A program made the translations under genes and the position numbers. From Thraustochytrium sp. TN22 (Eukaryota > Sar > Bigyra > Thraustochytrida > Thraustochytriidae), in assembly GCA_013306675.1 (NCBI GenBank), contig JABLUY010000106.1, forward strand, positions 54,499 through 118,498: a stretch of DNA of 64,000 nucleotides, in the 5' to 3' direction. The notes under the pieces were generated by a model. That model worked only from the letters and a program-made list of their open reading frames with translations. It was not told where the DNA came from and ran no database searches. Below, in pieces: positions 1-64,000 of this stretch; the stretch's first letter is position 1, and every line of letters starts with the position of its first letter.

Positions 1-522
1 GCACGTGCCAAGGCTCGCGCCAGGACGCCCCTTAGCACCAAGCGCGGCGCTCAGACCGCGCTAGTCCGTAGTCCTCCCAAGATGGCCAAGATCAAGCTCA
101 AGGCAAGGACAACGACTTCCAAGGCAACGTCGCCTGCAGCAACGACGCTCAAGGTCGTGTCGCCCAAGGTAACGACGCTCGAAGCGGCAACGCACAAGGC
201 GACGAAGCCCAGTGCGACGAAGCCCAAGACAACGACGCCCAAGGCAGCGAAATCCAAGGCGTCGACACCCAAGGCAACGAGTTCCAGATCAACGACACCC
301 AAGGCAACGCCCAAAGCCAAGGCGAAGGCAACGCCCAAGATTCTCGAATCACTCGCAGCCAAAGCGACAACGCCCCAGGCGACGACGCAAGCGGAGCTTC
401 CAGCGCAAGTGGAGTCGTGGCGCGTCGGCGATCTGCGCGCGTGGCTGCGCGAACGCAAGTTGCCGCTCAAGGGCAAGAAGGCCGACCTGGTGGAGCGGGT
501 GCGCACGGCGCTTGCAGACTGA
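1..522 (+). CDS. SAP-domain protein, 5' end possibly outside window
   Basis: The reading frame is open from base 1; the first in-window ATG is at 82, which would give 146 residues, so the true start may lie upstream of the window. Residues 1-105 (counted from the ATG) are a Lys/Thr/Ala/Pro-rich, very basic, low-complexity tract built from loose K-A-T-(T/S)-P-K repeats, resembling histone-H1-like tails. The last 35 residues form a SAP motif: a V-x-D-L-R-x-W-L-R helix, a turn with L-P-L-K-G-K-K, then A-D-L-V-E-R-V. SAP domains bind AT-rich or scaffold DNA in chromatin proteins and in some ubiquitin/SUMO ligases. The combination suggests a nuclear DNA-binding protein; that role is inference. A second SAP-like motif occurs in the MATH-BTB gene 5 kb away. 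Confidence 0.6.
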   Translation, partial: ARAKARARTPLSTKRGAQTALVRSPPKMAKIKLKARTTTSKATSPAATTLKVVSPKVTTLEAATHKATKPSATKPKTTTPKAAKSKASTPKATSSRSTTPKATPKAKAKATPKILESLAAKATTPQATTQAELPAQVESWRVGDLRAWLRERKLPLKGKKADLVERVRTALAD

Positions 523-617
523 GCGTACGTGCTCGCAATGCTCTGTGGCGCCGGAGCTTGGGACCTCGGGCTGTGCCAAGGAAGAAGAATCGTGAAGATG
601 ATGCACATGCGCACGTG

Positions 618-1457
618 TTACTTGGCGGCTCTGGTCTGCACAAAGAAGCAGCCCTTGACGTTCTCAATGCAGGCGCGGACGCGGTCGAGCGAGAAGAGGT
701 CCTTGCCGGTGCTGGTGTCGCGTAGGCTGGACTCCATGTCGATCCAGGGCGCGCGGTGCACGGAGCTGGGCGCTGCAAAGTCGGGGCCGGCACTCAGTTG
801 GATGCCGCGAAGGACCTTTTCGACGTTGGCTGGTCCGATGCCGCCGGCGTAGCCGCAGGGGAAGCCATCGGCGGCGATGGGTCGTGGAAAGGTGGTGCGC
901 TCGACGCCGGTGCCGACGCTGTCGTCAAAGAGGAAGCTGACCTTGGCGGCGCGCAGGAGCTCGTCGCGGCGTGCGAGCAGAGGCTCCCAGAGCGGGCGCG
1001 TCTCCTCGTTGCGCTGCACGATCCACTCGATGGCCGGGACGGCGAGCATGCAAGCGGCGAGGTTGTCGGCCTGCGCGGCGAGCCGCGAGGTGTCTACGTT
1101 GTTGGCCTTGGTGGCGTTGACCTGCACGCGTCGAAAGCCGAGTCCGGCGAGGCGTTGCACGAAGGTGGCGTCGCCGTTGAGCACCTGCTCGCAGCGCGAG
1201 CTGCACAGGTGCGCGGCAAGGCGCACGCGCGGCGCGTCCATGGTGCCGTTGGCCGCTGCTGCCGCCGCGCAGAGCTCCTTGACCCACGCCTCGCTCGCGA
1301 AGCGCGGCTCGCCCTCGCGCTCCGGCCGGAACAGCACGCCCCACTCGACCCAGGCCGCCTCCCTGGAGATCGCCACGGCCTGCGCCGGCGTCACGGAGTC
1401 GTCCACGCCGCAGAACCCCACGCCCAGCAGCGGCATCACCGCTTCCTGGCCCTGCAT
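618..1457 (-). CDS. TrpF-like (phosphoribosylanthranilate isomerase-type) TIM-barrel protein
   Basis: This 279-residue protein has landmarks of the TrpF fold. An N-terminal G-F-C-G strand matches the catalytic Cys of TrpF (KICG). A central F-L-F-D-D-S-x-G-T-G matches LLDs..GGTG, which carries the catalytic Asp. Near the C-terminus Y-A-G-G-I-G-P-A-N-V precedes I-D-M-E-S-S-L-R-D and a K-D motif, the phosphate-binding end of the barrel. TrpF isomerises phosphoribosylanthranilate in tryptophan synthesis. Similarity in the first third is weak and the usual G-F-V-F..S-P-R segment is altered, so a diverged paralogue is as likely as a true TrpF. A second ATG seven codons in (at 1436) precedes M-P-L-L-G-V and could be the real start. 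It is transcribed away from the RUS gene. Confidence 0.6.
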   Translation of the reverse strand: MQGQEAVMPLLGVGFCGVDDSVTPAQAVAISREAAWVEWGVLFRPEREGEPRFASEAWVKELCAAAAAANGTMDAPRVRLAAHLCSSRCEQVLNGDATFVQRLAGLGFRRVQVNATKANNVDTSRLAAQADNLAACMLAVPAIEWIVQRNEETRPLWEPLLARRDELLRAAKVSFLFDDSVGTGVERTTFPRPIAADGFPCGYAGGIGPANVEKVLRGIQLSAGPDFAAPSSVHRAPWIDMESSLRDTSTGKDLFSLDRVRACIENVKGCFFVQTRAAK

Positions 1458-2292
1458 TCTCCCCGCGCCTCCCCCTGCAGCGCGGCTCGCCCGCGCGTGG
1501 CTCTGCCCGCTTGCCGCCGCGCGCCGCCGCCCTCAGGCTGCTCTGCTCCGGGTTCGCCTCGTGCTCGCGCGCCGCAGCCCGCGCCGCCGGGCCCTCGGCC
1601 CCAGCCCGCGCCGCAGCCCGCGCGCGGCGGCTCCGCGCGCGGCGGGGCTGCGCGCGAGGGCCCGCGCGCCCGCCCCCTGCCGCGCCGCGCCGCGCGCGCC
1701 GCGGGCGGCCTCGCGCGGGCTGCGCCAGCGCGGGCGCGGGTCTCCCGCCACTGGCCGTTCGCGGCGCCGCATCCTGAGGCCAGGCGCCGCGCTGCGCTGC
1801 GCTGCGCCGCGCCGCGCTGCGCAGTCCCGCAAGCGCCTCGCGCGGCGGCGGCGCGCGGCGCAGCGGGGGCGGCCGGCCGCTCCGCCGCTCCTCGCGCGCG
1901 CGCGGGCGCGCGGCGCGCCACGGGCGGGGGCGAGGGCGCAGCTGGCGGCGGCGAGCGCCAGACGCTGCTGCGCGCGGAGCTGCACAAGGAGCTGCACAAG
2001 GACCTGCGCAGGGAGCTGCACGAGGAGCTGAGCTGCGCAAGGAGCGGAGCTTCACAAGAAGCTGGCTGAGCTGCGCAAGGAGCCGAGCTGCACGAGGAGC
2101 TGCCTGCAGGCGAGCGGCGGCGTGGAGCTGCAGGCGGAGGGGCAGAGGGAGGGGCAGAAGGAGCTCAGCGAGCTGCCCGCGGGCGAGCGGCGGCGTGGAG
2201 CTGCTGCAGGCGGAGCTGCAGCAGGGAGAGCTGCGCTGCAGGCGGAGCTGCGCTATAAGCGGCAGGCGCGAGGACGGGCAGCTGCGGCCAGG
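1458..2292. promoter_or_regulatory. Divergent intergenic region between the TrpF-like and RUS genes
   Basis: This 835-bp stretch is extremely GC-rich with many GCGC runs (about 1500-1970). It then becomes a degenerate array of 12-15-bp units related to 'gagctgcacaag' between about 1975 and 2260. Several long frames cross it because stop codons are rare at this composition. I see no supportable gene. By position it should hold the divergent promoters; no core promoter motif is recognised. Confidence 0.35.
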
Positions 2293-3873
2293 ATGAAACG
2301 CGCGGCGCGAGGGGCGCTGGCGAGGGCGGCGGAGCAGGAGGCCGGCGAGGCAGGCGTGCTGATGAAGCACTTTGACGCGGCGCGGCGAGGGTCGAGGGCG
2401 GACGGGAGTCGGGGCCGCACGCGAGGCCGCGGCGCGCTGCGCGGGCCGGTGTGGCGACTCAAGCCGGCGCGTGGCGCGGCGGCGCGGTCGGCGCTGGCGG
2501 AGGCGGCCGGGCTTGTGGTGGCGGCGCGCGACCACCTGCTGCCCAAGAACCACGCCACCTCGGTGGGGCCGCGGTACCTGGAGTACGTGCAGTGGAGCAT
2601 GGCGGCCGGCGTGGTGGGCACGACGTCGGGCGTGATCTCGATGCAGTCGCTGCTCATGGCGGTGGGGCTCGGGCAGGGCGCCATCCCGACGGCCGCCGCG
2701 GTGAACTGGATCCTCAAGGACGGCCTGGGCCAGCTGGGCGGCGTGCTGTTCGCGTCAACGGTGAACCAGCGATTCGACGCGGAGCCCAAGCGCTGGCGGC
2801 TCAAGGCGGCGGCCGTGTTGGACGCGAGCATCCTGCTAGAGGTGATGACGCCCTGGTTTCCGGCGTACTTTCTGCCGATCGCCTCGATCGCCAACATCGG
2901 CAAGAACATCGGCTGGCTCGCCGCAAGCGCCACGCGCGCCGGCATCCACCGCAGCTTCATGCGCACAGAGAACCTGGGCGACATCACGGGCAAGGCCGGC
3001 TCGCAGACCATCGCGTCCTCGGTGGTCGGCACGGGCCTCGGCATTGCGTTGTCCGGCCTGGTGGGCGCCGAGACCGGCACGCTGCTCGCCACGGCCGGCG
3101 CGCTCTCGGCGCTGCACATGGGCCTGCTCTACAAGTCGCTGGGCGCCGTGACGATCCGCACGCTCAATTTGCAGCGGCTCTGGCTCGCGCTGCGGCCCGC
3201 ACTGCGCTACGAGCTCGCGACGGGCGCCGTGGCCCCAGCCGCGGCGGGGGCCGCGGCTGCTGCCGCCGGCGCCGCGGCGCTCGCGGCCGCCACGGCCAAC
3301 GGGGCCGGCAAGACGCACGCGCCCACCGTGATCCCGCATGTCGACCCGCTCGGCATCCTGGACCCGGACCAGGTCGCTCCGCTAGAGACCATCGTGCACT
3401 TTGGCAAGCTGTCCGCGCGCCGCGACGGCCATTCGGTGCTCACGCAAGACCCGGCGCTGGAGGCGGCGCTCCCGGAAGACGCGCGCGGACACGCGCGTCT
3501 CCACATCGGCCCGCCCCTCGACGAGGCGTTCCCGACCCCGACCGACTTTGCCGTCGCGCTCGGGCTCGCGCGCCGCACGCAGGCGCGGCACCTCATCGGC
3601 ATCTCCAGCGACGGCGACGTCTCGCTGCTCTTTCTGCACGACGCCGCGCCGCGCGACGTGCTGCGCGGCGCGCTCCACGCCATGCTCGTCTACCAAGCCG
3701 TCCTGCACGCGCCGCACGCGCGCTGCCTGCAGACCGACCTCGTCGAGGCCTGCGGCGACCACCTCCCGGCCGACGTCATGGACAGCCTCGAGGCCCGCTT
3801 CTCGCGCCTCGGCTGGGACACCGACCACCTCTTCTTCGAGCCCTACCGCGCGCGCGTCCGTCCAATAGACTAA
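2293..3873 (+). CDS. RUS family (DUF647, ROOT UV-B SENSITIVE-type) protein
   Basis: From the ATG at 2293 the protein has 526 residues, close to the family's usual 430-600. The DUF647 core is clear: L-P-K-N-H-A-T-S-V-G-P-R-Y-L-E-Y (family: LPxGYPxSVxxDYLxYQ), then a glycine/alanine-rich hydrophobic stretch, W-I-L-K-D-G-L-G-Q-L-G-G-V-L-F (WxLKDGxGxLGxIxFA), K-R-W-R-L-K-A-A, and G-S-Q-T-I-A-S-S. Plant RUS1/RUS2 act in plastid-linked UV-B sensing and vitamin B6 homeostasis; the family is found across eukaryotes and its biochemistry is poorly known. After the core comes an Ala-rich linker (about residues 325-345) and a C-terminal domain with P-x-P-T-D-F-A-V-A-L-G and repeated H-A-R-L/C patterns, typical of the family's tail. 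The frame is open upstream, but without an ATG and into low-complexity repeats, so 2293 is preferred. Confidence 0.85.
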   Translation: MKRAARGALARAAEQEAGEAGVLMKHFDAARRGSRADGSRGRTRGRGALRGPVWRLKPARGAAARSALAEAAGLVVAARDHLLPKNHATSVGPRYLEYVQWSMAAGVVGTTSGVISMQSLLMAVGLGQGAIPTAAAVNWILKDGLGQLGGVLFASTVNQRFDAEPKRWRLKAAAVLDASILLEVMTPWFPAYFLPIASIANIGKNIGWLAASATRAGIHRSFMRTENLGDITGKAGSQTIASSVVGTGLGIALSGLVGAETGTLLATAGALSALHMGLLYKSLGAVTIRTLNLQRLWLALRPALRYELATGAVAPAAAGAAAAAAGAAALAAATANGAGKTHAPTVIPHVDPLGILDPDQVAPLETIVHFGKLSARRDGHSVLTQDPALEAALPEDARGHARLHIGPPLDEAFPTPTDFAVALGLARRTQARHLIGISSDGDVSLLFLHDAAPRDVLRGALHAMLVYQAVLHAPHARCLQTDLVEACGDHLPADVMDSLEARFSRLGWDTDHLFFEPYRARVRPID

Positions 3874-3914
3874 CTACCACATGGCCGCCCACCGAGCGCA
3901 CGGCGCCAAGTCCA

Positions 3915-4022
3915 GGCAAGGCCAGCCAAGGCTAGCCAAGGCCAGCCAAGGCCAGCAAAGGCCAGCAAAGGCCAGCCAAGGCCAGCCAAGGCCAGCCAAG
4001 GCCAGCCAAGGCCAGCCAAGGC
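3915..4022. repeat. 10-bp tandem array (CCAAGGCCAG)n
   Basis: About eleven near-perfect copies of the decamer CCAAGGCCAG start about 40 bp after the RUS stop codon, probably inside its 3'UTR or terminator region. Two units read CAAAGGCCAG, and the second and last units carry CT in place of CC. Confidence 0.9.
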
Positions 4023-5135
4023 TGCGAGCACATAAGACGAATGCGAGCACGCGAGCACGCCTGCCCAAGCCCGTCCCGTGCCGACCAACACGACCGATGT
4101 ATGACTATCTTTCTTAGAATCCCGTGCCACCAGCCCATGCCTCGTCCTCCCAGCCATGCGGTCCTTGTCCTCCCCGCCCGGCCGACCTCGTCGTCGCGCG
4201 CAACTCCTTGTACTCCACGCTCTCCAAGCCAGGCGCCCACCACACAAGCTTCCGCGACGGCAGTCTGTGCGGGTTCCCGCCGCTGCTGCATTCCCCTCTG
4301 CAGATTCATCTGCAATTCCATCCTGCGCATCTCCATCATCTCCACCATCTCCATCTGCACCTCCATCTGCATGTGCTGCATGTGCTGCAAATGCTGCAAA
4401 CGCTGCAAACGCATCACGCATAGCCCGGGCCGTCGCGCTCGGCCTTGCGCAGCTCGTCCTCCTCGTCCCCCTCCCCCAGGTCCTCCTCCCCCTCAGGCTC
4501 CTCGTCCCTCCCGCCGCAGGCCCGACCTAACGACGCTGCCCGGCTCCGACTCGGACCCGCAGCCTGGTCGCCGCTGGCAGCGGCAGTGGGCAGGCAGTGG
4601 CGGCCGCGGCGGCACAGTGCGGCTGCGGCGCGCGCAAGTCGGGCTGGCGCGGCGCAAGTGCGGCAGCCGCGGCGCGAGAGTCGAAGCAAATTTGAAGCGT
4701 CCGCGCGCGGCGCGCGGGCGGCGGGCGGCGGCGGGCGGCGCGCGGCGCGGCGGCGCGGGCGCGGCGGGCGCGCGCGGCGCGGCGGCGCGGCGCGGCGGCG
4801 CGCGGCGGCGCGCGCGCGGCGCCAGCCGGCGGCGCGGGCGGAGAGGCAGCGGCGGCGGCGATCGGAGCGGCAGGCGACCGGCGGCCACAGCCGGCGCGAA
4901 CGGCGCGGCGCGCGGCGCGCGCGCGCGCGGCGAAAGGCGCGCGGCGAGCAGCAGCGCGACCGCCCCCGCGGCGCCCGCACCCCCCCCCCCCACCGGCGCC
5001 CCCGCGCGCGCGGGCGGAGCGCTCGCGCGGCGCGAGCGAGGCGTCGCGACGGGCCGCCAGGCCGCGGGCGCCTTCAATTGAAGGGGAAACGAGGGAGGCG
5101 CGCTCGCGAGCGGGGAGGAGGGAACGGAGCGCAGC
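4023..5135. promoter_or_regulatory. Intergenic region upstream of the MATH-BTB gene
   Basis: About 1.1 kb with no supportable gene. Positions 4300-4410 hold a degenerate array of CTGCAT/CATCTC-type 6-9-mers. Positions 4690-5030 are an almost pure GC stretch with a poly-C run near 4980, immediately before the MATH-BTB start. Presumed promoter and 5'UTR by position only. Confidence 0.3.
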
Positions 5136-6965
5136 ATGAGCTCGAGGCCGCGGTCGGCGGCGGCGGGCGGCGCGCGCGACGGCGCGGCGGATCGCGGCAT
5201 GTTTGGGTCGGCGAGCAAGTCGCGCGTGAGCGTGGTGGACCAGCCGTACTCGGAGTCGGAGAACATCACGCGCGCGTACAAGGGCGGGCACAGGCTATGC
5301 ATCTGGGCGTTCTCGACGCGCGTGAACGGGCTGCCCCAGGACTCGGTGCGCAGCACGGAGTTCAAAGTGGGCGACCACGTGTGGCGCGTGGAGTGTCACC
5401 CGGCCGGCGTGCGGTCCGAGGTGGCCGAGTACGTCTCGCTCTTCATCAGGTACCTGGGCCCAGAGGACCGCGTGACGGCGCACTGGGAGCTGCGGTGCGT
5501 GAACAAGGACCCGGAGAACAACAAGGAACGAAGGTGGATCAAGAACGACACGCACAACGTCTTCAAGAAGAACAACCGCTGGGGCTGGGACAAGTTCATG
5601 CGCAAGAGCCTCATCTTGGACGAGAACGAGGGCTTCCTGCACAACGGCGACTGCGCCATCTTCGAGGCGGGCGTGATGCTCAACTCGATGCACAAGACGC
5701 TGGGCAAGACCGAGCTCATCAAACACACACTCACCTCGAGCGTGAGCGACGATCTCGTGCGCATCCTCGAGTCGGGCGACCTCAGCGACGTTGAGTTCGT
5801 CCTCGAGGACGGCGCGGTGCGACTAAAGGCGCACCGCCAGATTCTCGCCGCGCGCTCCAAAGTCTTCGCCCGCATGTTTAGCGGGCTCTACCTCGAGCAC
5901 AAGCCCTCCTCAGAGAAGTCCTGCGGCGAGATCGTCATCCCAGACATCGACGGCCCGGTCTTCGAGGAGCTCCTGCACTTTCTCTATTCGGGCACGCTCA
6001 AGACGGATCTCTTCAAGTTCGAGAAGGAGCCGCGCGAGCGGCGCAAGAAGCGCCGCCGCGACGGCTCCACCAAGAGCGTCGAGAACGTCAACGTCGTCGA
6101 CGTCGACGGCGCCGGCCGCGCCGAGGACGCTGCGCACGCGCACACCAACACCTCCGAGGTCGACCCTATGATGGTGGAGCTCTCCTCCACGGGCGACATC
6201 TCGGTGCCGCTCTCCTCACGGTTCGACCACTTCCGCTTCGTGCTCGGCCTGCTGCAGGCCGGCGACAAGTACGAGGTCGAGGCGCTCCGCGAGACCTGCG
6301 AGCATTACCTGTGCAAGCTCATCGACCCACACTCCGTCGTGGACTTGGTCATGCTCGCCGACATGTACAACGCCGCAGTGCTCAAGAACGAGTGCCTCGA
6401 GTACATGGCCTGGCACCAGCCCATCACGCTCACACGCCGTCACATCAACAAACTCAGCAAGCTGCTGCTCGTCGAGATCATGAAGATGAGCACGGCAGAA
6501 GTCGACAATCAGGACTACTCCGCCAGCCCGGACGCCAACGAGAAGGTCACCGAGTCCGTCAACCACCTTCTCGTTTCCAGCTTCATCGACTTTGTCTCCC
6601 CTGACTTTTCCTCGCTTGTCAAGGCTTACTCCACCAACGAACTCAAACTCCGCCTCTCGCTCTTCGCGGCATCCACAAAGGGCGACCGCGACGACCTGCG
6701 CCGCCGCCTCCTCGGCATCGTCAGCAACAACCGACCCGCATCCACGCCCTCCTCGCGCGACGGCGGCGACGCGCCGCCCCAGCAGGAATGGCGCTCCTCC
6801 TCCTCCGCCTCCGCCTCCTCCTCCGTCGCCGTTGCCGCCTCCACGCGCACCTCGCACCGCCGCAGCGCGCGCTCTTCCAACTCCTCCTCCCACTCCAATG
6901 AGGACTCCCCATCATCACCACAAAACGCGCGTGGTGGCGCAGGCGACGAGCCCCTCGACGGCTGA
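5136..6965 (+). CDS. MATH-BTB protein with C-terminal SAP-like motif (SPOP-type CUL3 adaptor)
   Basis: The protein has 609 residues from an ATG preceded by GCAGC. Residues about 45-195 form a MATH domain (C-I-W-A-F, V-W-R-V-E-C-H-P-A-G, Y-V-S-L-F, N-R-W-G-W-D-K-F). Residues about 203-290 begin a BTB fold (G-D-L-S-D-V-E-F-V, K-A-H-R-Q-I-L-A-A-R-S-K-V-F-x-R-M-F). The BTB is split by a roughly 70-residue insert with a basic run (R-K-K-R-R-R, a possible NLS) and then resumes (residues about 365-395, L-L-x-A-G-D-K-Y-E-V). A BACK-like helical segment follows. Near residues 492-528, Y-S-T-N-E-L-K-L-R-L-x-L plus D-D-L-R-R-R-L-L resembles a SAP motif, and the tail is Ser-rich. MATH-BTB proteins present substrates to CUL3 ubiquitin ligases; nuclear action is inferred from the NLS and SAP-like segments. 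Confidence 0.88.
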   Translation: MSSRPRSAAAGGARDGAADRGMFGSASKSRVSVVDQPYSESENITRAYKGGHRLCIWAFSTRVNGLPQDSVRSTEFKVGDHVWRVECHPAGVRSEVAEYVSLFIRYLGPEDRVTAHWELRCVNKDPENNKERRWIKNDTHNVFKKNNRWGWDKFMRKSLILDENEGFLHNGDCAIFEAGVMLNSMHKTLGKTELIKHTLTSSVSDDLVRILESGDLSDVEFVLEDGAVRLKAHRQILAARSKVFARMFSGLYLEHKPSSEKSCGEIVIPDIDGPVFEELLHFLYSGTLKTDLFKFEKEPRERRKKRRRDGSTKSVENVNVVDVDGAGRAEDAAHAHTNTSEVDPMMVELSSTGDISVPLSSRFDHFRFVLGLLQAGDKYEVEALRETCEHYLCKLIDPHSVVDLVMLADMYNAAVLKNECLEYMAWHQPITLTRRHINKLSKLLLVEIMKMSTAEVDNQDYSASPDANEKVTESVNHLLVSSFIDFVSPDFSSLVKAYSTNELKLRLSLFAASTKGDRDDLRRRLLGIVSNNRPASTPSSRDGGDAPPQQEWRSSSSASASSSVAVAASTRTSHRRSARSSNSSSHSNEDSPSSPQNARGGAGDEPLDG

Positions 6966-7618
6966 TGCCAGCGTTGCAGTGCGGGTGCTTTTGTTGGCCA
7001 TGATGCGCCATCCCAAACTACATGGCTTTGCATGCGCTACACCGCACACGCACCACCCTTTGTTGACTATCATCTCTACTTTGCACGCAAGCGCCGTCGG
7101 TAATCTCAAAGTCGATGCCCTGCCACACTTTTTTAGTTTCTTCTTGTTGTTGGTTGGTCCGTCCGGTTTCGGACCTTGTCATGGGCCGCTGGAGTCACGA
7201 CCACGATTCTCACGCCGGGCGTGCCCTCGACATCCTCAAGCGCAACGCACAATCTCACTCGTTGCTCTATTGTCATTTTTGCTTTGCGGTGGAGCGCAAT
7301 GCCTCTGTATTCGTCACCGCCCGCCAACTTGTAGGCTAGGCTACTTCACGTTGAATTGAATCGTTAGCGCGCACACCGGGGGTGCGCGAGGTGGTTCGCA
7401 AATGCAAGAGCGAACAAGCCACCCAAAGCGTGCACGCGCGTGCACGCAAGCACAAGCGAGTCGGAGCGCGCAAGCAAGCTCCGCAGCGCCCGGCACGGGC
7501 GCCGTGCCACGCCGCATCGCGCCGCGCCGCGCTGCAGCTGTGGCAGACGGAGGCTATCTCGCGCGCGATTTCGATTTGGGGTGGGTGCGGTGGGGGACGC
7601 GGGCGGACGCCGGGCAAC
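6966..7618. promoter_or_regulatory. Intergenic region between MATH-BTB and EF-hand genes
   Basis: This 653-bp region is lower in GC at 6980-7380 (likely the MATH-BTB 3'UTR) and GC-rich again from 7400, with GTGCACGC repeats near 7428-7450. No gene is supported. The long frame that continues upstream of 7619 has no family similarity and is best read as 5'UTR. Confidence 0.3.
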
Positions 7619-9730
7619 ATGGCGCAGGCGCGGCACAAGCAGACGACGAACGAGTTCTACCGCGCGGTCCTGGACAATGCCATCCGCGAGGAGTGGGAGC
7701 TGGCCGCGCCTGAGGCGCACGCGCGCAAGGTCGCCAACGCGCGCAGACTGTCGACGCTGTACGGCTACAGCAGCAAGTCCGCTGTGGTGCAGGAGCGCGT
7801 GAGGAGCCGTCGCGGGAGGCGCCCCTCCTCGCGCCAGCTGGATTCGCGCCAGCTGAGTGAACTCGGCACGGCTAGGGAGCCGCGGACGCCGCTGGATGCG
7901 AGACGCCCACCCAGCGCGGTGCAGGCAAGCCCCAGCCGCGGTCTGCTCGGCTCCGTCGCCTTGGACTCCAGCGAGAGCGCGCCCAACCTGCGTAGCGCGG
8001 GCTCAGTTCACTTCGGAGCGGGTGACCTCTCCGACGTGCACCCGCTCTCCGACAACAGCGATGACGAGGGCGCCGGCCTGGGTCACCTCGCGGCCGACGA
8101 CTCGGACCCGTCCGGCCATGTTGGCGCCGACGGCTCGCGCACAAAGCGCGCGGTGGCCCGCCGCAAGCGGCCGCAGGAGACGCGGCTGCTCAACGCGGCC
8201 AACTCGATGCTGCACCCGGAAGCGCAAGCGCCGCCCTGGTACCTGGGCTACCAGAACTCGGCCAGCTTGCCTGCGCATGCGACGCGGGAAGTCGCGGCGC
8301 GCTATGGCCACGCCGCCGTGCTCAACTATCAGCGCCGCGAGTTCGGCATCGGCCACAAATCCGTCGACTACGCCATTACGAACGTGACGCTCAAGCACTC
8401 GCTGCCCAAATTTACCGGCGAGGATGCCTTCGTGGACGACTACCGGCCGCCTCTCTTCGGCCGGCCCGGGGCCTGGCCCCTCGCCGGCACCTATGTGACC
8501 GGGTCCAACCTTCGGCCCAAGGAGCCCCTGCCCGAGGTCACACCGCACATTCGCAAGTACATGGACCGCGTGAAGACCGAGGTAGACACCTTCAACCAGG
8601 CCATTCTCGACCATCAGCACCAGGCCGACGCACACCGCTCCGCTTTCTCCGCAGCGCGGCCCAAGCTCGAGATCAACAGCGGCACGGGCAAGCCGGTGCT
8701 GCTCTCCAACCAGCTCATCAGCGAGATGCCGCGTATGCGCTTCTGGCGCGGTGCCACCGTGCTCACGGAGAAGCACGAGGATGAGGCCGCGCTTGAGCAA
8801 TCGCTCGCACGCCACCAGGAGCACTACCTCGCAATGGTAGCCCTGCGCTGGTCCGAGTCTCTCTACTTGTACAAGCTGCTGCGAGCGCTCTCTGTGCAGC
8901 TACGCCCCGGTCTCGAGGAGTTTGACTCGCTGCTCAATGACGTGCGCTACGCCGTGGCACGTGGCGCTCCCAGTGCCCAGGACATGGACATCGGCGGCGG
9001 CGGCGCCGCCGCAGACAGCGCCGCCGCCTGCGGGCCGGCGGGGGCCATCCATCCAGATGTGCTTCGCCAGGGTCTCCTACGGCAAGACAGCGATGACAGC
9101 CAATCGACCTCGTGCGAGGAGAAGCGGGCTGGCCCCGAACTCGTCCGCGCCGACTCTACGTGCACGCAGGAGCAGCGCGCAATCTCCACGACCGCCATCG
9201 ACCGCGAGACTTTCGTGAACGTCGTGTGCGGCCACCTCGAGCACGCGGACCGCCGCAAGGTCAACAAGCTCTACTCGGGCTTCGACCCGCACCGCACCGA
9301 CGCGGTCGACTACAGGCTCATCCTCGCCACGCAGCGGTGCTTCTGGAAGCACAGCAGCGAATCCGAGCTCGACAAGCTGCTTGCCATCTTTGACATTATG
9401 GATAGTCACGCCGGGACGGGCGTGCTGTCAGCAGAGGACCTCCTCGCTATGTTACACCTCTGCGGGTCTGCCAGCGATGATGAGGCCGACATGCACCAGG
9501 CGGCGCGCCTGGCCTTTGGCAACGTCGTTTCGGACGAGACGCTTCTCAGCGAGCCGGGTGCCATCCACCGCGAGGAGTTGGTGAGAGCCCTTGCGCGCAC
9601 ACAAACATCGGCGCCGCTCGTGGCTCTCTTTGGCCGTCAGATGCAAGCGCGCATTGGCTTGCTACTCGGCACCAAGGACAATCAGACGAACATGGACGCC
9701 GTGGATGTTCTCGACGCCACCTCCTCGTGA
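7619..9730 (+). CDS. Hypothetical protein with degenerate C-terminal EF-hand region
   Basis: Starting at the ATG at 7619 (context caacATGG), this encodes 703 residues. The frame extends 79 codons upstream, but that stretch is low-complexity. Residues 1-55 are a charged helical segment; about 55-200 are Ser/Arg/Asp-rich and probably disordered. About 205-430 form a conserved-looking globular region with W-Y-L-G-Y-Q-N, aromatic-rich P-P-L-F-G-R-P motifs and a predicted helix around H-Q-H-Q-A-D. Residues about 520-670 look like a pair of EF-hands (F-D-P-H-R-T-D-A-V-D and F-D-I-M-D-S-H-A-G-T-G-V-L-S-A-E-D), but several Ca2+ ligands are missing, so binding is doubtful. Such layouts are common in protist cytoskeletal or axonemal proteins. 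I recognise no named family. Confidence 0.6.
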   Translation: MAQARHKQTTNEFYRAVLDNAIREEWELAAPEAHARKVANARRLSTLYGYSSKSAVVQERVRSRRGRRPSSRQLDSRQLSELGTAREPRTPLDARRPPSAVQASPSRGLLGSVALDSSESAPNLRSAGSVHFGAGDLSDVHPLSDNSDDEGAGLGHLAADDSDPSGHVGADGSRTKRAVARRKRPQETRLLNAANSMLHPEAQAPPWYLGYQNSASLPAHATREVAARYGHAAVLNYQRREFGIGHKSVDYAITNVTLKHSLPKFTGEDAFVDDYRPPLFGRPGAWPLAGTYVTGSNLRPKEPLPEVTPHIRKYMDRVKTEVDTFNQAILDHQHQADAHRSAFSAARPKLEINSGTGKPVLLSNQLISEMPRMRFWRGATVLTEKHEDEAALEQSLARHQEHYLAMVALRWSESLYLYKLLRALSVQLRPGLEEFDSLLNDVRYAVARGAPSAQDMDIGGGGAAADSAAACGPAGAIHPDVLRQGLLRQDSDDSQSTSCEEKRAGPELVRADSTCTQEQRAISTTAIDRETFVNVVCGHLEHADRRKVNKLYSGFDPHRTDAVDYRLILATQRCFWKHSSESELDKLLAIFDIMDSHAGTGVLSAEDLLAMLHLCGSASDDEADMHQAARLAFGNVVSDETLLSEPGAIHREELVRALARTQTSAPLVALFGRQMQARIGLLLGTKDNQTNMDAVDVLDATSS

Positions 9731-9971
9731 CCCACTCGAAAAGGAGGTATTCGGACAGATGAAGATCTCAATCGTTTTCTCTTGCTGCTCAAGTGCGCAA
9801 CGCCCCTTCACGAGATCGAATTTTGCACTCGGCGTTGATACCGATCGACAGAAGAGGTCTTGCGCAGTGATGGCGGTGGCACGCGATGGCCGTCAGACGA
9901 CGGCAAGGCACCCTTGCACGTGTCCTCTTCGAGACTTGCGAATCATCATCTCCAACTTCTAACAACCTAAG
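9731..9971. other. Convergent 3' intergenic spacer
   Basis: This 241-bp AT-richer spacer separates the convergent EF-hand (+) and RING (-) genes. It ends in the palindrome GCTAGCTAGC (9972-9981), which contains the RING gene's stop codon. Confidence 0.5.
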
Positions 9972-11405
9972 CTAGCTAGCCTTTGCCTTCGCTTTGCGGG
10001 CCACCTTCTTAGCGCGCATACCTGATTTTGCGCTGCCCTTCTCTCGGCCACTGCCACCGCCAGAGCCCTCGTGCGAGGGCACGCTCGCACGCACGATCGA
10101 CGACCGCGCGGACGTCCTCACGCGAGCGTCCTCATCGTCCGAGTCCTCCATGTCCTCGAGATCAAAGCGACCCACCGACACGCGCGAAGGCTTGTTGGGC
10201 TTCGACGAGACTCGAAACTCGTCTTCGGACATTGACGAGGAGGAAGAGGAGTCCTCCGCGTCTTCAGAGGACACATCGGCTGACTCCATCGCGGAGGGTG
10301 GCGGCAGCACCTTGCGCTTCTTTGTCGCGGACGCCGGCGTAATGGTCGTAGACCGGGCGGAGGCCACCAGCGAAGCATAGTCCTCGGCGTCCGGAAAGGA
10401 TTGGGAGACCGAGATCGTGTGCCGCCGCTTCGTGGCCTTGGCGGCCGCGACCTGCGCCGAGGGCGCCTTGGCCGGTGTACGGATGGTCGTCGTACGCGCC
10501 GAGGTCTCCAGGTCGGCGGCATCCTCCCCCTCCACGGCAAAGGACGCCTCGGCGGCCACCGAGATTGTCCGGCGCCGCTTCTTCTGCTGGTTGTGAGCCG
10601 CGGCAGATGGTGCTGGAATTGACGTTGCGGGGGGAATAGGCACCGCTCCTGAAGCTGTTGTTGGTGCTGGTGCTGCAACAGAGGCTGACGACGCCAACCT
10701 CGCAGGCGAGCGAATCGTCGTGGAGCGAGCCGAGATCGCCGCGAGTGCGTCAGCATCGGTGCCGCGGGTAGCCGTCACGACGATAGTCTCCTGGGCCCCC
10801 GATGGAGGTGGAGCATGGCCATTAGCAGCCCCATGACCGTTGGCAGCCGCATGGCCATTGGCCTTGGCGAGAACGCGCGATGAGGAGGCTGACACACGCA
10901 GCGCCGCCTCAATCTCGTCGCCATTTGGATCGGTCCTGGTCACTGCAATGACACGTGAGGACGTGCTGGCCCGGGCTGACGGGGTTGACACCTGCGTAGC
11001 GGCCGGGGCCGGGACAGCAACCGCAGCAGGCGCGCCGTTCCGCTGCACCTTGCTTTGCTTCTGCTGCGCGGGACGCACCACCGAGCTTGACGCAGACAAC
11101 GCGAAAGCACTCTCGGCGTCAGAATCGGAGTCCTCGCCGCCCAGCGTTTCTGAGGCCATCACGGAGATTCGCATCGCCGGCGGCGACGCGACACGCGCCA
11201 CCGGCAAGACCGTGGTACGCTCTGCTTCTTCTCGCGGGCGCTTTTCAGTGGCCCTTTTCACCCGTGCACCTGCTGACTGCTTCTCCATGGTCTTCTTCTG
11301 TTGTGATTCATTCTCCGCGTCTTTTTCGTCTTTTCCATCGTGCTCGTCCTCCTCCTCGTCGTCGCTCCCCTCTTCCTCGTCCTCGTCATTCCCTTTGTTT
11401 TTGTC

Positions 11406-11436
<31 letters not shown>

Positions 11437-13956
11437 TCGCTGCTACTGGAGCCGTCTTCGCTGACAGCCTCCTTGGTTTCCTGACCGTCGCTGTCGGCAG
11501 CGCTCTCGACACCATTGCTGTCCTCCAAGTCCTCGTCCAAGTCCTCCTGCGCGCCCACACCCCCAATCTGCATCGCAGCCTGAGGGACCTGGTCGGACGC
11601 AGCGTAGTGATTGACGCCGTAGGAGACGGAGAGGGCGAGCGGAGCCCCGTTGACGGCATTGAGCTGGAGCGTGAGCTTCTCGAAAGAATCCACGCCGGCC
11701 GAGGCAAGGTCGAACTCCAAAGATCCCGTGCCGTGTTGCAGGTCGATCTGCGTGGCCAACCTCTTGGTCTCAAAGAAAGGGGCGCCGGGTTCAGGGCTGG
11801 CCACGCGGCAGCTGAGTTCCAGAACGGCGTTAATATCGCAGTGATAGCCCCGCGCAGTGAAGGTCTCGACGTTGTGCGGTGCGAGGAGCGCAGGGAACTC
11901 GTCCGCCTCCTCGCTCTGCAGCTCGAGCACGCAGACTCGCAGGCGCCACGGCACGCTCCCAGTGAGCTGGCCCTTGCGCAGGAACTCGGGGAAGAAGTTC
12001 TTGTCGTACATGATACTGAGCGTGACGTGTTTCGTGGCGCCCTCCATTTGCATGAGGACATTGCGCTTGAGGACGAGGCCAGGGAGAACATCAAACTCCT
12101 CCTGGCGCACGAGGTGTGCCTCGACCTCGTCTCCGTTGCCGCCCTCGAGCGTGCGACCGGTGAGCTCCTCCCACTTGCGCTTGAACTCCTCGTGCTCGAC
12201 GAGCTCGAGCTGCTTCAGGTCACCCTCGATGCAGCGCTGCGCGACGGCCCACAGCGGCCGCGACACGGCGAAGCGGCGCGTGCACGTCTGGCAGATGGGT
12301 GTGCGGCACACCGGGCACTTCACCTGGCCCGTGTCCATGTTCTCGAGCTGCAGCATCGCATTGAGAAGGCACAAGCGGCAGAAGGCGTGGCCGCACGGAA
12401 TGCTCACAGGCTTGAACATCAGAGACAGGCACATATTGCAGGTCAGGTCCTCGCAGAGCGCCTTGGAGTCGCGACTGAACACGCGCCAGTCCAGGGCCCT
12501 ATCGGGCTGCGTCACGCTGTCGTCGTCCGGACCCGCGCCCTCCAGCTCACGCAGCCCATGCATGCGCCGGAGCGAGTTGACGTCGTACGTGGCGCCGCCC
12601 TGCAACGACGGCAGGCTCGCGGCTTCATCGTCGTCGTCGTCGTCGTCGTCTTCCATGTCCTCGTCCGACGCTGTCTCGCTGGCCGGCGCGCGCGCCTCTC
12701 GCCTCCCACGCACAAGCCGCTTCCCGCCACGCGCGGTGGGTTGCTCATCGTCATCCGACGTGCTGCTAGAAGACCCATCCGAGTCAGCGGCCTTGGCCGC
12801 GCTGGCGTTGGAGCTCGTAGCGAACTTCTTCTTGACCGGGCTCGTGGCCGAGCTCGCGGCACGCTTCGTAGCCGAGCTTTCGGCAGGCTTCTCAGACTCG
12901 TCCGAGTCCGACTCGTCCGACTCGTCCGAAGCGGAATCAGCAACGATCTTGCTCGTCGCTGCAGCACGCTTCTTGACAGAGCTCTCCACGGAAGTGTCTG
13001 CAACGCCCTCGATGGGTGGCTTCTTGGACCGTGTGTCACCCGAGCCGGAGTCAGACTTGGCGTCGGCAATCGCCGCGCTCGTCGCGCCACGCTTCTTAGC
13101 AGAGGACGTCTTGGACACGGCGCTCGCGGTTGGGTCGCGGAAGGCGGGCTTCTTTGACGACGAGTCGTCCGAGTCCGAGTTGGAGTCCGAGTCCGAGCCC
13201 GAGCCCGAATGCGCATCCGCCGCGCTTGTCGTGGCCGCCGTTTCCTTCTTTGCTGCACTCGCAGTAGGCTTGTCAGAATTGTCAGAATCAGAGTCAGAGT
13301 CAGAGTCAGAGTCAGCACTCGCCGCATTCGCGGCGGGCTTCTTGGCTGACACACTCGCGACAGGCTTTTTCGCCTCGTCTTTGTCATCGTCATCGTCCGA
13401 GTCATCATCCTCATCGTCCGAGTCTGCACTCGCCGCACTCGCAGCGGACTTCTTGGACGATGCAGTCGCGACAGGCTTCTTGGACGATGCAGTCGCGACA
13501 GGCTTCCTGGCCTTGTCATCGTCATCGTCATCATCATCATCATCATCATCGTCTGAGTCATCGTCATCGTCTGAGTCAGCGATTGCAGCGCTCGTGACGG
13601 GCTTCTTGGCCGCTTGGCTCGCGACAGCCTTCTTAGACGATGCAGCCTTGACAGGCTTCTTGACCTGGTCCTCCTCATCGTCATCGTCCTCCTCATCGTC
13701 CGAGTCAGCGATCGCAGCGCTCGTGGCGGGCTTCTTGGCCGCTTGGCTCGCGACAGGCTTCTTGGACGATGCAGCCTTGACAGCCGTCCCGGCCTTGTCC
13801 TTCTCATCGTCATCGTCCGAGTCATCGTCCGAGTCATCGTCCGAGTCATCGTCCGAGTCAGCGATCGCAGCGCTCGTGGCGGGCTTCTTGGCCGCTTGGC
13901 TCGCGACAGGCTTTTTGGACGATGCAGCCTTGACAGCCGTCCCGGCCTTGTCCTTC

Positions 13957-14012
<56 letters not shown>

Positions 14013-14121
14013 CGAGTCAGCGATCGCAGCGCTCGTGGCGGGCTTCTTGCCCGCTTTGCTCGCAACAGTCTTCTTGGACGATGCAGCCTCGACAGGCTTC
14101 CTGGTCTTCTTGTCCTTCTCA

Positions 14122-14180
<59 letters not shown>

Positions 14181-14996
14181 TGAGTCAGCGATCGCAGCGC
14201 TCGTGGCGGGCTTTTTGGCTCCTTGGCTCGCGACAGGCTTCTTGGCCTCGACAGGCTTCCTGGTCTTGTCCTTCTCACCGTCACCGCCCGAGTCATCGTC
14301 TGAGTCAGCGATCGCAGCGCTCGCGGCACGCTTCTTGGCCGCTTGACTCGCACCTGGCGTCTTGCCCGCCTTGTCGACCGTAGGCTTCTTGGCTGACGCA
14401 GCCGCGGCAGGCTTCCTGACCTTGTCGTTCTCATCGTCGGAGCCGGAGTCGGAATCGGATTTCGAGTCGGCGTCGGCGTGAACGACTGTTTTGCGCGTAA
14501 CAGGCTTCTTCGTCGACGTCGTAGCCTTGGCGTCCTCGTCCTCGTCCCCGGACGAGGCGGAATCGCTGGACTCGTTGTCTGAGTCGGGCAGTACAAGCGG
14601 CAGGCCCGGGGTACGAGCGGCCTGGCCCGCGCCTCGAGCGGTCGGTGCCGGGCTGTACTTGTTGATGGCCTGCTCGGCGCGGCTCAGGAGCGCAGCGGTA
14701 GCGCTCGCGGGCGGGTGCTCCGAGTCGGAGCTGCTGGCCGACCCTCGGCTATCTGCCCTGTTTCGAGCCTGCGGGCGGTCGTCCTCCTTCTCCGCAGCAG
14801 TCTGCGTGCTTTTCGCCTTGTTCTCCTCCTTGTTCTCCTCCTTGTTCTCCTCCTCATCCTTCTTCTTCTTCTTCGCCGCCGCCGCCTTGTCGCCCGTGCC
14901 CGCGGCGCTCGCCTCGCGCGCCCTGCCCCTGGTCGCGGGCGCCTGCAGCGCCGCGCGCGCCGCCGCGCGCCTCTTGCGAGCCCCTTGGCTCGCCAT
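9972..14996 (-). CDS. Giant acidic repeat-rich RING-finger protein
   Basis: This 1,674-residue intronless protein starts at the ATG at 14996. Residues 1-80 are Lys/Ala/Glu-rich with E-E-N-K repeats. About 100-820 is a Nopp140-like low-complexity region: units of K-K-P-x-A-S-x-A-A-K-K-P-A-T-S-A-A-I-A-D-S followed by Asp runs of variable length. About 848-905 is a C3HC4 RING finger (C-N-M-C, C-G-H-A-F-C-R-x-C, C-P-V-C). About 930-1110 is a folded-looking region rich in beta strands, then another acidic block. The C-terminal 450 residues repeat a short S-A-R-(S/T)-(S/T)-(T/I)-(I/V)-R motif. RING fingers usually recruit ubiquitin-charged E2 enzymes; the acidic Ser/Asp tracts suggest CK2 phosphorylation and a nuclear or nucleolar location (inference). 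No orthologue is recognised. It faces the lipase-like gene head to head. Confidence 0.75.
13579..14357 (-). repeat. Coding minisatellite in the RING gene (K-K-P-A-T-S-A-A-I-A-D-S unit)
   Basis: Six tandem units start at about 13579, 13707, 13861, 14019, 14187 and 14307, each opening with a well-conserved segment near GCGATCGCAGCGCTCGTGGC. Spacing varies (128, 154, 158, 168, 120 bp) almost entirely through the number of Asp/Glu codons in each unit. More diverged units continue to about 12750. Confidence 0.85.
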
Positions 14997-15039
14997 GCTC
15001 GCCGCCGCCGCCGCCGCCGCCGCCTGCGCTCGCGCTCGC

Positions 15040-15070
<31 letters not shown>

Positions 15071-15553
15071 GCGGGCGGTGACAGGCTGCGGTTTTGAAAA
15101 CATCTACAGCCTGAGAGAGCGCTGGCTGGCGGCGGCATGCTCCACAGCATAACCATCCGCATGGTCCGGCGAGGCGTGCGCGCGGGAGTGGCGCGGGAGC
15201 GCGGCGGGCGAGCTGGCATGCTGCGCCGCGCGCGCGGCCCCGCGTCCAGCGCCCGGCAGCGTCGTCTTCAATCGCTCGTCGCGGCCATGAGCGGTCCGGA
15301 CGAGCATGGTTGCGTCATGGCTCGAAAAGCATCCCAAAGGCAGCAGCAGCAGCGGCAGCAGCAGCAGCAGCAGCAGCTGCTGCTGCTGCTGCTGCAGCCT
15401 TGAACCTGGGACGCGCGCGCAGCGGGGCTCCGCAGACCTGCAGCGCGAGCCGCCCACGAACGCGGCTCCGCGCGGCGGCAGCGCGCGTTGCGGCCGACCG
15501 GCGCGGAAGGATCCTCGCGCGCCGCGCCCATCGTCGGCCCCCGGCATGCCGCC

Positions 15554-15587
<34 letters not shown>

Positions 15588-15795
15588 TGCCACTGCGCGG
15601 CGCGCAGGCCCGCCCGGCGCGCGGCCCGGCCGGCCCGGCGCCGGCGCGGCGCGGCCGGCGCGGCGCGGCGCGGAGCCCGGGGTGGCGCAGCGCAGGACCC
15701 GCTGGCGCCGGCATGCGCGCGACCAGGCTGGACGGCGCGGAACTACAACGAGCTGCGCGGGGCAACACACGCGCGCGCGGGCGGGCGGCGGCGCG
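14997..15795. promoter_or_regulatory. Divergent promoter region between RING and lipase-like genes
   Basis: About 800 bp with no supportable gene. It contains CCG-repeat tracts (15002-15070 and 15545-15595) and a CAG/CTG palindrome at 15341-15394. The open frame upstream of 15796 is made of poly-Ala codons from these repeats and is not treated as coding. Confidence 0.4.
15341..15394. repeat. CAG/CTG inverted trinucleotide repeat (perfect 36-bp palindrome)
   Basis: A CAG run with one CGG interruption (15341-15376) is followed without spacer by six CTG units (15377-15394). Positions 15359-15394 are a perfect palindrome with 18-bp arms centred on CAGCTG. Confidence 0.95.
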
Positions 15796-17628
15796 ATGGC
15801 GCGCGGGCGGGCGGCGGCGCGGGCGGCGCTGGCGGCGCTGGCGGCGCTGGCGGTGCTGGCGGTGCTGGCGGCGCCGGCGGAGGCGGCGGAGGCGCCGGCG
15901 GAGGCGCCGGCGCTGGCGTGCGCGGCGGGCGAGGGCGCCGAGGAGGGCAGCTGCGAGGCGGCGGGCGCGGCGGAGGCGGCGGGCGCGGCGGCGCGCATGT
16001 CTCGGACGGAGCGGGAGAAGGAGGAGCTGCGCAAGCTCAAGGCGGAGTGGCAGCGTGAGCGCGAGGAGGCCGGCCGCGGCGAGTCGAGCAGGAGCGAGGC
16101 AGTGTACGGGTTCTTTCGGCGCACGCTGGGGCTGCCGCTGCACGACGTGCGGTTTACGCTGGGCGTGGGCGCGGTGCTGACGGCGGTGGTGTTTCTGTTC
16201 AATCTGGCGTTCCAGTACGACGTGGACCGGAAGAATGACCCGGACGGTACCAAGGCGATGGCGGCGATGAACCACATGCACTCGTTCGCAGCGCTGCAGC
16301 TGCTGCGCGATCGGATGCTGCCGTGGCTACCGCTGGAGGTTCTGCTGGGCGTGGAGGAGATTCTCACGGACGATCTGTATGACTGGGTGGACGGCTACGA
16401 GGGCGACGGGTCGCTGGTGGTGGACTCGGCGCTGCTGCTGCAGGAACGGTCAGGACGGCGCAAGGGGATCTGGCGCGCGGACGACTCGAGCCTGGTGGGC
16501 GCGCCGCACGTGGTGGACCGCTCGCTGCGGTCGCGCGCGTCCAGGGTTCTCTCTGTGCTGGTGGACGGCCCGACAGCGAAGGAGGACGTGGTGCTGGACG
16601 AGCCCGGCCTGCGCGTGGTGGCCGACTTTCTGACGGAGACGCTGCTGGTCTGCGTGTACGAGTCGCGCAAGGAAGACACGCGCTGCGCGCTGCGCGCCGC
16701 GCTGCGGTCGGCGCGGGCGCCGCGGGACGCGCTGAGCTCGGTCTCGCTGGCGCCCGGGTGCGCACCGATCCAGGTGCTGCGGTCCGTGGCGCGGCGCGTG
16801 AAGCAGCTCGAGGAGGCGCTGCTGCGCGGATCCGTGGCGCGCGCCGTGGAGGAGCACGCAGGCTTCAGTGTGCAGCTGGTGGGCCACGGCATGTGCGGTT
16901 CGGTGGCGGCCGCCACGGTGGCGGCGGTCTACGCCGTGCCAGCGGGCTCGCACGAGGGCTGGGCGTTCCAGGGCGACCGTCGCCGGCTGGCGGCCATGGC
17001 GTTTGGCGCCATGCCCGCGGTGTCCGGCCTGCCGGACTCGTCCGAGGCCATGGACCGCGTTGTCACGTTCGTGCACGACGCGGACCTCTTGCCGCGGTTG
17101 AGCCCGTTATCGCTGAGCCGCGCGCGACGGCTTTTTACCGGGCTCGGTACGGTAGCACCGAGCGCCGCGCGCTTCGAGGCGGTGCTGGCAGACGCGCCCA
17201 GCTCGGAGCTCGACCGCAAGTTGCGCAAGCTGATTGAGGATATTCCTGGTGTGGTGGCGCCTGCGGCGCAAGGCGTATCCGACGCGCCCGAGGTGCCCGA
17301 GGTGCAGCACGTGGGGCGCGTCGTGGTGCTTCTGCGCCGTGCGCACGGCGACAGCCTTGCGGCGGACTACGACGACGACGACGAGGACGACGAGGACGAG
17401 GACGAGGACGAGGATCAAGAGGAGAGTCAGGATGGTGGGGCGATCCTGGTGGGCGGCACCGGGGCCGGCTTCGCCGCCATGCCCAAGAAGAAGCAGCACG
17501 AGTACAGCTGGCACGAGGTGACGCCGCGTGCCGCGGCGCGCCTGAGCCTGCTCGGCGCCACGGACTGCGTGTTCTGCCACGCGCCGGTCAAATACGAGGA
17601 GGCTCTACGCGGCGCCTTGAGCGCGTAG
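15796..17628 (+). CDS. Membrane-anchored lipase-3/DAG-lipase-like protein, probable pseudoenzyme
   Basis: This gives 610 residues from the ATG at 15796, which begins a plausible signal peptide (R-rich start, then about 20 Ala/Leu/Val residues). Residues 68-100 are a charged helix and about 120-139 a transmembrane helix. The rest resembles the alpha/beta-hydrolase lipase-3 domain: a strand F-S-V-Q-L-V-G-H-G-M-C-G-S-V-A-A-A at the nucleophile elbow (residues about 358-374), followed by H-D-A-D-L-L-P-R-L-S, like the N-D-x-V-P-R-L-S of diacylglycerol lipases. The elbow should read G-H-S-L-G-G; here residue 365 is Gly instead of the catalytic Ser, so hydrolysis is unlikely. A 15-20-residue Asp/Glu run (about 523-545) precedes the C-terminus. 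If functional, it may be a structural or lipid-sensing pseudolipase. Confidence 0.6.
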   Translation: MARGRAAARAALAALAALAVLAVLAAPAEAAEAPAEAPALACAAGEGAEEGSCEAAGAAEAAGAAARMSRTEREKEELRKLKAEWQREREEAGRGESSRSEAVYGFFRRTLGLPLHDVRFTLGVGAVLTAVVFLFNLAFQYDVDRKNDPDGTKAMAAMNHMHSFAALQLLRDRMLPWLPLEVLLGVEEILTDDLYDWVDGYEGDGSLVVDSALLLQERSGRRKGIWRADDSSLVGAPHVVDRSLRSRASRVLSVLVDGPTAKEDVVLDEPGLRVVADFLTETLLVCVYESRKEDTRCALRAALRSARAPRDALSSVSLAPGCAPIQVLRSVARRVKQLEEALLRGSVARAVEEHAGFSVQLVGHGMCGSVAAATVAAVYAVPAGSHEGWAFQGDRRRLAAMAFGAMPAVSGLPDSSEAMDRVVTFVHDADLLPRLSPLSLSRARRLFTGLGTVAPSAARFEAVLADAPSSELDRKLRKLIEDIPGVVAPAAQGVSDAPEVPEVQHVGRVVVLLRRAHGDSLAADYDDDDEDDEDEDEDEDQEESQDGGAILVGGTGAGFAAMPKKKQHEYSWHEVTPRAAARLSLLGATDCVFCHAPVKYEEALRGALSA

Positions 17629-18141
17629 TTCTGTGTACAAAGAGATCTTTTTCAGAGAAGCCAAGCGAGCAAGCGAGCGGGCGAACAAGCGACCTCGAAC
17701 GAAAAGGCAGAAGAGGACGCAGGGCCGTGAAACAATGCTGACAGTGAGTGCGGCATGCGTGCAGCATAAGAACGTGCAAGCAAGCCTTTGAGCCCCTGGC
17801 GATGCGAGTTTGCCGGAACAAATGAAGCCTTGCCCCACGATGGAACGCAGGAAACACGAAGGAAGGGAATGAAGGGTCGAAAAGCTAACTCTCGCAGCAA
17901 GGGGAGCTTTGGCATCTGGTGCTGCTGCAACAAGAGGGTCCCCATCCGCGTCACCATGCCCTGCCTTGGTGATGCTTTGTCTCAAAGGAGGACACTCTTA
18001 CTCAGCAGAACCGCAAGCTCGCTCGCCGCTTCGGGTTGCCGGGCGGACGCGGCTGCGCGCTTCTCCCCGCACGGGCGCGCTCTGCTGCAGGCGGCGCGCG
18101 CTCCGGCGTCTTCTCTTGCACGCGCTCAGCTTGCACGCGCT
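17629..18141. other. Intergenic sequence before the assembly gap
   Basis: This holds the 3' flank of the lipase-like gene and moderately GC-rich sequence. A frame open from 17788 into the gap shows no recognisable protein similarity. Whether part of the following TPR gene lies here cannot be decided because the gap intervenes. Confidence 0.3.
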
Positions 18142-18950
18142 NNNNNNNNNNNNNNNNNNNNNNNNNNNNNNNNNNNNNNNNNNNNNNNNNNNNNNNNNNN
18201 NNNNNNNNNNNNNNNNNNNNNNNNNNNNNNNNNNNNNNNNNNNNNNNNNNNNNNNNNNNNNNNNNNNNNNNNNNNNNNNNNNNNNNNNNNNNNNNNNNNN
18301 NNNNNNNNNNNNNNNNNNNNNNNNNNNNNNNNNNNNNNNNNNNNNNNNNNNNNNNNNNNNNNNNNNNNNNNNNNNNNNNNNNNNNNNNNNNNNNNNNNNN
18401 NNNNNNNNNNNNNNNNNNNNNNNNNNNNNNNNNNNNNNNNNNNNNNNNNNNNNNNNNNNNNNNNNNNNNNNNNNNNNNNNNNNNNNNNNNNNNNNNNNNN
18501 NNNNNNNNNNNNNNNNNNNNNNNNNNNNNNNNNNNNNNNNNNNNNNNNNNNNNNNNNNNNNNNNNNNNNNNNNNNNNNNNNNNNNNNNNNNNNNNNNNNN
18601 NNNNNNNNNNNNNNNNNNNNNNNNNNNNNNNNNNNNNNNNNNNNNNNNNNNNNNNNNNNNNNNNNNNNNNNNNNNNNNNNNNNNNNNNNNNNNNNNNNNN
18701 NNNNNNNNNNNNNNNNNNNNNNNNNNNNNNNNNNNNNNNNNNNNNNNNNNNNNNNNNNNNNNNNNNNNNNNNNNNNNNNNNNNNNNNNNNNNNNNNNNNN
18801 NNNNNNNNNNNNNNNNNNNNNNNNNNNNNNNNNNNNNNNNNNNNNNNNNNNNNNNNNNNNNNNNNNNNNNNNNNNNNNNNNNNNNNNNNNNNNNNNNNNN
18901 NNNNNNNNNNNNNNNNNNNNNNNNNNNNNNNNNNNNNNNNNNNNNNNNNN
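18142..18950. other. Assembly gap (809 N)
   Basis: An uninterrupted run of N. It hides the 5' end of the TIR-like/TPR gene. It lies next to a highly homogenised repeat array, so the assembly here may also have collapsed or mis-sized sequence. Confidence 1.
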
Positions 18951-21900
18951 TAGCGCGGTGATCTTCCTGGACCGCTGGGACGAGCCCGCGCCGCTGCAGC
19001 GCGCATGGTGCGTGTGGGAGATGTACGGCGCCGTCCGCAGCCGCCGCCCGTTTCACGTCATCTACGCGCCCGGCCAGGAGGAGCGCTTCATCGAGACGCT
19101 TCTGGAGAAGCCAAGCAACGTCGCCACCATCATGGCCCGCAACATGGACATGCGCAACGCGCAGTGCTGGAAGGCCGAAGACAAGGCCATGATCGACGCC
19201 GCCGTCAACGACAAGCTCCCGGACGGATACACCACGCTGAACGCGGAGGTGCAGGGCCGCCAGCGCGACTGGCTGACCGGCATCGCGCGCGGCAAGGTCG
19301 ACGAGACCCGGCGCCAAGGCGGCGACATGCTCCAGATGGCACTCGTGCTTGCGCAAGTCGGGTCATTGGTGTTGACTCAAGCCGACTACGAAGGCGCCTT
19401 GCAGTACTATCGCGAGGCCACGGAGATTTACAAGGACAATCTCGGGCCGCGGCATCCAAACGTGGCGACCACGCTCAACAACATGGGGCTGGTGCACCAA
19501 GCCCAGGGCCGCTACGAGGAGGCGCTGCGGTGCTACGAGGAAGACTTGTCGATCCGGCAAGAAGCCCTCGGGCCGCGGCACCCTTCAGTGGCGACCACGC
19601 TCAGCAACATGGGTGGCGTGCATAGAGCCCAGGGCCGCCACGAGGAGGCGCTGCGGTGCTACAAGGAAAGTTTGTCGATTCGGCAAGAAGCCCTCGGGCC
19701 GCGGCATCCTGACGTGGCGGTCACGCTCAACAACATGGGTACAGTGCACAAGATCCAGGGCCGCTACGAGGAGGCGCTGCGGTGCTACGAGGAAAGTTTG
19801 TCGATTCGGCAAGAAGCCCTCGGGCCGCGGCATCCTGACGTGGCGGCCACGCTCAACAACATGGGTACAGTGCACAAGATCCAGGGCCGCTACGAGGAGG
19901 CGCTGCGGTGCTACGAGGAAAGTTTGTCGATTCGGCAAGAAGCCCTCGGGCCGCGGCATCCTGACGTGGCGGTCACGCTCAACAACATGGGTACAGTGCA
20001 CAAGATCCAGGGCCGCTACGAGGAGGCGCTGCGGTGCTACGAGGAAAGTTTGTCGATTCGGCAAGAAGCCCTCGGGCCGCGGCATCCTGACGTGGCGGTC
20101 ACGCTCAACAACATGGGTACAGTGCACAAGATCCAGGGCCGCTACGAGGAGGCGCTGCGGTGCTACGAGGAAAGTTTGTCGATTCGGCAAGAAGCCCTCG
20201 GGCCGCGGCATCCTGACGTGGCGGTCACGCTCAACAACATGGGTACAGTGCACAAGATCCAGGGCCGCTACGAGGAGGCGCTGCGGTGCTACGAGGAAAG
20301 TTTGTCGATTCGGCAAGAAGCCCTCGGGCCGCGGCATCCTGACGTGGCGGTCACGCTCAACAACATGGGTACAGTGCACAAGATCCAGGGCCGCTACGAG
20401 GAGGCGCTGCGGTGCTACGAGGAAAGTTTGTCGATTCGGCAAGAAGCCCTCGGGCCGCGGCATCCTGACGTGGCGGTCACGCTCAACAACATGGGTACAG
20501 TGCACAAGATCCAGGGCCGCTACGAGGAGGCGCTGCGGTGCTACGAGGAAAGTTTGTCGATTCGGCAAGAAGCCCTCGGGCCGCGGCATCCTGACGTGGC
20601 GGTCACGCTCAACAACATGGGTACAGTGCACAAGATCCAGGGCCGCTACGAGGAGGCGCTGCGGTGCTACGAGGAAAGTTTGTCGATTCGGCAAGAAGCC
20701 CTCGGGCCGCGGCATCCTGACGTGGCGGTCACGCTCAACAACATGGGTACAGTGCACAAGATCCAGGGCCGCTACGAGGAGGCGCTGCGGTGCTACGAGG
20801 AAAGTTTGTCGATTCGGCAAGAAGCCCTCGGGCCGCGGCATCCTGACGTGGCGGTCACGCTCAACAACATGGGTACAGTGCACAAGATCCAGGGCCGCTA
20901 CGAGGAGGCGCTGCGGTGCTACGAGGAAAGTTTGTCGATTCGGCAAGAAGCCCTCGGGCCGCGGCATCCTGACGTGGCGGTCACGCTCAACAACATGGGT
21001 ACAGTGCACAAGATCCAGGGCCGCTACGAGGAGGCGCTGCGGTGCTACGAGGAAAGTTTGTCGATTCGGCAAGAAGCCCTCGGGCCGCGGCATCCTGACG
21101 TGGCGGTCACGCTCAACAACATGGGTACAGTGCACAAGATCCAGGGCCGCTACGAGGAGGCGCTGCGGTGCTACGAGGAAAGTTTGTCGATTCGGCAAGA
21201 AGCCCTCGGGCCGCGGCATCCTGACGTGGCGGTCACGCTCAACAACATGGGTACAGTGCACAAGATCCAGGGCCGCTACGAGGAGGCGCTGCGGTGCTAC
21301 GAGGAAAGTTTGTCGATTCGGCAAGAAGCCCTCGGGCCGCGGCATCCTGACGTGGCGGTCACGCTCAACAACATGGGTACAGTGCACAAGATCCAGGGCC
21401 GCTACGAGGAGGCGCTGCGGTGCTACGAGGAAAGTTTGTCGATTCGGCAAGAAGCCCTCGGGCCGCGGCATCCTGACGTGGCGGTCACGCTCAACAACAT
21501 GGGTACAGTGCACAAGATCCAGGGCCGCTACGAGGAGGCGCTGCGGTGCTACGAGGAAAGTTTGTCGATTCGGCAAGAAGCCCTCGGGCCGCGGCATCCT
21601 GACGTGGCGGTCACGCTCAACAACATGGGTACAGTGCACAAGATCCAGGGCCGCTACGAGGAGGCGCTGCGGTGCTACGAGGAAAGTTTGTCGATTCGGC
21701 AAGAAGCCCTCGGGCCGCGGCATCCTGACGTGGCGGTCACGCTCAACAACATGGGTACAGTGCACAAGATCCAGGGCCGCTACGAGGAGGCGCTGCGGTG
21801 CTACGAGGAAAGTTTGTCGATTCGGCAAGAAGCCCTCGGGCCGCGGCATCCTGACGTGGCGGTCACGCTCAACAACATGGGTACAGTGCACAAGATCCAG

Positions 21901-23037
21901 GGCCGCTACGAGGAGGCGCTGCGGTGCTACGAGGAAAGTTTGTCGATTCGGCAAGAAGCCCTCGGGCCGCGGCATCCTGACGTGGCGGTCACGCTCAACA
22001 ACATGGGTACGGTGCACAAGGCCCAGGGCCGCTACGAGGAGGCGCTGCGGTGCTACGAGGAAAGTTTGTCGATTCGGCAAGAAGCCCTCGGGCCGCGGCA
22101 TCCTGACGTGGCGACCACGCTCAACAACATGGGTACAGTGTACGACGACCAGGGCCGCTACGAGGAGGCGCTGCGGTGCTACGAGGAAAGTTTGTCGATT
22201 TGGCAAGAAGCCCTCGGGCCGCGGCATTCTTCAGTCGCGACCACGCTCAACAACATGGGCAGCGTGTACGACGCCCAGGGCCGCGACGAGGAGGCGCTAC
22301 GGTGCTACGAGGAAAGTTTGTCGATCTTCAGAAAAGCCCTCGGGCCGCGGCATCCTGACGTGGCGACCACGCTCAACAACATGGGTAGCGTGTACTGGAA
22401 GCAGGGCCGCTACGAGGAGGCGCTGCGGTGCTACGAGGAAAGTTTGTCGATTCGGCAAGAAGCCCTCGGGCCGCGGCATCCTGACGTGGCGACCACGCTC
22501 AACAACATGGGTACAGTGTACGACGACCAGGGCCGCTACGAGGAGGCGCTGCGGTGCTACGAGGAAAGTTTGTCGATTCGGCAAGAAGCCCTCGGGCCGC
22601 GGCATCCTTCAGTGGCGACCACGCTCAACAACATGGGCAGCGTGTACGACGCCCAGGGCCGCGACGAGGAGGCGCTACGGTGCTACGAGGAAAGTTTGTC
22701 GATCTTCAGAAAAGCCCTCGGGCCGCGGCATCCTGACGTGGCGACCACGCTCAACAACATGGGTACCGTGTACGGGAAGCAGGGCCGCTACGAGGAGGCG
22801 CTGCGGTGCTACGAGGAAAGTTTGTCGATTCGGCAAGAAGCCCTCGGGCCGCGGCATCCTTTAGTGGCGACCACACTCTTGAACATTGCCGCGCTGCATT
22901 GCGATCGCAAGGCATGGAGGACCGCGCTCCCGCTCCTGGAGGAAGCTGAGAGCATCTACTTGGAGTCGCTCGGCGCGGGCCACCCAAACACGCAGAATCT
23001 GCAGGGATGGCTCCGCGATTGCCGCGAGAACCTGTAG
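18951..23037 (+). CDS. TIR-like/kinesin-light-chain TPR repeat protein, 5' end in gap
   Basis: 1,361 residues are visible after the gap. The first segment, V-I-F-L-D-R-W-D-E-P then R-A-W-C-V-W-E-M-Y and P-F-H-V-I-Y, resembles the strand-'S-x-W-C-x-x-E-L'-strand part of TIR domains; that assignment is inference from a fragment. A roughly 110-residue helical linker follows. Then come 27 intact 42-residue TPR units of the kinesin-light-chain/TPR_12 type (N-N-M-G...Q-G-R-Y-E-E-A-L-R-C-Y-E-E-S-L...L-G-P-R-H-P-x-V-A) and a 28th diverged capping unit (L-L-N-I-A-A-L-H) before the C-terminus. Units 3-20 are almost identical in DNA and protein. Such TPR superhelices bind peptides. TIR plus TPR would fit a signalling or innate-immunity-like receptor in a protist, but no function is shown. 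Confidence 0.8.
19729..22878 (+). repeat. 126-bp tandem TPR-coding repeat array
   Basis: The repeat period is exactly 126 bp (42 codons). Counting from the N-N-M-G codon of each unit, units begin at 19477+126k. Units 3-20 (19729-21996) carry the K-I-Q-G-R signature and differ by only a few bases, for example unit 4 has GCC for GTC. Units 22-24 and 25-27 are a duplicated three-unit block (378 bp). Units 1-2 and 28 are diverged edges. Confidence 0.95.
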
Positions 23038-23491
23038 TGCTGCAACAGATGAATTAACTCCTTCGCAAACGCCTGATTCCAGCGTGCCGCCTTGCGAGCT
23101 TGTCACTGACTGAGACGTCCATGCGGAGCCAAGACAACATACATCACGCCAAGCCAGCCTGCCAGCTGATTCGGCCAAAAGCTCGGCGGAAAGAAAAGAA
23201 GGAAAGAGAGAACGAACGAAAGAAAGAAAAAGCAAAATGAAGGGACTGGCTTGGGAGACTCACATAACAGACTCACTGCCGCGTCCTGGAGTTGAGTCGC
23301 TTGGCTCGGGGACAGATCAGGGCATGTCATCGTCAGTCCTTCCTGTCGCGCGGCCCAGCCTGCTGCAAAGCTTCGTGCGAGCTGTTTGCGAGCGGCGGGC
23401 GGCGGCGTGGAGCGGTCAGTCGGAGCTGGTCGGTCGATGGGCCGATCGGGGCGGGCTTAGGGCGGGTAGGGCTCGCTCGCGAGCGGCAAAG
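23038..23491. other. Convergent spacer between TPR and cyclin genes
   Basis: This 454-bp spacer includes a purine-rich tract (GAAA/GGAAA repeats, 23185-23235). No gene is supported. Confidence 0.4.
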
Positions 23492-24868
23492 CTAGGAGCG
23501 GCCGGGCCGGGGAAGTTTACAGGCCGGAGGAGACAACTGCGCGCGGGAGCCGGCAAAGGCGATGTCGGCGACGCAGTCGGGCGAGACGACGTCTTCGGAG
23601 CGAAAGTACTCGGGGAAAACCTCGCGCACAAAACCGAGGAGGATGGACTTGCAGTGCGCGAGGCGGCCCGGGTGGACGGCGTCGAGGCTAGGGCCGAGCG
23701 CGGCACAGCGGCAGTTGCAAATGTCGAGGGCGCAGAGCAGGCTGGCGGTGGCCGCCTCGGAAGGGGTGAACTGGACGAACGCGTACTCGCAGAGGACGAT
23801 CTCCAAAAAGGTCTCTGCGAAGGAAAGCACCTTCTCGCGCAGCTTCCTGTCCACACTGTCAAAGTAGAGGATGAGGTGGCGCAAGAAGTCAAAGGGCGTG
23901 ACCGGGTTGAGTTCCCAGGACAGCACGCGTAGGAGCTCGAGCTCCATGAGGCGGATGTCGGACTCGAGGTAGATGCCCTCGGCCAGGCCCTGGAGCTCCT
24001 TGATGCTGATGGGGCGCGTCTCGTACAGCTTGGTGGCAATGAGGATCGCAGCCAATGCGACCAGTTGCAGGATGCACTTTTTCGTGCTGACGTGGCTAAG
24101 GTATCTGTCCACGTAGTTCATGGCCGTGGTGACGGTGCAGACGCTGATGTCGTACTCGTCGACAAACTCGAACATCCACTCGAAGAGCCGCGAGCGCCAC
24201 ACCGGTCGCATGCCATCCACCTGCACGGACTCGATGTAGTCTTCGCGGACCGCGTAGCGGCGCTCGGCGCCCAGCATCCGCGCCAGCCGGTCGCGCAGCT
24301 CGTCGCGCTTGGGCACGAGCTGCTGCCCGCACGTCTCGGCGGCGGCGGCCTCGGCGGCGGCTTGCAGCTGCGCAGCGTCCGCCGCGACCGCCTCCTGCTC
24401 CTCCTCGTCGTCGGCGAAGAAGTCCGCGTCCGCGTCCGCGTCGACGTGGGCGTGGGCGTGGGCGTGGCGGCCGTGGGCGTGCGCCTCGTTCAGGTCCGCC
24501 CCGGCCTCCAGCAGCACGAGGTCGTGGTCGCCGTCCGCGTCCGCCTCGCCCCTGCCGCAGCACGGCGTGGGTGGCGCGTCGCCGTCCTCCTCGGTCTCCA
24601 CGCCTCCGTGGTCGGGCGCCGGGTAGTAGCCGTACGCGCGGCCGCCGCCGCGGTCGTTGGCTGCCGCCGCGGCGGCCGCGTCCCAGGTCGCGGCCGCCCC
24701 GCGGCGCACGCTCGCCGCCTCCTTGCCGGCGGCCTCGCGCGAGCCGCCCTGCTCGGGGGCCGGCTCCTCGTGCGCGCCGCGCGTCGCCGCGCCTGCGCGC
24801 CCGCCGTCGTGCTCGCAGCCGGCGGCGTCGCCGGCGGCGGCGCTCGCATCGCGCATGGCCTCCGCCAT
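23492..24868 (-). CDS. Cyclin (cyclin-D/B-like cyclin box)
   Basis: The protein has 458 residues from the ATG at 24868. Residues 1-200 are Ala/Gly/Glu-rich and low in complexity, with a His/Ala-rich stretch and an acidic run near 128-160. The cyclin box starts at about residue 220: W-R-S-R-L-F-E-W-M-F-E-F, Y-V-D-R-Y-L-S, L-Q-L-V-A-L-A-A-I-L-I-A-T-K-L-Y-E, then M-E-L-E-L-L-R-V-L-S-W-E-L-N-P-V-T-P. A second helical domain ends near residue 430. These match the N-terminal cyclin fold, including the Lys of the A-x-K-x-x-E motif that contacts the CDK PSTAIRE helix. No RxxL destruction box or LxCxE Rb motif is evident, so the subtype is uncertain. The frame remains open about 300 codons upstream but is low-complexity there. 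Confidence 0.85.
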   Translation of the reverse strand: MAEAMRDASAAAGDAAGCEHDGGRAGAATRGAHEEPAPEQGGSREAAGKEAASVRRGAAATWDAAAAAAANDRGGGRAYGYYPAPDHGGVETEEDGDAPPTPCCGRGEADADGDHDLVLLEAGADLNEAHAHGRHAHAHAHVDADADADFFADDEEEQEAVAADAAQLQAAAEAAAAETCGQQLVPKRDELRDRLARMLGAERRYAVREDYIESVQVDGMRPVWRSRLFEWMFEFVDEYDISVCTVTTAMNYVDRYLSHVSTKKCILQLVALAAILIATKLYETRPISIKELQGLAEGIYLESDIRLMELELLRVLSWELNPVTPFDFLRHLILYFDSVDRKLREKVLSFAETFLEIVLCEYAFVQFTPSEAATASLLCALDICNCRCAALGPSLDAVHPGRLAHCKSILLGFVREVFPEYFRSEDVVSPDCVADIAFAGSRAQLSPPACKLPRPGRS

Positions 24869-25783
24869 GGCCACCTCGGGCAGCTCCGGCAGGCAGGCAG
24901 GCAGGCAGGCCGGCCGGCAGGCAGCTCCGGCAGGCAGCGCAGGGGGAGGGCCGGCAGACAGCCACGCGGGAGCGCGCCCGCGCCGCCGCCCGCGCCGCGC
25001 GGTCGCCGCCGCCGCCGCCCGCCCGCTCGGCAGGCCGGCTAGGGTTTGCCGCGCCTGCCGCGGCGCCTGCTGCGGCCTCTCCGCCGCCGCTGTCGCCGCC
25101 TGTTTCCGCGCTCGATTCCCTGTTTCCCGCCCGCTTTGCGCCTGTTTCCCGCCGCCTCGCCCCACTTGCGCGCCGCTCGCGCGCCACTTGCGCGCCGCCT
25201 TCGTTGGGCGCCGCGCGGACTCGCGCGCTGCCCCCGCCGGCCGCCGCCCGCAGCGCAGCGGCTGCGGGCGCAGGGGCGCCGCCCGCCGCCGCGCGCGCGC
25301 TTCCAGCGGGCGGGCGCGCGGCCGGCGGCGCCGGCGCGTCGCCAGCGCGGCGAGGCCGGCGGCGCGATGCGATTGGGCGGCGCGAGGCGCCGCGCGGCGC
25401 CGGCAGCCTGGCGCGGCGGCCGGCGCGGCGACCAACGGCGGCGCCCCCGCAGAGCGGTGCGGGTTCCCCGCGGCTGTTGCTGCTGGAGCAGCTTCCGAGC
25501 CGCGCGGGTGTGGGGTTCGAGGGCGCGTAGCCTCGATACGAGATGAAAGACGCGCGCGCGGACCCGAGCCGGAGAAGCTGCAGTCGGCGGCAGCTGTTGC
25601 TGTTGCGCGCAATCGACGGCTGCGATGTGATGGCTGCCGCGACTGCCTGCCTGCGCAGCACGAGCCGAGCCGAGCGATTGGCTGCCTTGCTCGGCTGGCT
25701 GCCTGCTTGTGGTCGATCAACTTGAAATAGGAAGGAAGGAAGGGAGGAGGGAAGGAAGGCCAGACCGGCCTCGCCGAGGCCAC
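24869..25783. promoter_or_regulatory. 5' flank of the cyclin gene
   Basis: A GC-rich 5' region with a GGCA tetranucleotide run (about 24887-24925). Long frames are open on both strands but low-complexity and without family similarity. Presumed 5'UTR and promoter. Confidence 0.35.
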
Positions 25784-28700
25784 TGCACTCCGCCCGCCAG
25801 CTCCGGAGGTTTGATCGACCGGGCTGCAGCCAGAAGGACAGGATCAGATCAGGCTGCGCGGCCAGTGAGATGAAATGAGCCGCCGCAACGCACGCCCCTG
25901 CCAAGCCTGGTCGAACCGACGAGTCGAGCCGAGCCGAGCCAAGCCGAGCCAAGCCGCGTCAACTTGAGTGGAGTCGAGCCTGTCGAGGCGAGGCGAGTCG
26001 ACTCGAGCCGAGGCCCTTTGTCAGCGCGCCGCCAATCAAACCACGCCGGGCCTGCCTCCTGGCCTGCGAGCGCGAGCGCATGTAGGAAAAGGAAGCGGCC
26101 GAAAGCCCTCGAAAGACAGCTAGCTGGGCAGGTAGAAAGACAGGCGAGCCTCGAAAGACAGGCAGGCAGCCAGCCAGCCACAAGGCAACAAACCGAACGC
26201 AAGAGCGAAGCACTACAACTTGAAGCGAGCTGTCGGCCGGCGCAGCGAGTCAGCGAGGGCTAAACGTCGGAAGGCCTGTCAGGATATGAACGGCAGCACG
26301 CCGCGTGGGCCCAAGCGAGCGAGCGAGCGAGTGGGGGACGGTGCGGCCGGCTGGCTGCAGCGGTCGCCTGCCACAGGCTGCTTGCTACTTTTAGATAAGT
26401 AGTGCCTCTCTCCAGCCCGCTAGCTCCTAGGCTAGCTCAGGCTGGTGCCGCAGCGGCTTGTCGAGTCGAGTCGATTCCTTCATCACAGTCGGTGCAACGG
26501 AGATGGACGATGATTGCCTGACAGTGATGGTGAGAGGCTGGGTGCGCCGGCGAACGCAAAGCACGGCTTATCGCCGCGTCTCTCATCTGAGTCACTGTCA
26601 GCAGGCAAACAGACCGTGACAGACAGCCAGGGTGCGCTGGGAGAGCGAGGCGGGAAGCGGCCCGGCAGCTGGACGGTGGCCTGGCTGCCGGTGGACATAA
26701 TGCTTGCGGGGAGAAGGCTCAAGTCGAGCGCGGCGCCGTCGAGCTGTTGTCCTCCGGATAAGATCCGTACTCGCGCTTAGGCCTAAGATTGAGCGCCGTG
26801 GTGAAAGCGATGACGCGACGCGGGATGGCGAGTAGCGCCGCTGTGTGAGGTTGCGTCGCAGCCCTTGTCACCGCGAATCCGGCCGCGAGGGCCTTGCCCT
26901 GGCATCTCCGCAAGGTCGAATCCGCGTGGCGTCGCGACTACAGCTGTTCATCAGGGCCAACGGCGGCGTCGAACAAGGGCATCATGACGGAAGCTCGGGG
27001 AGCTTGAAAGCAGTGGGTCCTGCCTGCACAAGCGCGGCTGTGGCGCGCTCGGCGGCCGCCCCCTTGCTACTCCTCATCGACGTCGCCGATTCAGGCAGCG
27101 TCCAGCAGCCAGCCAGACTCCTCCACAGCTCCAGCTTGCGCTTGGCAGACCTCAAGGGCACGGGCGCAGCGCGCGCACAGGCGCTGCGCAGCGCAGCTGC
27201 CGGCAGCACGGCTACCAACTTTGCCTTCTTGGAGCCAACTAACAACCAACCAGCCAGCTGGCAAACGGGCGACACCTGATCGTCCACCAAAGCACGCCAC
27301 CAGCCTGCTAGCGGCCTGCCAGCCAGTGTCAGGCGGCGCAGCCGCAAGGTGTTGGTTGAAAGCGTTGAAGCTCAAGTAGCCAGGCCGCATCCGAGTTCGA
27401 GTCGCGGTGTAGTAACTAAGCTAGACGGCGCTCTTGTGCGGAAGTGGACGAGCAGGAACCGTTGGGGCAGTATGGGGCGCCGCCCTCGCTTTGTCGCTTG
27501 CCTCCAATGGTATGCAGGGCCCCGCAAAGGAGGGCATGGCAGGCACTGCCGGCGCCGCCGCGGCCCGAACGCGCTGCTAGCGGTGAGGTCCAATTCCAGA
27601 CCCTTGCCGGCGTGCTCGCGAGGTGCGTCGGACGGCAGGGCGGCGCACGTCATCATCATCATCATCACGCCATGCACTCGAAACGCGGCGCGTTGAAAGA
27701 GGGCAAGGCACGCGATCAGACGTCACTCGGGTGCTTGCGGAAGTCCTGCGGGGAATGAGTTGCTGCACTGGTCCGGCCGCATCGGCCACAGCGGGCCTCT
27801 GCCACCGCTCGCTGGGCGCTCACTCGGCGACGGCCGCGAGCGCGATCAAGATCGTGCAGGCTTGCTTGGCTTGCTTCCCCTGGCTCTCCTTGGACGAGCA
27901 CGGCCGCTGGCCGCCAAGGCTGCCTTACAGGCAGGCCTACCTGCAGCGTGCGCGAAGGCGCGTTGCCAGTTCTGCCAGCGGTGCATCAGGCCGTGGGCAC
28001 GAGTCGCACGACAACCTCTCCTGTCGGGCTGCTGGCTGGAGCTGCCGAGCTGCAAGGCAGTTCAACCTGGCTGCTGGCCAACAGCTGCGCAAGAAGCTGG
28101 GGGAGATAGGAAGCATGAGGTAGCTTGGACGTCTCGGCGAGGCACCCCGAGGACACTTGACCGCCTCAGCGCCATGGCATGGCTGCAGCGTTGCAAGCGC
28201 CTGCCGCGCAGGCAGGCGCGAGTCGCGCGAGTCGACCCGGAGGCGCTTGCTTTGTTCGCAAACACGCGCCGGCCAATGGGCTGGCCCCGAGTCGCCTCGG
28301 TGCGCGCTTTGCGGCCCCGCAGAAAGGGGACCGCTCAAGAAACCGTTAAACGGAGTGAGCGCCGATCCGCCCGCCCGCGCACTGCATCGGCGCCGTGCTC
28401 TCAAAGCAACCTCGAGCACGGGCCCACGGCGCGGCCCGGCCCAGCGGAACTGGACTGGACAGAGCGCGCCGGCCGTGCGCAGGCCTTGCTCCGGACGCGG
28501 GGTCCGTTCGAGGGACAGTGTCGCAATTGGGCCTGGTAGTGAGCTTGCTTGGCCCAATGGCCCGCTGCGCAGAGCACGGGGTCCTCAGCCAGGAGGCGTG
28601 TCCCGGCCGCTCCAGGCTTCTCCTCGCGGTGTGCTACAACGCCTTTGAGTATCGCCTTGCAGTGCTGTGCTTCCCTTCCTTTGCTTTCCTTTGCCTTCCT

Positions 28701-31001
28701 TGGCAGCACGCAACGCCGCGCAAGCTGCTGCCTTTGCGTGCGACATTGCGTGCGATGTGCGGACCCCTCGAATCTGTCCTTCGAGCTGCTGCCGAGTGGC
28801 CGCGGAGCCCAAGCAAGCAGCCAGGCTCTGGGTTTCGGCCTCCTCATGGCCAACCCGCGGACTAAAATCAATCAACGACGGATGTCTAAAAGAGCCACGG
28901 CTTTGACGGCTGTCCCGCGAGCCGCCGCGGTCTGTCGTCCGTGTCCATCAACGGCCGACAAGATCGCGCGTCCAAGCTGAGGCACTGGCAGCCTGGAATT
29001 CTGGGTCGAATTCGAACCTGATCGAGAGCAAGCGAGGGCAAGAGAGGGCAAGCGAGGGCAAGCGAGGCTCGGTTGACGAGGGTGGAGTGCGTACGGGACC
29101 CCCCCATCAAGTTCATCGAGAAGAATTGAGAACTGTGAGAACTCCAGCTCAGGCGAACATGGTGAACATGGGCGAACATGGGCAGAGCTAGGCCTAGGCA
29201 AGAGCGGGCAAAAGCTGAGCAGGCTGCGCAGCTGGGGTCACGGTAGGCTGCGGCAAGCTAGGCTGGGCTGTGCATACAGGGCTGTGCAGGGCTGTGCATG
29301 CAGGGCAATGCAGGTCTGTGCAGGCACGCATGCGCGGGCGTGCTAAAGGCCTCTTGGGTTTGGAAAAGAGGCCCTCGTCGAGTCCATCGACGCTGAAGAT
29401 GATCTACGGGACTCAACCATGACGCTCCGATCATGGCAGACGCTAAGCTTGGGGCTTGCGAAGCACGCGCGGGATTGGCGTCTCGGTGGCTGCCTGTACA
29501 AGCTCATTGTCCGATTCAGCGCTGTCCGGGTACATCAAGGGATGACGTGCGACAGGGCCCGAGGGCGGAAGATCAACAAGAGCGATGCCTGGATGCCCGA
29601 CGCGTCGGAAGCCTCGTGTGACGTGAAAAGCTCGGGCGACTCCATGGCGACTCCGGGCAAGCGGCAAAATCTCTTCGAGACCTCGCTCGACCACTAAATA
29701 CTCCGCACGCTGCCGAGAAGGCACCCAGTGCCTGACCGCGCAAATCCACGAGCTGCTCCCAGATCAGCTCTGCGCCAATCAAGGCAGGCACCAACATGTA
29801 CCCTGTACGAGATCCTAAGCAGCATCCCCTGCGTGGGCCTCACGACCAACAGTCTGGCATCACGCCGCCCTGCGGCGTCCAGCAGACTCCCAACTCCGCT
29901 CGACCTGGCTATGCAGCTCTCGGCTACATCACAACCCTTTCACCTCGTTCCTCGCCTGGCCGTCTCAGCCTGCGCGGGGGCGGGGCCTTGTTGCGTCTCT
30001 ACGTCCTGTTCACCACTGGTTACCGGGTCAAGGCTGTCAGAGCCTGTGCTCTGCTACGCTGGTGTTGGGAACGACGTCAGCTTGGTCTTGTTGTTTCTAT
30101 GCCAGTTCAACACGAATCGCCCAATGTGATGTCACTCTTCTCAGCACCGCCCTGCTCACGGGGCTCGGCGTCGCAGCCTTTTGCAGACTCTCGTCGTTGG
30201 GTTCCTTGCCTCGCGTGTGGACGCCCGGGGAGAGGATTTGCGTGGCGAACGTCACAGCGCCCACACAATCAGTGTCACCTGGTGTACTCCGAGTCTAAGT
30301 CTTGGAAAGAAATTTGGAATACTCGTCGACCAAGCGCAAGGGGATGCGCTCCCTCATCCGTCTCGAGAACTCGAGCGTCTCAGATGAGCTCAGGTGGAGC
30401 CGCCTGCGTTGCTGTCGTTCGAACGAACAGGGCGTATTGCACGTAAAAGGTTGTCGCCTCGAGAAATATACATGTGAATCGAAAATTTGACGAGCGCGCG
30501 CAAATTCTTGTCAACACGAATGCTCGAAAGATCTTAGCGCTTACTTACTATTAGGTCTCAAGCGAGCTGCTGCTCTTGCGATAACGCCCAAGCGTTCTTT
30601 CCTGGTGCTCTGCGCGTCCTCCACGCGCACGTTCGCTCGGCGGCCCGCTCGAGGCGGTAATCGTCAGAGTGAACAAACCACAGAGGTTCTTCAAGTTGCT
30701 GCTGCTGCAGGCGCACTCGCTCGCACCAGTTCTTTTCTTCAGGTTCAAAGGCTAGCCCGCTGGCTGGAGCAACCTCTGCAACCACGAGCGTCCGCCGTGG
30801 CAAGCTAGTGAAGTGAAGCTGGTGATGGCGCTCCCGGCGCTCCCGGCGCTCTCAGGCTGCGGTAGCGCTGGGTGGCGGGCGCTCGGTGGCGCTCATCACA
30901 GCTTCTTCAGCAAGTTGGCAGCGAAGTTCAACCTCAGCATCATCATCAAAAGCGAAAAGCGTCTCGGGCGCGCGAGAGAGGAGGGGCAGTCGGCGGCGGC
31001 G
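25784..31001. other. About 5.2 kb without a convincing gene
   Basis: Short open frames of 60-260 codons occur on all strands, but none shows a domain, sustained codon bias or homology I recognise. I see GAGTCGAGCC-type repeats (25915-26010), a GAGC run (26305-26330), an ATC run (27649-27666), the palindromes CTTAGGCCTAAG (26776-26787) and CTAGGCCTAG (29188-29197), GAGGGCAAGC repeats (29030-29065), GGGCTGTGCA repeats (29265-29325) and a lower-GC stretch (30040-30560). No tRNA, rRNA or snRNA signature was found by eye. Confidence 0.4.
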
Positions 31002-31748
31002 ATGCTGCGGCGCGCGGCCGCGGGCGCGGCGGTGGCCGGGACGGGGCTGGCGGCGTCGCTGGCCGGCGTGCGCGCGGCAGAGGACGCCGGGCTGCTGCGC
31101 AAGCCGACGCTGAGCGGGCCGCTGCTGCTGGGCGTGGCGTCCGGCTACGTGGCGCTGGGCGCGGGCGCGGCCTTCTTCAGCAACTGCGAGCGCGTGCTGC
31201 TGGAGGAGGGCTTCGTGCGCAGCATGGTGCTGCAGGCGTACGCGCAAAAGACCACCTGGGCGGCCAAGGTCACGGTGCGCGGCGAGGACCTGGAGCCCAT
31301 CGTCAAGAGCATGATGCGCACAGAGCCCTTCTCGCGCCTCGCTGCGCTGCAGCAGAGCTCCAACGCGATGCAGCAGGCCACCTTTGCCATGGCGCGCCAA
31401 TCCGACATTTACGAGGCGCTTCTGCGTGAGGTTTCGCCTTTTGCGCGCAGTGAAAAGGTCGTCGCCGACAGGCTGCGCGACACGCTCGTCGAGGCCGCCG
31501 AGCGATCCGTGCGCCGCAACATCGCCTCGCACCAGAGCTATGCCTTTGGCGGCATGGCCTCCATCATGCTGGTTGCCTCACTCGTCGTTGTAGCGCTCGA
31601 TCGCTCCTTTCCCCAGCCCTACATGCCGCGGCGGGAGAGCCGCCTGGGCGCGCTCCTCGCCGAGAGAAACAGCCGCGTAGCCGCGCGCCTCGCTTCGCAG
31701 GACAGCTCTGCTGCCGCTCAGCAGCCTCAAGAACAAGCAGCGCAATAG
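31002..31748 (+). CDS. Hypothetical small protein with two transmembrane helices
   Basis: This encodes 248 residues from the ATG at 31002, preceded by a GCGGCGGCG leader. The N-terminus (M-L-R-R-A-A-A-G-A-A) is Arg/Ala-rich and could be a mitochondrial targeting or signal sequence. A hydrophobic helix lies at about residues 38-60 and a second at about 185-204. Between them is a charged, helical region with many Gln, Met and Arg, plausibly a soluble loop facing one side. The tail is Ala/Gln-rich. I do not recognise the family. A 63-codon upstream extension of the frame lacks similarity and is left out. It converges with the coiled-coil gene 68 bp downstream. Confidence 0.65.
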   Translation: MLRRAAAGAAVAGTGLAASLAGVRAAEDAGLLRKPTLSGPLLLGVASGYVALGAGAAFFSNCERVLLEEGFVRSMVLQAYAQKTTWAAKVTVRGEDLEPIVKSMMRTEPFSRLAALQQSSNAMQQATFAMARQSDIYEALLREVSPFARSEKVVADRLRDTLVEAAERSVRRNIASHQSYAFGGMASIMLVASLVVVALDRSFPQPYMPRRESRLGALLAERNSRVAARLASQDSSAAAQQPQEQAAQ

Positions 31749-31816
31749 TGAGGAAGCGATCGCCATGTGTACATAACTATCATTGATGCTGGTTTTTGTT
31801 GTTTTGCGTCCCCTAT

Positions 31817-32454
31817 TCATCGTCTCCGGCTTTGGTAAAAGGTGGAAGACGGCTCCACGCCAAAGCCACGCTCGGCGCGCAGCTGATTGGACGCCTGCCG
31901 CTTCTGCAGGCGCGAGTTCGAGAGCATGCCGGACACGGCCGTGGAGCGCGTAGCGCTCATGAGCTCCAGCATGGTGCGCTCGGCCAGCTCCAACTGTGCC
32001 TTGACTCGCGTCATGGTCTTCTCCCGGTCATCCAGCCGCGCGCACAGTGGCACGTACAGCTTGTTGATACGCTCCAGCTCCTTGTCGATCCATGCGATAC
32101 TCTGTGTGTCCTTGTCCATCGACTCGCCGCACAGCTTGCGCCGCAGCTTTAGGCCGCCCACCATCTTGTCGAGCGCCTCAATCTGTGCATGCATGATCGC
32201 CATCACCACCAAGTCCTCGCATGAGTGAGCGCACGAGCGAGCGAGTCAGCGGAGCGTCAGTCAGTCAGGCAATCGAGCCTAGAACACGTAAAGCCCAGCG
32301 CTCGGCGCTCCTGCCCAACCTGTACCAAACCCATGCCGCAACTTACGCGCCGCTTCGCATGTTCAGGCCCATTGCTCGCGTTCTTGATGCGCTCCAAGAG
32401 CTCTCGCTTCGTCTCATCCAGCTCCTCCACGCTCGCCTCGCTCGCCGTGTCCAT
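31817..32454 (-). CDS. Two-exon small coiled-coil protein
   Basis: Exon 1 is 32347-32454 and exon 2 is 31817-32215, joined in phase 0 to give 168 residues. Exon 1 opens M-D-T-A-S-E-A-S-V-E-E-L and runs to A-K-R-R; exon 2 continues D-L-V-V-M-A-I-M-H. The spliced product is almost all helical with heptad-like spacing (I-E-A-L-D-K-M, I-D-K-E-L-E-R-I-N-K-L, V-K-A-Q-L-E-L-A-E-R-T-M) and a basic C-terminus ending in R-R-R. It is probably a short coiled-coil adaptor, for example cytoskeletal or ciliary, but no family is recognised. The intron has clean GTAAGT/AG borders, and neither exon alone makes a sensible protein, which supports the model. Confidence 0.7.
32216..32346 (-). other. Spliceosomal intron (131 bp) in coiled-coil gene
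   Basis: On the minus strand the donor is CGC|GTAAGT and the acceptor GCGAG|GAC. Repeated CTGAC branch-site candidates lie about 30-45 nt before the acceptor. Phase 0. Confidence 0.75.
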
Positions 32455-33090
32455 CGCTGCTGTCGCAGCTGTGACTAAGATCCGCAACAAGGATGCCGGA
32501 ATGGATGTCACCGCCGTCGGCCGTCGTGACCGCCCGCCCGTCGTCCACGCTCGCTCGCTCGCTCGCTTGCTCGCTTGCTCAGGCACGAAAAGATTTGGAG
32601 CAGAGCCGTTCACCGGCTGACTCGCCGGAGGCGCCGGGTGTCACTCTCTGCGACTGCTGGTCTCTTTCGAGTCATGCACACATTCCTCAGCCCGGTGATC
32701 CGCTCAAGACCCGCTTCAAGTTCACCGTTGGGACGAGGACACGGCACTGGCACTCGAGCTTGCCCTTTTCTTCGAGCGGCGTGATTTGGGTCAGGCAGCG
32801 TGGCCGCTGCGGACGGGTCGACCAAATTGGAGGCCTGCAGCGGCGGCGAGAACTTGGTTTTCAACGGATGAATTAGTGAGCACCTCACAGCTAGCTAGCT
32901 TAGAGCTAGCTGGCGCAGCACAGCGCGGCACGGCGCAACGCAGGTCGCCGTGACGGGCAGCAGGAGAGCTTGCCTTAGTCTTGCTTCGGCGCGTCAGTGC
33001 GTGCGTCAAGTGGCGGCATCGAGCCGTGGCGCGTCGCTCGCGTCGCGTCGCGTCGCGTCGCGTTGCGTCGCGCTGGCGGCGCGGCGCGCG
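32455..33090. promoter_or_regulatory. Divergent region between coiled-coil and VTT-like genes
   Basis: This 636-bp region has a GCTC/GCTT run (32545-32580), a CTAGCTAG-rich palindromic stretch (32889-32912) and GCGTC repeats (33030-33065). No gene is supported; it probably holds both promoters. Confidence 0.35.
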
Positions 33091-35889
33091 ATGTCGATTA
33101 TGAGCTCGCAAGAGTCAGGGCCAGTCGGCGAGGAGGGAGAGACGATTGAAGCGAGGTGCAAAGTGGCAGAGCCGACGCCAGAGCCCATGCTGCAAAAGCT
33201 CGCGATGGCCGGAGTCGTTGTCGTCTTCTCAGTCGCCCTGAGCTTCTCGCAGGTCACACTCGCATCAATGCTACCATGGGCCGTCGCCAGCGAGGTCGTG
33301 AAGGTCGGTGAGGAGTATGCAGACCGCGTGCCGACAACCTTGCTAGGCAGCGCGGTGATCGGCCTCATCTTCCTCGCACACGTGCTAGACGTGCGATACT
33401 GGAGCAGTCCAGTCGGACGGCGGGCGAGGCGAATGATTTATGTTCTCGTCATCCTTCTGGCACTCAGCGTCATCATCACGCTCGCCAAGGTTCTGAGTGC
33501 ATCCGCCATCCTCACGGTGATTCTAACGCACGAAGTAGTGGGCAGCACACTTCTCTGGTCGGTCTGCCGCGCTCTTGGGCAGCCCCACCTTATGGCCCGA
33601 GAGAATGGTCGCTGCAAGGTGCTCACGGCGGCTCTACTCTTCGCTGCGGAAATGTTCTTCCTCCTGTCGGTCGGCTCCGAGGCGGCGAACTGCGCCACGT
33701 CGACGTACTGGTCCAATGCGCTGACGCGCGAGTGGGCTTACGCAGGGGCCGCGTGTCCCTTCGAGGTGGAGCTGACCTCCGTTGCAGGCGAGCTCACGCT
33801 GTACACGTGCACCTTTGATAGCACGGCCTGTGCGGTGGCGGGCGTCGAGTACAATATGAGCGCCCTCACGGAGCCAGCGATGAGGTTCAATGCGAGCGGC
33901 GAATGCGAGATGCGCGTGAACAACGCGCTTACTCGGATCGCTCTCGACCACGACAACGCGGTCGCCTTCTCATCGCCAGACACTGTCCAGCTGCAGACCA
34001 GGCTGGAGTATACCCAGGTTCGTGCGCGATTCCATGGCTGCACGCGCGCGTTCTTGCTCTGGGTTGGTCCGCTCGCGCTTGCGCTCAACTCCGCATGGAT
34101 TGGCGCCGGCGTGCTCTTCATTATCGCCCCAACCGCCGGCCACGGCCGCAAAAAGGAGGCTCGCCGCAGGGTGCTCACGCAGTCAACCCTGGTACTCGTG
34201 CTGCTCTTGTGGACTGGCGCCAGCATTGGTGGTGCAGACATGAACCTCGCAAACCTGGTCGTCTCAGCCGCTGCCTTGGGCCTCATCGTGCTCTTCATGG
34301 GCTACCTCTTCGTGCACGGCATTGGGTCGCTGCGCGGGACCATCAGTGAGAACAAGTTGATGCAGCGTCTCGCCTCCTTTTTTGTCTCCGACTGGGGGCT
34401 GGCCTTCATCTACCTGTGCCTCTCGCCGCTCATGGTTGTGTATTTGTGCATGAGCGCGCCGTGCCAGCTCATGCGACGCGCCAACCCGTTCGGCTGCAAC
34501 AAGAAGGTAGAGCCGGCCTTCCGACGGCGCGCCTTCACCAAGGGCGTCATCCTGCGGATTGAAGCGGCGCGCAAGCAGAACTGGACCTCCATTTTCTCAA
34601 AAATCGTCACGCTGGGGCTCCTCTTCATGAGCCTAAACGTCATTGTGGCCAAGTTCACCTCGGTCGGCATGAGCGCGCTCAATGCGTGGATTGGCGATCA
34701 GGGCTTCAGCATGCTGCAAGTCACGCTCATCTTCTACGCCGTGGGCATCTTTGCATTTTTGAACCCCTTTATCCCGGGCCCTCCTATCTATGTCTCGGGC
34801 GGCATTGTCCTTGTTCAGGGCACTCGCGAGCGCTTCGCAGACATGGCTGGTGGCGACACTGAGGCTGGATTCTGGCTGGGCGTGGCGTACACGACTGCAA
34901 TTTGCATGTTCCTCAAGCTGTGCGCCATTGCAATCCAGCAAAAGGTCTTCGGCGAGCGCCTGGGCCGCTTCATTTGGATTCGCAGATTCATCGGCGTGAA
35001 CAGCGTCGCGTGCCGCGCCATCAAGCTCATCCTACAGGACCGTGGCATGTCGCTGCGCAAGGTCTTGATTCTCTGTGGCGGGCCGGATTGGCCAACCTCG
35101 GTCACGACCGGTATCCTCGGACTTCCATTGCTCTCGATGCTCATGGGCTCGCTCCCGATCGTCTTCCTTATTTTGCCCTCGGTTCTCGCCGGCGCATTTC
35201 TGCTGCGGACACAAGAGAACTCGCTGTGGAGCTCCGTCAGTCTGCTCGCTCTTGCGTTCAGCGTCTTGGTGCAGTCCGGCAGTATGTTCGGCGCCATGCA
35301 CGTCATCACCAAGGTGGCCATGGAGCGCGAACACGAGCTGCTTGCCATGCCCGCCGACGAGGAAGTCCTCGAATACACGAGAAGGTCGGCGTGCAGGCGC
35401 AACCTCCTCGCCCATGCCAAGGACTGGCAGCGCAACGGCTTCCCCTTTGTCGCGCGCATCCTTCTCGCTGTGGCAGCGCTGAGCATGATATTGTCCTTTG
35501 ACCTCGCCGTCGGCCTCGGCTCATACTGCTTCGAAAGCTTCAGCGTCTCGGACTCAATCGACGAGAAGCTCGGGGGCGACCCCTTGGCCCTCGTCCTCTG
35601 GCCCTTTGGCCACCTTTGCCTTCTGCTCCTCGCCATCTCGGTGACCTCGTTGATGCTCAGCAACTTTGTGCTCCGCATTGCGGCGCGCCAGATCGCCAAG
35701 GTCATCCCGCTCGAGCAGTTTCAAGACGGCGCGCAAGCGATTGACATTGAGAAGTCGCGCAAGACTGCCTTTGAGGAGGCCGACGCAAGTGCTGAGATGG
35801 CTCCGTTGGTCAAGGCCGAGATGGAGGATGATGGGGCAATGGAGCAACTTCACGAGCTTCGACGCGAGACATTGGCGCACGACTCATGA
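33091..35889 (+). CDS. Large polytopic membrane protein with VTT/SNARE-associated-like core
   Basis: This encodes 932 residues from the ATG at 33091. About 14-16 hydrophobic segments run through the protein, with a roughly 140-residue extracytosolic-type loop carrying paired Cys and N-x-S/T sites (about residues 195-330). Near residues 553-640 the pattern F-L-N-P-F-I-P-G-P-P-I-Y-V-S-G-G, then F-W-L-G-V and K-V-F-G-E-R-L-G-R, resembles the VTT (DedA/SNARE-associated) re-entrant fold of lipid scramblase-related proteins. It is followed by the strikingly conserved-looking G-G-P-D-W-P-T-S. The tail is acidic and soluble. Related large VTT-like proteins are, as far as I recall, mostly found in protists. 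A role in lipid handling at internal membranes is only an inference. It converges with SF3B3. Confidence 0.6.
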   Translation: MSIMSSQESGPVGEEGETIEARCKVAEPTPEPMLQKLAMAGVVVVFSVALSFSQVTLASMLPWAVASEVVKVGEEYADRVPTTLLGSAVIGLIFLAHVLDVRYWSSPVGRRARRMIYVLVILLALSVIITLAKVLSASAILTVILTHEVVGSTLLWSVCRALGQPHLMARENGRCKVLTAALLFAAEMFFLLSVGSEAANCATSTYWSNALTREWAYAGAACPFEVELTSVAGELTLYTCTFDSTACAVAGVEYNMSALTEPAMRFNASGECEMRVNNALTRIALDHDNAVAFSSPDTVQLQTRLEYTQVRARFHGCTRAFLLWVGPLALALNSAWIGAGVLFIIAPTAGHGRKKEARRRVLTQSTLVLVLLLWTGASIGGADMNLANLVVSAAALGLIVLFMGYLFVHGIGSLRGTISENKLMQRLASFFVSDWGLAFIYLCLSPLMVVYLCMSAPCQLMRRANPFGCNKKVEPAFRRRAFTKGVILRIEAARKQNWTSIFSKIVTLGLLFMSLNVIVAKFTSVGMSALNAWIGDQGFSMLQVTLIFYAVGIFAFLNPFIPGPPIYVSGGIVLVQGTRERFADMAGGDTEAGFWLGVAYTTAICMFLKLCAIAIQQKVFGERLGRFIWIRRFIGVNSVACRAIKLILQDRGMSLRKVLILCGGPDWPTSVTTGILGLPLLSMLMGSLPIVFLILPSVLAGAFLLRTQENSLWSSVSLLALAFSVLVQSGSMFGAMHVITKVAMEREHELLAMPADEEVLEYTRRSACRRNLLAHAKDWQRNGFPFVARILLAVAALSMILSFDLAVGLGSYCFESFSVSDSIDEKLGGDPLALVLWPFGHLCLLLLAISVTSLMLSNFVLRIAARQIAKVIPLEQFQDGAQAIDIEKSRKTAFEEADASAEMAPLVKAEMEDDGAMEQLHELRRETLAHDS

Positions 35890-36338
35890 TCAATGGCGCG
35901 AGCTCTGCTTTCGTATTGAAAACTTTTATAAAACCTTACTACCACGGTAGTTGTCATGCAATGAAGGTTTGTAGAAGATTCGGTTGCGGCCCACATTGAG
36001 CACGCCTCAGGCTCCGCTGGCGGTGGTAGCGGCGGCAAACGTGTCGAAGAGGACAAGAGCCGCGGCGGCGCGGCGGCGGCAAACGAGTCGAAGAGGACAA
36101 GAGCCGCGGCGGCAAACGCATCAAGGGAGCAAGGACCACTGCACGTCAACCAAATGTGCGAAACCTCATCTCACTCTTTCTTGGTCATGATTCTCTCTCG
36201 CGGCCTCGCACGGCACGTGAACAACCGTCCAAGTCGCGCATCTCATAACCATGTGTGCAAACGTGCGCTTCGCCGGGCTTCCTGCACCACAGTGAGCCAT
36301 TTCCTTTTTTCTTTCTCTCTTCCGCTGGACCCTAAAAA
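35890..36338. other. Convergent spacer with a three-copy 33-44-bp repeat
   Basis: No gene is seen. Copies of CGGCAAACG(T/A)GTCGAAGAGG begin at 36033 and 36077, and a truncated copy at 36110. The spacer separates the stop codons of the VTT-like gene and SF3B3. Confidence 0.6.
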
Positions 36339-39300
36339 CTAAAGCACGACGGAGCGCATGTCCTCGAGACGCTTAATGACCTCTGCGGGCGTCCGCTCGA
36401 GCTCCTTGGCAATAGCGTCCTGCTTGTCAGCTGGGAGGTGGACAAACTGCTCACAGAGCATGCCGTCGATGACACCCTTGACGGGCGAAAAGCAGGAGCG
36501 AAAGGCGAGGTGGTCGCGGCCCACGAGACAGAGGTCGTCCAACGACCGTAGGTGCATCTCGAGGAGCGAGAAGAACTCGACGTCGCCCTTGGTTGCAAAA
36601 GGCACGAGGCAGCCAACCGAGCCCATGGTCGTGGAGAAGAGGAGCGCCTCGGGCCTACCCTTGACGATGGAGGCCTTGCGCAGGCCGGTGACGAGCTCGC
36701 CGAGGTAAAAGGTGGCGAGCGCGTCGAGTTTGTTGGGCGCGCCGCCGCTACTGCGCGTCTGGTCCCAGAGGTTGGCGGTGCGCATGGTGCCGAGGTCGCT
36801 GGTGTCCAGATCAGCTGGCACGCGCAGGACGAAGACGTTGCCAAGCTTGTCAGAGCCGGCGACGGTGTCATGGTCGAGGACCTCCGAGGCCACCGAGAGG
36901 CGTGGCACGACGTCGTCGGCGAGGGCGGCGAGCGTGAGCTCGGCCGCGGTGAAACGCAGTACGGTGCAGCTGGCAGCGGCGTCGCTGGCGAAGATGCGGT
37001 CATTGTGCGCCCGCAGCGCGCAAATAGAAGCCTGGCCGCAGCGCAACTCTGTCTTGCGGAGCAACTTGCGCGAACCGACGCTGTAGATGCGGACCAAGGC
37101 GCCGATGCCGACAGCGACAAAGTCGCCGGCCAAGGCGCAGACGGCGCGCGGCATGCCCTGGCCCTCCACCTCGGTGACGTGCATGAGCTCAAGCTTGAGC
37201 AGGTTGGGCGCGCCGGAGGAGACGAACTTGTATGCGCGCAGGCGCGCCTGGCGGTGGCGCTGTGGGTGCAGCTCGAGGCCGATGACGGTGGTCACCACGA
37301 GCACATCGCCAACGACAGCGCAGGCGAGCGCGAGCTCGTCCGCATCGAGCACGACGACCGAGGATGCGCCCGTGGCCGGGTTGAGCACGCGCACAAGGCT
37401 GGCCCAGCGGCCATTGTTTCCCTTGCCGGCCTTGGGCAGGCCCGTCTGCTGAACGGTGACAGCCTTGGCGGCGCGCAGCTCCTCCTCGTCATCGTCCTCG
37501 TCGTCCTCGTCGTTCTCGTCGTCGCCTTCCTCCATGGCATGCGCGCCATTGGCTTCTGGCGGATCGCTGGCGCCGTTGGCGGCGGCGCGCTTGGCAGGCG
37601 GCGCAGTGCCGTCGTCGGCGCGCGGCTGAACGTTGTGGTCGCCCTCGAGCGTGACGAGATTGTTGCGGTGGCGCAGCAGCGCACGCGGCGTGTAGCGCAG
37701 CGGGACGGTCTTGGCATTAAAGTCCGAGGCGAGGTCCTCGACCGCCAGAATGCGCAGCGACTCGCCGGCGACGGCCACGAAGCCGTCGCAGAGATCGCTC
37801 TGAAAGTTGCTGGCGTGTGTGAGCTGACTGTAGGAGAGCGGCACGAGCTTGGCCTGGCCATGGTGCGCAAAGGCGAGCGCCGGGCGCGAGGACAGCGCGA
37901 GCATGCCGGTCTGGCGGCGGCCCGCGTCGATGTCCGCCGCGACGCCCGTGTCGAGCGGCAGCTGCACGGGGAAACAGCGCACTGGCATGGTCCCGAGCAC
38001 GTTGGTGCGCGAGTCGGCAAAGGCACCCGTGGCCTCGTTCAGCACGGTTCGCACAAGGACGCCGGAGCGCAGGCCGATGGCGAGCGTGAGCCCGGCGTGC
38101 TCCAGGTGCACGAGGCAGATGGAGCTGGGCTGGTCCTGCAGCTGCTGCACGGACAGCGACTTGAGCGGGGCGTCCGGACGAAGGTCGCGCAGGGAGAGCA
38201 GCTCGACGCTGTTGGAAAAGGTGCCGACGCAGAGAAAGGCGGAGCGTGCACGGCCGGGCGGCGGGGTGCCGATCTCCAGGCACTTGACGTCCTCGCGCAC
38301 GTCGTGTACGGTGGCCTGCGCAAAGGCGCCTGCCTCATTGAGCTCAAAGTAGTGAATGCGACCGCCCTCAAGCGCCACGGCGAGCTGGCGGTCGTTCATT
38401 GCGGCACAGTCGACGCGCTTGCCGGCGGGCGCGGCGAAGACGGTCTCGGTGCGGCCCTCGCGCGCCACGTGCACGCCGTCCGAGCAGACCTGCACAATGC
38501 CGCCGCCCGCGCTGCGGCGCACGGCGAGCGTCTGCTTGTTAGTGATGAGGCCGGTCCCGGTGGCCTCCTGCACGGTCTCGCCGACGCCAAGCACGAGCGT
38601 GACGTTGGCGAAGCTGACGACGATCAGCTTGTCGCCCTGCGCGGCGTCCTCGGCGCGCACGGTCCAGACGGCGCTCGGATTGCCCGGCAGCGGCGAAGCC
38701 GCCATCTCCGTCACCTCAAGGCCGTACCGCAGCACGCGCAGCGAGGAGCGGCTGCCCCGACCGCAGGCGAGGAGAATCTGCTGCCGGTCCTCACCAAACA
38801 TCTCCTCGACCTGCATCGCCGTGCAGGGCGCGAGCGAGTCGAGGGCGTCCGCAAAGTGCAGGTTGCGGTGTGGGTGCGCCGCGAAGGTGACCGAGTCGGC
38901 CGTAGCCGTGGCGGCCGCGCCGTCCGCCAGCTCCGGGCTGACACGTGCCGCGCGTACGAGCGCGGTCTCGTCCTCGGCGCCCAGCTTGCGGTCCAGCTTG
39001 TAGAGCTTGTGGCCGCCGCACTCGGAGGCGAGAAAGAGAAAGCCGCGCTTGGTCAGGCAGAGCGAGCGCGCCACGGGCACGGTGTCAAAGTACTTGACTG
39101 AGAAACCCTTGAGCGTCTGTCGGTCCTCGCTCAGGTCCAGGTCCAGGCGGTAGAGGTCGCCGTACTCGTTCTGCAACAAGAAGAACAGAATGACGCGGTC
39201 CTTGAGCTTGCGGTGCGTGAGCACGTGCGCCACGATGAGCACGCCGCGGTCCACCGGCACGTCGTCGCGCCGCGGGAGCGCGACGCGCAAGAATCCCTCC

Positions 39301-40091
39301 GAGGTCAGCTCCGGCCCCTTGGGGTCCACCTGCTGCGGCTGGTACTCGAGCCAGCCGTCGCCGCACACGATGACGCCGCCCGGCCCGTCCGCACCGCCTG
39401 GCACGGGCACGAGGCGGTTCGCAGACCGCAATGTCGGCCGCACTGCCTTGCGCACCACATGGTTGAGCCCCTCCTCCACCTCGTAGATGACCACCGACTT
39501 GCGCGGCGGCCCGGCCGCCGCAATGTTCACCTCCAGGCACGCGAAGGCTGGGTTGTCCAGCCCCACGTGAAGCGCCTCGCAGGCATACACGAGCGTGTCC
39601 TGGCGGTGCGCCTCCAGCGGCGAAGCGATCACCAGCCGCTCCGCGTTGTCGCGCGCCACCATGAAGACGAACTTTTGCTTCTCGACCGCCGCCACCATGA
39701 TGGCGCGCCCTGCTGGGTCCACCGCCACATACTGCCCTGGCACCGCGCGCCGACACCCACTCTTGCCGAACTTCTCGCAGTGCGCGCGCACGAACCGCCG
39801 CGCCTTCTCCTCATACACGAGCAGCGCCAGCTGCCCCGAGTCCGAGCCCACCACCAGGTAATCGCGCGACGCGCCGCTGGGCCGCAGCGTCGCTATGCTC
39901 CTGCACACGCCGAAGGCCTCCGCCGTGCACACTGACCTGACGCCGCGCGCGTCCGCGCGCAGCAGCTCCAGCCGCGTGCCGTGGTTCACCACCACCTCGT
40001 GCGTGCTCGCCGCGGCGCCGCCGCTGAAGTTGCCATACACGGCGCCGCCCGCGCCGCCGCCGCCCGCGAGCCCCAGCGCGTACAGCTGCAT
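36339..40091 (-). CDS. SF3B3: Splicing factor 3B subunit 3 (SF3B3/RSE1/SAP130)
   Basis: This is 1,250 residues, intronless (human 1,217). It is collinear with SF3B3 from end to end: G-N-F-S-G near the N-terminus, L-E-L-L-R, E-A-F-G-V-x-R-S, D-Y-L-V-V-G-S-D-S-G, F-G-K-S-G-C-R-R-x-V-P-G-Q-Y, S-P-L-E-A-H, F-A-C-L-E-V, G-L-N-H-V-V-R-K, K-Y-F-D-T-V-P-V, and a CPSF_A region ending with E-L-E-R-T-P-A-E-V-I-K-R-L-E-D-M-R. SF3B3 is a three-propeller WD40-like scaffold of the U2 snRNP SF3b complex that holds SF3B1 at the branch site. It is a paralogue of DDB1 and CPSF1; the N-terminal motifs favour SF3B3. Relative to animal and yeast proteins there is an acidic insert (D/E run near residue 857) and Ala/Gly-rich expansions. 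Confidence 0.95.
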   Translation of the reverse strand: MQLYALGLAGGGGAGGAVYGNFSGGAAASTHEVVVNHGTRLELLRADARGVRSVCTAEAFGVCRSIATLRPSGASRDYLVVGSDSGQLALLVYEEKARRFVRAHCEKFGKSGCRRAVPGQYVAVDPAGRAIMVAAVEKQKFVFMVARDNAERLVIASPLEAHRQDTLVYACEALHVGLDNPAFACLEVNIAAAGPPRKSVVIYEVEEGLNHVVRKAVRPTLRSANRLVPVPGGADGPGGVIVCGDGWLEYQPQQVDPKGPELTSEGFLRVALPRRDDVPVDRGVLIVAHVLTHRKLKDRVILFFLLQNEYGDLYRLDLDLSEDRQTLKGFSVKYFDTVPVARSLCLTKRGFLFLASECGGHKLYKLDRKLGAEDETALVRAARVSPELADGAAATATADSVTFAAHPHRNLHFADALDSLAPCTAMQVEEMFGEDRQQILLACGRGSRSSLRVLRYGLEVTEMAASPLPGNPSAVWTVRAEDAAQGDKLIVVSFANVTLVLGVGETVQEATGTGLITNKQTLAVRRSAGGGIVQVCSDGVHVAREGRTETVFAAPAGKRVDCAAMNDRQLAVALEGGRIHYFELNEAGAFAQATVHDVREDVKCLEIGTPPPGRARSAFLCVGTFSNSVELLSLRDLRPDAPLKSLSVQQLQDQPSSICLVHLEHAGLTLAIGLRSGVLVRTVLNEATGAFADSRTNVLGTMPVRCFPVQLPLDTGVAADIDAGRRQTGMLALSSRPALAFAHHGQAKLVPLSYSQLTHASNFQSDLCDGFVAVAGESLRILAVEDLASDFNAKTVPLRYTPRALLRHRNNLVTLEGDHNVQPRADDGTAPPAKRAAANGASDPPEANGAHAMEEGDDENDEDDEDDDEEELRAAKAVTVQQTGLPKAGKGNNGRWASLVRVLNPATGASSVVVLDADELALACAVVGDVLVVTTVIGLELHPQRHRQARLRAYKFVSSGAPNLLKLELMHVTEVEGQGMPRAVCALAGDFVAVGIGALVRIYSVGSRKLLRKTELRCGQASICALRAHNDRIFASDAAASCTVLRFTAAELTLAALADDVVPRLSVASEVLDHDTVAGSDKLGNVFVLRVPADLDTSDLGTMRTANLWDQTRSSGGAPNKLDALATFYLGELVTGLRKASIVKGRPEALLFSTTMGSVGCLVPFATKGDVEFFSLLEMHLRSLDDLCLVGRDHLAFRSCFSPVKGVIDGMLCEQFVHLPADKQDAIAKELERTPAEVIKRLEDMRSVVL

Positions 40092-40322
40092 CCTCGCGCC
40101 GCCGCGCCGCGCCGCCCCGAGCCCGCCTGCGCGCGAGCGAGCGAGCGAGCGAGCGAGTGAGCGAACGAGCGAACGAGCCCGCTCGTAGCCGCTCGCCGCG
40201 CCGCCCGCGACGATGCCCGCGGCCGATGCCGCGAGCGCGCCGCCGCCGCCGCCGCTCCCGCCGCCGCCGCCGCCGCGCCGCCGCCGCCGCGCTCGCGCGC
40301 GGCGCGCGCGCCTGCCGCCCGC

Positions 40323-40362
<40 letters not shown>

Positions 40363-41246
40363 GCAGCGAGCGAGCGAGCGAGCGCGAGGCGCTGGGTCAG
40401 ATAGATTTGATTTGATTTGCTTTCTCTGGCTGGACGGTCGTTGGCTTCGGCTCGGCCGCCGCCGCGCTCGCGCTCGGCGTGCCGGAGGTGCTCTTCAGGA
40501 TCGCGACGCGGGGCCTTCGAGGGCCGCCAGCTGCCTGCGAGCGATCACGATTCACGAGCGGAGCGGCGACCGGAGCTGACGGACCGCAGACCCGGGTCGA
40601 GGGGCATGGCGGTGGTACCCTGGCACCAACCTTGCGAGGGGGCTGGGCTCCGACGACGGCAAGGACAGCGTCGTGACGGTGATCTCGGCCGTGACGGCTG
40701 CGCCGTGTGACGAGGAGGACGTGGAGGACGACCCTCTAGCCTTCTGAGGAGTATGTTGCGGCTGATGAGCAGCGGCGTCCAAGTTCAAGGTCGGCACCGG
40801 GACGAGGGCGGGCTGGAGAACAAGAGGGACAAGCTCCACTGCGCGCTTGGAGCCTGGGAGCCGCTGCTGCGGCGCTGCGTGGCTGTGACAGTGAGGCGGC
40901 GGCGATCCGCCCGAGCCCGGAGGCCAGCCGATCAACGACTCGGACGCGCTCTCGGATTCGTGCGCAGCGGCTCAGCTGCGCCGGCCGCCCTCTGGGTCTG
41001 TCCGCACGTCTGTAGTGTAGTAGAGGACGTCAAGGACCACGTCCGAGTCGCCAACGTTCGCCGCCGTCGCAGCGTAGTATCACGGTCAAGTCAGGTCAAG
41101 CAAGCAAAAATCGTTTGACGACAGCAGCCTTTGCTGCGGGCGGGCGAGGCGCGGCAGGGCGGCGCGCAGCACGCGAGGGCGGGCGAGGAGGCGAGCGCAG
41201 CAGCAGCAGCAGCAAGTGCAGCGGTAGCGGCAGCTGCAGCAGTTGC
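40092..41246. promoter_or_regulatory. Divergent region between SF3B3 and secreted-protein gene
   Basis: About 1.15 kb. It contains a GAGC/GAAC tetranucleotide run (40135-40190), CCG tracts (40225-40360) and a second GCGA run (40365-40385). No gene is supported. Confidence 0.35.
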
Positions 41247-41972
41247 ATGATGATGGCTCGCGGCAGCGTGGCGGCGGCGCTGGTGGCGCTGGCCGCCGTG
41301 GGCTTGGCGCAAGGCGCGGTCTCACCCGTGGTGGCGTGCTACTTCGACTTCGAGAGCGAGCAGTTCGTGGTGCACAGGCCGGGACCAGCGGCAGGCGTGC
41401 TGGGCGAGGCGCTCGAACCCGGACTGGGCAGCGGCGCCGTGATCAAGAGCTCGCAGCAGACGCAAAAGGCCAAGAAGAAGTCGCACAAGCCGCCGCCGCG
41501 CGTGCCGGTGGCGGCGGAGCTAGACGCGACGCGCTTCGAGCGCAGCAGCGTGGATCTGCCGTCCGAGGCGCTGCCGGGCGCGCTGGCGTGGGCCTCCTCG
41601 GACGGCGCGGTCGTCTTCGTCCGAGTCAAGGCGGCGACCTACGGCAAGGGCCACAAGAGCAACAACAAGAGCAACAAGCCGACCTCGGCCTTTCGGTGGA
41701 TCGAGTTTCACGAGGGCGTCTTCTTCGCCAGCTTCGAGGAGGTGGAGCTGCGCTTCAAGCCGGACCTGCGCACGCTGCTCTGGGACGAGCACCGCGCCAT
41801 GTGGATTGTGCTGAGCCTCTTCGAGGCCCGCTGGGCTCACGCTGCAGACCTGGTCGCGGGCGACGGCGATGGCGGCATTGCCACTACCAGTGCGGCCGCC
41901 GCCGCGGCGGCGCTCGACGCTGCAAGCTCGCTGGCCACCAAGCGTCTATTTCGTGGTGCCTTTTTGGCTTGA
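41247..41972 (+). CDS. Hypothetical secreted protein
   Basis: This gives 241 residues from the ATG at 41247 (M-M-M-A-R-G-S), followed by a hydrophobic Ala/Leu/Val stretch and a likely cleavage after A-Q-G-A, i.e. a signal peptide. The mature part has a basic Lys/Gln-rich linker (K-A-K-K-K-S-H-K), a W-A-S-S-D-G-A-V-V-F-V-R-V beta segment, F-R-W-I-E-F-H-E-G-V-F-F-A-S-F-E and W-D-E-H-R-A-M-W-I-V-L-S-L-F-E-A-R-W, and an Ala-rich tail. There is no C-terminal anchor or retention signal. The family is not recognised. A 44-codon upstream extension of the frame is low-complexity and ignored. Confidence 0.55.
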   Translation: MMMARGSVAAALVALAAVGLAQGAVSPVVACYFDFESEQFVVHRPGPAAGVLGEALEPGLGSGAVIKSSQQTQKAKKKSHKPPPRVPVAAELDATRFERSSVDLPSEALPGALAWASSDGAVVFVRVKAATYGKGHKSNNKSNKPTSAFRWIEFHEGVFFASFEEVELRFKPDLRTLLWDEHRAMWIVLSLFEARWAHAADLVAGDGDGGIATTSAAAAAAALDAASSLATKRLFRGAFLA

Positions 41973-43217
41973 AGATCGGCCATGATGAAGATCGCAAGAA
42001 GATGGATCATGATGAGGATCGCAAGACGATCGATCATGTCGTGACGGTGACTGGCAGGCAGGCCCGGCCCGGCTGCCGCTGGCTGAGCCTGGCTGAGCCT
42101 GGCTGAGCCTGGTTGAGCCTGGCTGGCCGCGGCTGGCCGCGGCGCCGCGAGTGGCGGCGAGTCCGAGTCGGACCAAGCTCACCGAGGTCCTCGCCCGGCT
42201 CGCCGCCCGCTTTGCGCCGCCGGTACGATTGCCGCCCGCCTCTTCAAGGTTTGGCACTTTGTCAAAGCAAGGTTTGCCCGGCGCACGGTCCACTCCTGGC
42301 CCTGCCAGTGCTCGGCGCGTCTCACCTGCTTGACTAGTGCAATGTCCCTCGGAACCTCGCAACGCCCGGGCCTCGTCGCGCCGCGTCGCCGCCTGCCTCG
42401 TGGCCGGCCTCGCCGGGCTCTCCTCTCCTCGCCGCTGCCAGCTCAGGCTGGCCGCCGCGAGTCCTCGGACTCAGGTCGCGAGCGGCGTGCGGCACAGCTG
42501 AGCTAGCCCAGCAGAGTCAGCTCAAGTTGAGCTCGCTGGAGCTTACGACGAGCCAGCCTGAGCGGTGTGCAGGCCACGCAGCGGTGGTGATGGTGATGGC
42601 GGCAGCCCCTTCCTTGACCTTAGATGCGCCGCTGATGCGGTGCGTGCGAGGCTCCGAGCGCACGTACACAAGCGCCTGTCTGCCTTCTGTCCAGCGCAGC
42701 GGTGATCTGCCATCCATCACACGTCCTGGCTGGCTGCCAGCGCCGGCCGTGGCTAGCAAGCTAGCTAGCTTGCGTGGCAGCTCGCTCGCCCGCTCGCTAG
42801 TAGCCCGCCGCTCGGTCGTGGCCGGCCATCGTCCAGCCCAGCACCAGCCTGAGCTTTGGTCAGCGCCCGCTCGCTCGCACGTGCCGCCACGCGCGCGGGC
42901 GCGGCGGCCAGAGGCGGCCCCCCCGCGCCCTCTGGCCCGCGGCGGCGGCGGCCCCCCCCCCCGCAGCCGGCGGCCTCGCGCCAGAGCGGGCGGGGGGCGG
43001 CGCGCGGCGGCGGGGCGGGGTTTCGCGGCGCGCGCCGGGGGGCGCGCGCCCGGTGAAGTACGGGCGCGCCTCAGAGGGCGCGGGGGGCCGCCGCGCCGCT
43101 GCGGGCCAGGGGCGGCGGGCGGCGCCCTCTGGGCGGGCGGGCGGGCTCGGCGGGTCCGACTCGGGCTCAGGCTGGCGGGCAGAGCAGAGCCGAGGCCGCG
43201 CGCGGCGCCGGGAGAGA

Positions 43218-43248
<31 letters not shown>

Positions 43249-43619
43249 CGCGCAGAGCGAGCCGCGAGGCAGCGCCCGCCACGCCAGCCTTCAGGCGCGG
43301 CGCGCGGCGCGGCTCAGCCGAGCCCCTTACTTCCCTCCTTCCTTCCTGCCCTCCTGCCTTCCTGCCTTCCTGCCTGCCTTCCTGCCTTCCTTCCGTCGCG
43401 GCGGCGCGCTTTGCAGACTCAGTCGGCGCGCGCGGCGAGGCGGCGGGCGGCGGCGGCGCCCGCGGGCGAGGGAGCAGGGAGGCGCGCGCGCGGCAGCGCG
43501 AGGAGGGCAGCAGGGCGCGGCGCAGCGCGAGGCGAGGCGAGGCGGGGCGAGGCGGGGCGAGGAGAGGAGCGGAGGCGCGCGCGAGAGGAGCGCGGCGGGG
43601 GTGCAGTTTGAAAAGGAAA
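41973..43619. promoter_or_regulatory. Intergenic region upstream of the SLC10-type gene
   Basis: This 1.65-kb region holds a tandem CTGGCTGAGC array (42079-42145), a GCTAGC palindrome cluster (42752-42773), poly-C and CGG stretches (42900-43030), a GGCA run (43213-43250) and CCTT/CCTG runs (43325-43395). The open frame through it is repeat-driven, and no gene is supported. Confidence 0.35.
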
Positions 43620-44804
43620 ATGGCCGACTGCACCGCGTACGGCGACCTGGACTCCGTGCTGGGCGGCGACAACGCGACGCTGGAGGACCTGGTGTGCGCG
43701 GAGGACTTCGCGAATGCGTGCCTGGATGCCTGCCAGGTGGAGGAGTGCAATGACTCGGGCGACACGACCATCGACATCGTGTACCGCGTGGTGATCCAGG
43801 TGCTGGTGTTCATGCTGGTGTTCGGCCTGGCCGGGTCCGTGGACTTTGGCCACTTCTCGCAGCGGTTCCGCTCGCGCGGCGTGTACATCGGCCTGACGTG
43901 CCAGTTCATCCTCATGCCGCTCATCGGCTTCGTGGTGGTGGCCATGTTCCAGAAGGAGTTCAAGCCGCTCTACGCCGTCTCGCTGCTCATCATCTGCGCC
44001 TCGCCCGGCGGCTCCTATAGCAACTGGTGGTGCAACCTGGTGAACCTCGACCTGGCGCTCTCCGTGGCCATGACCACGGTCAGCACCATCTGCAGCTCCT
44101 TCATGCTGCCCATCAACGTCATCCTCTACGTGGAGCTTGGCTACAAGAGCCTGGACCCCAGCAACGCGCAGGAGATCCTTGACCTGCTGCCTTACAGCAC
44201 CATCGGCTACACGTTGGCCAACGTCATCATCGCCGTCATCCTCGGTCTCTACTTCGGCTACAAGTACCCGGACCGCATGAAGCTCGTCAACTTTGTTGGC
44301 ACCATCGCCGGCTTTCTGTCCATCATCCTCGGCATCGTCGCCAGCTCCACCAGCTGCGCCGAACCCTGGAATCAGCCTGCCGTCATCTATTACGGCACCC
44401 TGCTGCCCGTCATTCTCGGCATCCTCCTGGCCATGGGTGCCGCCTCGCTCGCGCGCCTGCCCAAGCCGCAGCGCGGCGCCGTGGCCATCGAAACTGCCTA
44501 CCAGAACACCAGTGTCTCCCTTGCGGTGGCTCTCTCGCTCGGCCCGGCCGGCCGCGCCGCGGCCATCGTCCCGGTCGCCTACGGCGCCTGGGAGGCCGTG
44601 GTCTTTGGCTGCTACGCCATCTTCGTCTGGTACATCGGGTGGACCCTCTCGCCCAAGAACGAGAAGTTCTGGGTCATCATCGTCAACAGCTACCAGGACC
44701 AGATTGAGACGCACCCGCACTACACTGGCTACCGCGGCGATGATGAGTCTGGCCTTCCGGACGACAAGCGCATCTCGGCACAGGTCTCGGCGCAGAAGTA
44801 CTAA
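43620..44804 (+). CDS. SLC10-type bile acid:Na+ symporter family (SBF) transporter
   Basis: From the ATG at 43620 (context GAAAATGGCC) the protein has 394 residues, normal for the family. A roughly 55-residue Cys/Asp-rich N-terminal segment (N-A-T and N-D-S sequons) precedes about nine hydrophobic helices. The two family signatures are present: S-P-G-G-S-x-S-N-W-W in the first inverted half and E-T-A-Y-Q-N-x-S-V-S-L-A in the second, the crossover motifs that form the Na+ and substrate sites. SLC10/BASS proteins move bile acids, sulphated steroids or, in plastids, pyruvate and other organic acids with Na+. The N-terminus does not look like a plastid transit peptide, so plasma membrane is more likely. 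The substrate is unknown. The C-terminal tail is hydrophilic. Confidence 0.93.
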   Translation: MADCTAYGDLDSVLGGDNATLEDLVCAEDFANACLDACQVEECNDSGDTTIDIVYRVVIQVLVFMLVFGLAGSVDFGHFSQRFRSRGVYIGLTCQFILMPLIGFVVVAMFQKEFKPLYAVSLLIICASPGGSYSNWWCNLVNLDLALSVAMTTVSTICSSFMLPINVILYVELGYKSLDPSNAQEILDLLPYSTIGYTLANVIIAVILGLYFGYKYPDRMKLVNFVGTIAGFLSIILGIVASSTSCAEPWNQPAVIYYGTLLPVILGILLAMGAASLARLPKPQRGAVAIETAYQNTSVSLAVALSLGPAGRAAAIVPVAYGAWEAVVFGCYAIFVWYIGWTLSPKNEKFWVIIVNSYQDQIETHPHYTGYRGDDESGLPDDKRISAQVSAQKY

Positions 44805-45360
44805 TTCCTGTTGTGTTGCCGGAGACAAGCGTGAGTCCGATGTTCCCGACGTCTTCCCGACGCGAAGGAAGAGAGGCGACACCCAAGGCGTCGCGCCTCC
44901 CTGTGGCTGCAGCGTCAGCGCAGGACCAGCCTGTTTCTGGGCAGGGCATGATGTTGAGCGGACCACGAAGTCAATATCCTTCTCCTTCCGCGCAAGTGCG
45001 CGCGTGTGCCTCGGACCGAGACGTGACCGTAAGAGTAAGACTGAGTGTTTGTGTGAGAGATGAGCGTTTGTTTCTAAAATTGATCGCAGAGAGTCTGCAG
45101 ATTCATTCGACTTGCAATTGCGCGGCACGGAAGAAAGTAGTGCTGTGTTCTTTTCTCGCGACCCACCATGACCACTACTTTGTGTGTTCTTTTCTCCCTT
45201 TCTCCCCCGCCGGGGCCCGTGCCGTGCAAGTCCAGAGGCTCCATACGAAAAGGTACTCTCCAGCTTTATCGCGGCCAGCTCTTCGTCTCTGGTTTCATCT
45301 CTTCTGTACCACCTCTTCTTTGAAAAAACATCACATCACATCACATCACATCACATCACA
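44805..45360. other. Convergent spacer with TCACA microsatellite
   Basis: This 556-bp spacer separates the SLC10-type and ACBP-reductase genes. It is lower in GC and ends with an ATCAC/TCACA pentanucleotide run (about 45328-45366) that contains the stop codon of the minus-strand gene. No gene is supported. Confidence 0.55.
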
Positions 45361-48303
45361 TCACACAGCGCCGGCAAAGAGCCTGCGAATGGCGCGAAGC
45401 TGGGAGGTGTCGCCATCGGCCGAGGGCGAGTAAACCTTGCCCTGAGGCGGCTGCTCGGGCTCCATGCGGTAGAGCGCGTTGAGGACGGAGGTGGTGAGCG
45501 TCGGGGCGAGCAAGTGGCCCCAGGAGACGTAGCGGCCAAGCGAGGACTCGATGCGGGGCTCCTTGGTGACCATGGCGCGCTCGATCATCTCGGCGGCCTG
45601 GTCGGGCGTGAGCAGGTCGAGGTGATCGTACTTGGAGGCGCCCGGACCGGTGACCATGCTGGTGCGCACGAGCGGCATGTAGACGTTGGAGACGCGGACG
45701 TTGTCGGCGGCCACCTCGGAGGCGACGCACTTCATGGACTCGGTGAGCGCAGACTTGGAGGCAACGTAAGCGGCGAAGCGGCCAATGTAGGTCTGCTGCG
45801 AGATGGAGCCCACGTTGATGACCTGGCCCTGCTTGCGCTCGCGCATGCCACGCAGCAGGTCGAGCGTGACGCGGATGGACCCGTAAAAGTTAAGCGCCAT
45901 GAGGCGCTCGAAGTCGTGGAAGCGGTCGCGGGTCTGGAACTCGACGGAGCGGCGGATCGAGCGGCCAGCGTTGTTGACGAGGATGTCCACGGCGCCGTGC
46001 TTGCGCTCCACCGTGTCGAGCATAGCGTAGGTGGAGTCCGCCTGGGCTAGGTCGGCCGTGTACACGTCGGCGGAGCCACCCTGCGCCTCGATGGCGGCGC
46101 GCACGGCCTCGAGCTTGTCCTGGGAGCGAGCCACGAGCAGCACATGGGCGCCGGCGCGCGCCACGCGCAGCGCCAGCGTCTTGCCGATGCCGTCCGAGGC
46201 GCCGGTGATGAGGATGACCTTGCCGCGCACGGCGGTGCGCAGCGCCGTGGGCTTCTCCAGGCGCGGGTCCATGAAGCGCACGTAGTAGTCCCACAGGCGC
46301 CACGCGTAGCGGTCGAAGCGCGGGCAGTGAACGCCCGAGCCCTCGAGCGCGGCGCGCGTCTCCGTGTCGTCGTAGTCCGTGCTCATCGTCATGTAGGCGG
46401 CGGCGCTCTCCGGGATGTCGAAGAGGTTCTTGGCGAGGAACTCGGGCGCGTGAGCGAGGATGGGAATATCGGCGACCGCGCTCCAGAAGCGCGGCGGCAC
46501 GACGGCCTGCAGGAACATCGGAATGCGCGCCGAGAAGGAGGGCGTACCGGCGGCCTGCGCCAGCGTGTTGAGGATCTCAATCACCGTCATGGGCGAGGAG
46601 TCCACAAGGTGGAAGGCCTTGCCCTGCAGGCTCGGGTCCGGGTTGTGCGCGATCACGTCCATGGCCTGCACGACAAAGTCCACCGGCACGATCGGGATCG
46701 TGTTGCCCTCGATGCACGGCAGCACCACGGACGAGGGAAGCAGCTTGCGCAGGTGCTGCAGCGGCTTGAAGTAAAAGTACAGGCCGTCGATCTTCTCCGC
46801 CTCGCCGGTCTGCGAGCTGCCGACCACGATGCCGGGACGGTACACGCGGTACGGGCCCGTGCACTTGTCGCGCACGATCTTCTCCGCCTCGAACTTGGTG
46901 CGCGCATACGGGTTGGTGAACTCCTGGCCCTCGTCCAGGCTCTCCTCAAACCAGATGCCGTCGTGATTGCCGGCCACGACGATGCTGCTCGTGTACTGGA
47001 AGCAGGTGCCCCAGGCGTCGGCCAGGGCATTTGCGAACTCCACCGCGTACGTGGTGCCGTCCACGTTGGCGCGCTCGTTGAACTCGAGAGACTTGGTCAT
47101 GTCGTAGCTGGCCGCCAGGTGGAAGAAGTGGTCGACGCCCGGCCCGCGCGGCGCGCCGCTGCTGCGCTTCTTGCGGCCGCCACCGGTGAGCGCCTTGGCC
47201 ACAGCGCGGTCCATGCCGAGTCCCGGCTCGCTGATGTTCGCGTCAACCGGCATCACGCGCTCGGCCGCCTCCTCGCCGAAACGCTGGGCGATCTTGGCCA
47301 GCAGCTTGCCGCGCGACGACGACCGCGTCAGCGCCAGCACCACGGAGCTCGGGTTGCGCGCCAGCAGCTCGCCGATCAAGAACGAGCCCAGGAAACCGCT
47401 CGCGCCAGTCATCACGTACACCATGCCACCCGCGTCGGCGGCAGCCTGCATGAAGCTCGTCACGGTCTCGGCCGTGGCGGGCGCGCTGCGGTCGTACTCG
47501 CGCGCCACGGCCTCCTCATCCTCCGGCTCGCCGCTCGTGCCGCCGGACGCGAGACTCTCCTGCGCCTGCAGGTCGGCCGCGCTCCGCGTGTCCGTGGCGA
47601 AGTCCGGCGCGAACCGCCGCACGTGCTCCACGTACTTTTGCATCGCCACGTGCTTGGGCATGTCGAAGAGGTTCGCCCACGCCCGCCAACGCGCGTATCG
47701 CTCGCGGCTAAAGCCGCGCGGCGCCGGCACGTTGCACGGCCCGACCGTCGCCTGCTTGTAGAGCGACACCAGCAGCGAGCGCGAGTTGCGGTCGGCAAAG
47801 ACCGGGCTGCGCCGCACGTAGTCGCACGCCTGCTCGAACTCGCGCTCCACGACGGCCGGGTCCGGCGAGCCGCCGCCCTCGCCGCCCGACCCGCTGCGCC
47901 GGTACAGGCGGTTCTTGGTGCTGCGACTCGCGCGCACAAAGAGGCCGCCGTTCTTGCCCTTGCTGGCGCTCCCGGCGCCGCGCGCGCCCACGCGCGGCGC
48001 GTTCAGCGAGTCCATCTTGTCGATCGTCATCATGGCCCAGTCCGGGTCAATGCTGCGCACCTCCTGGATGTACCGCTTCATGGCGGCGGTCCGCGACAGG
48101 CCCACCACCTTCTTGCGCGCCGTGAACTTGGCATATTTCACCACGTTCATCGACGACGGCGCCTTGCTGGCGTCCACATCGCCGTGCACCGCCTGGTTCC
48201 ACAGCGCGTACGCCCGCAGCTTCTGGTTGTTGGACGCCGTGCCCACCAGCGCCGTGCCGAAGTGCTCCGCCGCCAGCTCGAACTGCTCCTCCAGCGTCGC
48301 CAT
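45361..48303 (-). CDS. Multimodular ACBP-ACBP-fatty acyl reductase-SDR protein
   Basis: This is 980 residues without introns. Residues about 5-90 and 152-235 are two acyl-CoA-binding protein modules (L-R-A-Y-A-L-W-N-Q-A-V-H-G-D; L-V-S-L-Y-K-Q-A-T-V-G; A-M-Q-K-Y-V-E-H-V). Residues about 295-640 form a NAD_binding_4/thioester-reductase domain with T-G-A-S-G-F-L-G (299-306) and the Y466-x-x-x-K470 pair in Y-A-R-T-K. Residues about 693-925 are a classical SDR: T-G-A-S-D-G-I-G (700-707), N-N-A-G (777-780), Ser 833 and Y846-V-A-S-K850. Bacterial fatty-acyl reductases with a reductase plus SDR tandem (mycobacterial AcrA1 type) convert acyl-CoA to aldehyde or alcohol. The added ACBP modules would deliver acyl-CoA in cis. 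Likely role: long-chain acyl-CoA reduction for wax, ether-lipid or hydrocarbon synthesis. The exact product is inference. Confidence 0.88.
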   Translation of the reverse strand: MATLEEQFELAAEHFGTALVGTASNNQKLRAYALWNQAVHGDVDASKAPSSMNVVKYAKFTARKKVVGLSRTAAMKRYIQEVRSIDPDWAMMTIDKMDSLNAPRVGARGAGSASKGKNGGLFVRASRSTKNRLYRRSGSGGEGGGSPDPAVVEREFEQACDYVRRSPVFADRNSRSLLVSLYKQATVGPCNVPAPRGFSRERYARWRAWANLFDMPKHVAMQKYVEHVRRFAPDFATDTRSAADLQAQESLASGGTSGEPEDEEAVAREYDRSAPATAETVTSFMQAAADAGGMVYVMTGASGFLGSFLIGELLARNPSSVVLALTRSSSRGKLLAKIAQRFGEEAAERVMPVDANISEPGLGMDRAVAKALTGGGRKKRSSGAPRGPGVDHFFHLAASYDMTKSLEFNERANVDGTTYAVEFANALADAWGTCFQYTSSIVVAGNHDGIWFEESLDEGQEFTNPYARTKFEAEKIVRDKCTGPYRVYRPGIVVGSSQTGEAEKIDGLYFYFKPLQHLRKLLPSSVVLPCIEGNTIPIVPVDFVVQAMDVIAHNPDPSLQGKAFHLVDSSPMTVIEILNTLAQAAGTPSFSARIPMFLQAVVPPRFWSAVADIPILAHAPEFLAKNLFDIPESAAAYMTMSTDYDDTETRAALEGSGVHCPRFDRYAWRLWDYYVRFMDPRLEKPTALRTAVRGKVILITGASDGIGKTLALRVARAGAHVLLVARSQDKLEAVRAAIEAQGGSADVYTADLAQADSTYAMLDTVERKHGAVDILVNNAGRSIRRSVEFQTRDRFHDFERLMALNFYGSIRVTLDLLRGMRERKQGQVINVGSISQQTYIGRFAAYVASKSALTESMKCVASEVAADNVRVSNVYMPLVRTSMVTGPGASKYDHLDLLTPDQAAEMIERAMVTKEPRIESSLGRYVSWGHLLAPTLTTSVLNALYRMEPEQPPQGKVYSPSADGDTSQLRAIRRLFAGAV

Positions 48304-48598
48304 GCTTGCTTCTCAGCTAGCAAGCAGCAAACCTCGCTCTCCGCCTCGCTCTCTCTCTCTCTCTCCGCTCTCCGCTCTACGCTCGAGCGGCAAGCCGCGT
48401 ACCCGGCGCCGCCCTCGCGCTGCCTCGCGTCGTCGTCGCGCACCAGTCCGGGGTCTGTCTGCCTGCCTGCCCGGAGCTGGCCCGGCGCAGGAGCACAGTC
48501 GCAGCACCCAGGCGACAGACAGCGCCAGCTGAGCGCGTCGGGCCCCGCCTCGCGCGCGCGCACAGCTCGGCTTTGCCGCCCGCGCGTGAGCAAGCCTC
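48304..48598. promoter_or_regulatory. 5' flank of the ACBP-reductase gene
   Basis: About 295 bp with a CTCT run (48350-48366). Presumed promoter and 5'UTR; no motif recognised. Confidence 0.35.
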
Positions 48599-48953
48599 GC
48601 CGTCTAGGCTATCGGGGTACTGCCAAAGTCGCGGTTCCCAGACCCGAACAAAAATATGTAAAAATTCCGCCGATTTCGCGGTCCGGAGACTGCCAAAATC
48701 GCAGTTCCGCCGGCGGGGGGGGTAGGCTAGGAGGGGGGACACAATGTTCCCTTCCCCCTACAACCGGGGATTTGGCAGTCCACAGACTGGGAATTTGGCG
48801 GTTTGGACCTGCAAGATTGGCGGTTGTGGACAGCAATTGTGGCAGTCGCCGTCTGAGCGTGAAGCAGTACGGAAGTGCAGCTTTTGCAGTCAACTACTAC
48901 GCGTATACCCAAAAGGCCATTCGATGTATTCTGTTTATTTCTAAAGAATTGAC

Positions 48954-49895
48954 TCATCGCTCTTCGCCGTCACCGGGTAGCTGGTCTGCAGAGGGCCCAC
49001 ACGAGGCCTTCTCTTCGCGACGACGCTTCCCGCGATGCGTCTTCTTGTACCACTTGCAGCGGCGACCATGTGCGTGAACGGCATTGCACCTGGTGCGATT
49101 CTTTGCGCAGACCTCTTCTGGTGTCTGAGACGCGCAAAGCACCGGCCACACAAACCTGTGCTCTGGCGGCCGCCGTGAGAAGGGTATTTTGAGCGGTTTG
49201 AGCCAGGATCGCCCGCCGCTGCGGCCCGGACCGGACAAGATTTGCTTTCGTGCACCCATCCCATCGCCATGCGAGCTCCTGCATATGCACCCGCGATGGG
49301 TCCAGCTAGCAACCTTCGACCAAGAGAGGCAGGAGCTCCCCAGGCCGCGTCTGGCTCGCCAGCATGTTGTTCTCCATCTGAGCTGTCGTCTGTGCCTGCA
49401 TGTCGGCCTGTTAGTCGTGCACGCAACGACATGGTCCCAAATCAAACATACCAAGAGTGTCTTGCGCCGCGCAAGAGGACCACCCTTCAGTGAAGATGCC
49501 GCCGCGTCAGCACATCCCAGGAGGACCGTGTGTCTGCAGGGATGACGGACTGCCCTTGATGAACCGGTGAAATGGGCGGCGCTGCGATCAGAGAACCATC
49601 TATGGGACAGCATCGGGCGCATGTTCTTCGAGTTGCCGGCAAGTACGGCCGCCGAGCGCTGCGGGTCGCCCGCGTTAGTATTGTAACCGCAACTTTGATC
49701 CCCGGCACCATCGCGTACTTGGGCCAGAGCGCCAGGAGGAGCGAGAGGCCCATCGCGAGGAGGTGTTAGTCCGAGAGCATCTTGACCGACTGAGAGAAGA
49801 GCAGCTTTCCGAAGGGAACGCTGACCCTGCCGGGGATGTCTTGCGACGCCAAAACTTCCAGAGGGTGATCTGACGCAACTCGGCCAAAGGGACAC
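48954..49895 (-). other. Unassigned 313-codon open frame inside the inverted-repeat interval
   Basis: The C-terminal third is basic with several Cys and His (C-A-K-N-R-T-R-C, H-A-H-G-R-R-C-K-W) and might be a decayed zinc-binding tail. The rest shows no family similarity. Overlapping frames are open in the other phases, so this could be chance or a frameshifted relic. Not a confident gene. Confidence 0.2.
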
Positions 49896-51581
49896 GCTTA
49901 GAGGCCTAGTTGCCGCGCTCGGATCTCTTGGAGGCCTCAGAGAAGCTCGCGCACGCGGCTACGCTGCATGTGCTTGTCACGGTGTTTTTGGCCGGCAGCT
50001 GCGAGGCTAGACTCGCATTGGTCGGCGAGTCCGGGACCCTGTTCGCGTCGACCGGCGTCCTCGTGGCCTTGCACTCGCTGGGCGTGTACTCGCTGGGTGT
50101 GCTCTCGTTGGCTGCCGTGTTCGTGCCCACGCTTGAGCTCGACTCGGACGGCATGCACGTGAAGGCCACGGTCTAGGCCTAGTACCTCATGATGGCAGCC
50201 TTACGCTACTGCCAGTGCCTCTGCGACAGAGATCTGCTGGCTGGCGGCTTTCGATCTGACAGACTGTCATGGTGGCAGCCAGGCTGTCACGGTGACAGCC
50301 CGTACTGGCCGCTGTTACGCTGGGCACGATCTGTACTGGCCTGCGCTCCAGCCAGTGCAGTTCTGCACTCGCCGATCCTGATCACGAGGCTCACCTTGCC
50401 AGTCCCGTATGCTTGCACCACCACTAGGCATCACTGCACCAGCGCCGAGCGGCGGCGCCCGGCCATGGGCGGCGCCAGCGGGTTGCTTGCTGGCGTGGCG
50501 CGGGCGCGGGCGCGGCCGGCCGCCGCCGGTCGTTGCGCATCTCAGCCAGAGCCGCGCAGCCGCGTGCAGAGCGCTGCGCGACGGCGAGGACTCTGGCAAC
50601 GCGGCGGCCGGCGAGGACTCTGGCAACGCGGCGGCGAGCAAGCAGGACGACGGGCTCGCGCGGCGCGCGGCGCGCGGCGCGGATGAAGGGCACTGCCACA
50701 GCCACCGTCAGCCAGCGCACAAGGGCCGCGCGTGCGCCCAGCCGCGCCCAGCCGGCCTAGGCTGGCCTCGGCCGCGCGGCGCCGCGCGTGCGCCAGCCGG
50801 CCCTGGGCCGCTGCTTCACAGCTGTTCAAGCTCTGCACTGAAGTTGAACTTCGTGTTCCCTGTCTGGGCTCGGCTTTCGTTGTCCTAGTATTACTACTAG
50901 CTAGTTACTAGCTCTAGTTGGAGGCCTTAGCTAAAGGCCACCATCAAGGAGGTGGCGAGCGGCAGCGTGAAGCGGGGTGGCTGGGACACGGCCAGGGCGC
51001 AACGGCAGGACTGCTTCCGCGGCGAAGGGCTGCAAAACGCAGACGTGACTCGGAGCTTGAGGGATTAAATCTCAAGCTGCTCCTCACATGCACGCCATGC
51101 CACAGCAGTCGCGGTATAGTGCGGCTGCGGTGGGCTGGGCTGGCCTGGTTGGCGGCTCGCCACGACGAGGTTGAAGTGTCGTGTTCAAAGAGGCCATGGA
51201 TCGTGCCGCGCGGAAGGCCGGCGAACTCAAGCTTCAGGCCCCTGCATCATGATCCACTCGCCTTGGACTCTTGTACATTTTGCGGACAAGGTCATCGCGA
51301 TGATGGCCACGGCGCCTACGAGCGCAGCACGCCGGACAACATCAGCAAGAATAACGACATGATCCTCAGTGCGCTGCGAAGAGCTTTAGCTCCTTCTCAA
51401 GTAGGATGGAGATCCTGAGGTGCACCGTGATCGTAGTCCCAGCTGCGCAACGAAGGGCCTTGCGAAGGAGACTTACAGACGTCGAGATCGCCAGCCTCAA
51501 GCATCCGCCGGCGAAGGCGCCAGATCTCATGCGTCAGAAGATCGCAACATCGCGCGCGCTGACGATAGCATCGGTGGCGGC

Positions 51582-51797
51582 GACGCCGATGGCGTTGACG
51601 GCGGCGGCGACGCCGATGGCGTTGACGGCGGCGGCGACGCCGATGGCGTTGACGGCGGCGGCGACGCCGATGGCGTTGACGGCGGCGGCGACGCCGATGG
51701 CGTTAACGGCGACGGCGACGCCGATGGCGTTAGCGGCAGCGGCGATGCCAATAGCAGCGGCGGTGGCGGCGATGCCGATGGCGGGTCTCCCTTTTCC
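51582..51797 (+). repeat. 27-bp minisatellite (eight units)
   Basis: The unit GACGCCGATGGCGTTGACGG + CGGCGGC starts at 51582 and repeats every 27 bp up to the eighth start at 51771. The first four are essentially identical and the last three diverge. All frames stay open; one reads A-T-P-M-A-L-T-A-A and another G-D-A-D-G-V-D-G-G. Confidence 0.95.
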
Positions 51798-53305
51798 GTA
51801 GCAAACGAAGAGGAGACTGGAAACGAGGACAATCAGGTCGGTCTTCGCACCACGAACTGTGAGGTGGCTGCGCTCATGGGCGTCATTCAGGCCTCAGGAC
51901 CTGGCAGGTGCTTTGTGGCCCTCAAGGGCCTCGCGAAGCGGCTGCCTCGCGAAGCGGCTGCCTCGCGAAGCGGCTGCCTCGTGGATCTTCATGAAGTCGA
52001 ACATGGATGATCTAAACGCGTCGCCCAGGCGCGGTCTGCTCCTACTCCTCGCTCGCGGCGATCGGCGCGTCCGGAATTGCGACTCGATATCGGCTTGCGA
52101 TGGGACTGGGATGCACAGCCTGAGGATGCGAAGCTGTGCGAGTGAAGAACGAATCTTCACAACCGTGTGAGCTGAGCCTAATCGGAACGACCTGGCGGAG
52201 AAGAGACGGGAGCTTGTCAACAGCCACAATTGCTCCAGCGAGCATCGCCAGGTTGCGCTCATCATTATGCTGATTGCGGGAAGGCTCGCGCAACATACAA
52301 GCTGCGTCCTGGGCTACGAGCTCGAGGAGCTCACGGTATGCATTTGCGGGCACCTCTGGTCGACTGTTCCGCCCAAACGACCGGGCTTGAGTTCTTCAAG
52401 AAGACTCGGTTCCAGGCTGGCAAGCATGCGTGTATCGCTGATGAGCGGCGGCAAGCCCCACTGGCTGAACGGTCCACGCGCGCTGACCCAACGGGCCCTT
52501 TTCCGGTCTGATGATGCGTTTATGCTTTCCTCTTGGCTAACACTCCGCTTCAAAAGGCGGCTCAGCGCCGACCCATCCCCAGAAGCAGGCGAACACGACA
52601 ACTACGATGATACGCGCTTTCCCTCGGCGAAGATACGGCGCTCCTGCAAAGGTGCGACAGCAAAAGCAGCTTTAGCAAGAGCAGGGAGCCCATCTGTCTG
52701 CGCTGAAGAGACACATAGGTCCGCGTAAAATTGTTCACAGCATTCTCCTTCTTACCCAGATGGTATTTCGGACAGGCGAGTTGAGCGGCTGCAGCTCCCG
52801 CAGCTGAAGCACTTGAACATGGCGTTGCCTTGGCATCTACTACAGCACGAAGCCGCGACTTGGCGACGGCCGGCGAGGCACGCAGCCCATCTGGCAAAGC
52901 GCTGCGCCGCGCTGCGCCATCTCAGGTGCTGTTCTCGAGGCACGCCACCACGACTATGTGCGAGGCATCTGCGCGAGCCAGAGGGCGGGTCCAGCAGAGT
53001 GCTCCTTCTCAGCGGAAGCAACGTGGCCAGTGTACCAGGTAGCCTGTGCAAATTTTTTCCCTTCTGCCTCTGGGACCGCGCAGCTGCTGCGCTCCCTACT
53101 AGTAATAGAGGCCAGGAGACCTCCTCATATTATCCCCAATCAGGGCCCCCAACTGCCATTTTCGCAGTGCCGTGCACTGCGTGCCCCCCACCGGCCAACC
53201 GCGATTTTCCCGGTCCGGCGCGCTCCGGTCCCGGTCGGCACTGCGAAATCCCCGGTCTGAGACTGCGACTCCTACGGGGACCCCCAAATCGATAGCCTAG
53301 ACGGC

Positions 53306-54464
53306 CAACTCCGAGTCCGAGTCGTGGCCGGCCCGAGTCTTGACCTCGCCGCACGCGCCGCTGGCCGGGACGCGGACCGCCGGTCCCCTCCCCACAAGAG
53401 CTGTGGCGCTAGCTAGTCGCGAGCTGGCGCACAGTCAGCTGGGCGCGGCGCGGGCGAGCGAGGTTCAACGCGGCGCAGGCGTACGAGCAGAGCCCGAGGC
53501 GCGCGGGGCCGAGGAGCGTGAGGCGCGAGGAGGCCGTAAGGACTTTCTGACGTCGACAGGGGGGCCGGGGCTTGCTGGGCGCCGGATCGCAGGCGGCGGC
53601 GCAGCGCATCGACGTATGCGCCTCGCCACGTCGGATCTAGCTTCCGACAAGGGCGCTCCACGGGTTGGCTTCGTGCAAGGTGCTTACGAGCAGGCGCACC
53701 CGAGCGCAAACGTGCTGGCTCGGAGCTGCGTGACCTCTGACGCCGCTGACGTGACGAGGAGCACGCCGCACGGACGCCTGGACGCGACCGCGGAGGCGTT
53801 GTCGGGCGTGCGCAAGGAGAGCGTGGACGTACCTCCGGCGAGGGACTCGGAGGCAAAGGGTTCGGTCGAGGATTTAGGTGAAGAACAACTCTCAAACTGG
53901 CGAAGAGCTCGCCCTGGCGAAGGGCGCCGAGAGAACAGTCACGAAGTCAAGGGCAAGGGCTATAGACTCAGACCCGAAGGGCGAGCAAGGTTTCGGCAGA
54001 AGCAGCTCGCCCTGGCAAAGATTGCCCAAAAGGTGAAGCTGTTTCTTTTTTTCAATGGAGTAAGCCCCGATCGGGCGGCGAGCTTGCGCGCAAGCGCGCT
54101 CAATCGCATCCCACCTTGGAGTGAGAGCTCGCGTTCGAGACAGCGTTCGAGCTTCAAAGTGAGCTTGCCTTCAAACTTCACACAAGGGCGCTCACGTGCA
54201 CTTTAACTTTGGAGTGAGCTCGCATGCGAGCTTGCGTTTGAGCTTCAGATTGACTTTGTGTTCGAGCTCAAAAGCTCACTCTTGAATCTTTTATTCGCGA
54301 AGCGAGCTCACGTTCGAGCTTCGGAGAGGCCTCGTGTCCGAGCGCTCGCATTCAAGCAAAGCGCGCTCGCAGTTCGTCGCCTCTTTGGATCATCATCAAA
54401 GAAAAAAAAAAGAGGAACTGAGCACTGATGAATGATGATTTACAGGTGGTGGCAGGCCGATCAA
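53306..54464. other. Intergenic region downstream of PEX5
   Basis: No supportable gene; a 288-codon frame (53340-54206) has no recognisable domain. Positions about 54110-54350 are a degenerate tract of GAGCTT/GAGCTC-GCGTTCGAGCTT words with alternating spacing. A poly-A stretch (54405-54413) is close to the PEX5 stop. Confidence 0.4.
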
Positions 54465-57056
54465 TCAAAAGTTGAACTCGGCGCGGAAAGCGTCGAGGTT
54501 GCGCTTGTCGGTGGCGGCAATGAGATCGAAGCGCTCGGCGACCGTGAAGCATATCCTGAGGTAAGACCAGATGTGGGTAGCGTCCGGGTTGAGCTTGAGC
54601 GCGGTGAAGTAGCAGCGCGCTGCCTCCATGTAGTTGCCGAGGTTGGAGTGGGAGATGCCGAGGTTGAGCCAGCCACGAGCATACTTGGGCTTGAGCTCGA
54701 GCGCGCGATGGTAGGCGGGCAAGGCCTCCTCGGAGCGCTGGCCGTTGGCGAGAGTGGCACCGAGCTTGTTCCACAGGCCGTAGTCGTCGGGGCGGGAGTT
54801 GAGCGCCTTCTTGAAGGCGAGCACAGCACTGTTGTAGTCGCGCGACACGTTGTACAGGACGCCGAGCACCTCCTGCACGCCGGGGTCCTGCGGCGCCCAC
54901 TCCTGCGCCTTGAGCATGAGACGCATGACATCGTCCATGAGGGAACCGTCGCCGTAGAGGTCCTCGGACTCCACCTCGAGGCCCTGGAAGGACGGGTTGT
55001 TGACCACCCAGGCCTTGAGGTTCTTGAGTGCGCGCTCCTGGTCGAGCTCGTTCACGTACGAGACGCCAAGGCCCAGCAGCGCGTCCAGGTGGTAGGCGTC
55101 GTTGTCCACAGCACGCTCCAGGCAGGCGATGGCCTTGGGGTCCTGGTCGTTCTCCTGGTGCGCCACGCCGAGCATGCGCCAGGCGTCCGCGTGGGTCGTG
55201 TCCTTGGTCACGGCCGCCTCGAACGCCATGATGGCTTCCGAGATCTCGCCCGCCTTGAAGAGCTCCAGGCCGCGCTCGTACGGATTGTCCTCGCTCGAGA
55301 ACTTGTTCTCGCCCAGCATCTCGTACGGCCGGTCCGCCAGGTTCGACGTCTGCGTCTCGCTCCAGGCCTGGTCCATGGGCGTGCCCTGCGCCTGCCACGC
55401 GGCCGCCATGCCGGCCGGCATGGCGCCCTGCGCCTCCTCTAGCGCGTCCAGGTACACCTGCTCGAAGTCCACCTCCTTGCCGTCCGCCGTATCCTGCCAC
55501 GCCTTGGCGAACTTCTCCTGCATCTTGTCCATGGCGGCCGATTCCCACGCCTCGTTCACGTCCTCCTTGGGCGCACCGTCCGCCCACGCGCCCTCTAGGC
55601 CCTCGCCGGACTCCTTCCACGCGCCGTCCATGTCCTTGGGTGCAGCCTGTGCGAGCGAGAGCGTGTCCAAATGTCAGTCGACCGTCCTGCCATCTCCTCT
55701 CCTTCTCCTCTCATGCTGTCGCTGCTGCTACTGCTTGTTGTCTGCTGCCCGCCCGCCCGCCCGCCCAAGCCGCCACCACTCTTTCGTTCGCCTCTCTCTC
55801 TCTCGTCGCTCTCCCCCCTATGCAAATCACTTCCACACATACCTTGACCCCCGTCTCCACGACCGTGTTGTTCTCGAAGGTGAGCTCGCCATCATTGATC
55901 TTGCTCATAAAGTCGAAGAACTCCGAGTCGCGGAACTTCGGGTTGGAGGCCATGACGCGGACGAGATCGTCCGTCGCGCGCCGCGTGGCCTCCATGTCCG
56001 GGTTCACCGCGCTGCCCTGAGCAGCCTACGCACGCCACACCCAACAATCAAGTCTCGGCGTTAGCCGCCAGTCTTCCCGTACGACCAATGAGAGCGTCGT
56101 CGCGCCCGCGCCCGCCTGCCTGCCGAGCATTTTGCACGCGCTGCTAGCGCCGCTTCTGGCCGTGCATTTGTACTCGCACCCCCGCTCTCCCTCTGCTCGC
56201 CCACACTCTCCAGCGCGCGCAGCGCACCCCTCGGTTTGCATTTTCTCAAACTCTCCCCTCTTCTCTTCTCTTCTCCTCGCCAGTAGCAATAGCAGCAGCA
56301 GCAGCAGCAGCAGCAGCGAGACAAAAAAAAGCAAGCAGCGTCGCAAACGCGACGACGCGCTCTCTCCTTCCTTCCTCATCAGCATATCAGCATGATGGGA
56401 CGACAACTTACCTCATCCTTAGCGGTGGCCTCCTCGACCCACTGCTCGGCGTTGGGCGCCTCCTTGGGACCAGCCATCTCCTGCGCCCACTGCTGCGCAG
56501 CCGGGGGCGGCGCGGCAGTCTGCTGCCAAGCGCGGTTCATCTGCGAGGGCGGCGGGCGCGCGGCCATCTGGCCGGCCCAGCGCTGGCCCATCGGGCGCGG
56601 GCCCTGGGCGTGGCGGAAGGACTCGCGGTAGGCCGCCTCCATGTGCACATTACGGTGCGGCATGGCGCCGCCCAGCTTCATGCGCTCAAAGTCGTTGATC
56701 CACTGCTCGCCGCCTGGCATGGGGCCGTGGCCCATGGGGCCGCGCATCACCGGCCCGCCACTGGCCGCGCGCATCTGCTCGAACTCCGCCGCGAAGCTGC
56801 TGGCCGTGCCAGGGCCAGCCATGACCGGGCCGCGCGGGCCGGCGATCACGCCCATGCCCTGCGCCATGCCCTGGTCCACCTCGCTCATGTGCTGCGGGCC
56901 CGCGTGCCCATGGTGCTGCATCTGGCCGTGCATGGGCCCGCCATGCTTGGGCCCGCCCATGGTCTGGTGCACGAACTGCGACATCGGGTTCCTCTGCGCG
57001 GCGGTGCCATCCGTCGAGCACCCCTGCTGGCTCGCCAGCGCCTTGAGCGCGTCCAT
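54465..57056 (-). CDS. PEX5: Peroxisomal targeting signal 1 receptor PEX5 (three exons)
   Basis: The exons are 56412-57056, 55843-56025 and 54465-55646, all joined in phase 0: 215+61+393 = 669 residues, within the PEX5 range. The N-terminus carries the conserved single Cys (C13), the site of export-linked monoubiquitination, followed by N-P-M-S-Q-F. The disordered Met/Gly/Pro-rich region has several diaromatic W-x-x-x-F/Y-like PEX14/PEX13-binding motifs (W-I-N-D-F, W-V-E-E-A and others, including W-K-E-S-G in exon 3). Exon 3 holds the TPR domain that binds C-terminal SKL signals: P-Y-E-R-G-L-E-L-F, H-A-D-A-W-R-M-L-G, N-D-x-D-P-K-A-I-A-C-L, A-L-L-G-L-G-V-S-Y-V-N-E, Y-G-L-W-N-K-L-G-A-T, Y-A-R-G-W-L-N-L-G-I-S. 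It cycles cargo into peroxisomes. It is divergent from RPL32. Confidence 0.93.
55647..55842 (-). other. PEX5 intron 2 (196 bp)
   Basis: Minus-strand donor AAG|GTATGT, acceptor CGCACAG|GCT, and a CTGAC branch-site candidate about 35-40 nt before the acceptor with a pyrimidine-rich stretch between. Phase 0. Confidence 0.85.
56026..56411 (-). other. PEX5 intron 1 (386 bp)
   Basis: Minus-strand donor GAG|GTAAGT, acceptor GCGTAG|GCT, and a CTAAC branch-site candidate about 37 nt upstream of the acceptor. It includes a CTG (CAG on the plus strand) run near 56290-56318. Phase 0. Confidence 0.85.
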
Positions 57057-57469
57057 CCTGCCGCGCGCGCGGTGCCGGGCGGGCTCGCGCGTCCGGCTCG
57101 GCTCCGCTCCGTCCGCGTCGCGCGCCCTCGCCGGCCCGAGCTGCGCCTCTCCTCTCCTCTCCTCTCCTCTCCTCCTCCGCTTGCCTCCACCCGGTCTGCC
57201 GCCGCCGCCGCCGCGCCCCGCGCGCTCCTCCGCCCCGCTCCGCTCTGCCGCCGCCGCTCCGCCGCCGCCGCTCTCGCGCAGGAATTTTGAATTCCGCGCT
57301 TCCCAGCGCCCCTTGCACGGGCCGCCCCGGCGGACCGGCGCCCGCCGCGCCGCGGCCCCTGCACGGGCCGCCCGCCGCGCCGCGCCCGCGCCCCCTGCAC
57401 GGGCCGCGCCCCCTGCACGGGCCGCGCCGGCCGCCAGGATATCCGCGCCCACCCAGGATATCCGCGCCC

Positions 57470-57480
57470 AGGGTTAGGGT
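57470..57480. promoter_or_regulatory. Telobox-like element (AGGGTTAGGGT)
   Basis: This is one and a half telomere-type TTAGGG repeats. In plants, short telomere motifs in promoters are known to activate translation-machinery genes, including ribosomal protein genes. Here it lies about 440 bp upstream of the RPL32 ATG. Confidence 0.45.
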
Positions 57481-57621
57481 AGCGCGGCGGTGGCGGCGGC
57501 GCCAAGGAGAGAGGAGAGAGAGAGAGAGGGAGAAGAGAGGGAGACTGACTGGCGGGGCAGGGCGGTGGCCGGCGAGGGCGCGGCGCTGCGCGCGAGTTCA
57601 AACCTGCACGAGGTCGAGGCG

Positions 57622-57884
57622 GTGAGTGCGGCGCGCGGCGCGGGGGGGGGCGGCGGGAGGGCGGCGCTGGCGCTGGCGCTGGCGCTGGCGGCGGGGCTGG
57701 CGGCGGCGCCGGCGGCGGGGATGCTGCTGCAGCTGCTGCTGCAGCTGGCGCGCCATGGGGAGATGTGGGCGATGGAGCACCACGCGAGGCGAGGCGAGGC
57801 GAGGAGGGGAGGAGGGGAAGAAGCGGCAGGAGGAGGAGGAGGATGACTGACGGGACGAGTGGATTGCTTCGATCGCGCGCGCAG
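57622..57884 (+). other. Probable RPL32 5'UTR intron
   Basis: Donor GGCG|GTGAGT at 57622; acceptor GCGCGCGCAG at 57884; CTGAC branch-site candidate near 57847, about 35 nt upstream. Introns just before the ATG are common in ribosomal protein genes. Not proven without transcript data. Confidence 0.5.
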
Positions 57885-57918
57885 GGACGCTCGAGTCTCA
57901 CCAACCAGCCCAGGCAAG

Positions 57919-58326
57919 ATGCCGGCCAAGCCCGCGCCGCTCAACTCGGTGCCTATTGTGAAGAAGAAGACGAACAAGATCCACCGATGGCAGTCGGACC
58001 GCTTCATGCGCGTCGGCAAGTCCTGGCGTGCGCCGCGCGGCATTGATGGCCGCCAGCGCCGCAACTTCAAGGGCACCGGCCCCAAGCCCAACATCGGCTA
58101 CGGCTCGGACAAGCGCACGCGCCACCTGCTGCCGAACGGCTTCTACAAGTTCGTCGTTTCTAACGTGAACGACCTTGACCTGCTCCTCATGCACAACCGC
58201 GTCTACTGCGCCGAGATCGCCCACAATGTCTCCAAGAAGAAGCGCCGTGAGATCCTCGACCGCGCGGAGCAGCTCAACGTGCGCGTCACCAACGCCAAGG
58301 CCAAGATGCGCGAGGAGGAGGCCTAA
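57919..58326 (+). CDS. RPL32: 60S ribosomal protein L32 (eL32)
   Basis: This encodes 135 residues (typical 130-135) from the ATG at 57919. The eL32 core is plain: [73 protein letters not shown]. It is a component of the large cytosolic ribosomal subunit that contacts 28S rRNA. The N-terminus is slightly extended (A-K-P-A-P-L-N). Its codons are strongly biased to C-ending forms, as expected of a highly expressed gene. It is convergent with the RWDD1-type gene and divergent from PEX5. Confidence 0.97.
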
Positions 58327-58553
58327 ACCACTATTCTTCGTGCGCTGATTTGATTTCCTGTTTCCGTCTCCTTTGGCATGCCCCGCCTTGACGGCGTACG
58401 CGTGCGCCAGCAAAGCAACCAAGGGAGAGCGAGAGCTCCGGGTCTGATGCACTTTAGATTATAGAGAAAGAGAAGAGAAAGAAGGCGCCCACCGACTGCT
58501 TCACCGGCTACACACAACAGTCAAGCAGGGCTGGCCATCTGCACGGCTTCCTT
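58327..58553. other. Convergent spacer RPL32/RWDD1
   Basis: This 227-bp AT-richer spacer presumably holds both 3'UTRs. An AGAGAAAGAG run lies at about 58460-58482. No gene is supported. Confidence 0.4.
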
Positions 58554-59453
58554 TTACGCGCCCTTCTTGTCGTCGTCATCGTCGTCGTCGTCGTCATCGT
58601 CGTCATCGTCATCGTCACTGTCGTCCTCGTCGTCGTCATCGAGCTCGTCGAGCTCGTCGTCAGGGGCGCCCTCCAGGAAGAGGTCCTCCTCGATATCGCC
58701 CTCGTCCCACTCCTCGCGGTCGGCATCGTCGTCGTTTGTGGCGGTGCCGGCGGCGATGGCGTTGGCGCGGTCCAGCGCCTGCTTCTCGAACCACTGGCGG
58801 CCCGTCAAGTCGGCGTCCGGTTTGGCGGCATGTGGCACGCGACCCTGATCAGGGTTCTCGGCCTCGCGCTGCGCGCGCATCTCTGCAATGAACTTGGCCT
58901 CCCAGGCCCCGAAGGACTCCGGGGTCACAGGCGTGCCGTCGACGACCCGCGGTCGGTCAGAGTCGCTCTCGGCGCCATTGCTGTCGTCGCTGTCGCCGCG
59001 ATCGCGGCGTACACGCGCGGCCTCTTCCTCGCGAGCGCGGGACTCCTCCGCCTCGATCTTGCGTTGGCGTAATGCGTGCATGCTCTCGTCCGTATGGTCG
59101 CGGTTGTTCTCCACCAGCCAGTCCTTGATCACTTCGGACAGCTGGAAGATCATGGGCATGCCCATGAGCGCGTCCACCTCGGCCAGCGCGCGCTCACGCA
59201 GCTCGTCGCAGTGCTTTTGCTTGAGCCCGCGCAGCGGCGTCACCTCAATCTCCGGCGCCGCTTCCGGGTAGTCCGCCGGCAGCGAGAACTTGGCCTCAAC
59301 GCCCACCTTGTTCTCCTCGTCAGCCTCCTCGCCCGGCACCGGCATCAGCTTGAGCGCAACCACGCGCGGGCCCTCGCCCACCAGCTCGTAGTCGCCCACG
59401 AAGATGGCTTCGAGCGCCTCCAGCTCCAGCTGCTGCTCCTCATCGTGATCCAT
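58554..59453 (-). CDS. RWDD1/Gir2-type RWD-domain protein (DFRP2)
   Basis: This is 299 residues from the ATG at 59453, intronless. Residues about 5-115 form an RWD domain (L-E-L-E-A-L-E-A-I-F, Y-P-E-A-A-P-E-I-E-V, then V-I-K-D-W-L). A charged helix follows, then the diagnostic G-T-P-V-T-P-E-S-F-x-x-W-E-A-K-F and L-T-G-R-Q-W-F-E, which match RWDD1 (DFRP2 C-terminal region). Yeast Gir2 and human RWDD1 bind the DRG/Rbg GTPases and, through the RWD domain, compete for Gcn1, linking translation stalls to the GCN2 response. The family's acidic tail is extreme here, ending in about 16 consecutive Asp residues before K-K-G-A. Neighbouring RPL32 is also translational, which may be chance. Confidence 0.88.
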   Translation of the reverse strand: MDHDEEQQLELEALEAIFVGDYELVGEGPRVVALKLMPVPGEEADEENKVGVEAKFSLPADYPEAAPEIEVTPLRGLKQKHCDELRERALAEVDALMGMPMIFQLSEVIKDWLVENNRDHTDESMHALRQRKIEAEESRAREEEAARVRRDRGDSDDSNGAESDSDRPRVVDGTPVTPESFGAWEAKFIAEMRAQREAENPDQGRVPHAAKPDADLTGRQWFEKQALDRANAIAAGTATNDDDADREEWDEGDIEEDLFLEGAPDDELDELDDDDEDDSDDDDDDDDDDDDDDDDKKGA

Positions 59454-59965
59454 CGCGCCGCGCCGCCGCGCCGCCGCGCTCCGCGCCGCCGTCCGCCGCC
59501 GTCCGCCGCCGCAGCCCTGTCGCCGCCGCCGCCGCTGCAGCCGCCGCCGCCGCCGCCGCCGCGCGCGCCGCCTCGCCGCCTCGAGCGCAACTCGGTTTCT
59601 GCCGGTGGCGGGCGACGGCGCCAGCAGCGCCAACTTGAAGGGCGCGAACGAGGACTCGGACGACGACCGCGGCCAGGCCACCACGACCTCGAGGCCGACC
59701 CCGAGAACTTCTCCGAGGATGACGACCCGCGGCCAGGCTCGAGGCCGACCTCGAGGACGACCATTACGCGCCGACGGCCTCGTGAGACGATGCGAAGGCC
59801 TCTTCAAGTTCGTCATTTCGATCAAACTCGAAGCAAGTCGGGAGATGGTCAAAGCAAGGGCAACACGAACACGATATTTCCTTCTCTAGCTAGAAGTAGG
59901 CCGTCTACGCAGCGCAGCGCAGTGCAGCGCAGTGCAGAGCTTGCTGCCAGAACTGCCACCAGAGA
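59454..59965. promoter_or_regulatory. Upstream region of the RWDD1-type gene
   Basis: This 512-bp region has CCG tracts (59455-59575) and an imperfect roughly 55-bp duplication around GACGACC-CGCGGCCAGGC and TCGAGGCCGACC (59660-59765). A GCAGCGCAGTGCAGC repeat lies near 59910-59940. No gene is supported. Confidence 0.4.
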
Positions 59966-61828
59966 TCAAACTCGAGCAAGGAGAAGGAGCGCAGGCATGA
60001 AAAGGCCGGCCATGAGGGACGAGGCAGGGCTCGTGGAGGTCGGCGAGGAGGTCGGCAGCAGCGTGGGCGAGGCCGTGGGCGAGGCCGTGAGGGTGACAAA
60101 GTCCGGGCCGCCAGTGGCGGCGCGCGTGCAGACGTCCATGTCCGCGGCGACCGTGCCGGAGGCGGCCACCACGACCTCAAAGACGGAGATAGTGGAGCTG
60201 ACGGCGCCGGAGGCGATGAGGAGCGGCTTGCCACTGGGCGACTCGTCGCCGCTGACAAAGTACATGGCCTCCGGGTCGATCATGGCGACTGCCGCGGCGG
60301 TGCAGTCCTCGCCGGCGTTGAAGACAGCGTTGAGCGAGTGAAAGACCGGTGCCAGCGGGTTGGAGATGTCGTACACAGCGATGAGGCCCGGGCGCTCCAG
60401 GCCGACGAAGGCGAGCTTCATGCCGCCGACGTCCGCGAGCGCGAGCGACTCGGTTTCCGAGCCCTTGGACTTGGAGCGCTCCTCGGAGTTGAGCGCGCCG
60501 TCCTTGATGTTGAAGAAGGGGTCGGCCAGCTCAATCATCTTTGACGCCAGCTGGTTGCCAGAGTCAAAGACCAGAGCGCCCGTGCTGGCGTCCATGACTG
60601 CGAAACTGCGACCGCCGTTCATGAAGATCTCCGTGTACTTGCCGTCGGCCGTCATGGTGCCAGTGCTGCGCTCCTTGAGCTTGGCGTTGGCCGCCGCGGA
60701 GATGGTGGCCTGCGGTACCGCCGAGGTGAAGTCGTCGCTGCTCAGGTCCTTGATTTGCAGGTTAGTGTCCTCCTCGACCGCGGTCTGGTCGCCCTCGTTC
60801 GCCATGACGATGTAGGTCTTGCCTTCGTACGTCACCGTCTTGATGGTGTCCGGCTGGTAGATGCCCTTGAGGCCGGCGTAGGTCTCCAGCTCGTGGCTGT
60901 CATCGTTCGTAATGTCGATGGAATTGGACGCCAGGCTGTGGTCCTTGAAGCCGATCGGCATAATGCGAACCGGCTCGGCCGTCAGGTCAGGCGTCGTCTC
61001 AGTGTTTCCCGCGTAAACAAGGAAGAGATTGGACTCCTGGCAGATCACGTAGACCTCGTAGTCGCCGTTGCTGTCCGCCTCGCTGTACGTGATGAACTCC
61101 GGCTCAAAGTACATGATATAGCGCGTCATATTGAAGTCATTGCCGAGGCCGTCGCTCGGATCCAGCGTACCGGCCAGCGGCGCCGTCCCGGTCAGCACGA
61201 GGTCCTCCAGGTGGCTGTGCGAAACCTCGTACGTGTCCTCGTCCGTGAAGTCGGTGGCGCACACCTGCGTCACGCCTCCGAAGACGTCCACGCCGTCCGG
61301 CTCGCCCTCGTTCGCGCTGTACAGGCAGTGGTAGCCCGGGCCGAAGCTCACGTGGTCCGGCATCGGGTTGCCCGTGGTCACCACGCTGATCATCTCCTTG
61401 GTCTCCGTGCTGTAAAAGTAGATGAACCCCGGGTCCGTCTGCGGGTCCGCCGCCACGGCGATCGCCATCACCTTGTCGTGCGGGTTGTACGCAACCGAGT
61501 TCGGTGTGCCGACCACCGGGATGCTCTGGTCATACACAATTGTGTTGGAGTCTGTCAGGTTGTAAATGTCCACGTTGCCATCCGGCGAGCTCGCCATCCA
61601 GATCTGCGCCAGGTCTTTGTCGTAGTAAAAGTACTCTGCGCGGTCCTCCTCGGCACTCGCGAAGCGCGAGTTCACCTCATAGTGGTCCAGCACAGACAGG
61701 AACACGAAGTTCTCCGTGGCGGCGTTCTGTGCGTAACTCGCGCCTGCAGACGGCGTCGTCACCTCCACGGCGCCAGAGGCCGCGCTGGCCAGGGCCACCA
61801 CGGCCGCCAAGGATCGGAGCGCCTGCAT
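59966..61828 (-). CDS. Secreted choice-of-anchor-I/LVIVD-type beta-propeller protein, probable GPI anchor
   Basis: This is 620 residues from the ATG at 61828 (M-Q-A-L-R-S-L), which starts a good signal peptide (A-A-V-V-A-L-A-S-A-A-S-G-A). A second ATG 22 codons upstream would bury it. The body resembles the choice-of-anchor-I family (animal mesenchyme-specific cell-surface glycoprotein and bacterial relatives): a beta-propeller with W-M-A-S-S-P-D-G-N-V-D-I-Y, T-Y-I-V-M-A-N-E-G-D, F-M-N-G-G-R-S-F-A-V-M-D, L-A-F-V-G-L-E-R-P-G-L-I-A-V-Y-D-I-S-N-P and D-E-S-P-S-G-K-P-L-L-I-A-S-G-A-V-S. Near the end a T-A-S-P-T-x-x-P-T linker and a hydrophobic C-terminus (L-F-M-P-A-L-L-L-L-A) suggest GPI anchoring. 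It acts outside the cell; its ligand or enzymatic role is unknown. Confidence 0.8.
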   Translation of the reverse strand: MQALRSLAAVVALASAASGAVEVTTPSAGASYAQNAATENFVFLSVLDHYEVNSRFASAEEDRAEYFYYDKDLAQIWMASSPDGNVDIYNLTDSNTIVYDQSIPVVGTPNSVAYNPHDKVMAIAVAADPQTDPGFIYFYSTETKEMISVVTTGNPMPDHVSFGPGYHCLYSANEGEPDGVDVFGGVTQVCATDFTDEDTYEVSHSHLEDLVLTGTAPLAGTLDPSDGLGNDFNMTRYIMYFEPEFITYSEADSNGDYEVYVICQESNLFLVYAGNTETTPDLTAEPVRIMPIGFKDHSLASNSIDITNDDSHELETYAGLKGIYQPDTIKTVTYEGKTYIVMANEGDQTAVEEDTNLQIKDLSSDDFTSAVPQATISAAANAKLKERSTGTMTADGKYTEIFMNGGRSFAVMDASTGALVFDSGNQLASKMIELADPFFNIKDGALNSEERSKSKGSETESLALADVGGMKLAFVGLERPGLIAVYDISNPLAPVFHSLNAVFNAGEDCTAAAVAMIDPEAMYFVSGDESPSGKPLLIASGAVSSTISVFEVVVAASGTVAADMDVCTRAATGGPDFVTLTASPTASPTLLPTSSPTSTSPASSLMAGLFMPALLLLARV

Positions 61829-62538
61829 TTGCGCTCTCTTTCCTTCTCTTCTCGCCTCTTCTTCTCTTCTGAATTGTGTTTCGATTTTGGCCATGCCTCG
61901 CGCGCCGTCCGGCCGGCCAGCCAGACACAGAATCTACCTCGCGATGCACAAACTTCCAGGCCAAGCCCAAACTCGGATGCGCGGATCTAGCTGCAGAGTG
62001 CAAACCGAGCGCTACAGACGAGCGCAGAGCGCGGGCCGAGCGCAGCCTGCCTGCGCTCCGTGTCCCGAGCGCGCCTCGAGCCGGGCCGCATCTTGGCGCA
62101 TCTTGGGCTTGACTTCGGTCCCCTTCTCGGCATACCTTCACATTTGCTGCTCTTTGCCTTGTGGGGCGCTTGCGGACCCGGGAGTCTTGTCATGGTTGCT
62201 TCGCATGTGTGTGAGGCTGCGGTATCGAGAGCAGATCGAGGCGCCCATCGCATCTTGGGCACCTACGAGCGAGGTTTGGTCGCATCTTGTGGGCGCGCCG
62301 CGTGGCCCGAGTCTTGGTGGCGCTGCCAGTCACGATGGCCATGATGGAAAGAACAAGCAGGGCTGACGTGTGCACTGCTCTAAGAAGTTCGCGCCCCCCA
62401 AAGAATGCGAACCACGCGCAAGCGCGAAAATGGAGAGAGAGCGAGAGAGAAAATGCATTCGGCTCGACTCGTGATCGTGCGCGCTCACGCCAGTCACTTG
62501 CGCGCGGTCGAATCGCGCGCGCGGGGGCGAGGCAAAGC
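61829..62538. promoter_or_regulatory. Divergent promoter region with four GCATCTTG copies
   Basis: This 710-bp region separates the choice-of-anchor-I (-) and pseudokinase (+) genes. The octamer GCATCTTG occurs at 62088, 62098, 62250 and 62282, all in the same orientation. An AGAGAGAGCGAGAGAG stretch is at about 62431-62448. No gene is supported. Confidence 0.5.
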
Positions 62539-63720
62539 ATGGACCGCGTGCGGGGCCCGCTGACGCGATGCGGCGGCTGCGATCGCTACGTGTGCTGTTG
62601 CAAGACTGGAGCTGACGACGCGGCGCTCGGGGAGCACGTGGCAGGCAACCTGGTGTCTTCGTACGCGGCGCGCAAGAGCCTCCGGCTTGGCGACTTCGAC
62701 GTTGCGAGGGGACAGGTCATCGCGAGAGGGGACTTCTGGGAGGCACGCGTCGTGCGCCTGCGCGACGGCGCTGGGGGCGCGCTGAGCGCCTCGCGGCCCT
62801 TCGTGCTCAAGTCTACGCGTGGCGCGAGCGCCGTGCGGGCGCTGGCGCAAACCTCGCATGTGGAGAGCGAGCGAGAGGTGCTGGAACGCCTGAGCGAGCG
62901 CGACCCGCGCATCGTCCGGCTCTTTGCGCACTTTTTCGAGGCGAGCGCCTCGCGTTGGCACCTCGTCCTGGAGCACGTTCCCGGCGGCACGCTGGAGGCG
63001 CGCATCGCAGATTGCGGCGCGCTCGACGTGGAGGACATCAAGTTCTACGCAGCGCAAACGATTCTCGCGGTTCGCTTCCTGCGCCAGCAGGGTGTGCTGC
63101 ACCGGGATATCAAGCCGGCCCATCTACTGCTCACGGAGCGCGGCCACCTCAAGCTGACGGGCTTCACCTACGCGAAGCGCTTGCGCGCCGGCGAACGCGC
63201 TTACACACTGGTCGGGACGGTCAACTACATGGCGCCGGAGGTAATGCAGGGGGCTCGCACCATGCCGACGGTGCGCGGGGCCGATGGCCAGGACGGCTAC
63301 GACGGCTACGACGGCGCCGTGGATTGGTGGTCGGTGGGTGCCTGCGTGTACGAGATGGCGCAGGGTGCGGCACCCTTCTCGAATCGTCCGTCCGTCGCAG
63401 AGCAGATGCGCGGTCTGGACGACTTGCTCGCAGGCAAGCCGCTCCAGCGTATTCGCCGCTGCGTCGATAACCGCGTCTGGGACCTTGTCACGAGCTTCAT
63501 GGACGTGAACGTTGCGAAGCGGCAAGCTTATGCAGAGGGCGCCGCGGTCAAGGCCCTCCCATTGTTCCGCTTTTACCGCCGCGAGCGTTTTGACTGGGCT
63601 TCTTTTGACGCCGTGGAGGCGTGTCCGCCGGCGCCTTTTATTCCGCTGCCAGTTCCGGCCGATCGGCCTGCTGCCCATTACCCGCCGCTGCCGGATGTGG
63701 GCCGGCTCGCGCCGTTGTGA
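62539..63720 (+). CDS. AGC/PKA-like protein kinase domain, probable pseudokinase
   Basis: This is 393 residues from the ATG at 62539. A Cys-rich N-terminus (C11, C14, C19-21) precedes a kinase domain. Present: F-V-L-K91 (VAIK Lys), E111 in the C-helix, H-R-D (188-190), M-A-P-E (231-234) and V-D-W-W-S-V-G (261-267), the last typical of AGC kinases. Changed: the metal-binding Asn after HRD is His195 (I-K-P-A-H), and DFG reads G-F-T (208-210), removing the Mg2+-binding Asp. The glycine loop is also weak (A-R-G-D-F-W-E-A). The fold looks intact, but catalysis is unlikely by the usual rules, so a scaffold or allosteric role is inferred. The C-terminal part (R-F-D-W-A-S-F-D followed by a Pro-rich tail) resembles the AGC C-tail. 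A short Q-D-G-Y-D-G-Y-D-G insert lies before DWW. Confidence 0.8.
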   Translation: MDRVRGPLTRCGGCDRYVCCCKTGADDAALGEHVAGNLVSSYAARKSLRLGDFDVARGQVIARGDFWEARVVRLRDGAGGALSASRPFVLKSTRGASAVRALAQTSHVESEREVLERLSERDPRIVRLFAHFFEASASRWHLVLEHVPGGTLEARIADCGALDVEDIKFYAAQTILAVRFLRQQGVLHRDIKPAHLLLTERGHLKLTGFTYAKRLRAGERAYTLVGTVNYMAPEVMQGARTMPTVRGADGQDGYDGYDGAVDWWSVGACVYEMAQGAAPFSNRPSVAEQMRGLDDLLAGKPLQRIRRCVDNRVWDLVTSFMDVNVAKRQAYAEGAAVKALPLFRFYRRERFDWASFDAVEACPPAPFIPLPVPADRPAAHYPPLPDVGRLAPL

Positions 63721-64000
63721 TGATGATTGTAAGTGTCCTTCATTTAGGCTAGCTAACTTAGGCCTCGAAGTTGGAGATGAGAAGTAGGAAAGCTGGGGAA
63801 TTGCCGCGTTCATCAGAACGCGACTGTGCGAGAATCCAGCCGTGCTGCACAAAAGTCATACGCTCTGAGCCTTGCGCTTGTGTGCCCTTCACGGCGAGGC
63901 GATTTCGCCATTCTCGGGAAAGGGATTCAGGTAAACCACAGCGACCACAATATCCCAATCACACCTCTATGCTTACTCGTATCCGCCTACCACGCGGGGG
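63721..64000. other. 3' flank of the pseudokinase gene to window end
   Basis: A 280-bp AT-richer segment with a GGCTAGCTAA word near 63748. No gene is visible. Confidence 0.4.

Follow-up and report, generated by a model that had tools for sequence, protein, structure and literature searches.

Closest described systems

Plants, animals and fungi have well-documented large repertoires of recognition proteins; far less is known of such repertoires in other protists. In TIR domains the W-C-x-x-E motif sits on a helix, and its Glu residue at position W+4 is catalytic in the TIR NADases. HET domains have consensus blocks of the VWIDxxCINQ type and a W-x-x-x-E motif. HET is described in passages of Dyrka et al. 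(2014, PMC4986451) as a fungal cell-death domain related to TIR and reported in stramenopiles and haptophytes; the same passages present the TPRs of fungal NLR proteins as having concave-face variability and repeat-number polymorphism. For the brown algae, which are likewise stramenopiles, a diverse repertoire of candidate immune receptors has been proposed, with a ROCO GTPase core and exon shuffling (PMC11378527, in part).

The gene analysed here belongs to a real gene family whose architecture and variability resemble those of the fungal HET/NLR repeat receptors. With the fungal HET/NLR proteins that carry TPR, ANK or WD repeats, as far as these are covered in the consulted part of PMC4986451, it shares a putative TIR/HET-type order of blocks at the N terminus, repeats of high mutual identity, sites of variation predicted on the concave face, membership of a large multigene family and a varying number of repeats. 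It differs from them in its protist host, in the absence, among the matches listed, of an NB-ARC or NACHT domain between the N-terminal domain (N-domain) and the repeats, and in the lack of a HET-model match, and its repeat variation is between paralogues and not between strains. Unlike the ROCO genes, as these are presented in the available part of PMC11378527, it has its N-domain and repeat array in one frame.

The gene and the assembly gap

The gene is located in a 64-kb stretch of DNA from Thraustochytrium sp. TN22, analysed as a whole and called the window below, and all its features are on the + strand. The sole run of N in the window is an assembly gap of 809 N (18142..18950), in which the 5' end of the gene frame is lost. 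The remaining frame (18952..23037) has 1361 codons and a stop; AGC at 18952 is the first complete codon 3' of the gap, the stop codon is at 23035-23037, and there is no interruption between them. The visible frame begins within a domain (SAVIFLDRWDEPAPLQRAWCVWEMYGAVRSRRPFHVIYAPGQEE...), which is followed by a linker and then by TPR units.

The part of the frame next to the gap, 18952..19140 (approximate boundary, from an alignment of 34 paralogues and from propensities), codes for the second half of the putative TIR/HET-like domain, with AVIFLD, W-C-V-W-E, FHVIYAP and the following helix-like stretch. The W-C-V-W-E motif, with E at W+4, is at 19006..19020, as determined from the frame translation and the alignment. 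A conserved linker (MDMRNAQCWKAEDKAMI...RQRDWL) and a first partial TPR follow at 19141..19440, according to Pfam and the same alignment. The motifs that a reading of the sequence alone had placed directly 3' of the gap, S-A-V-I-F-L-D, R-A-W-C-V-W-E-M-Y and F-H-V-I-Y, are all present, and the TIR-like N-terminal part that it described corresponds to the second half of the domain alone.

The closest full-length paralogue of the window gene, L009 (contig C17), provided a measure of what the gap may contain. The 5' flank preceding the gap (18005..18126) resembles the upstream flank of L009 (blastn, 73.4% identity in 124 columns, E 9e-18), and the stretch 3' of the gap is 96% identical to L009 across 489 bases. 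Because the spacing between the two matching blocks is nearly equal in both, 839 bases in L009 and 826 in the window, the gap has a length that would match an absent leader, a start codon and ~229 codons. The adjoining frames in the window code for RING-finger, lipase-like and cyclin proteins. No second place of the family was found within the 64 kb among the matches listed from a genome search with the L009 N-domain; therefore, the gene is unclustered here.

The TPR array

Pfam analyses of the whole frame identified TPR_12 and TPR_10 (both E = 0), and the TPRs are best matched by kinesin light chains KLC1 and KLC2 in phmmer searches (KLC1, E 3.6e-48), which confirms the KLC type that had been assigned to them from the letters alone. 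Twenty-seven units of 126 bp are in register (19441..22842; Pfam, TRF, unit-by-unit reading and KLC match), and a diverged 28th unit, read in the same manner, extends to 22968 and is followed by the C-terminal tail (22843..23034). The earlier count of 27 intact units thus holds for those in register and becomes 28 if the diverged unit is included. TRF reported a single 126-bp array (19441-22860, 27.1 copies, 95% matches).

As in KLC1 and KLC2, the units have 42 residues. The protein differs from them in its number of units (up to 28) and in its N-terminal domain, and kinesin light chain was set aside as its identity owing to that domain. Kinesin light chain has an N-terminal coiled coil that binds the kinesin heavy chain, and the 14 families matching any of 34 N-domains include no kinesin-named one.

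Among the 28 units there are 12 different DNA sequences; 17 units are identical over all 126 bases. These 17 are in an 18-unit core (19693..21960), in which the other unit (19819) has a single difference, as determined by unit comparison. A genome-wide search with the repeated unit, in which the best candidates were scored, gave at least 199 matches. Since, among the matches listed, all those with 100% identity lie in the window gene alone, they point to a recent expansion or homogenisation of the array within this gene. An array with 17 units identical over 126 bases beside a gap is also difficult to assemble, and its length might be an assembly artefact, with a true number of units lower or higher. 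We consider this unlikely, given that the frame is open throughout all units, that the flanking units are distinct from each other and that the arrays of the paralogues, of 1-11 units, have the same unit length. Such an artefact would be compatible with the other readings presented below; it would change the count and not the architecture.

A large family of N-domains

With the full N-domain of L009 as the query, searches of the organism's own genome (37.9 Mb, 453 contigs) yielded at least 112 matches, which were merged by hand into about 100 places on 76 contigs; this number is a lower bound and includes fragments and frame-broken copies, and the sequence was read for under half of the places. 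To align the domain we retained the distinct rows from loci L001-L058 that span it nearly end to end, with a start no later than query residue 60 (of 375) and an end among the final 15; duplicates were removed. The 34 sequences of this alignment are 81% down to 44% identical to L009. The N-domain has ~370 residues and is joined in one frame to the KLC-type TPR solenoid.

Six residues (L009 numbering), namely W188, D190, W248, C249, W251 and E252, are invariant in all 34 N-domains. E252 is the Glu residue of W-C-V-W-E, at W+4, and is also present in the window, as had been looked for with the NADase TIR domains in mind; the W188/D190 region falls in the window gap. The conserved blocks are found in the order GTFVSQA, VFVWLDLFCANQ, GLHEAI-x-x-FDSAVIFLD, RAWCVWE and FHVIY at approximately residues 154-290 of L009, and the full domain has GTFVSQARR before VFVWLDLFCANQ and GLHEAITRF before AVIFLD. 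The N-terminal part is therefore more than chance, as it recurs with W-C-x-W-E in many paralogues, and the order of its blocks fits the TIR/HET superfamily.

Scans of viral contigs and of genome contigs, each with two short peptide patterns whose reach is close relatives, gave one and 21 matching stretches, respectively, none of which was confirmed as a member of the family; these collections covered no eukaryote genomes. A tblastn search of plasmids gave no match. We found no publication on this family in the literature on thraustochytrid and Labyrinthulomycetes genomes, TIR and related topics, covered in part at the level of titles and abstracts.

Relationship of the N-domain with TIR domains

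The TIR identity proposed in the sequence-only reading was not borne out by profile methods. None of the 34 full N-domains matched Pfam or NCBIfam TIR or HET models at E <= 1, none reached the curated Pfam cut-off for TIR (PF01582 or PF13676), and a Pfam scan of the window frame found no TIR in its N-terminal part. Profile-profile comparison of the family with six TIR domains, those of five bacterial plasmid genes and that of the genome's own protein L059, gave an hhalign score of 11.1, which is under the mean of 200 column-shuffled controls (13.6; best 26.0) and under the reversed profile (12.6). With four more settings (trimmed, global and loop-removed alignments), all of them within their nulls, the observed score was reached by 36, 7, 14 and 7 of 60 controls; the profiles being thin (Neff about 2.5 and 2.9), such a miss is no strong sign of difference. 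The six real TIR domains scored at most 4.5 bits with the HMM of the family, and a PDB profile search with the 34-sequence alignment returned four protein A chains alone (best E 0.054) and no TIR. In these searches no HMM placed the W-C-x-W-E segment in an unrelated family.

The resemblance to TIR domains (PF01582, PF13676) is in the block order and in a W-C-x-x-E motif with a strand-like segment at a similar distance after it. By eye, an S-x-[H/Q]-like block is also present ~30 residues ahead of the [W/V]-[L/V]-D block, and blocks of the same kinds, among them N-W-C-S-M-E, can be recognised in L059, a TIR_2 protein of this genome. The family departs from TIR domains by the absence of HMM or profile-profile scores, by ~20 extra residues past the D block and by a conserved additional N-terminal part of ~150 residues.

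Averaged propensities are strand-like at GTFVS, VFVWLDLF, AVIFL and HVIY, with helix-like stretches between them. The spacing of W-C-x-x-E and its strand-like flanking segments are as had been claimed from the sequence. W-C-V-W-E itself scores as a strand and not as a helix in this crude propensity plot. Folding the N-terminal region, the check that had been proposed, was uninformative for the window part alone, as the AlphaFold model is all helical with a mean pLDDT of 45.9.

Similarities with HET and ThsB

The signs on the N-domain are weak and nearest to HET, the TIR-related domain, and to ThsB. Two HET (PF06985) matches are listed in the genome, one of which (L066) is above the Pfam cut-off with 28.5 bits. 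Neither is at a family place, and none of the 34 N-domains is over the HET cut-off. Scanned with the HMM of the family, L066 scored 8.3 bits, with VFVWIDFSCIDQ of L066 aligned to VFVWLDLFCANQ of the family, and a VFVWLDxFC block is thus common to both; a G-W-I-R-V-E block of L066 is located by eye at the place of A-W-C-V-W-E. Of 3000 shuffles of L066, 2277 were reported, and all of these scored lower (best 6.7). The HET sign is nevertheless modest, because a shuffled TIR sequence reached 9.4 with the same HMM (one of 3000, of which 2095 were reported), when real TIR domains scored no more than 4.5.

The PADLOC model of the TIR-like Thoeris protein ThsB (PDLC00418) gave weak matches to six of the 34 N-domains (best E 0.01). 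In a one-by-one scan, four of 19 matched (L041-L044, E 0.01-0.046), and in these four the matched stretch always spans W-C-V-W-E. In contrast with ThsB, the family is eukaryotic and fused to TPRs. Because the block order, the score of the HET sequence and the ThsB matches go together, a TIR/HET-superfamily domain is the likeliest, though unproven, reading of the N-domain.

The N-domain might otherwise be unrelated to TIR, or new, and structural, in a lineage-specific scaffold or cargo adaptor whose TPRs would bind partners as those of KLC do; the likeness of W-C-x-W-E to TIR would then be fortuitous. The failure of the TIR and HET models, the strand score of W-C-V-W-E and the best matches of the TPRs, to KLC1 and KLC2, are consistent with this explanation, and neutral, minisatellite-like slippage can expand arrays. 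Five ordered TIR/HET-like blocks, an invariant W-x-x-x-E and the match to a block of a HET sequence argue against it, and about a hundred places would be an unusually large number for a housekeeping adaptor. We regard it as possible, if rather doubtful.

Variation of the TPR units among paralogues

We determined the number of units in the 35 frames with W-C-x-W-E, i.e. the window gene and 34 others, using an HMM of the window unit. It ranges from 1 to 28 in this set, from which frame-broken copies (C2, C56) were excluded and in which three frames extend past the end of the retrieved locus, so that their true length may be greater. The window gene has the most units (28), and the next has 11.

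For the codon analysis, unit pairs more than 30% different at the bases were dropped, copies of a unit in the same gene counted as one, and the 28th unit of the window gene was excluded. When the distinct units within each of 11 paralogues are compared, the unit positions with the most nonsynonymous change are 17, 10, 39, 20, 21, 7 and 13. In the Pfam TPR_1 register (residues 1138-1168 corresponding to profile positions 1-31), unit positions 10, 13, 17, 20 and 21 are TPR positions 2, 5, 9, 12 and 13, which we take to be the groove face and the expected binding groove. All five are in the top seven of the 42 (hypergeometric 2.5e-5; permutation, on rounded values, 1e-5), the top seven having been chosen after the values were seen. 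At these five positions pN averages 0.47, against 0.07 elsewhere.

Whole-unit pN/pS values are 0.82 in the window gene and 0.65 in the 11 paralogues; since no value above 1 was found across the whole unit in either set, they do not demonstrate positive selection. Groove positions are variable in TPR proteins at large, and thus this variability is not specific to receptors. Distinct units have a mean identity of 75% within genes and 61% between genes, and the nearest relative of 50 of the 175 units is in the same gene. Homogenisation within genes is therefore partial, and as a sole process it was ruled out.

The ligand-binding solenoid proposed from the sequence alone is thus supported in that the variable sites appear to sit where a ligand would bind; the recognition system itself is a matter of interpretation. 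We propose, with intermediate confidence, that these genes form a lineage-expanded TIR/HET-like-TPR recognition family of ~100 places, fragments included, that is devoid of NB-ARC and comparable to the fungal HET/NLR proteins. The groove of the TPRs would bind a ligand, and substitutions at groove positions, together with whole units being gained, lost and shuffled, would alter specificity. Ligand binding would gather the N-domains, which might oligomerise and then signal or kill through a TIR/HET-type fold and activity, perhaps by cleaving NAD+ by means of the invariant W+4 Glu. Such proteins may have a role in immunity. Should the N-domain prove to be a functional TIR/HET effector, the family would offer dozens of natural experiments in which changes of the array are linked to recognition in the absence of an NB-ARC switch, in a protist suited to testing NAD+-based death and allorecognition.

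Genome context

TIR_2 matched 128 places of the genome, 114 of them over cut-off, and NB-ARC gave two matches, so the genome is apparently TIR-rich and NB-ARC-poor. The 115 TIR_2 places compared with the family comprise those 114 and another that is below cut-off; none of them overlaps with a family place, and five pairs of TIR_2 and family places are within 5 kb. Neither NB-ARC nor NACHT is found among the 25 of 46 matches listed for the window frame, or among the 14 families that match any of the N-domains.

We tentatively extend the recognition-family reading to an NB-ARC-independent system, in which up to a hundred TIR/HET-like-TPR receptors would exist beside a similar number of TIR_2 matches and would derive their specificity from amplified and reshuffled TPR modules whose differences lie mainly at groove residues. 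If true, a large innate or allorecognition repertoire would have been reached here by yet another route, in addition to the plant and fungal NLRs and the algal ROCO genes.

The genes might instead serve strictly in allorecognition between strains, akin to the fungal het genes, and not in immunity against pathogens. The HET-domain sequence and the TIR_2 matches over cut-off in the same genome are in line with this, and, according to parts of PMC4986451 and PMC10890737, incompatibility genes of fungi are among the HET-domain genes whose repeats are highly conserved. We find this restriction improbable; it would presuppose cell fusion in the organism, and the comparison covers one genome.

In agreement with a thraustochytrid origin, long frames of this genome also contain two matches to pfaD (668 and 661 bits), which point to a PUFA synthase.

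Organization of the family within the genome

A search of the strain's own genome (G000) with the N-domain revealed six copies of the TIR/HET-like-TPR family on contig C448 (21798-41947), all on the same strand and spaced by ~3.6-4.1 kb. These are divergent tandem members, with 33-37% identity to the closest full-length paralogue of the TPR gene (L009).

Four other, closely similar family copies (L010-L013, on contigs C2, C56, C293 and C358) have their N-domain and their TPR part in different frames, with ~45 residues of the N-domain matched in both. The second frame remains open over 3392 codons in one of these copies and over 3056 codons in another. The frame split may correspond to duplicated broken copies or else to an intron.

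TIR_2 and HET matches in the genome

A Pfam profile search of the whole genome yielded 128 matches to TIR_2 (PF13676), 114 of them above the curated cut-off, which are distinct from the TIR/HET-like-TPR family. Several are arranged in tandem, on contigs C160, C288, C407, C433 and C447. Five places of the family, on contigs C407, C6, C53, C145 and C17, lie at most 5 kb from a TIR_2 match. A HET-domain (PF06985) sequence above the cut-off (L066, C110:186306-186632) sits in a 546-codon frame.

Neighbouring genes and additional matches

Downstream of the TPR gene and convergent with it is a cyclin frame (window 23492-25843, minus strand; Cyclin_N, 4.7e-26). The window also harbours a RING-finger frame of 1780 codons (9972-15314, minus strand) that contains long tandem repeats of acidic, D/S/K-rich composition, and a frame (15115-17628, plus strand) whose match to class 3 lipase is borderline, at 22.4 bits for a cut-off of 22.

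Elsewhere in the genome, there are two pfaD-type matches, C124:42424-43761 in a frame of 2083 codons and C415:117114-118451 in a frame of 1719 codons, and their presence suggests a PUFA synthase, as two copies or two haplotypes.
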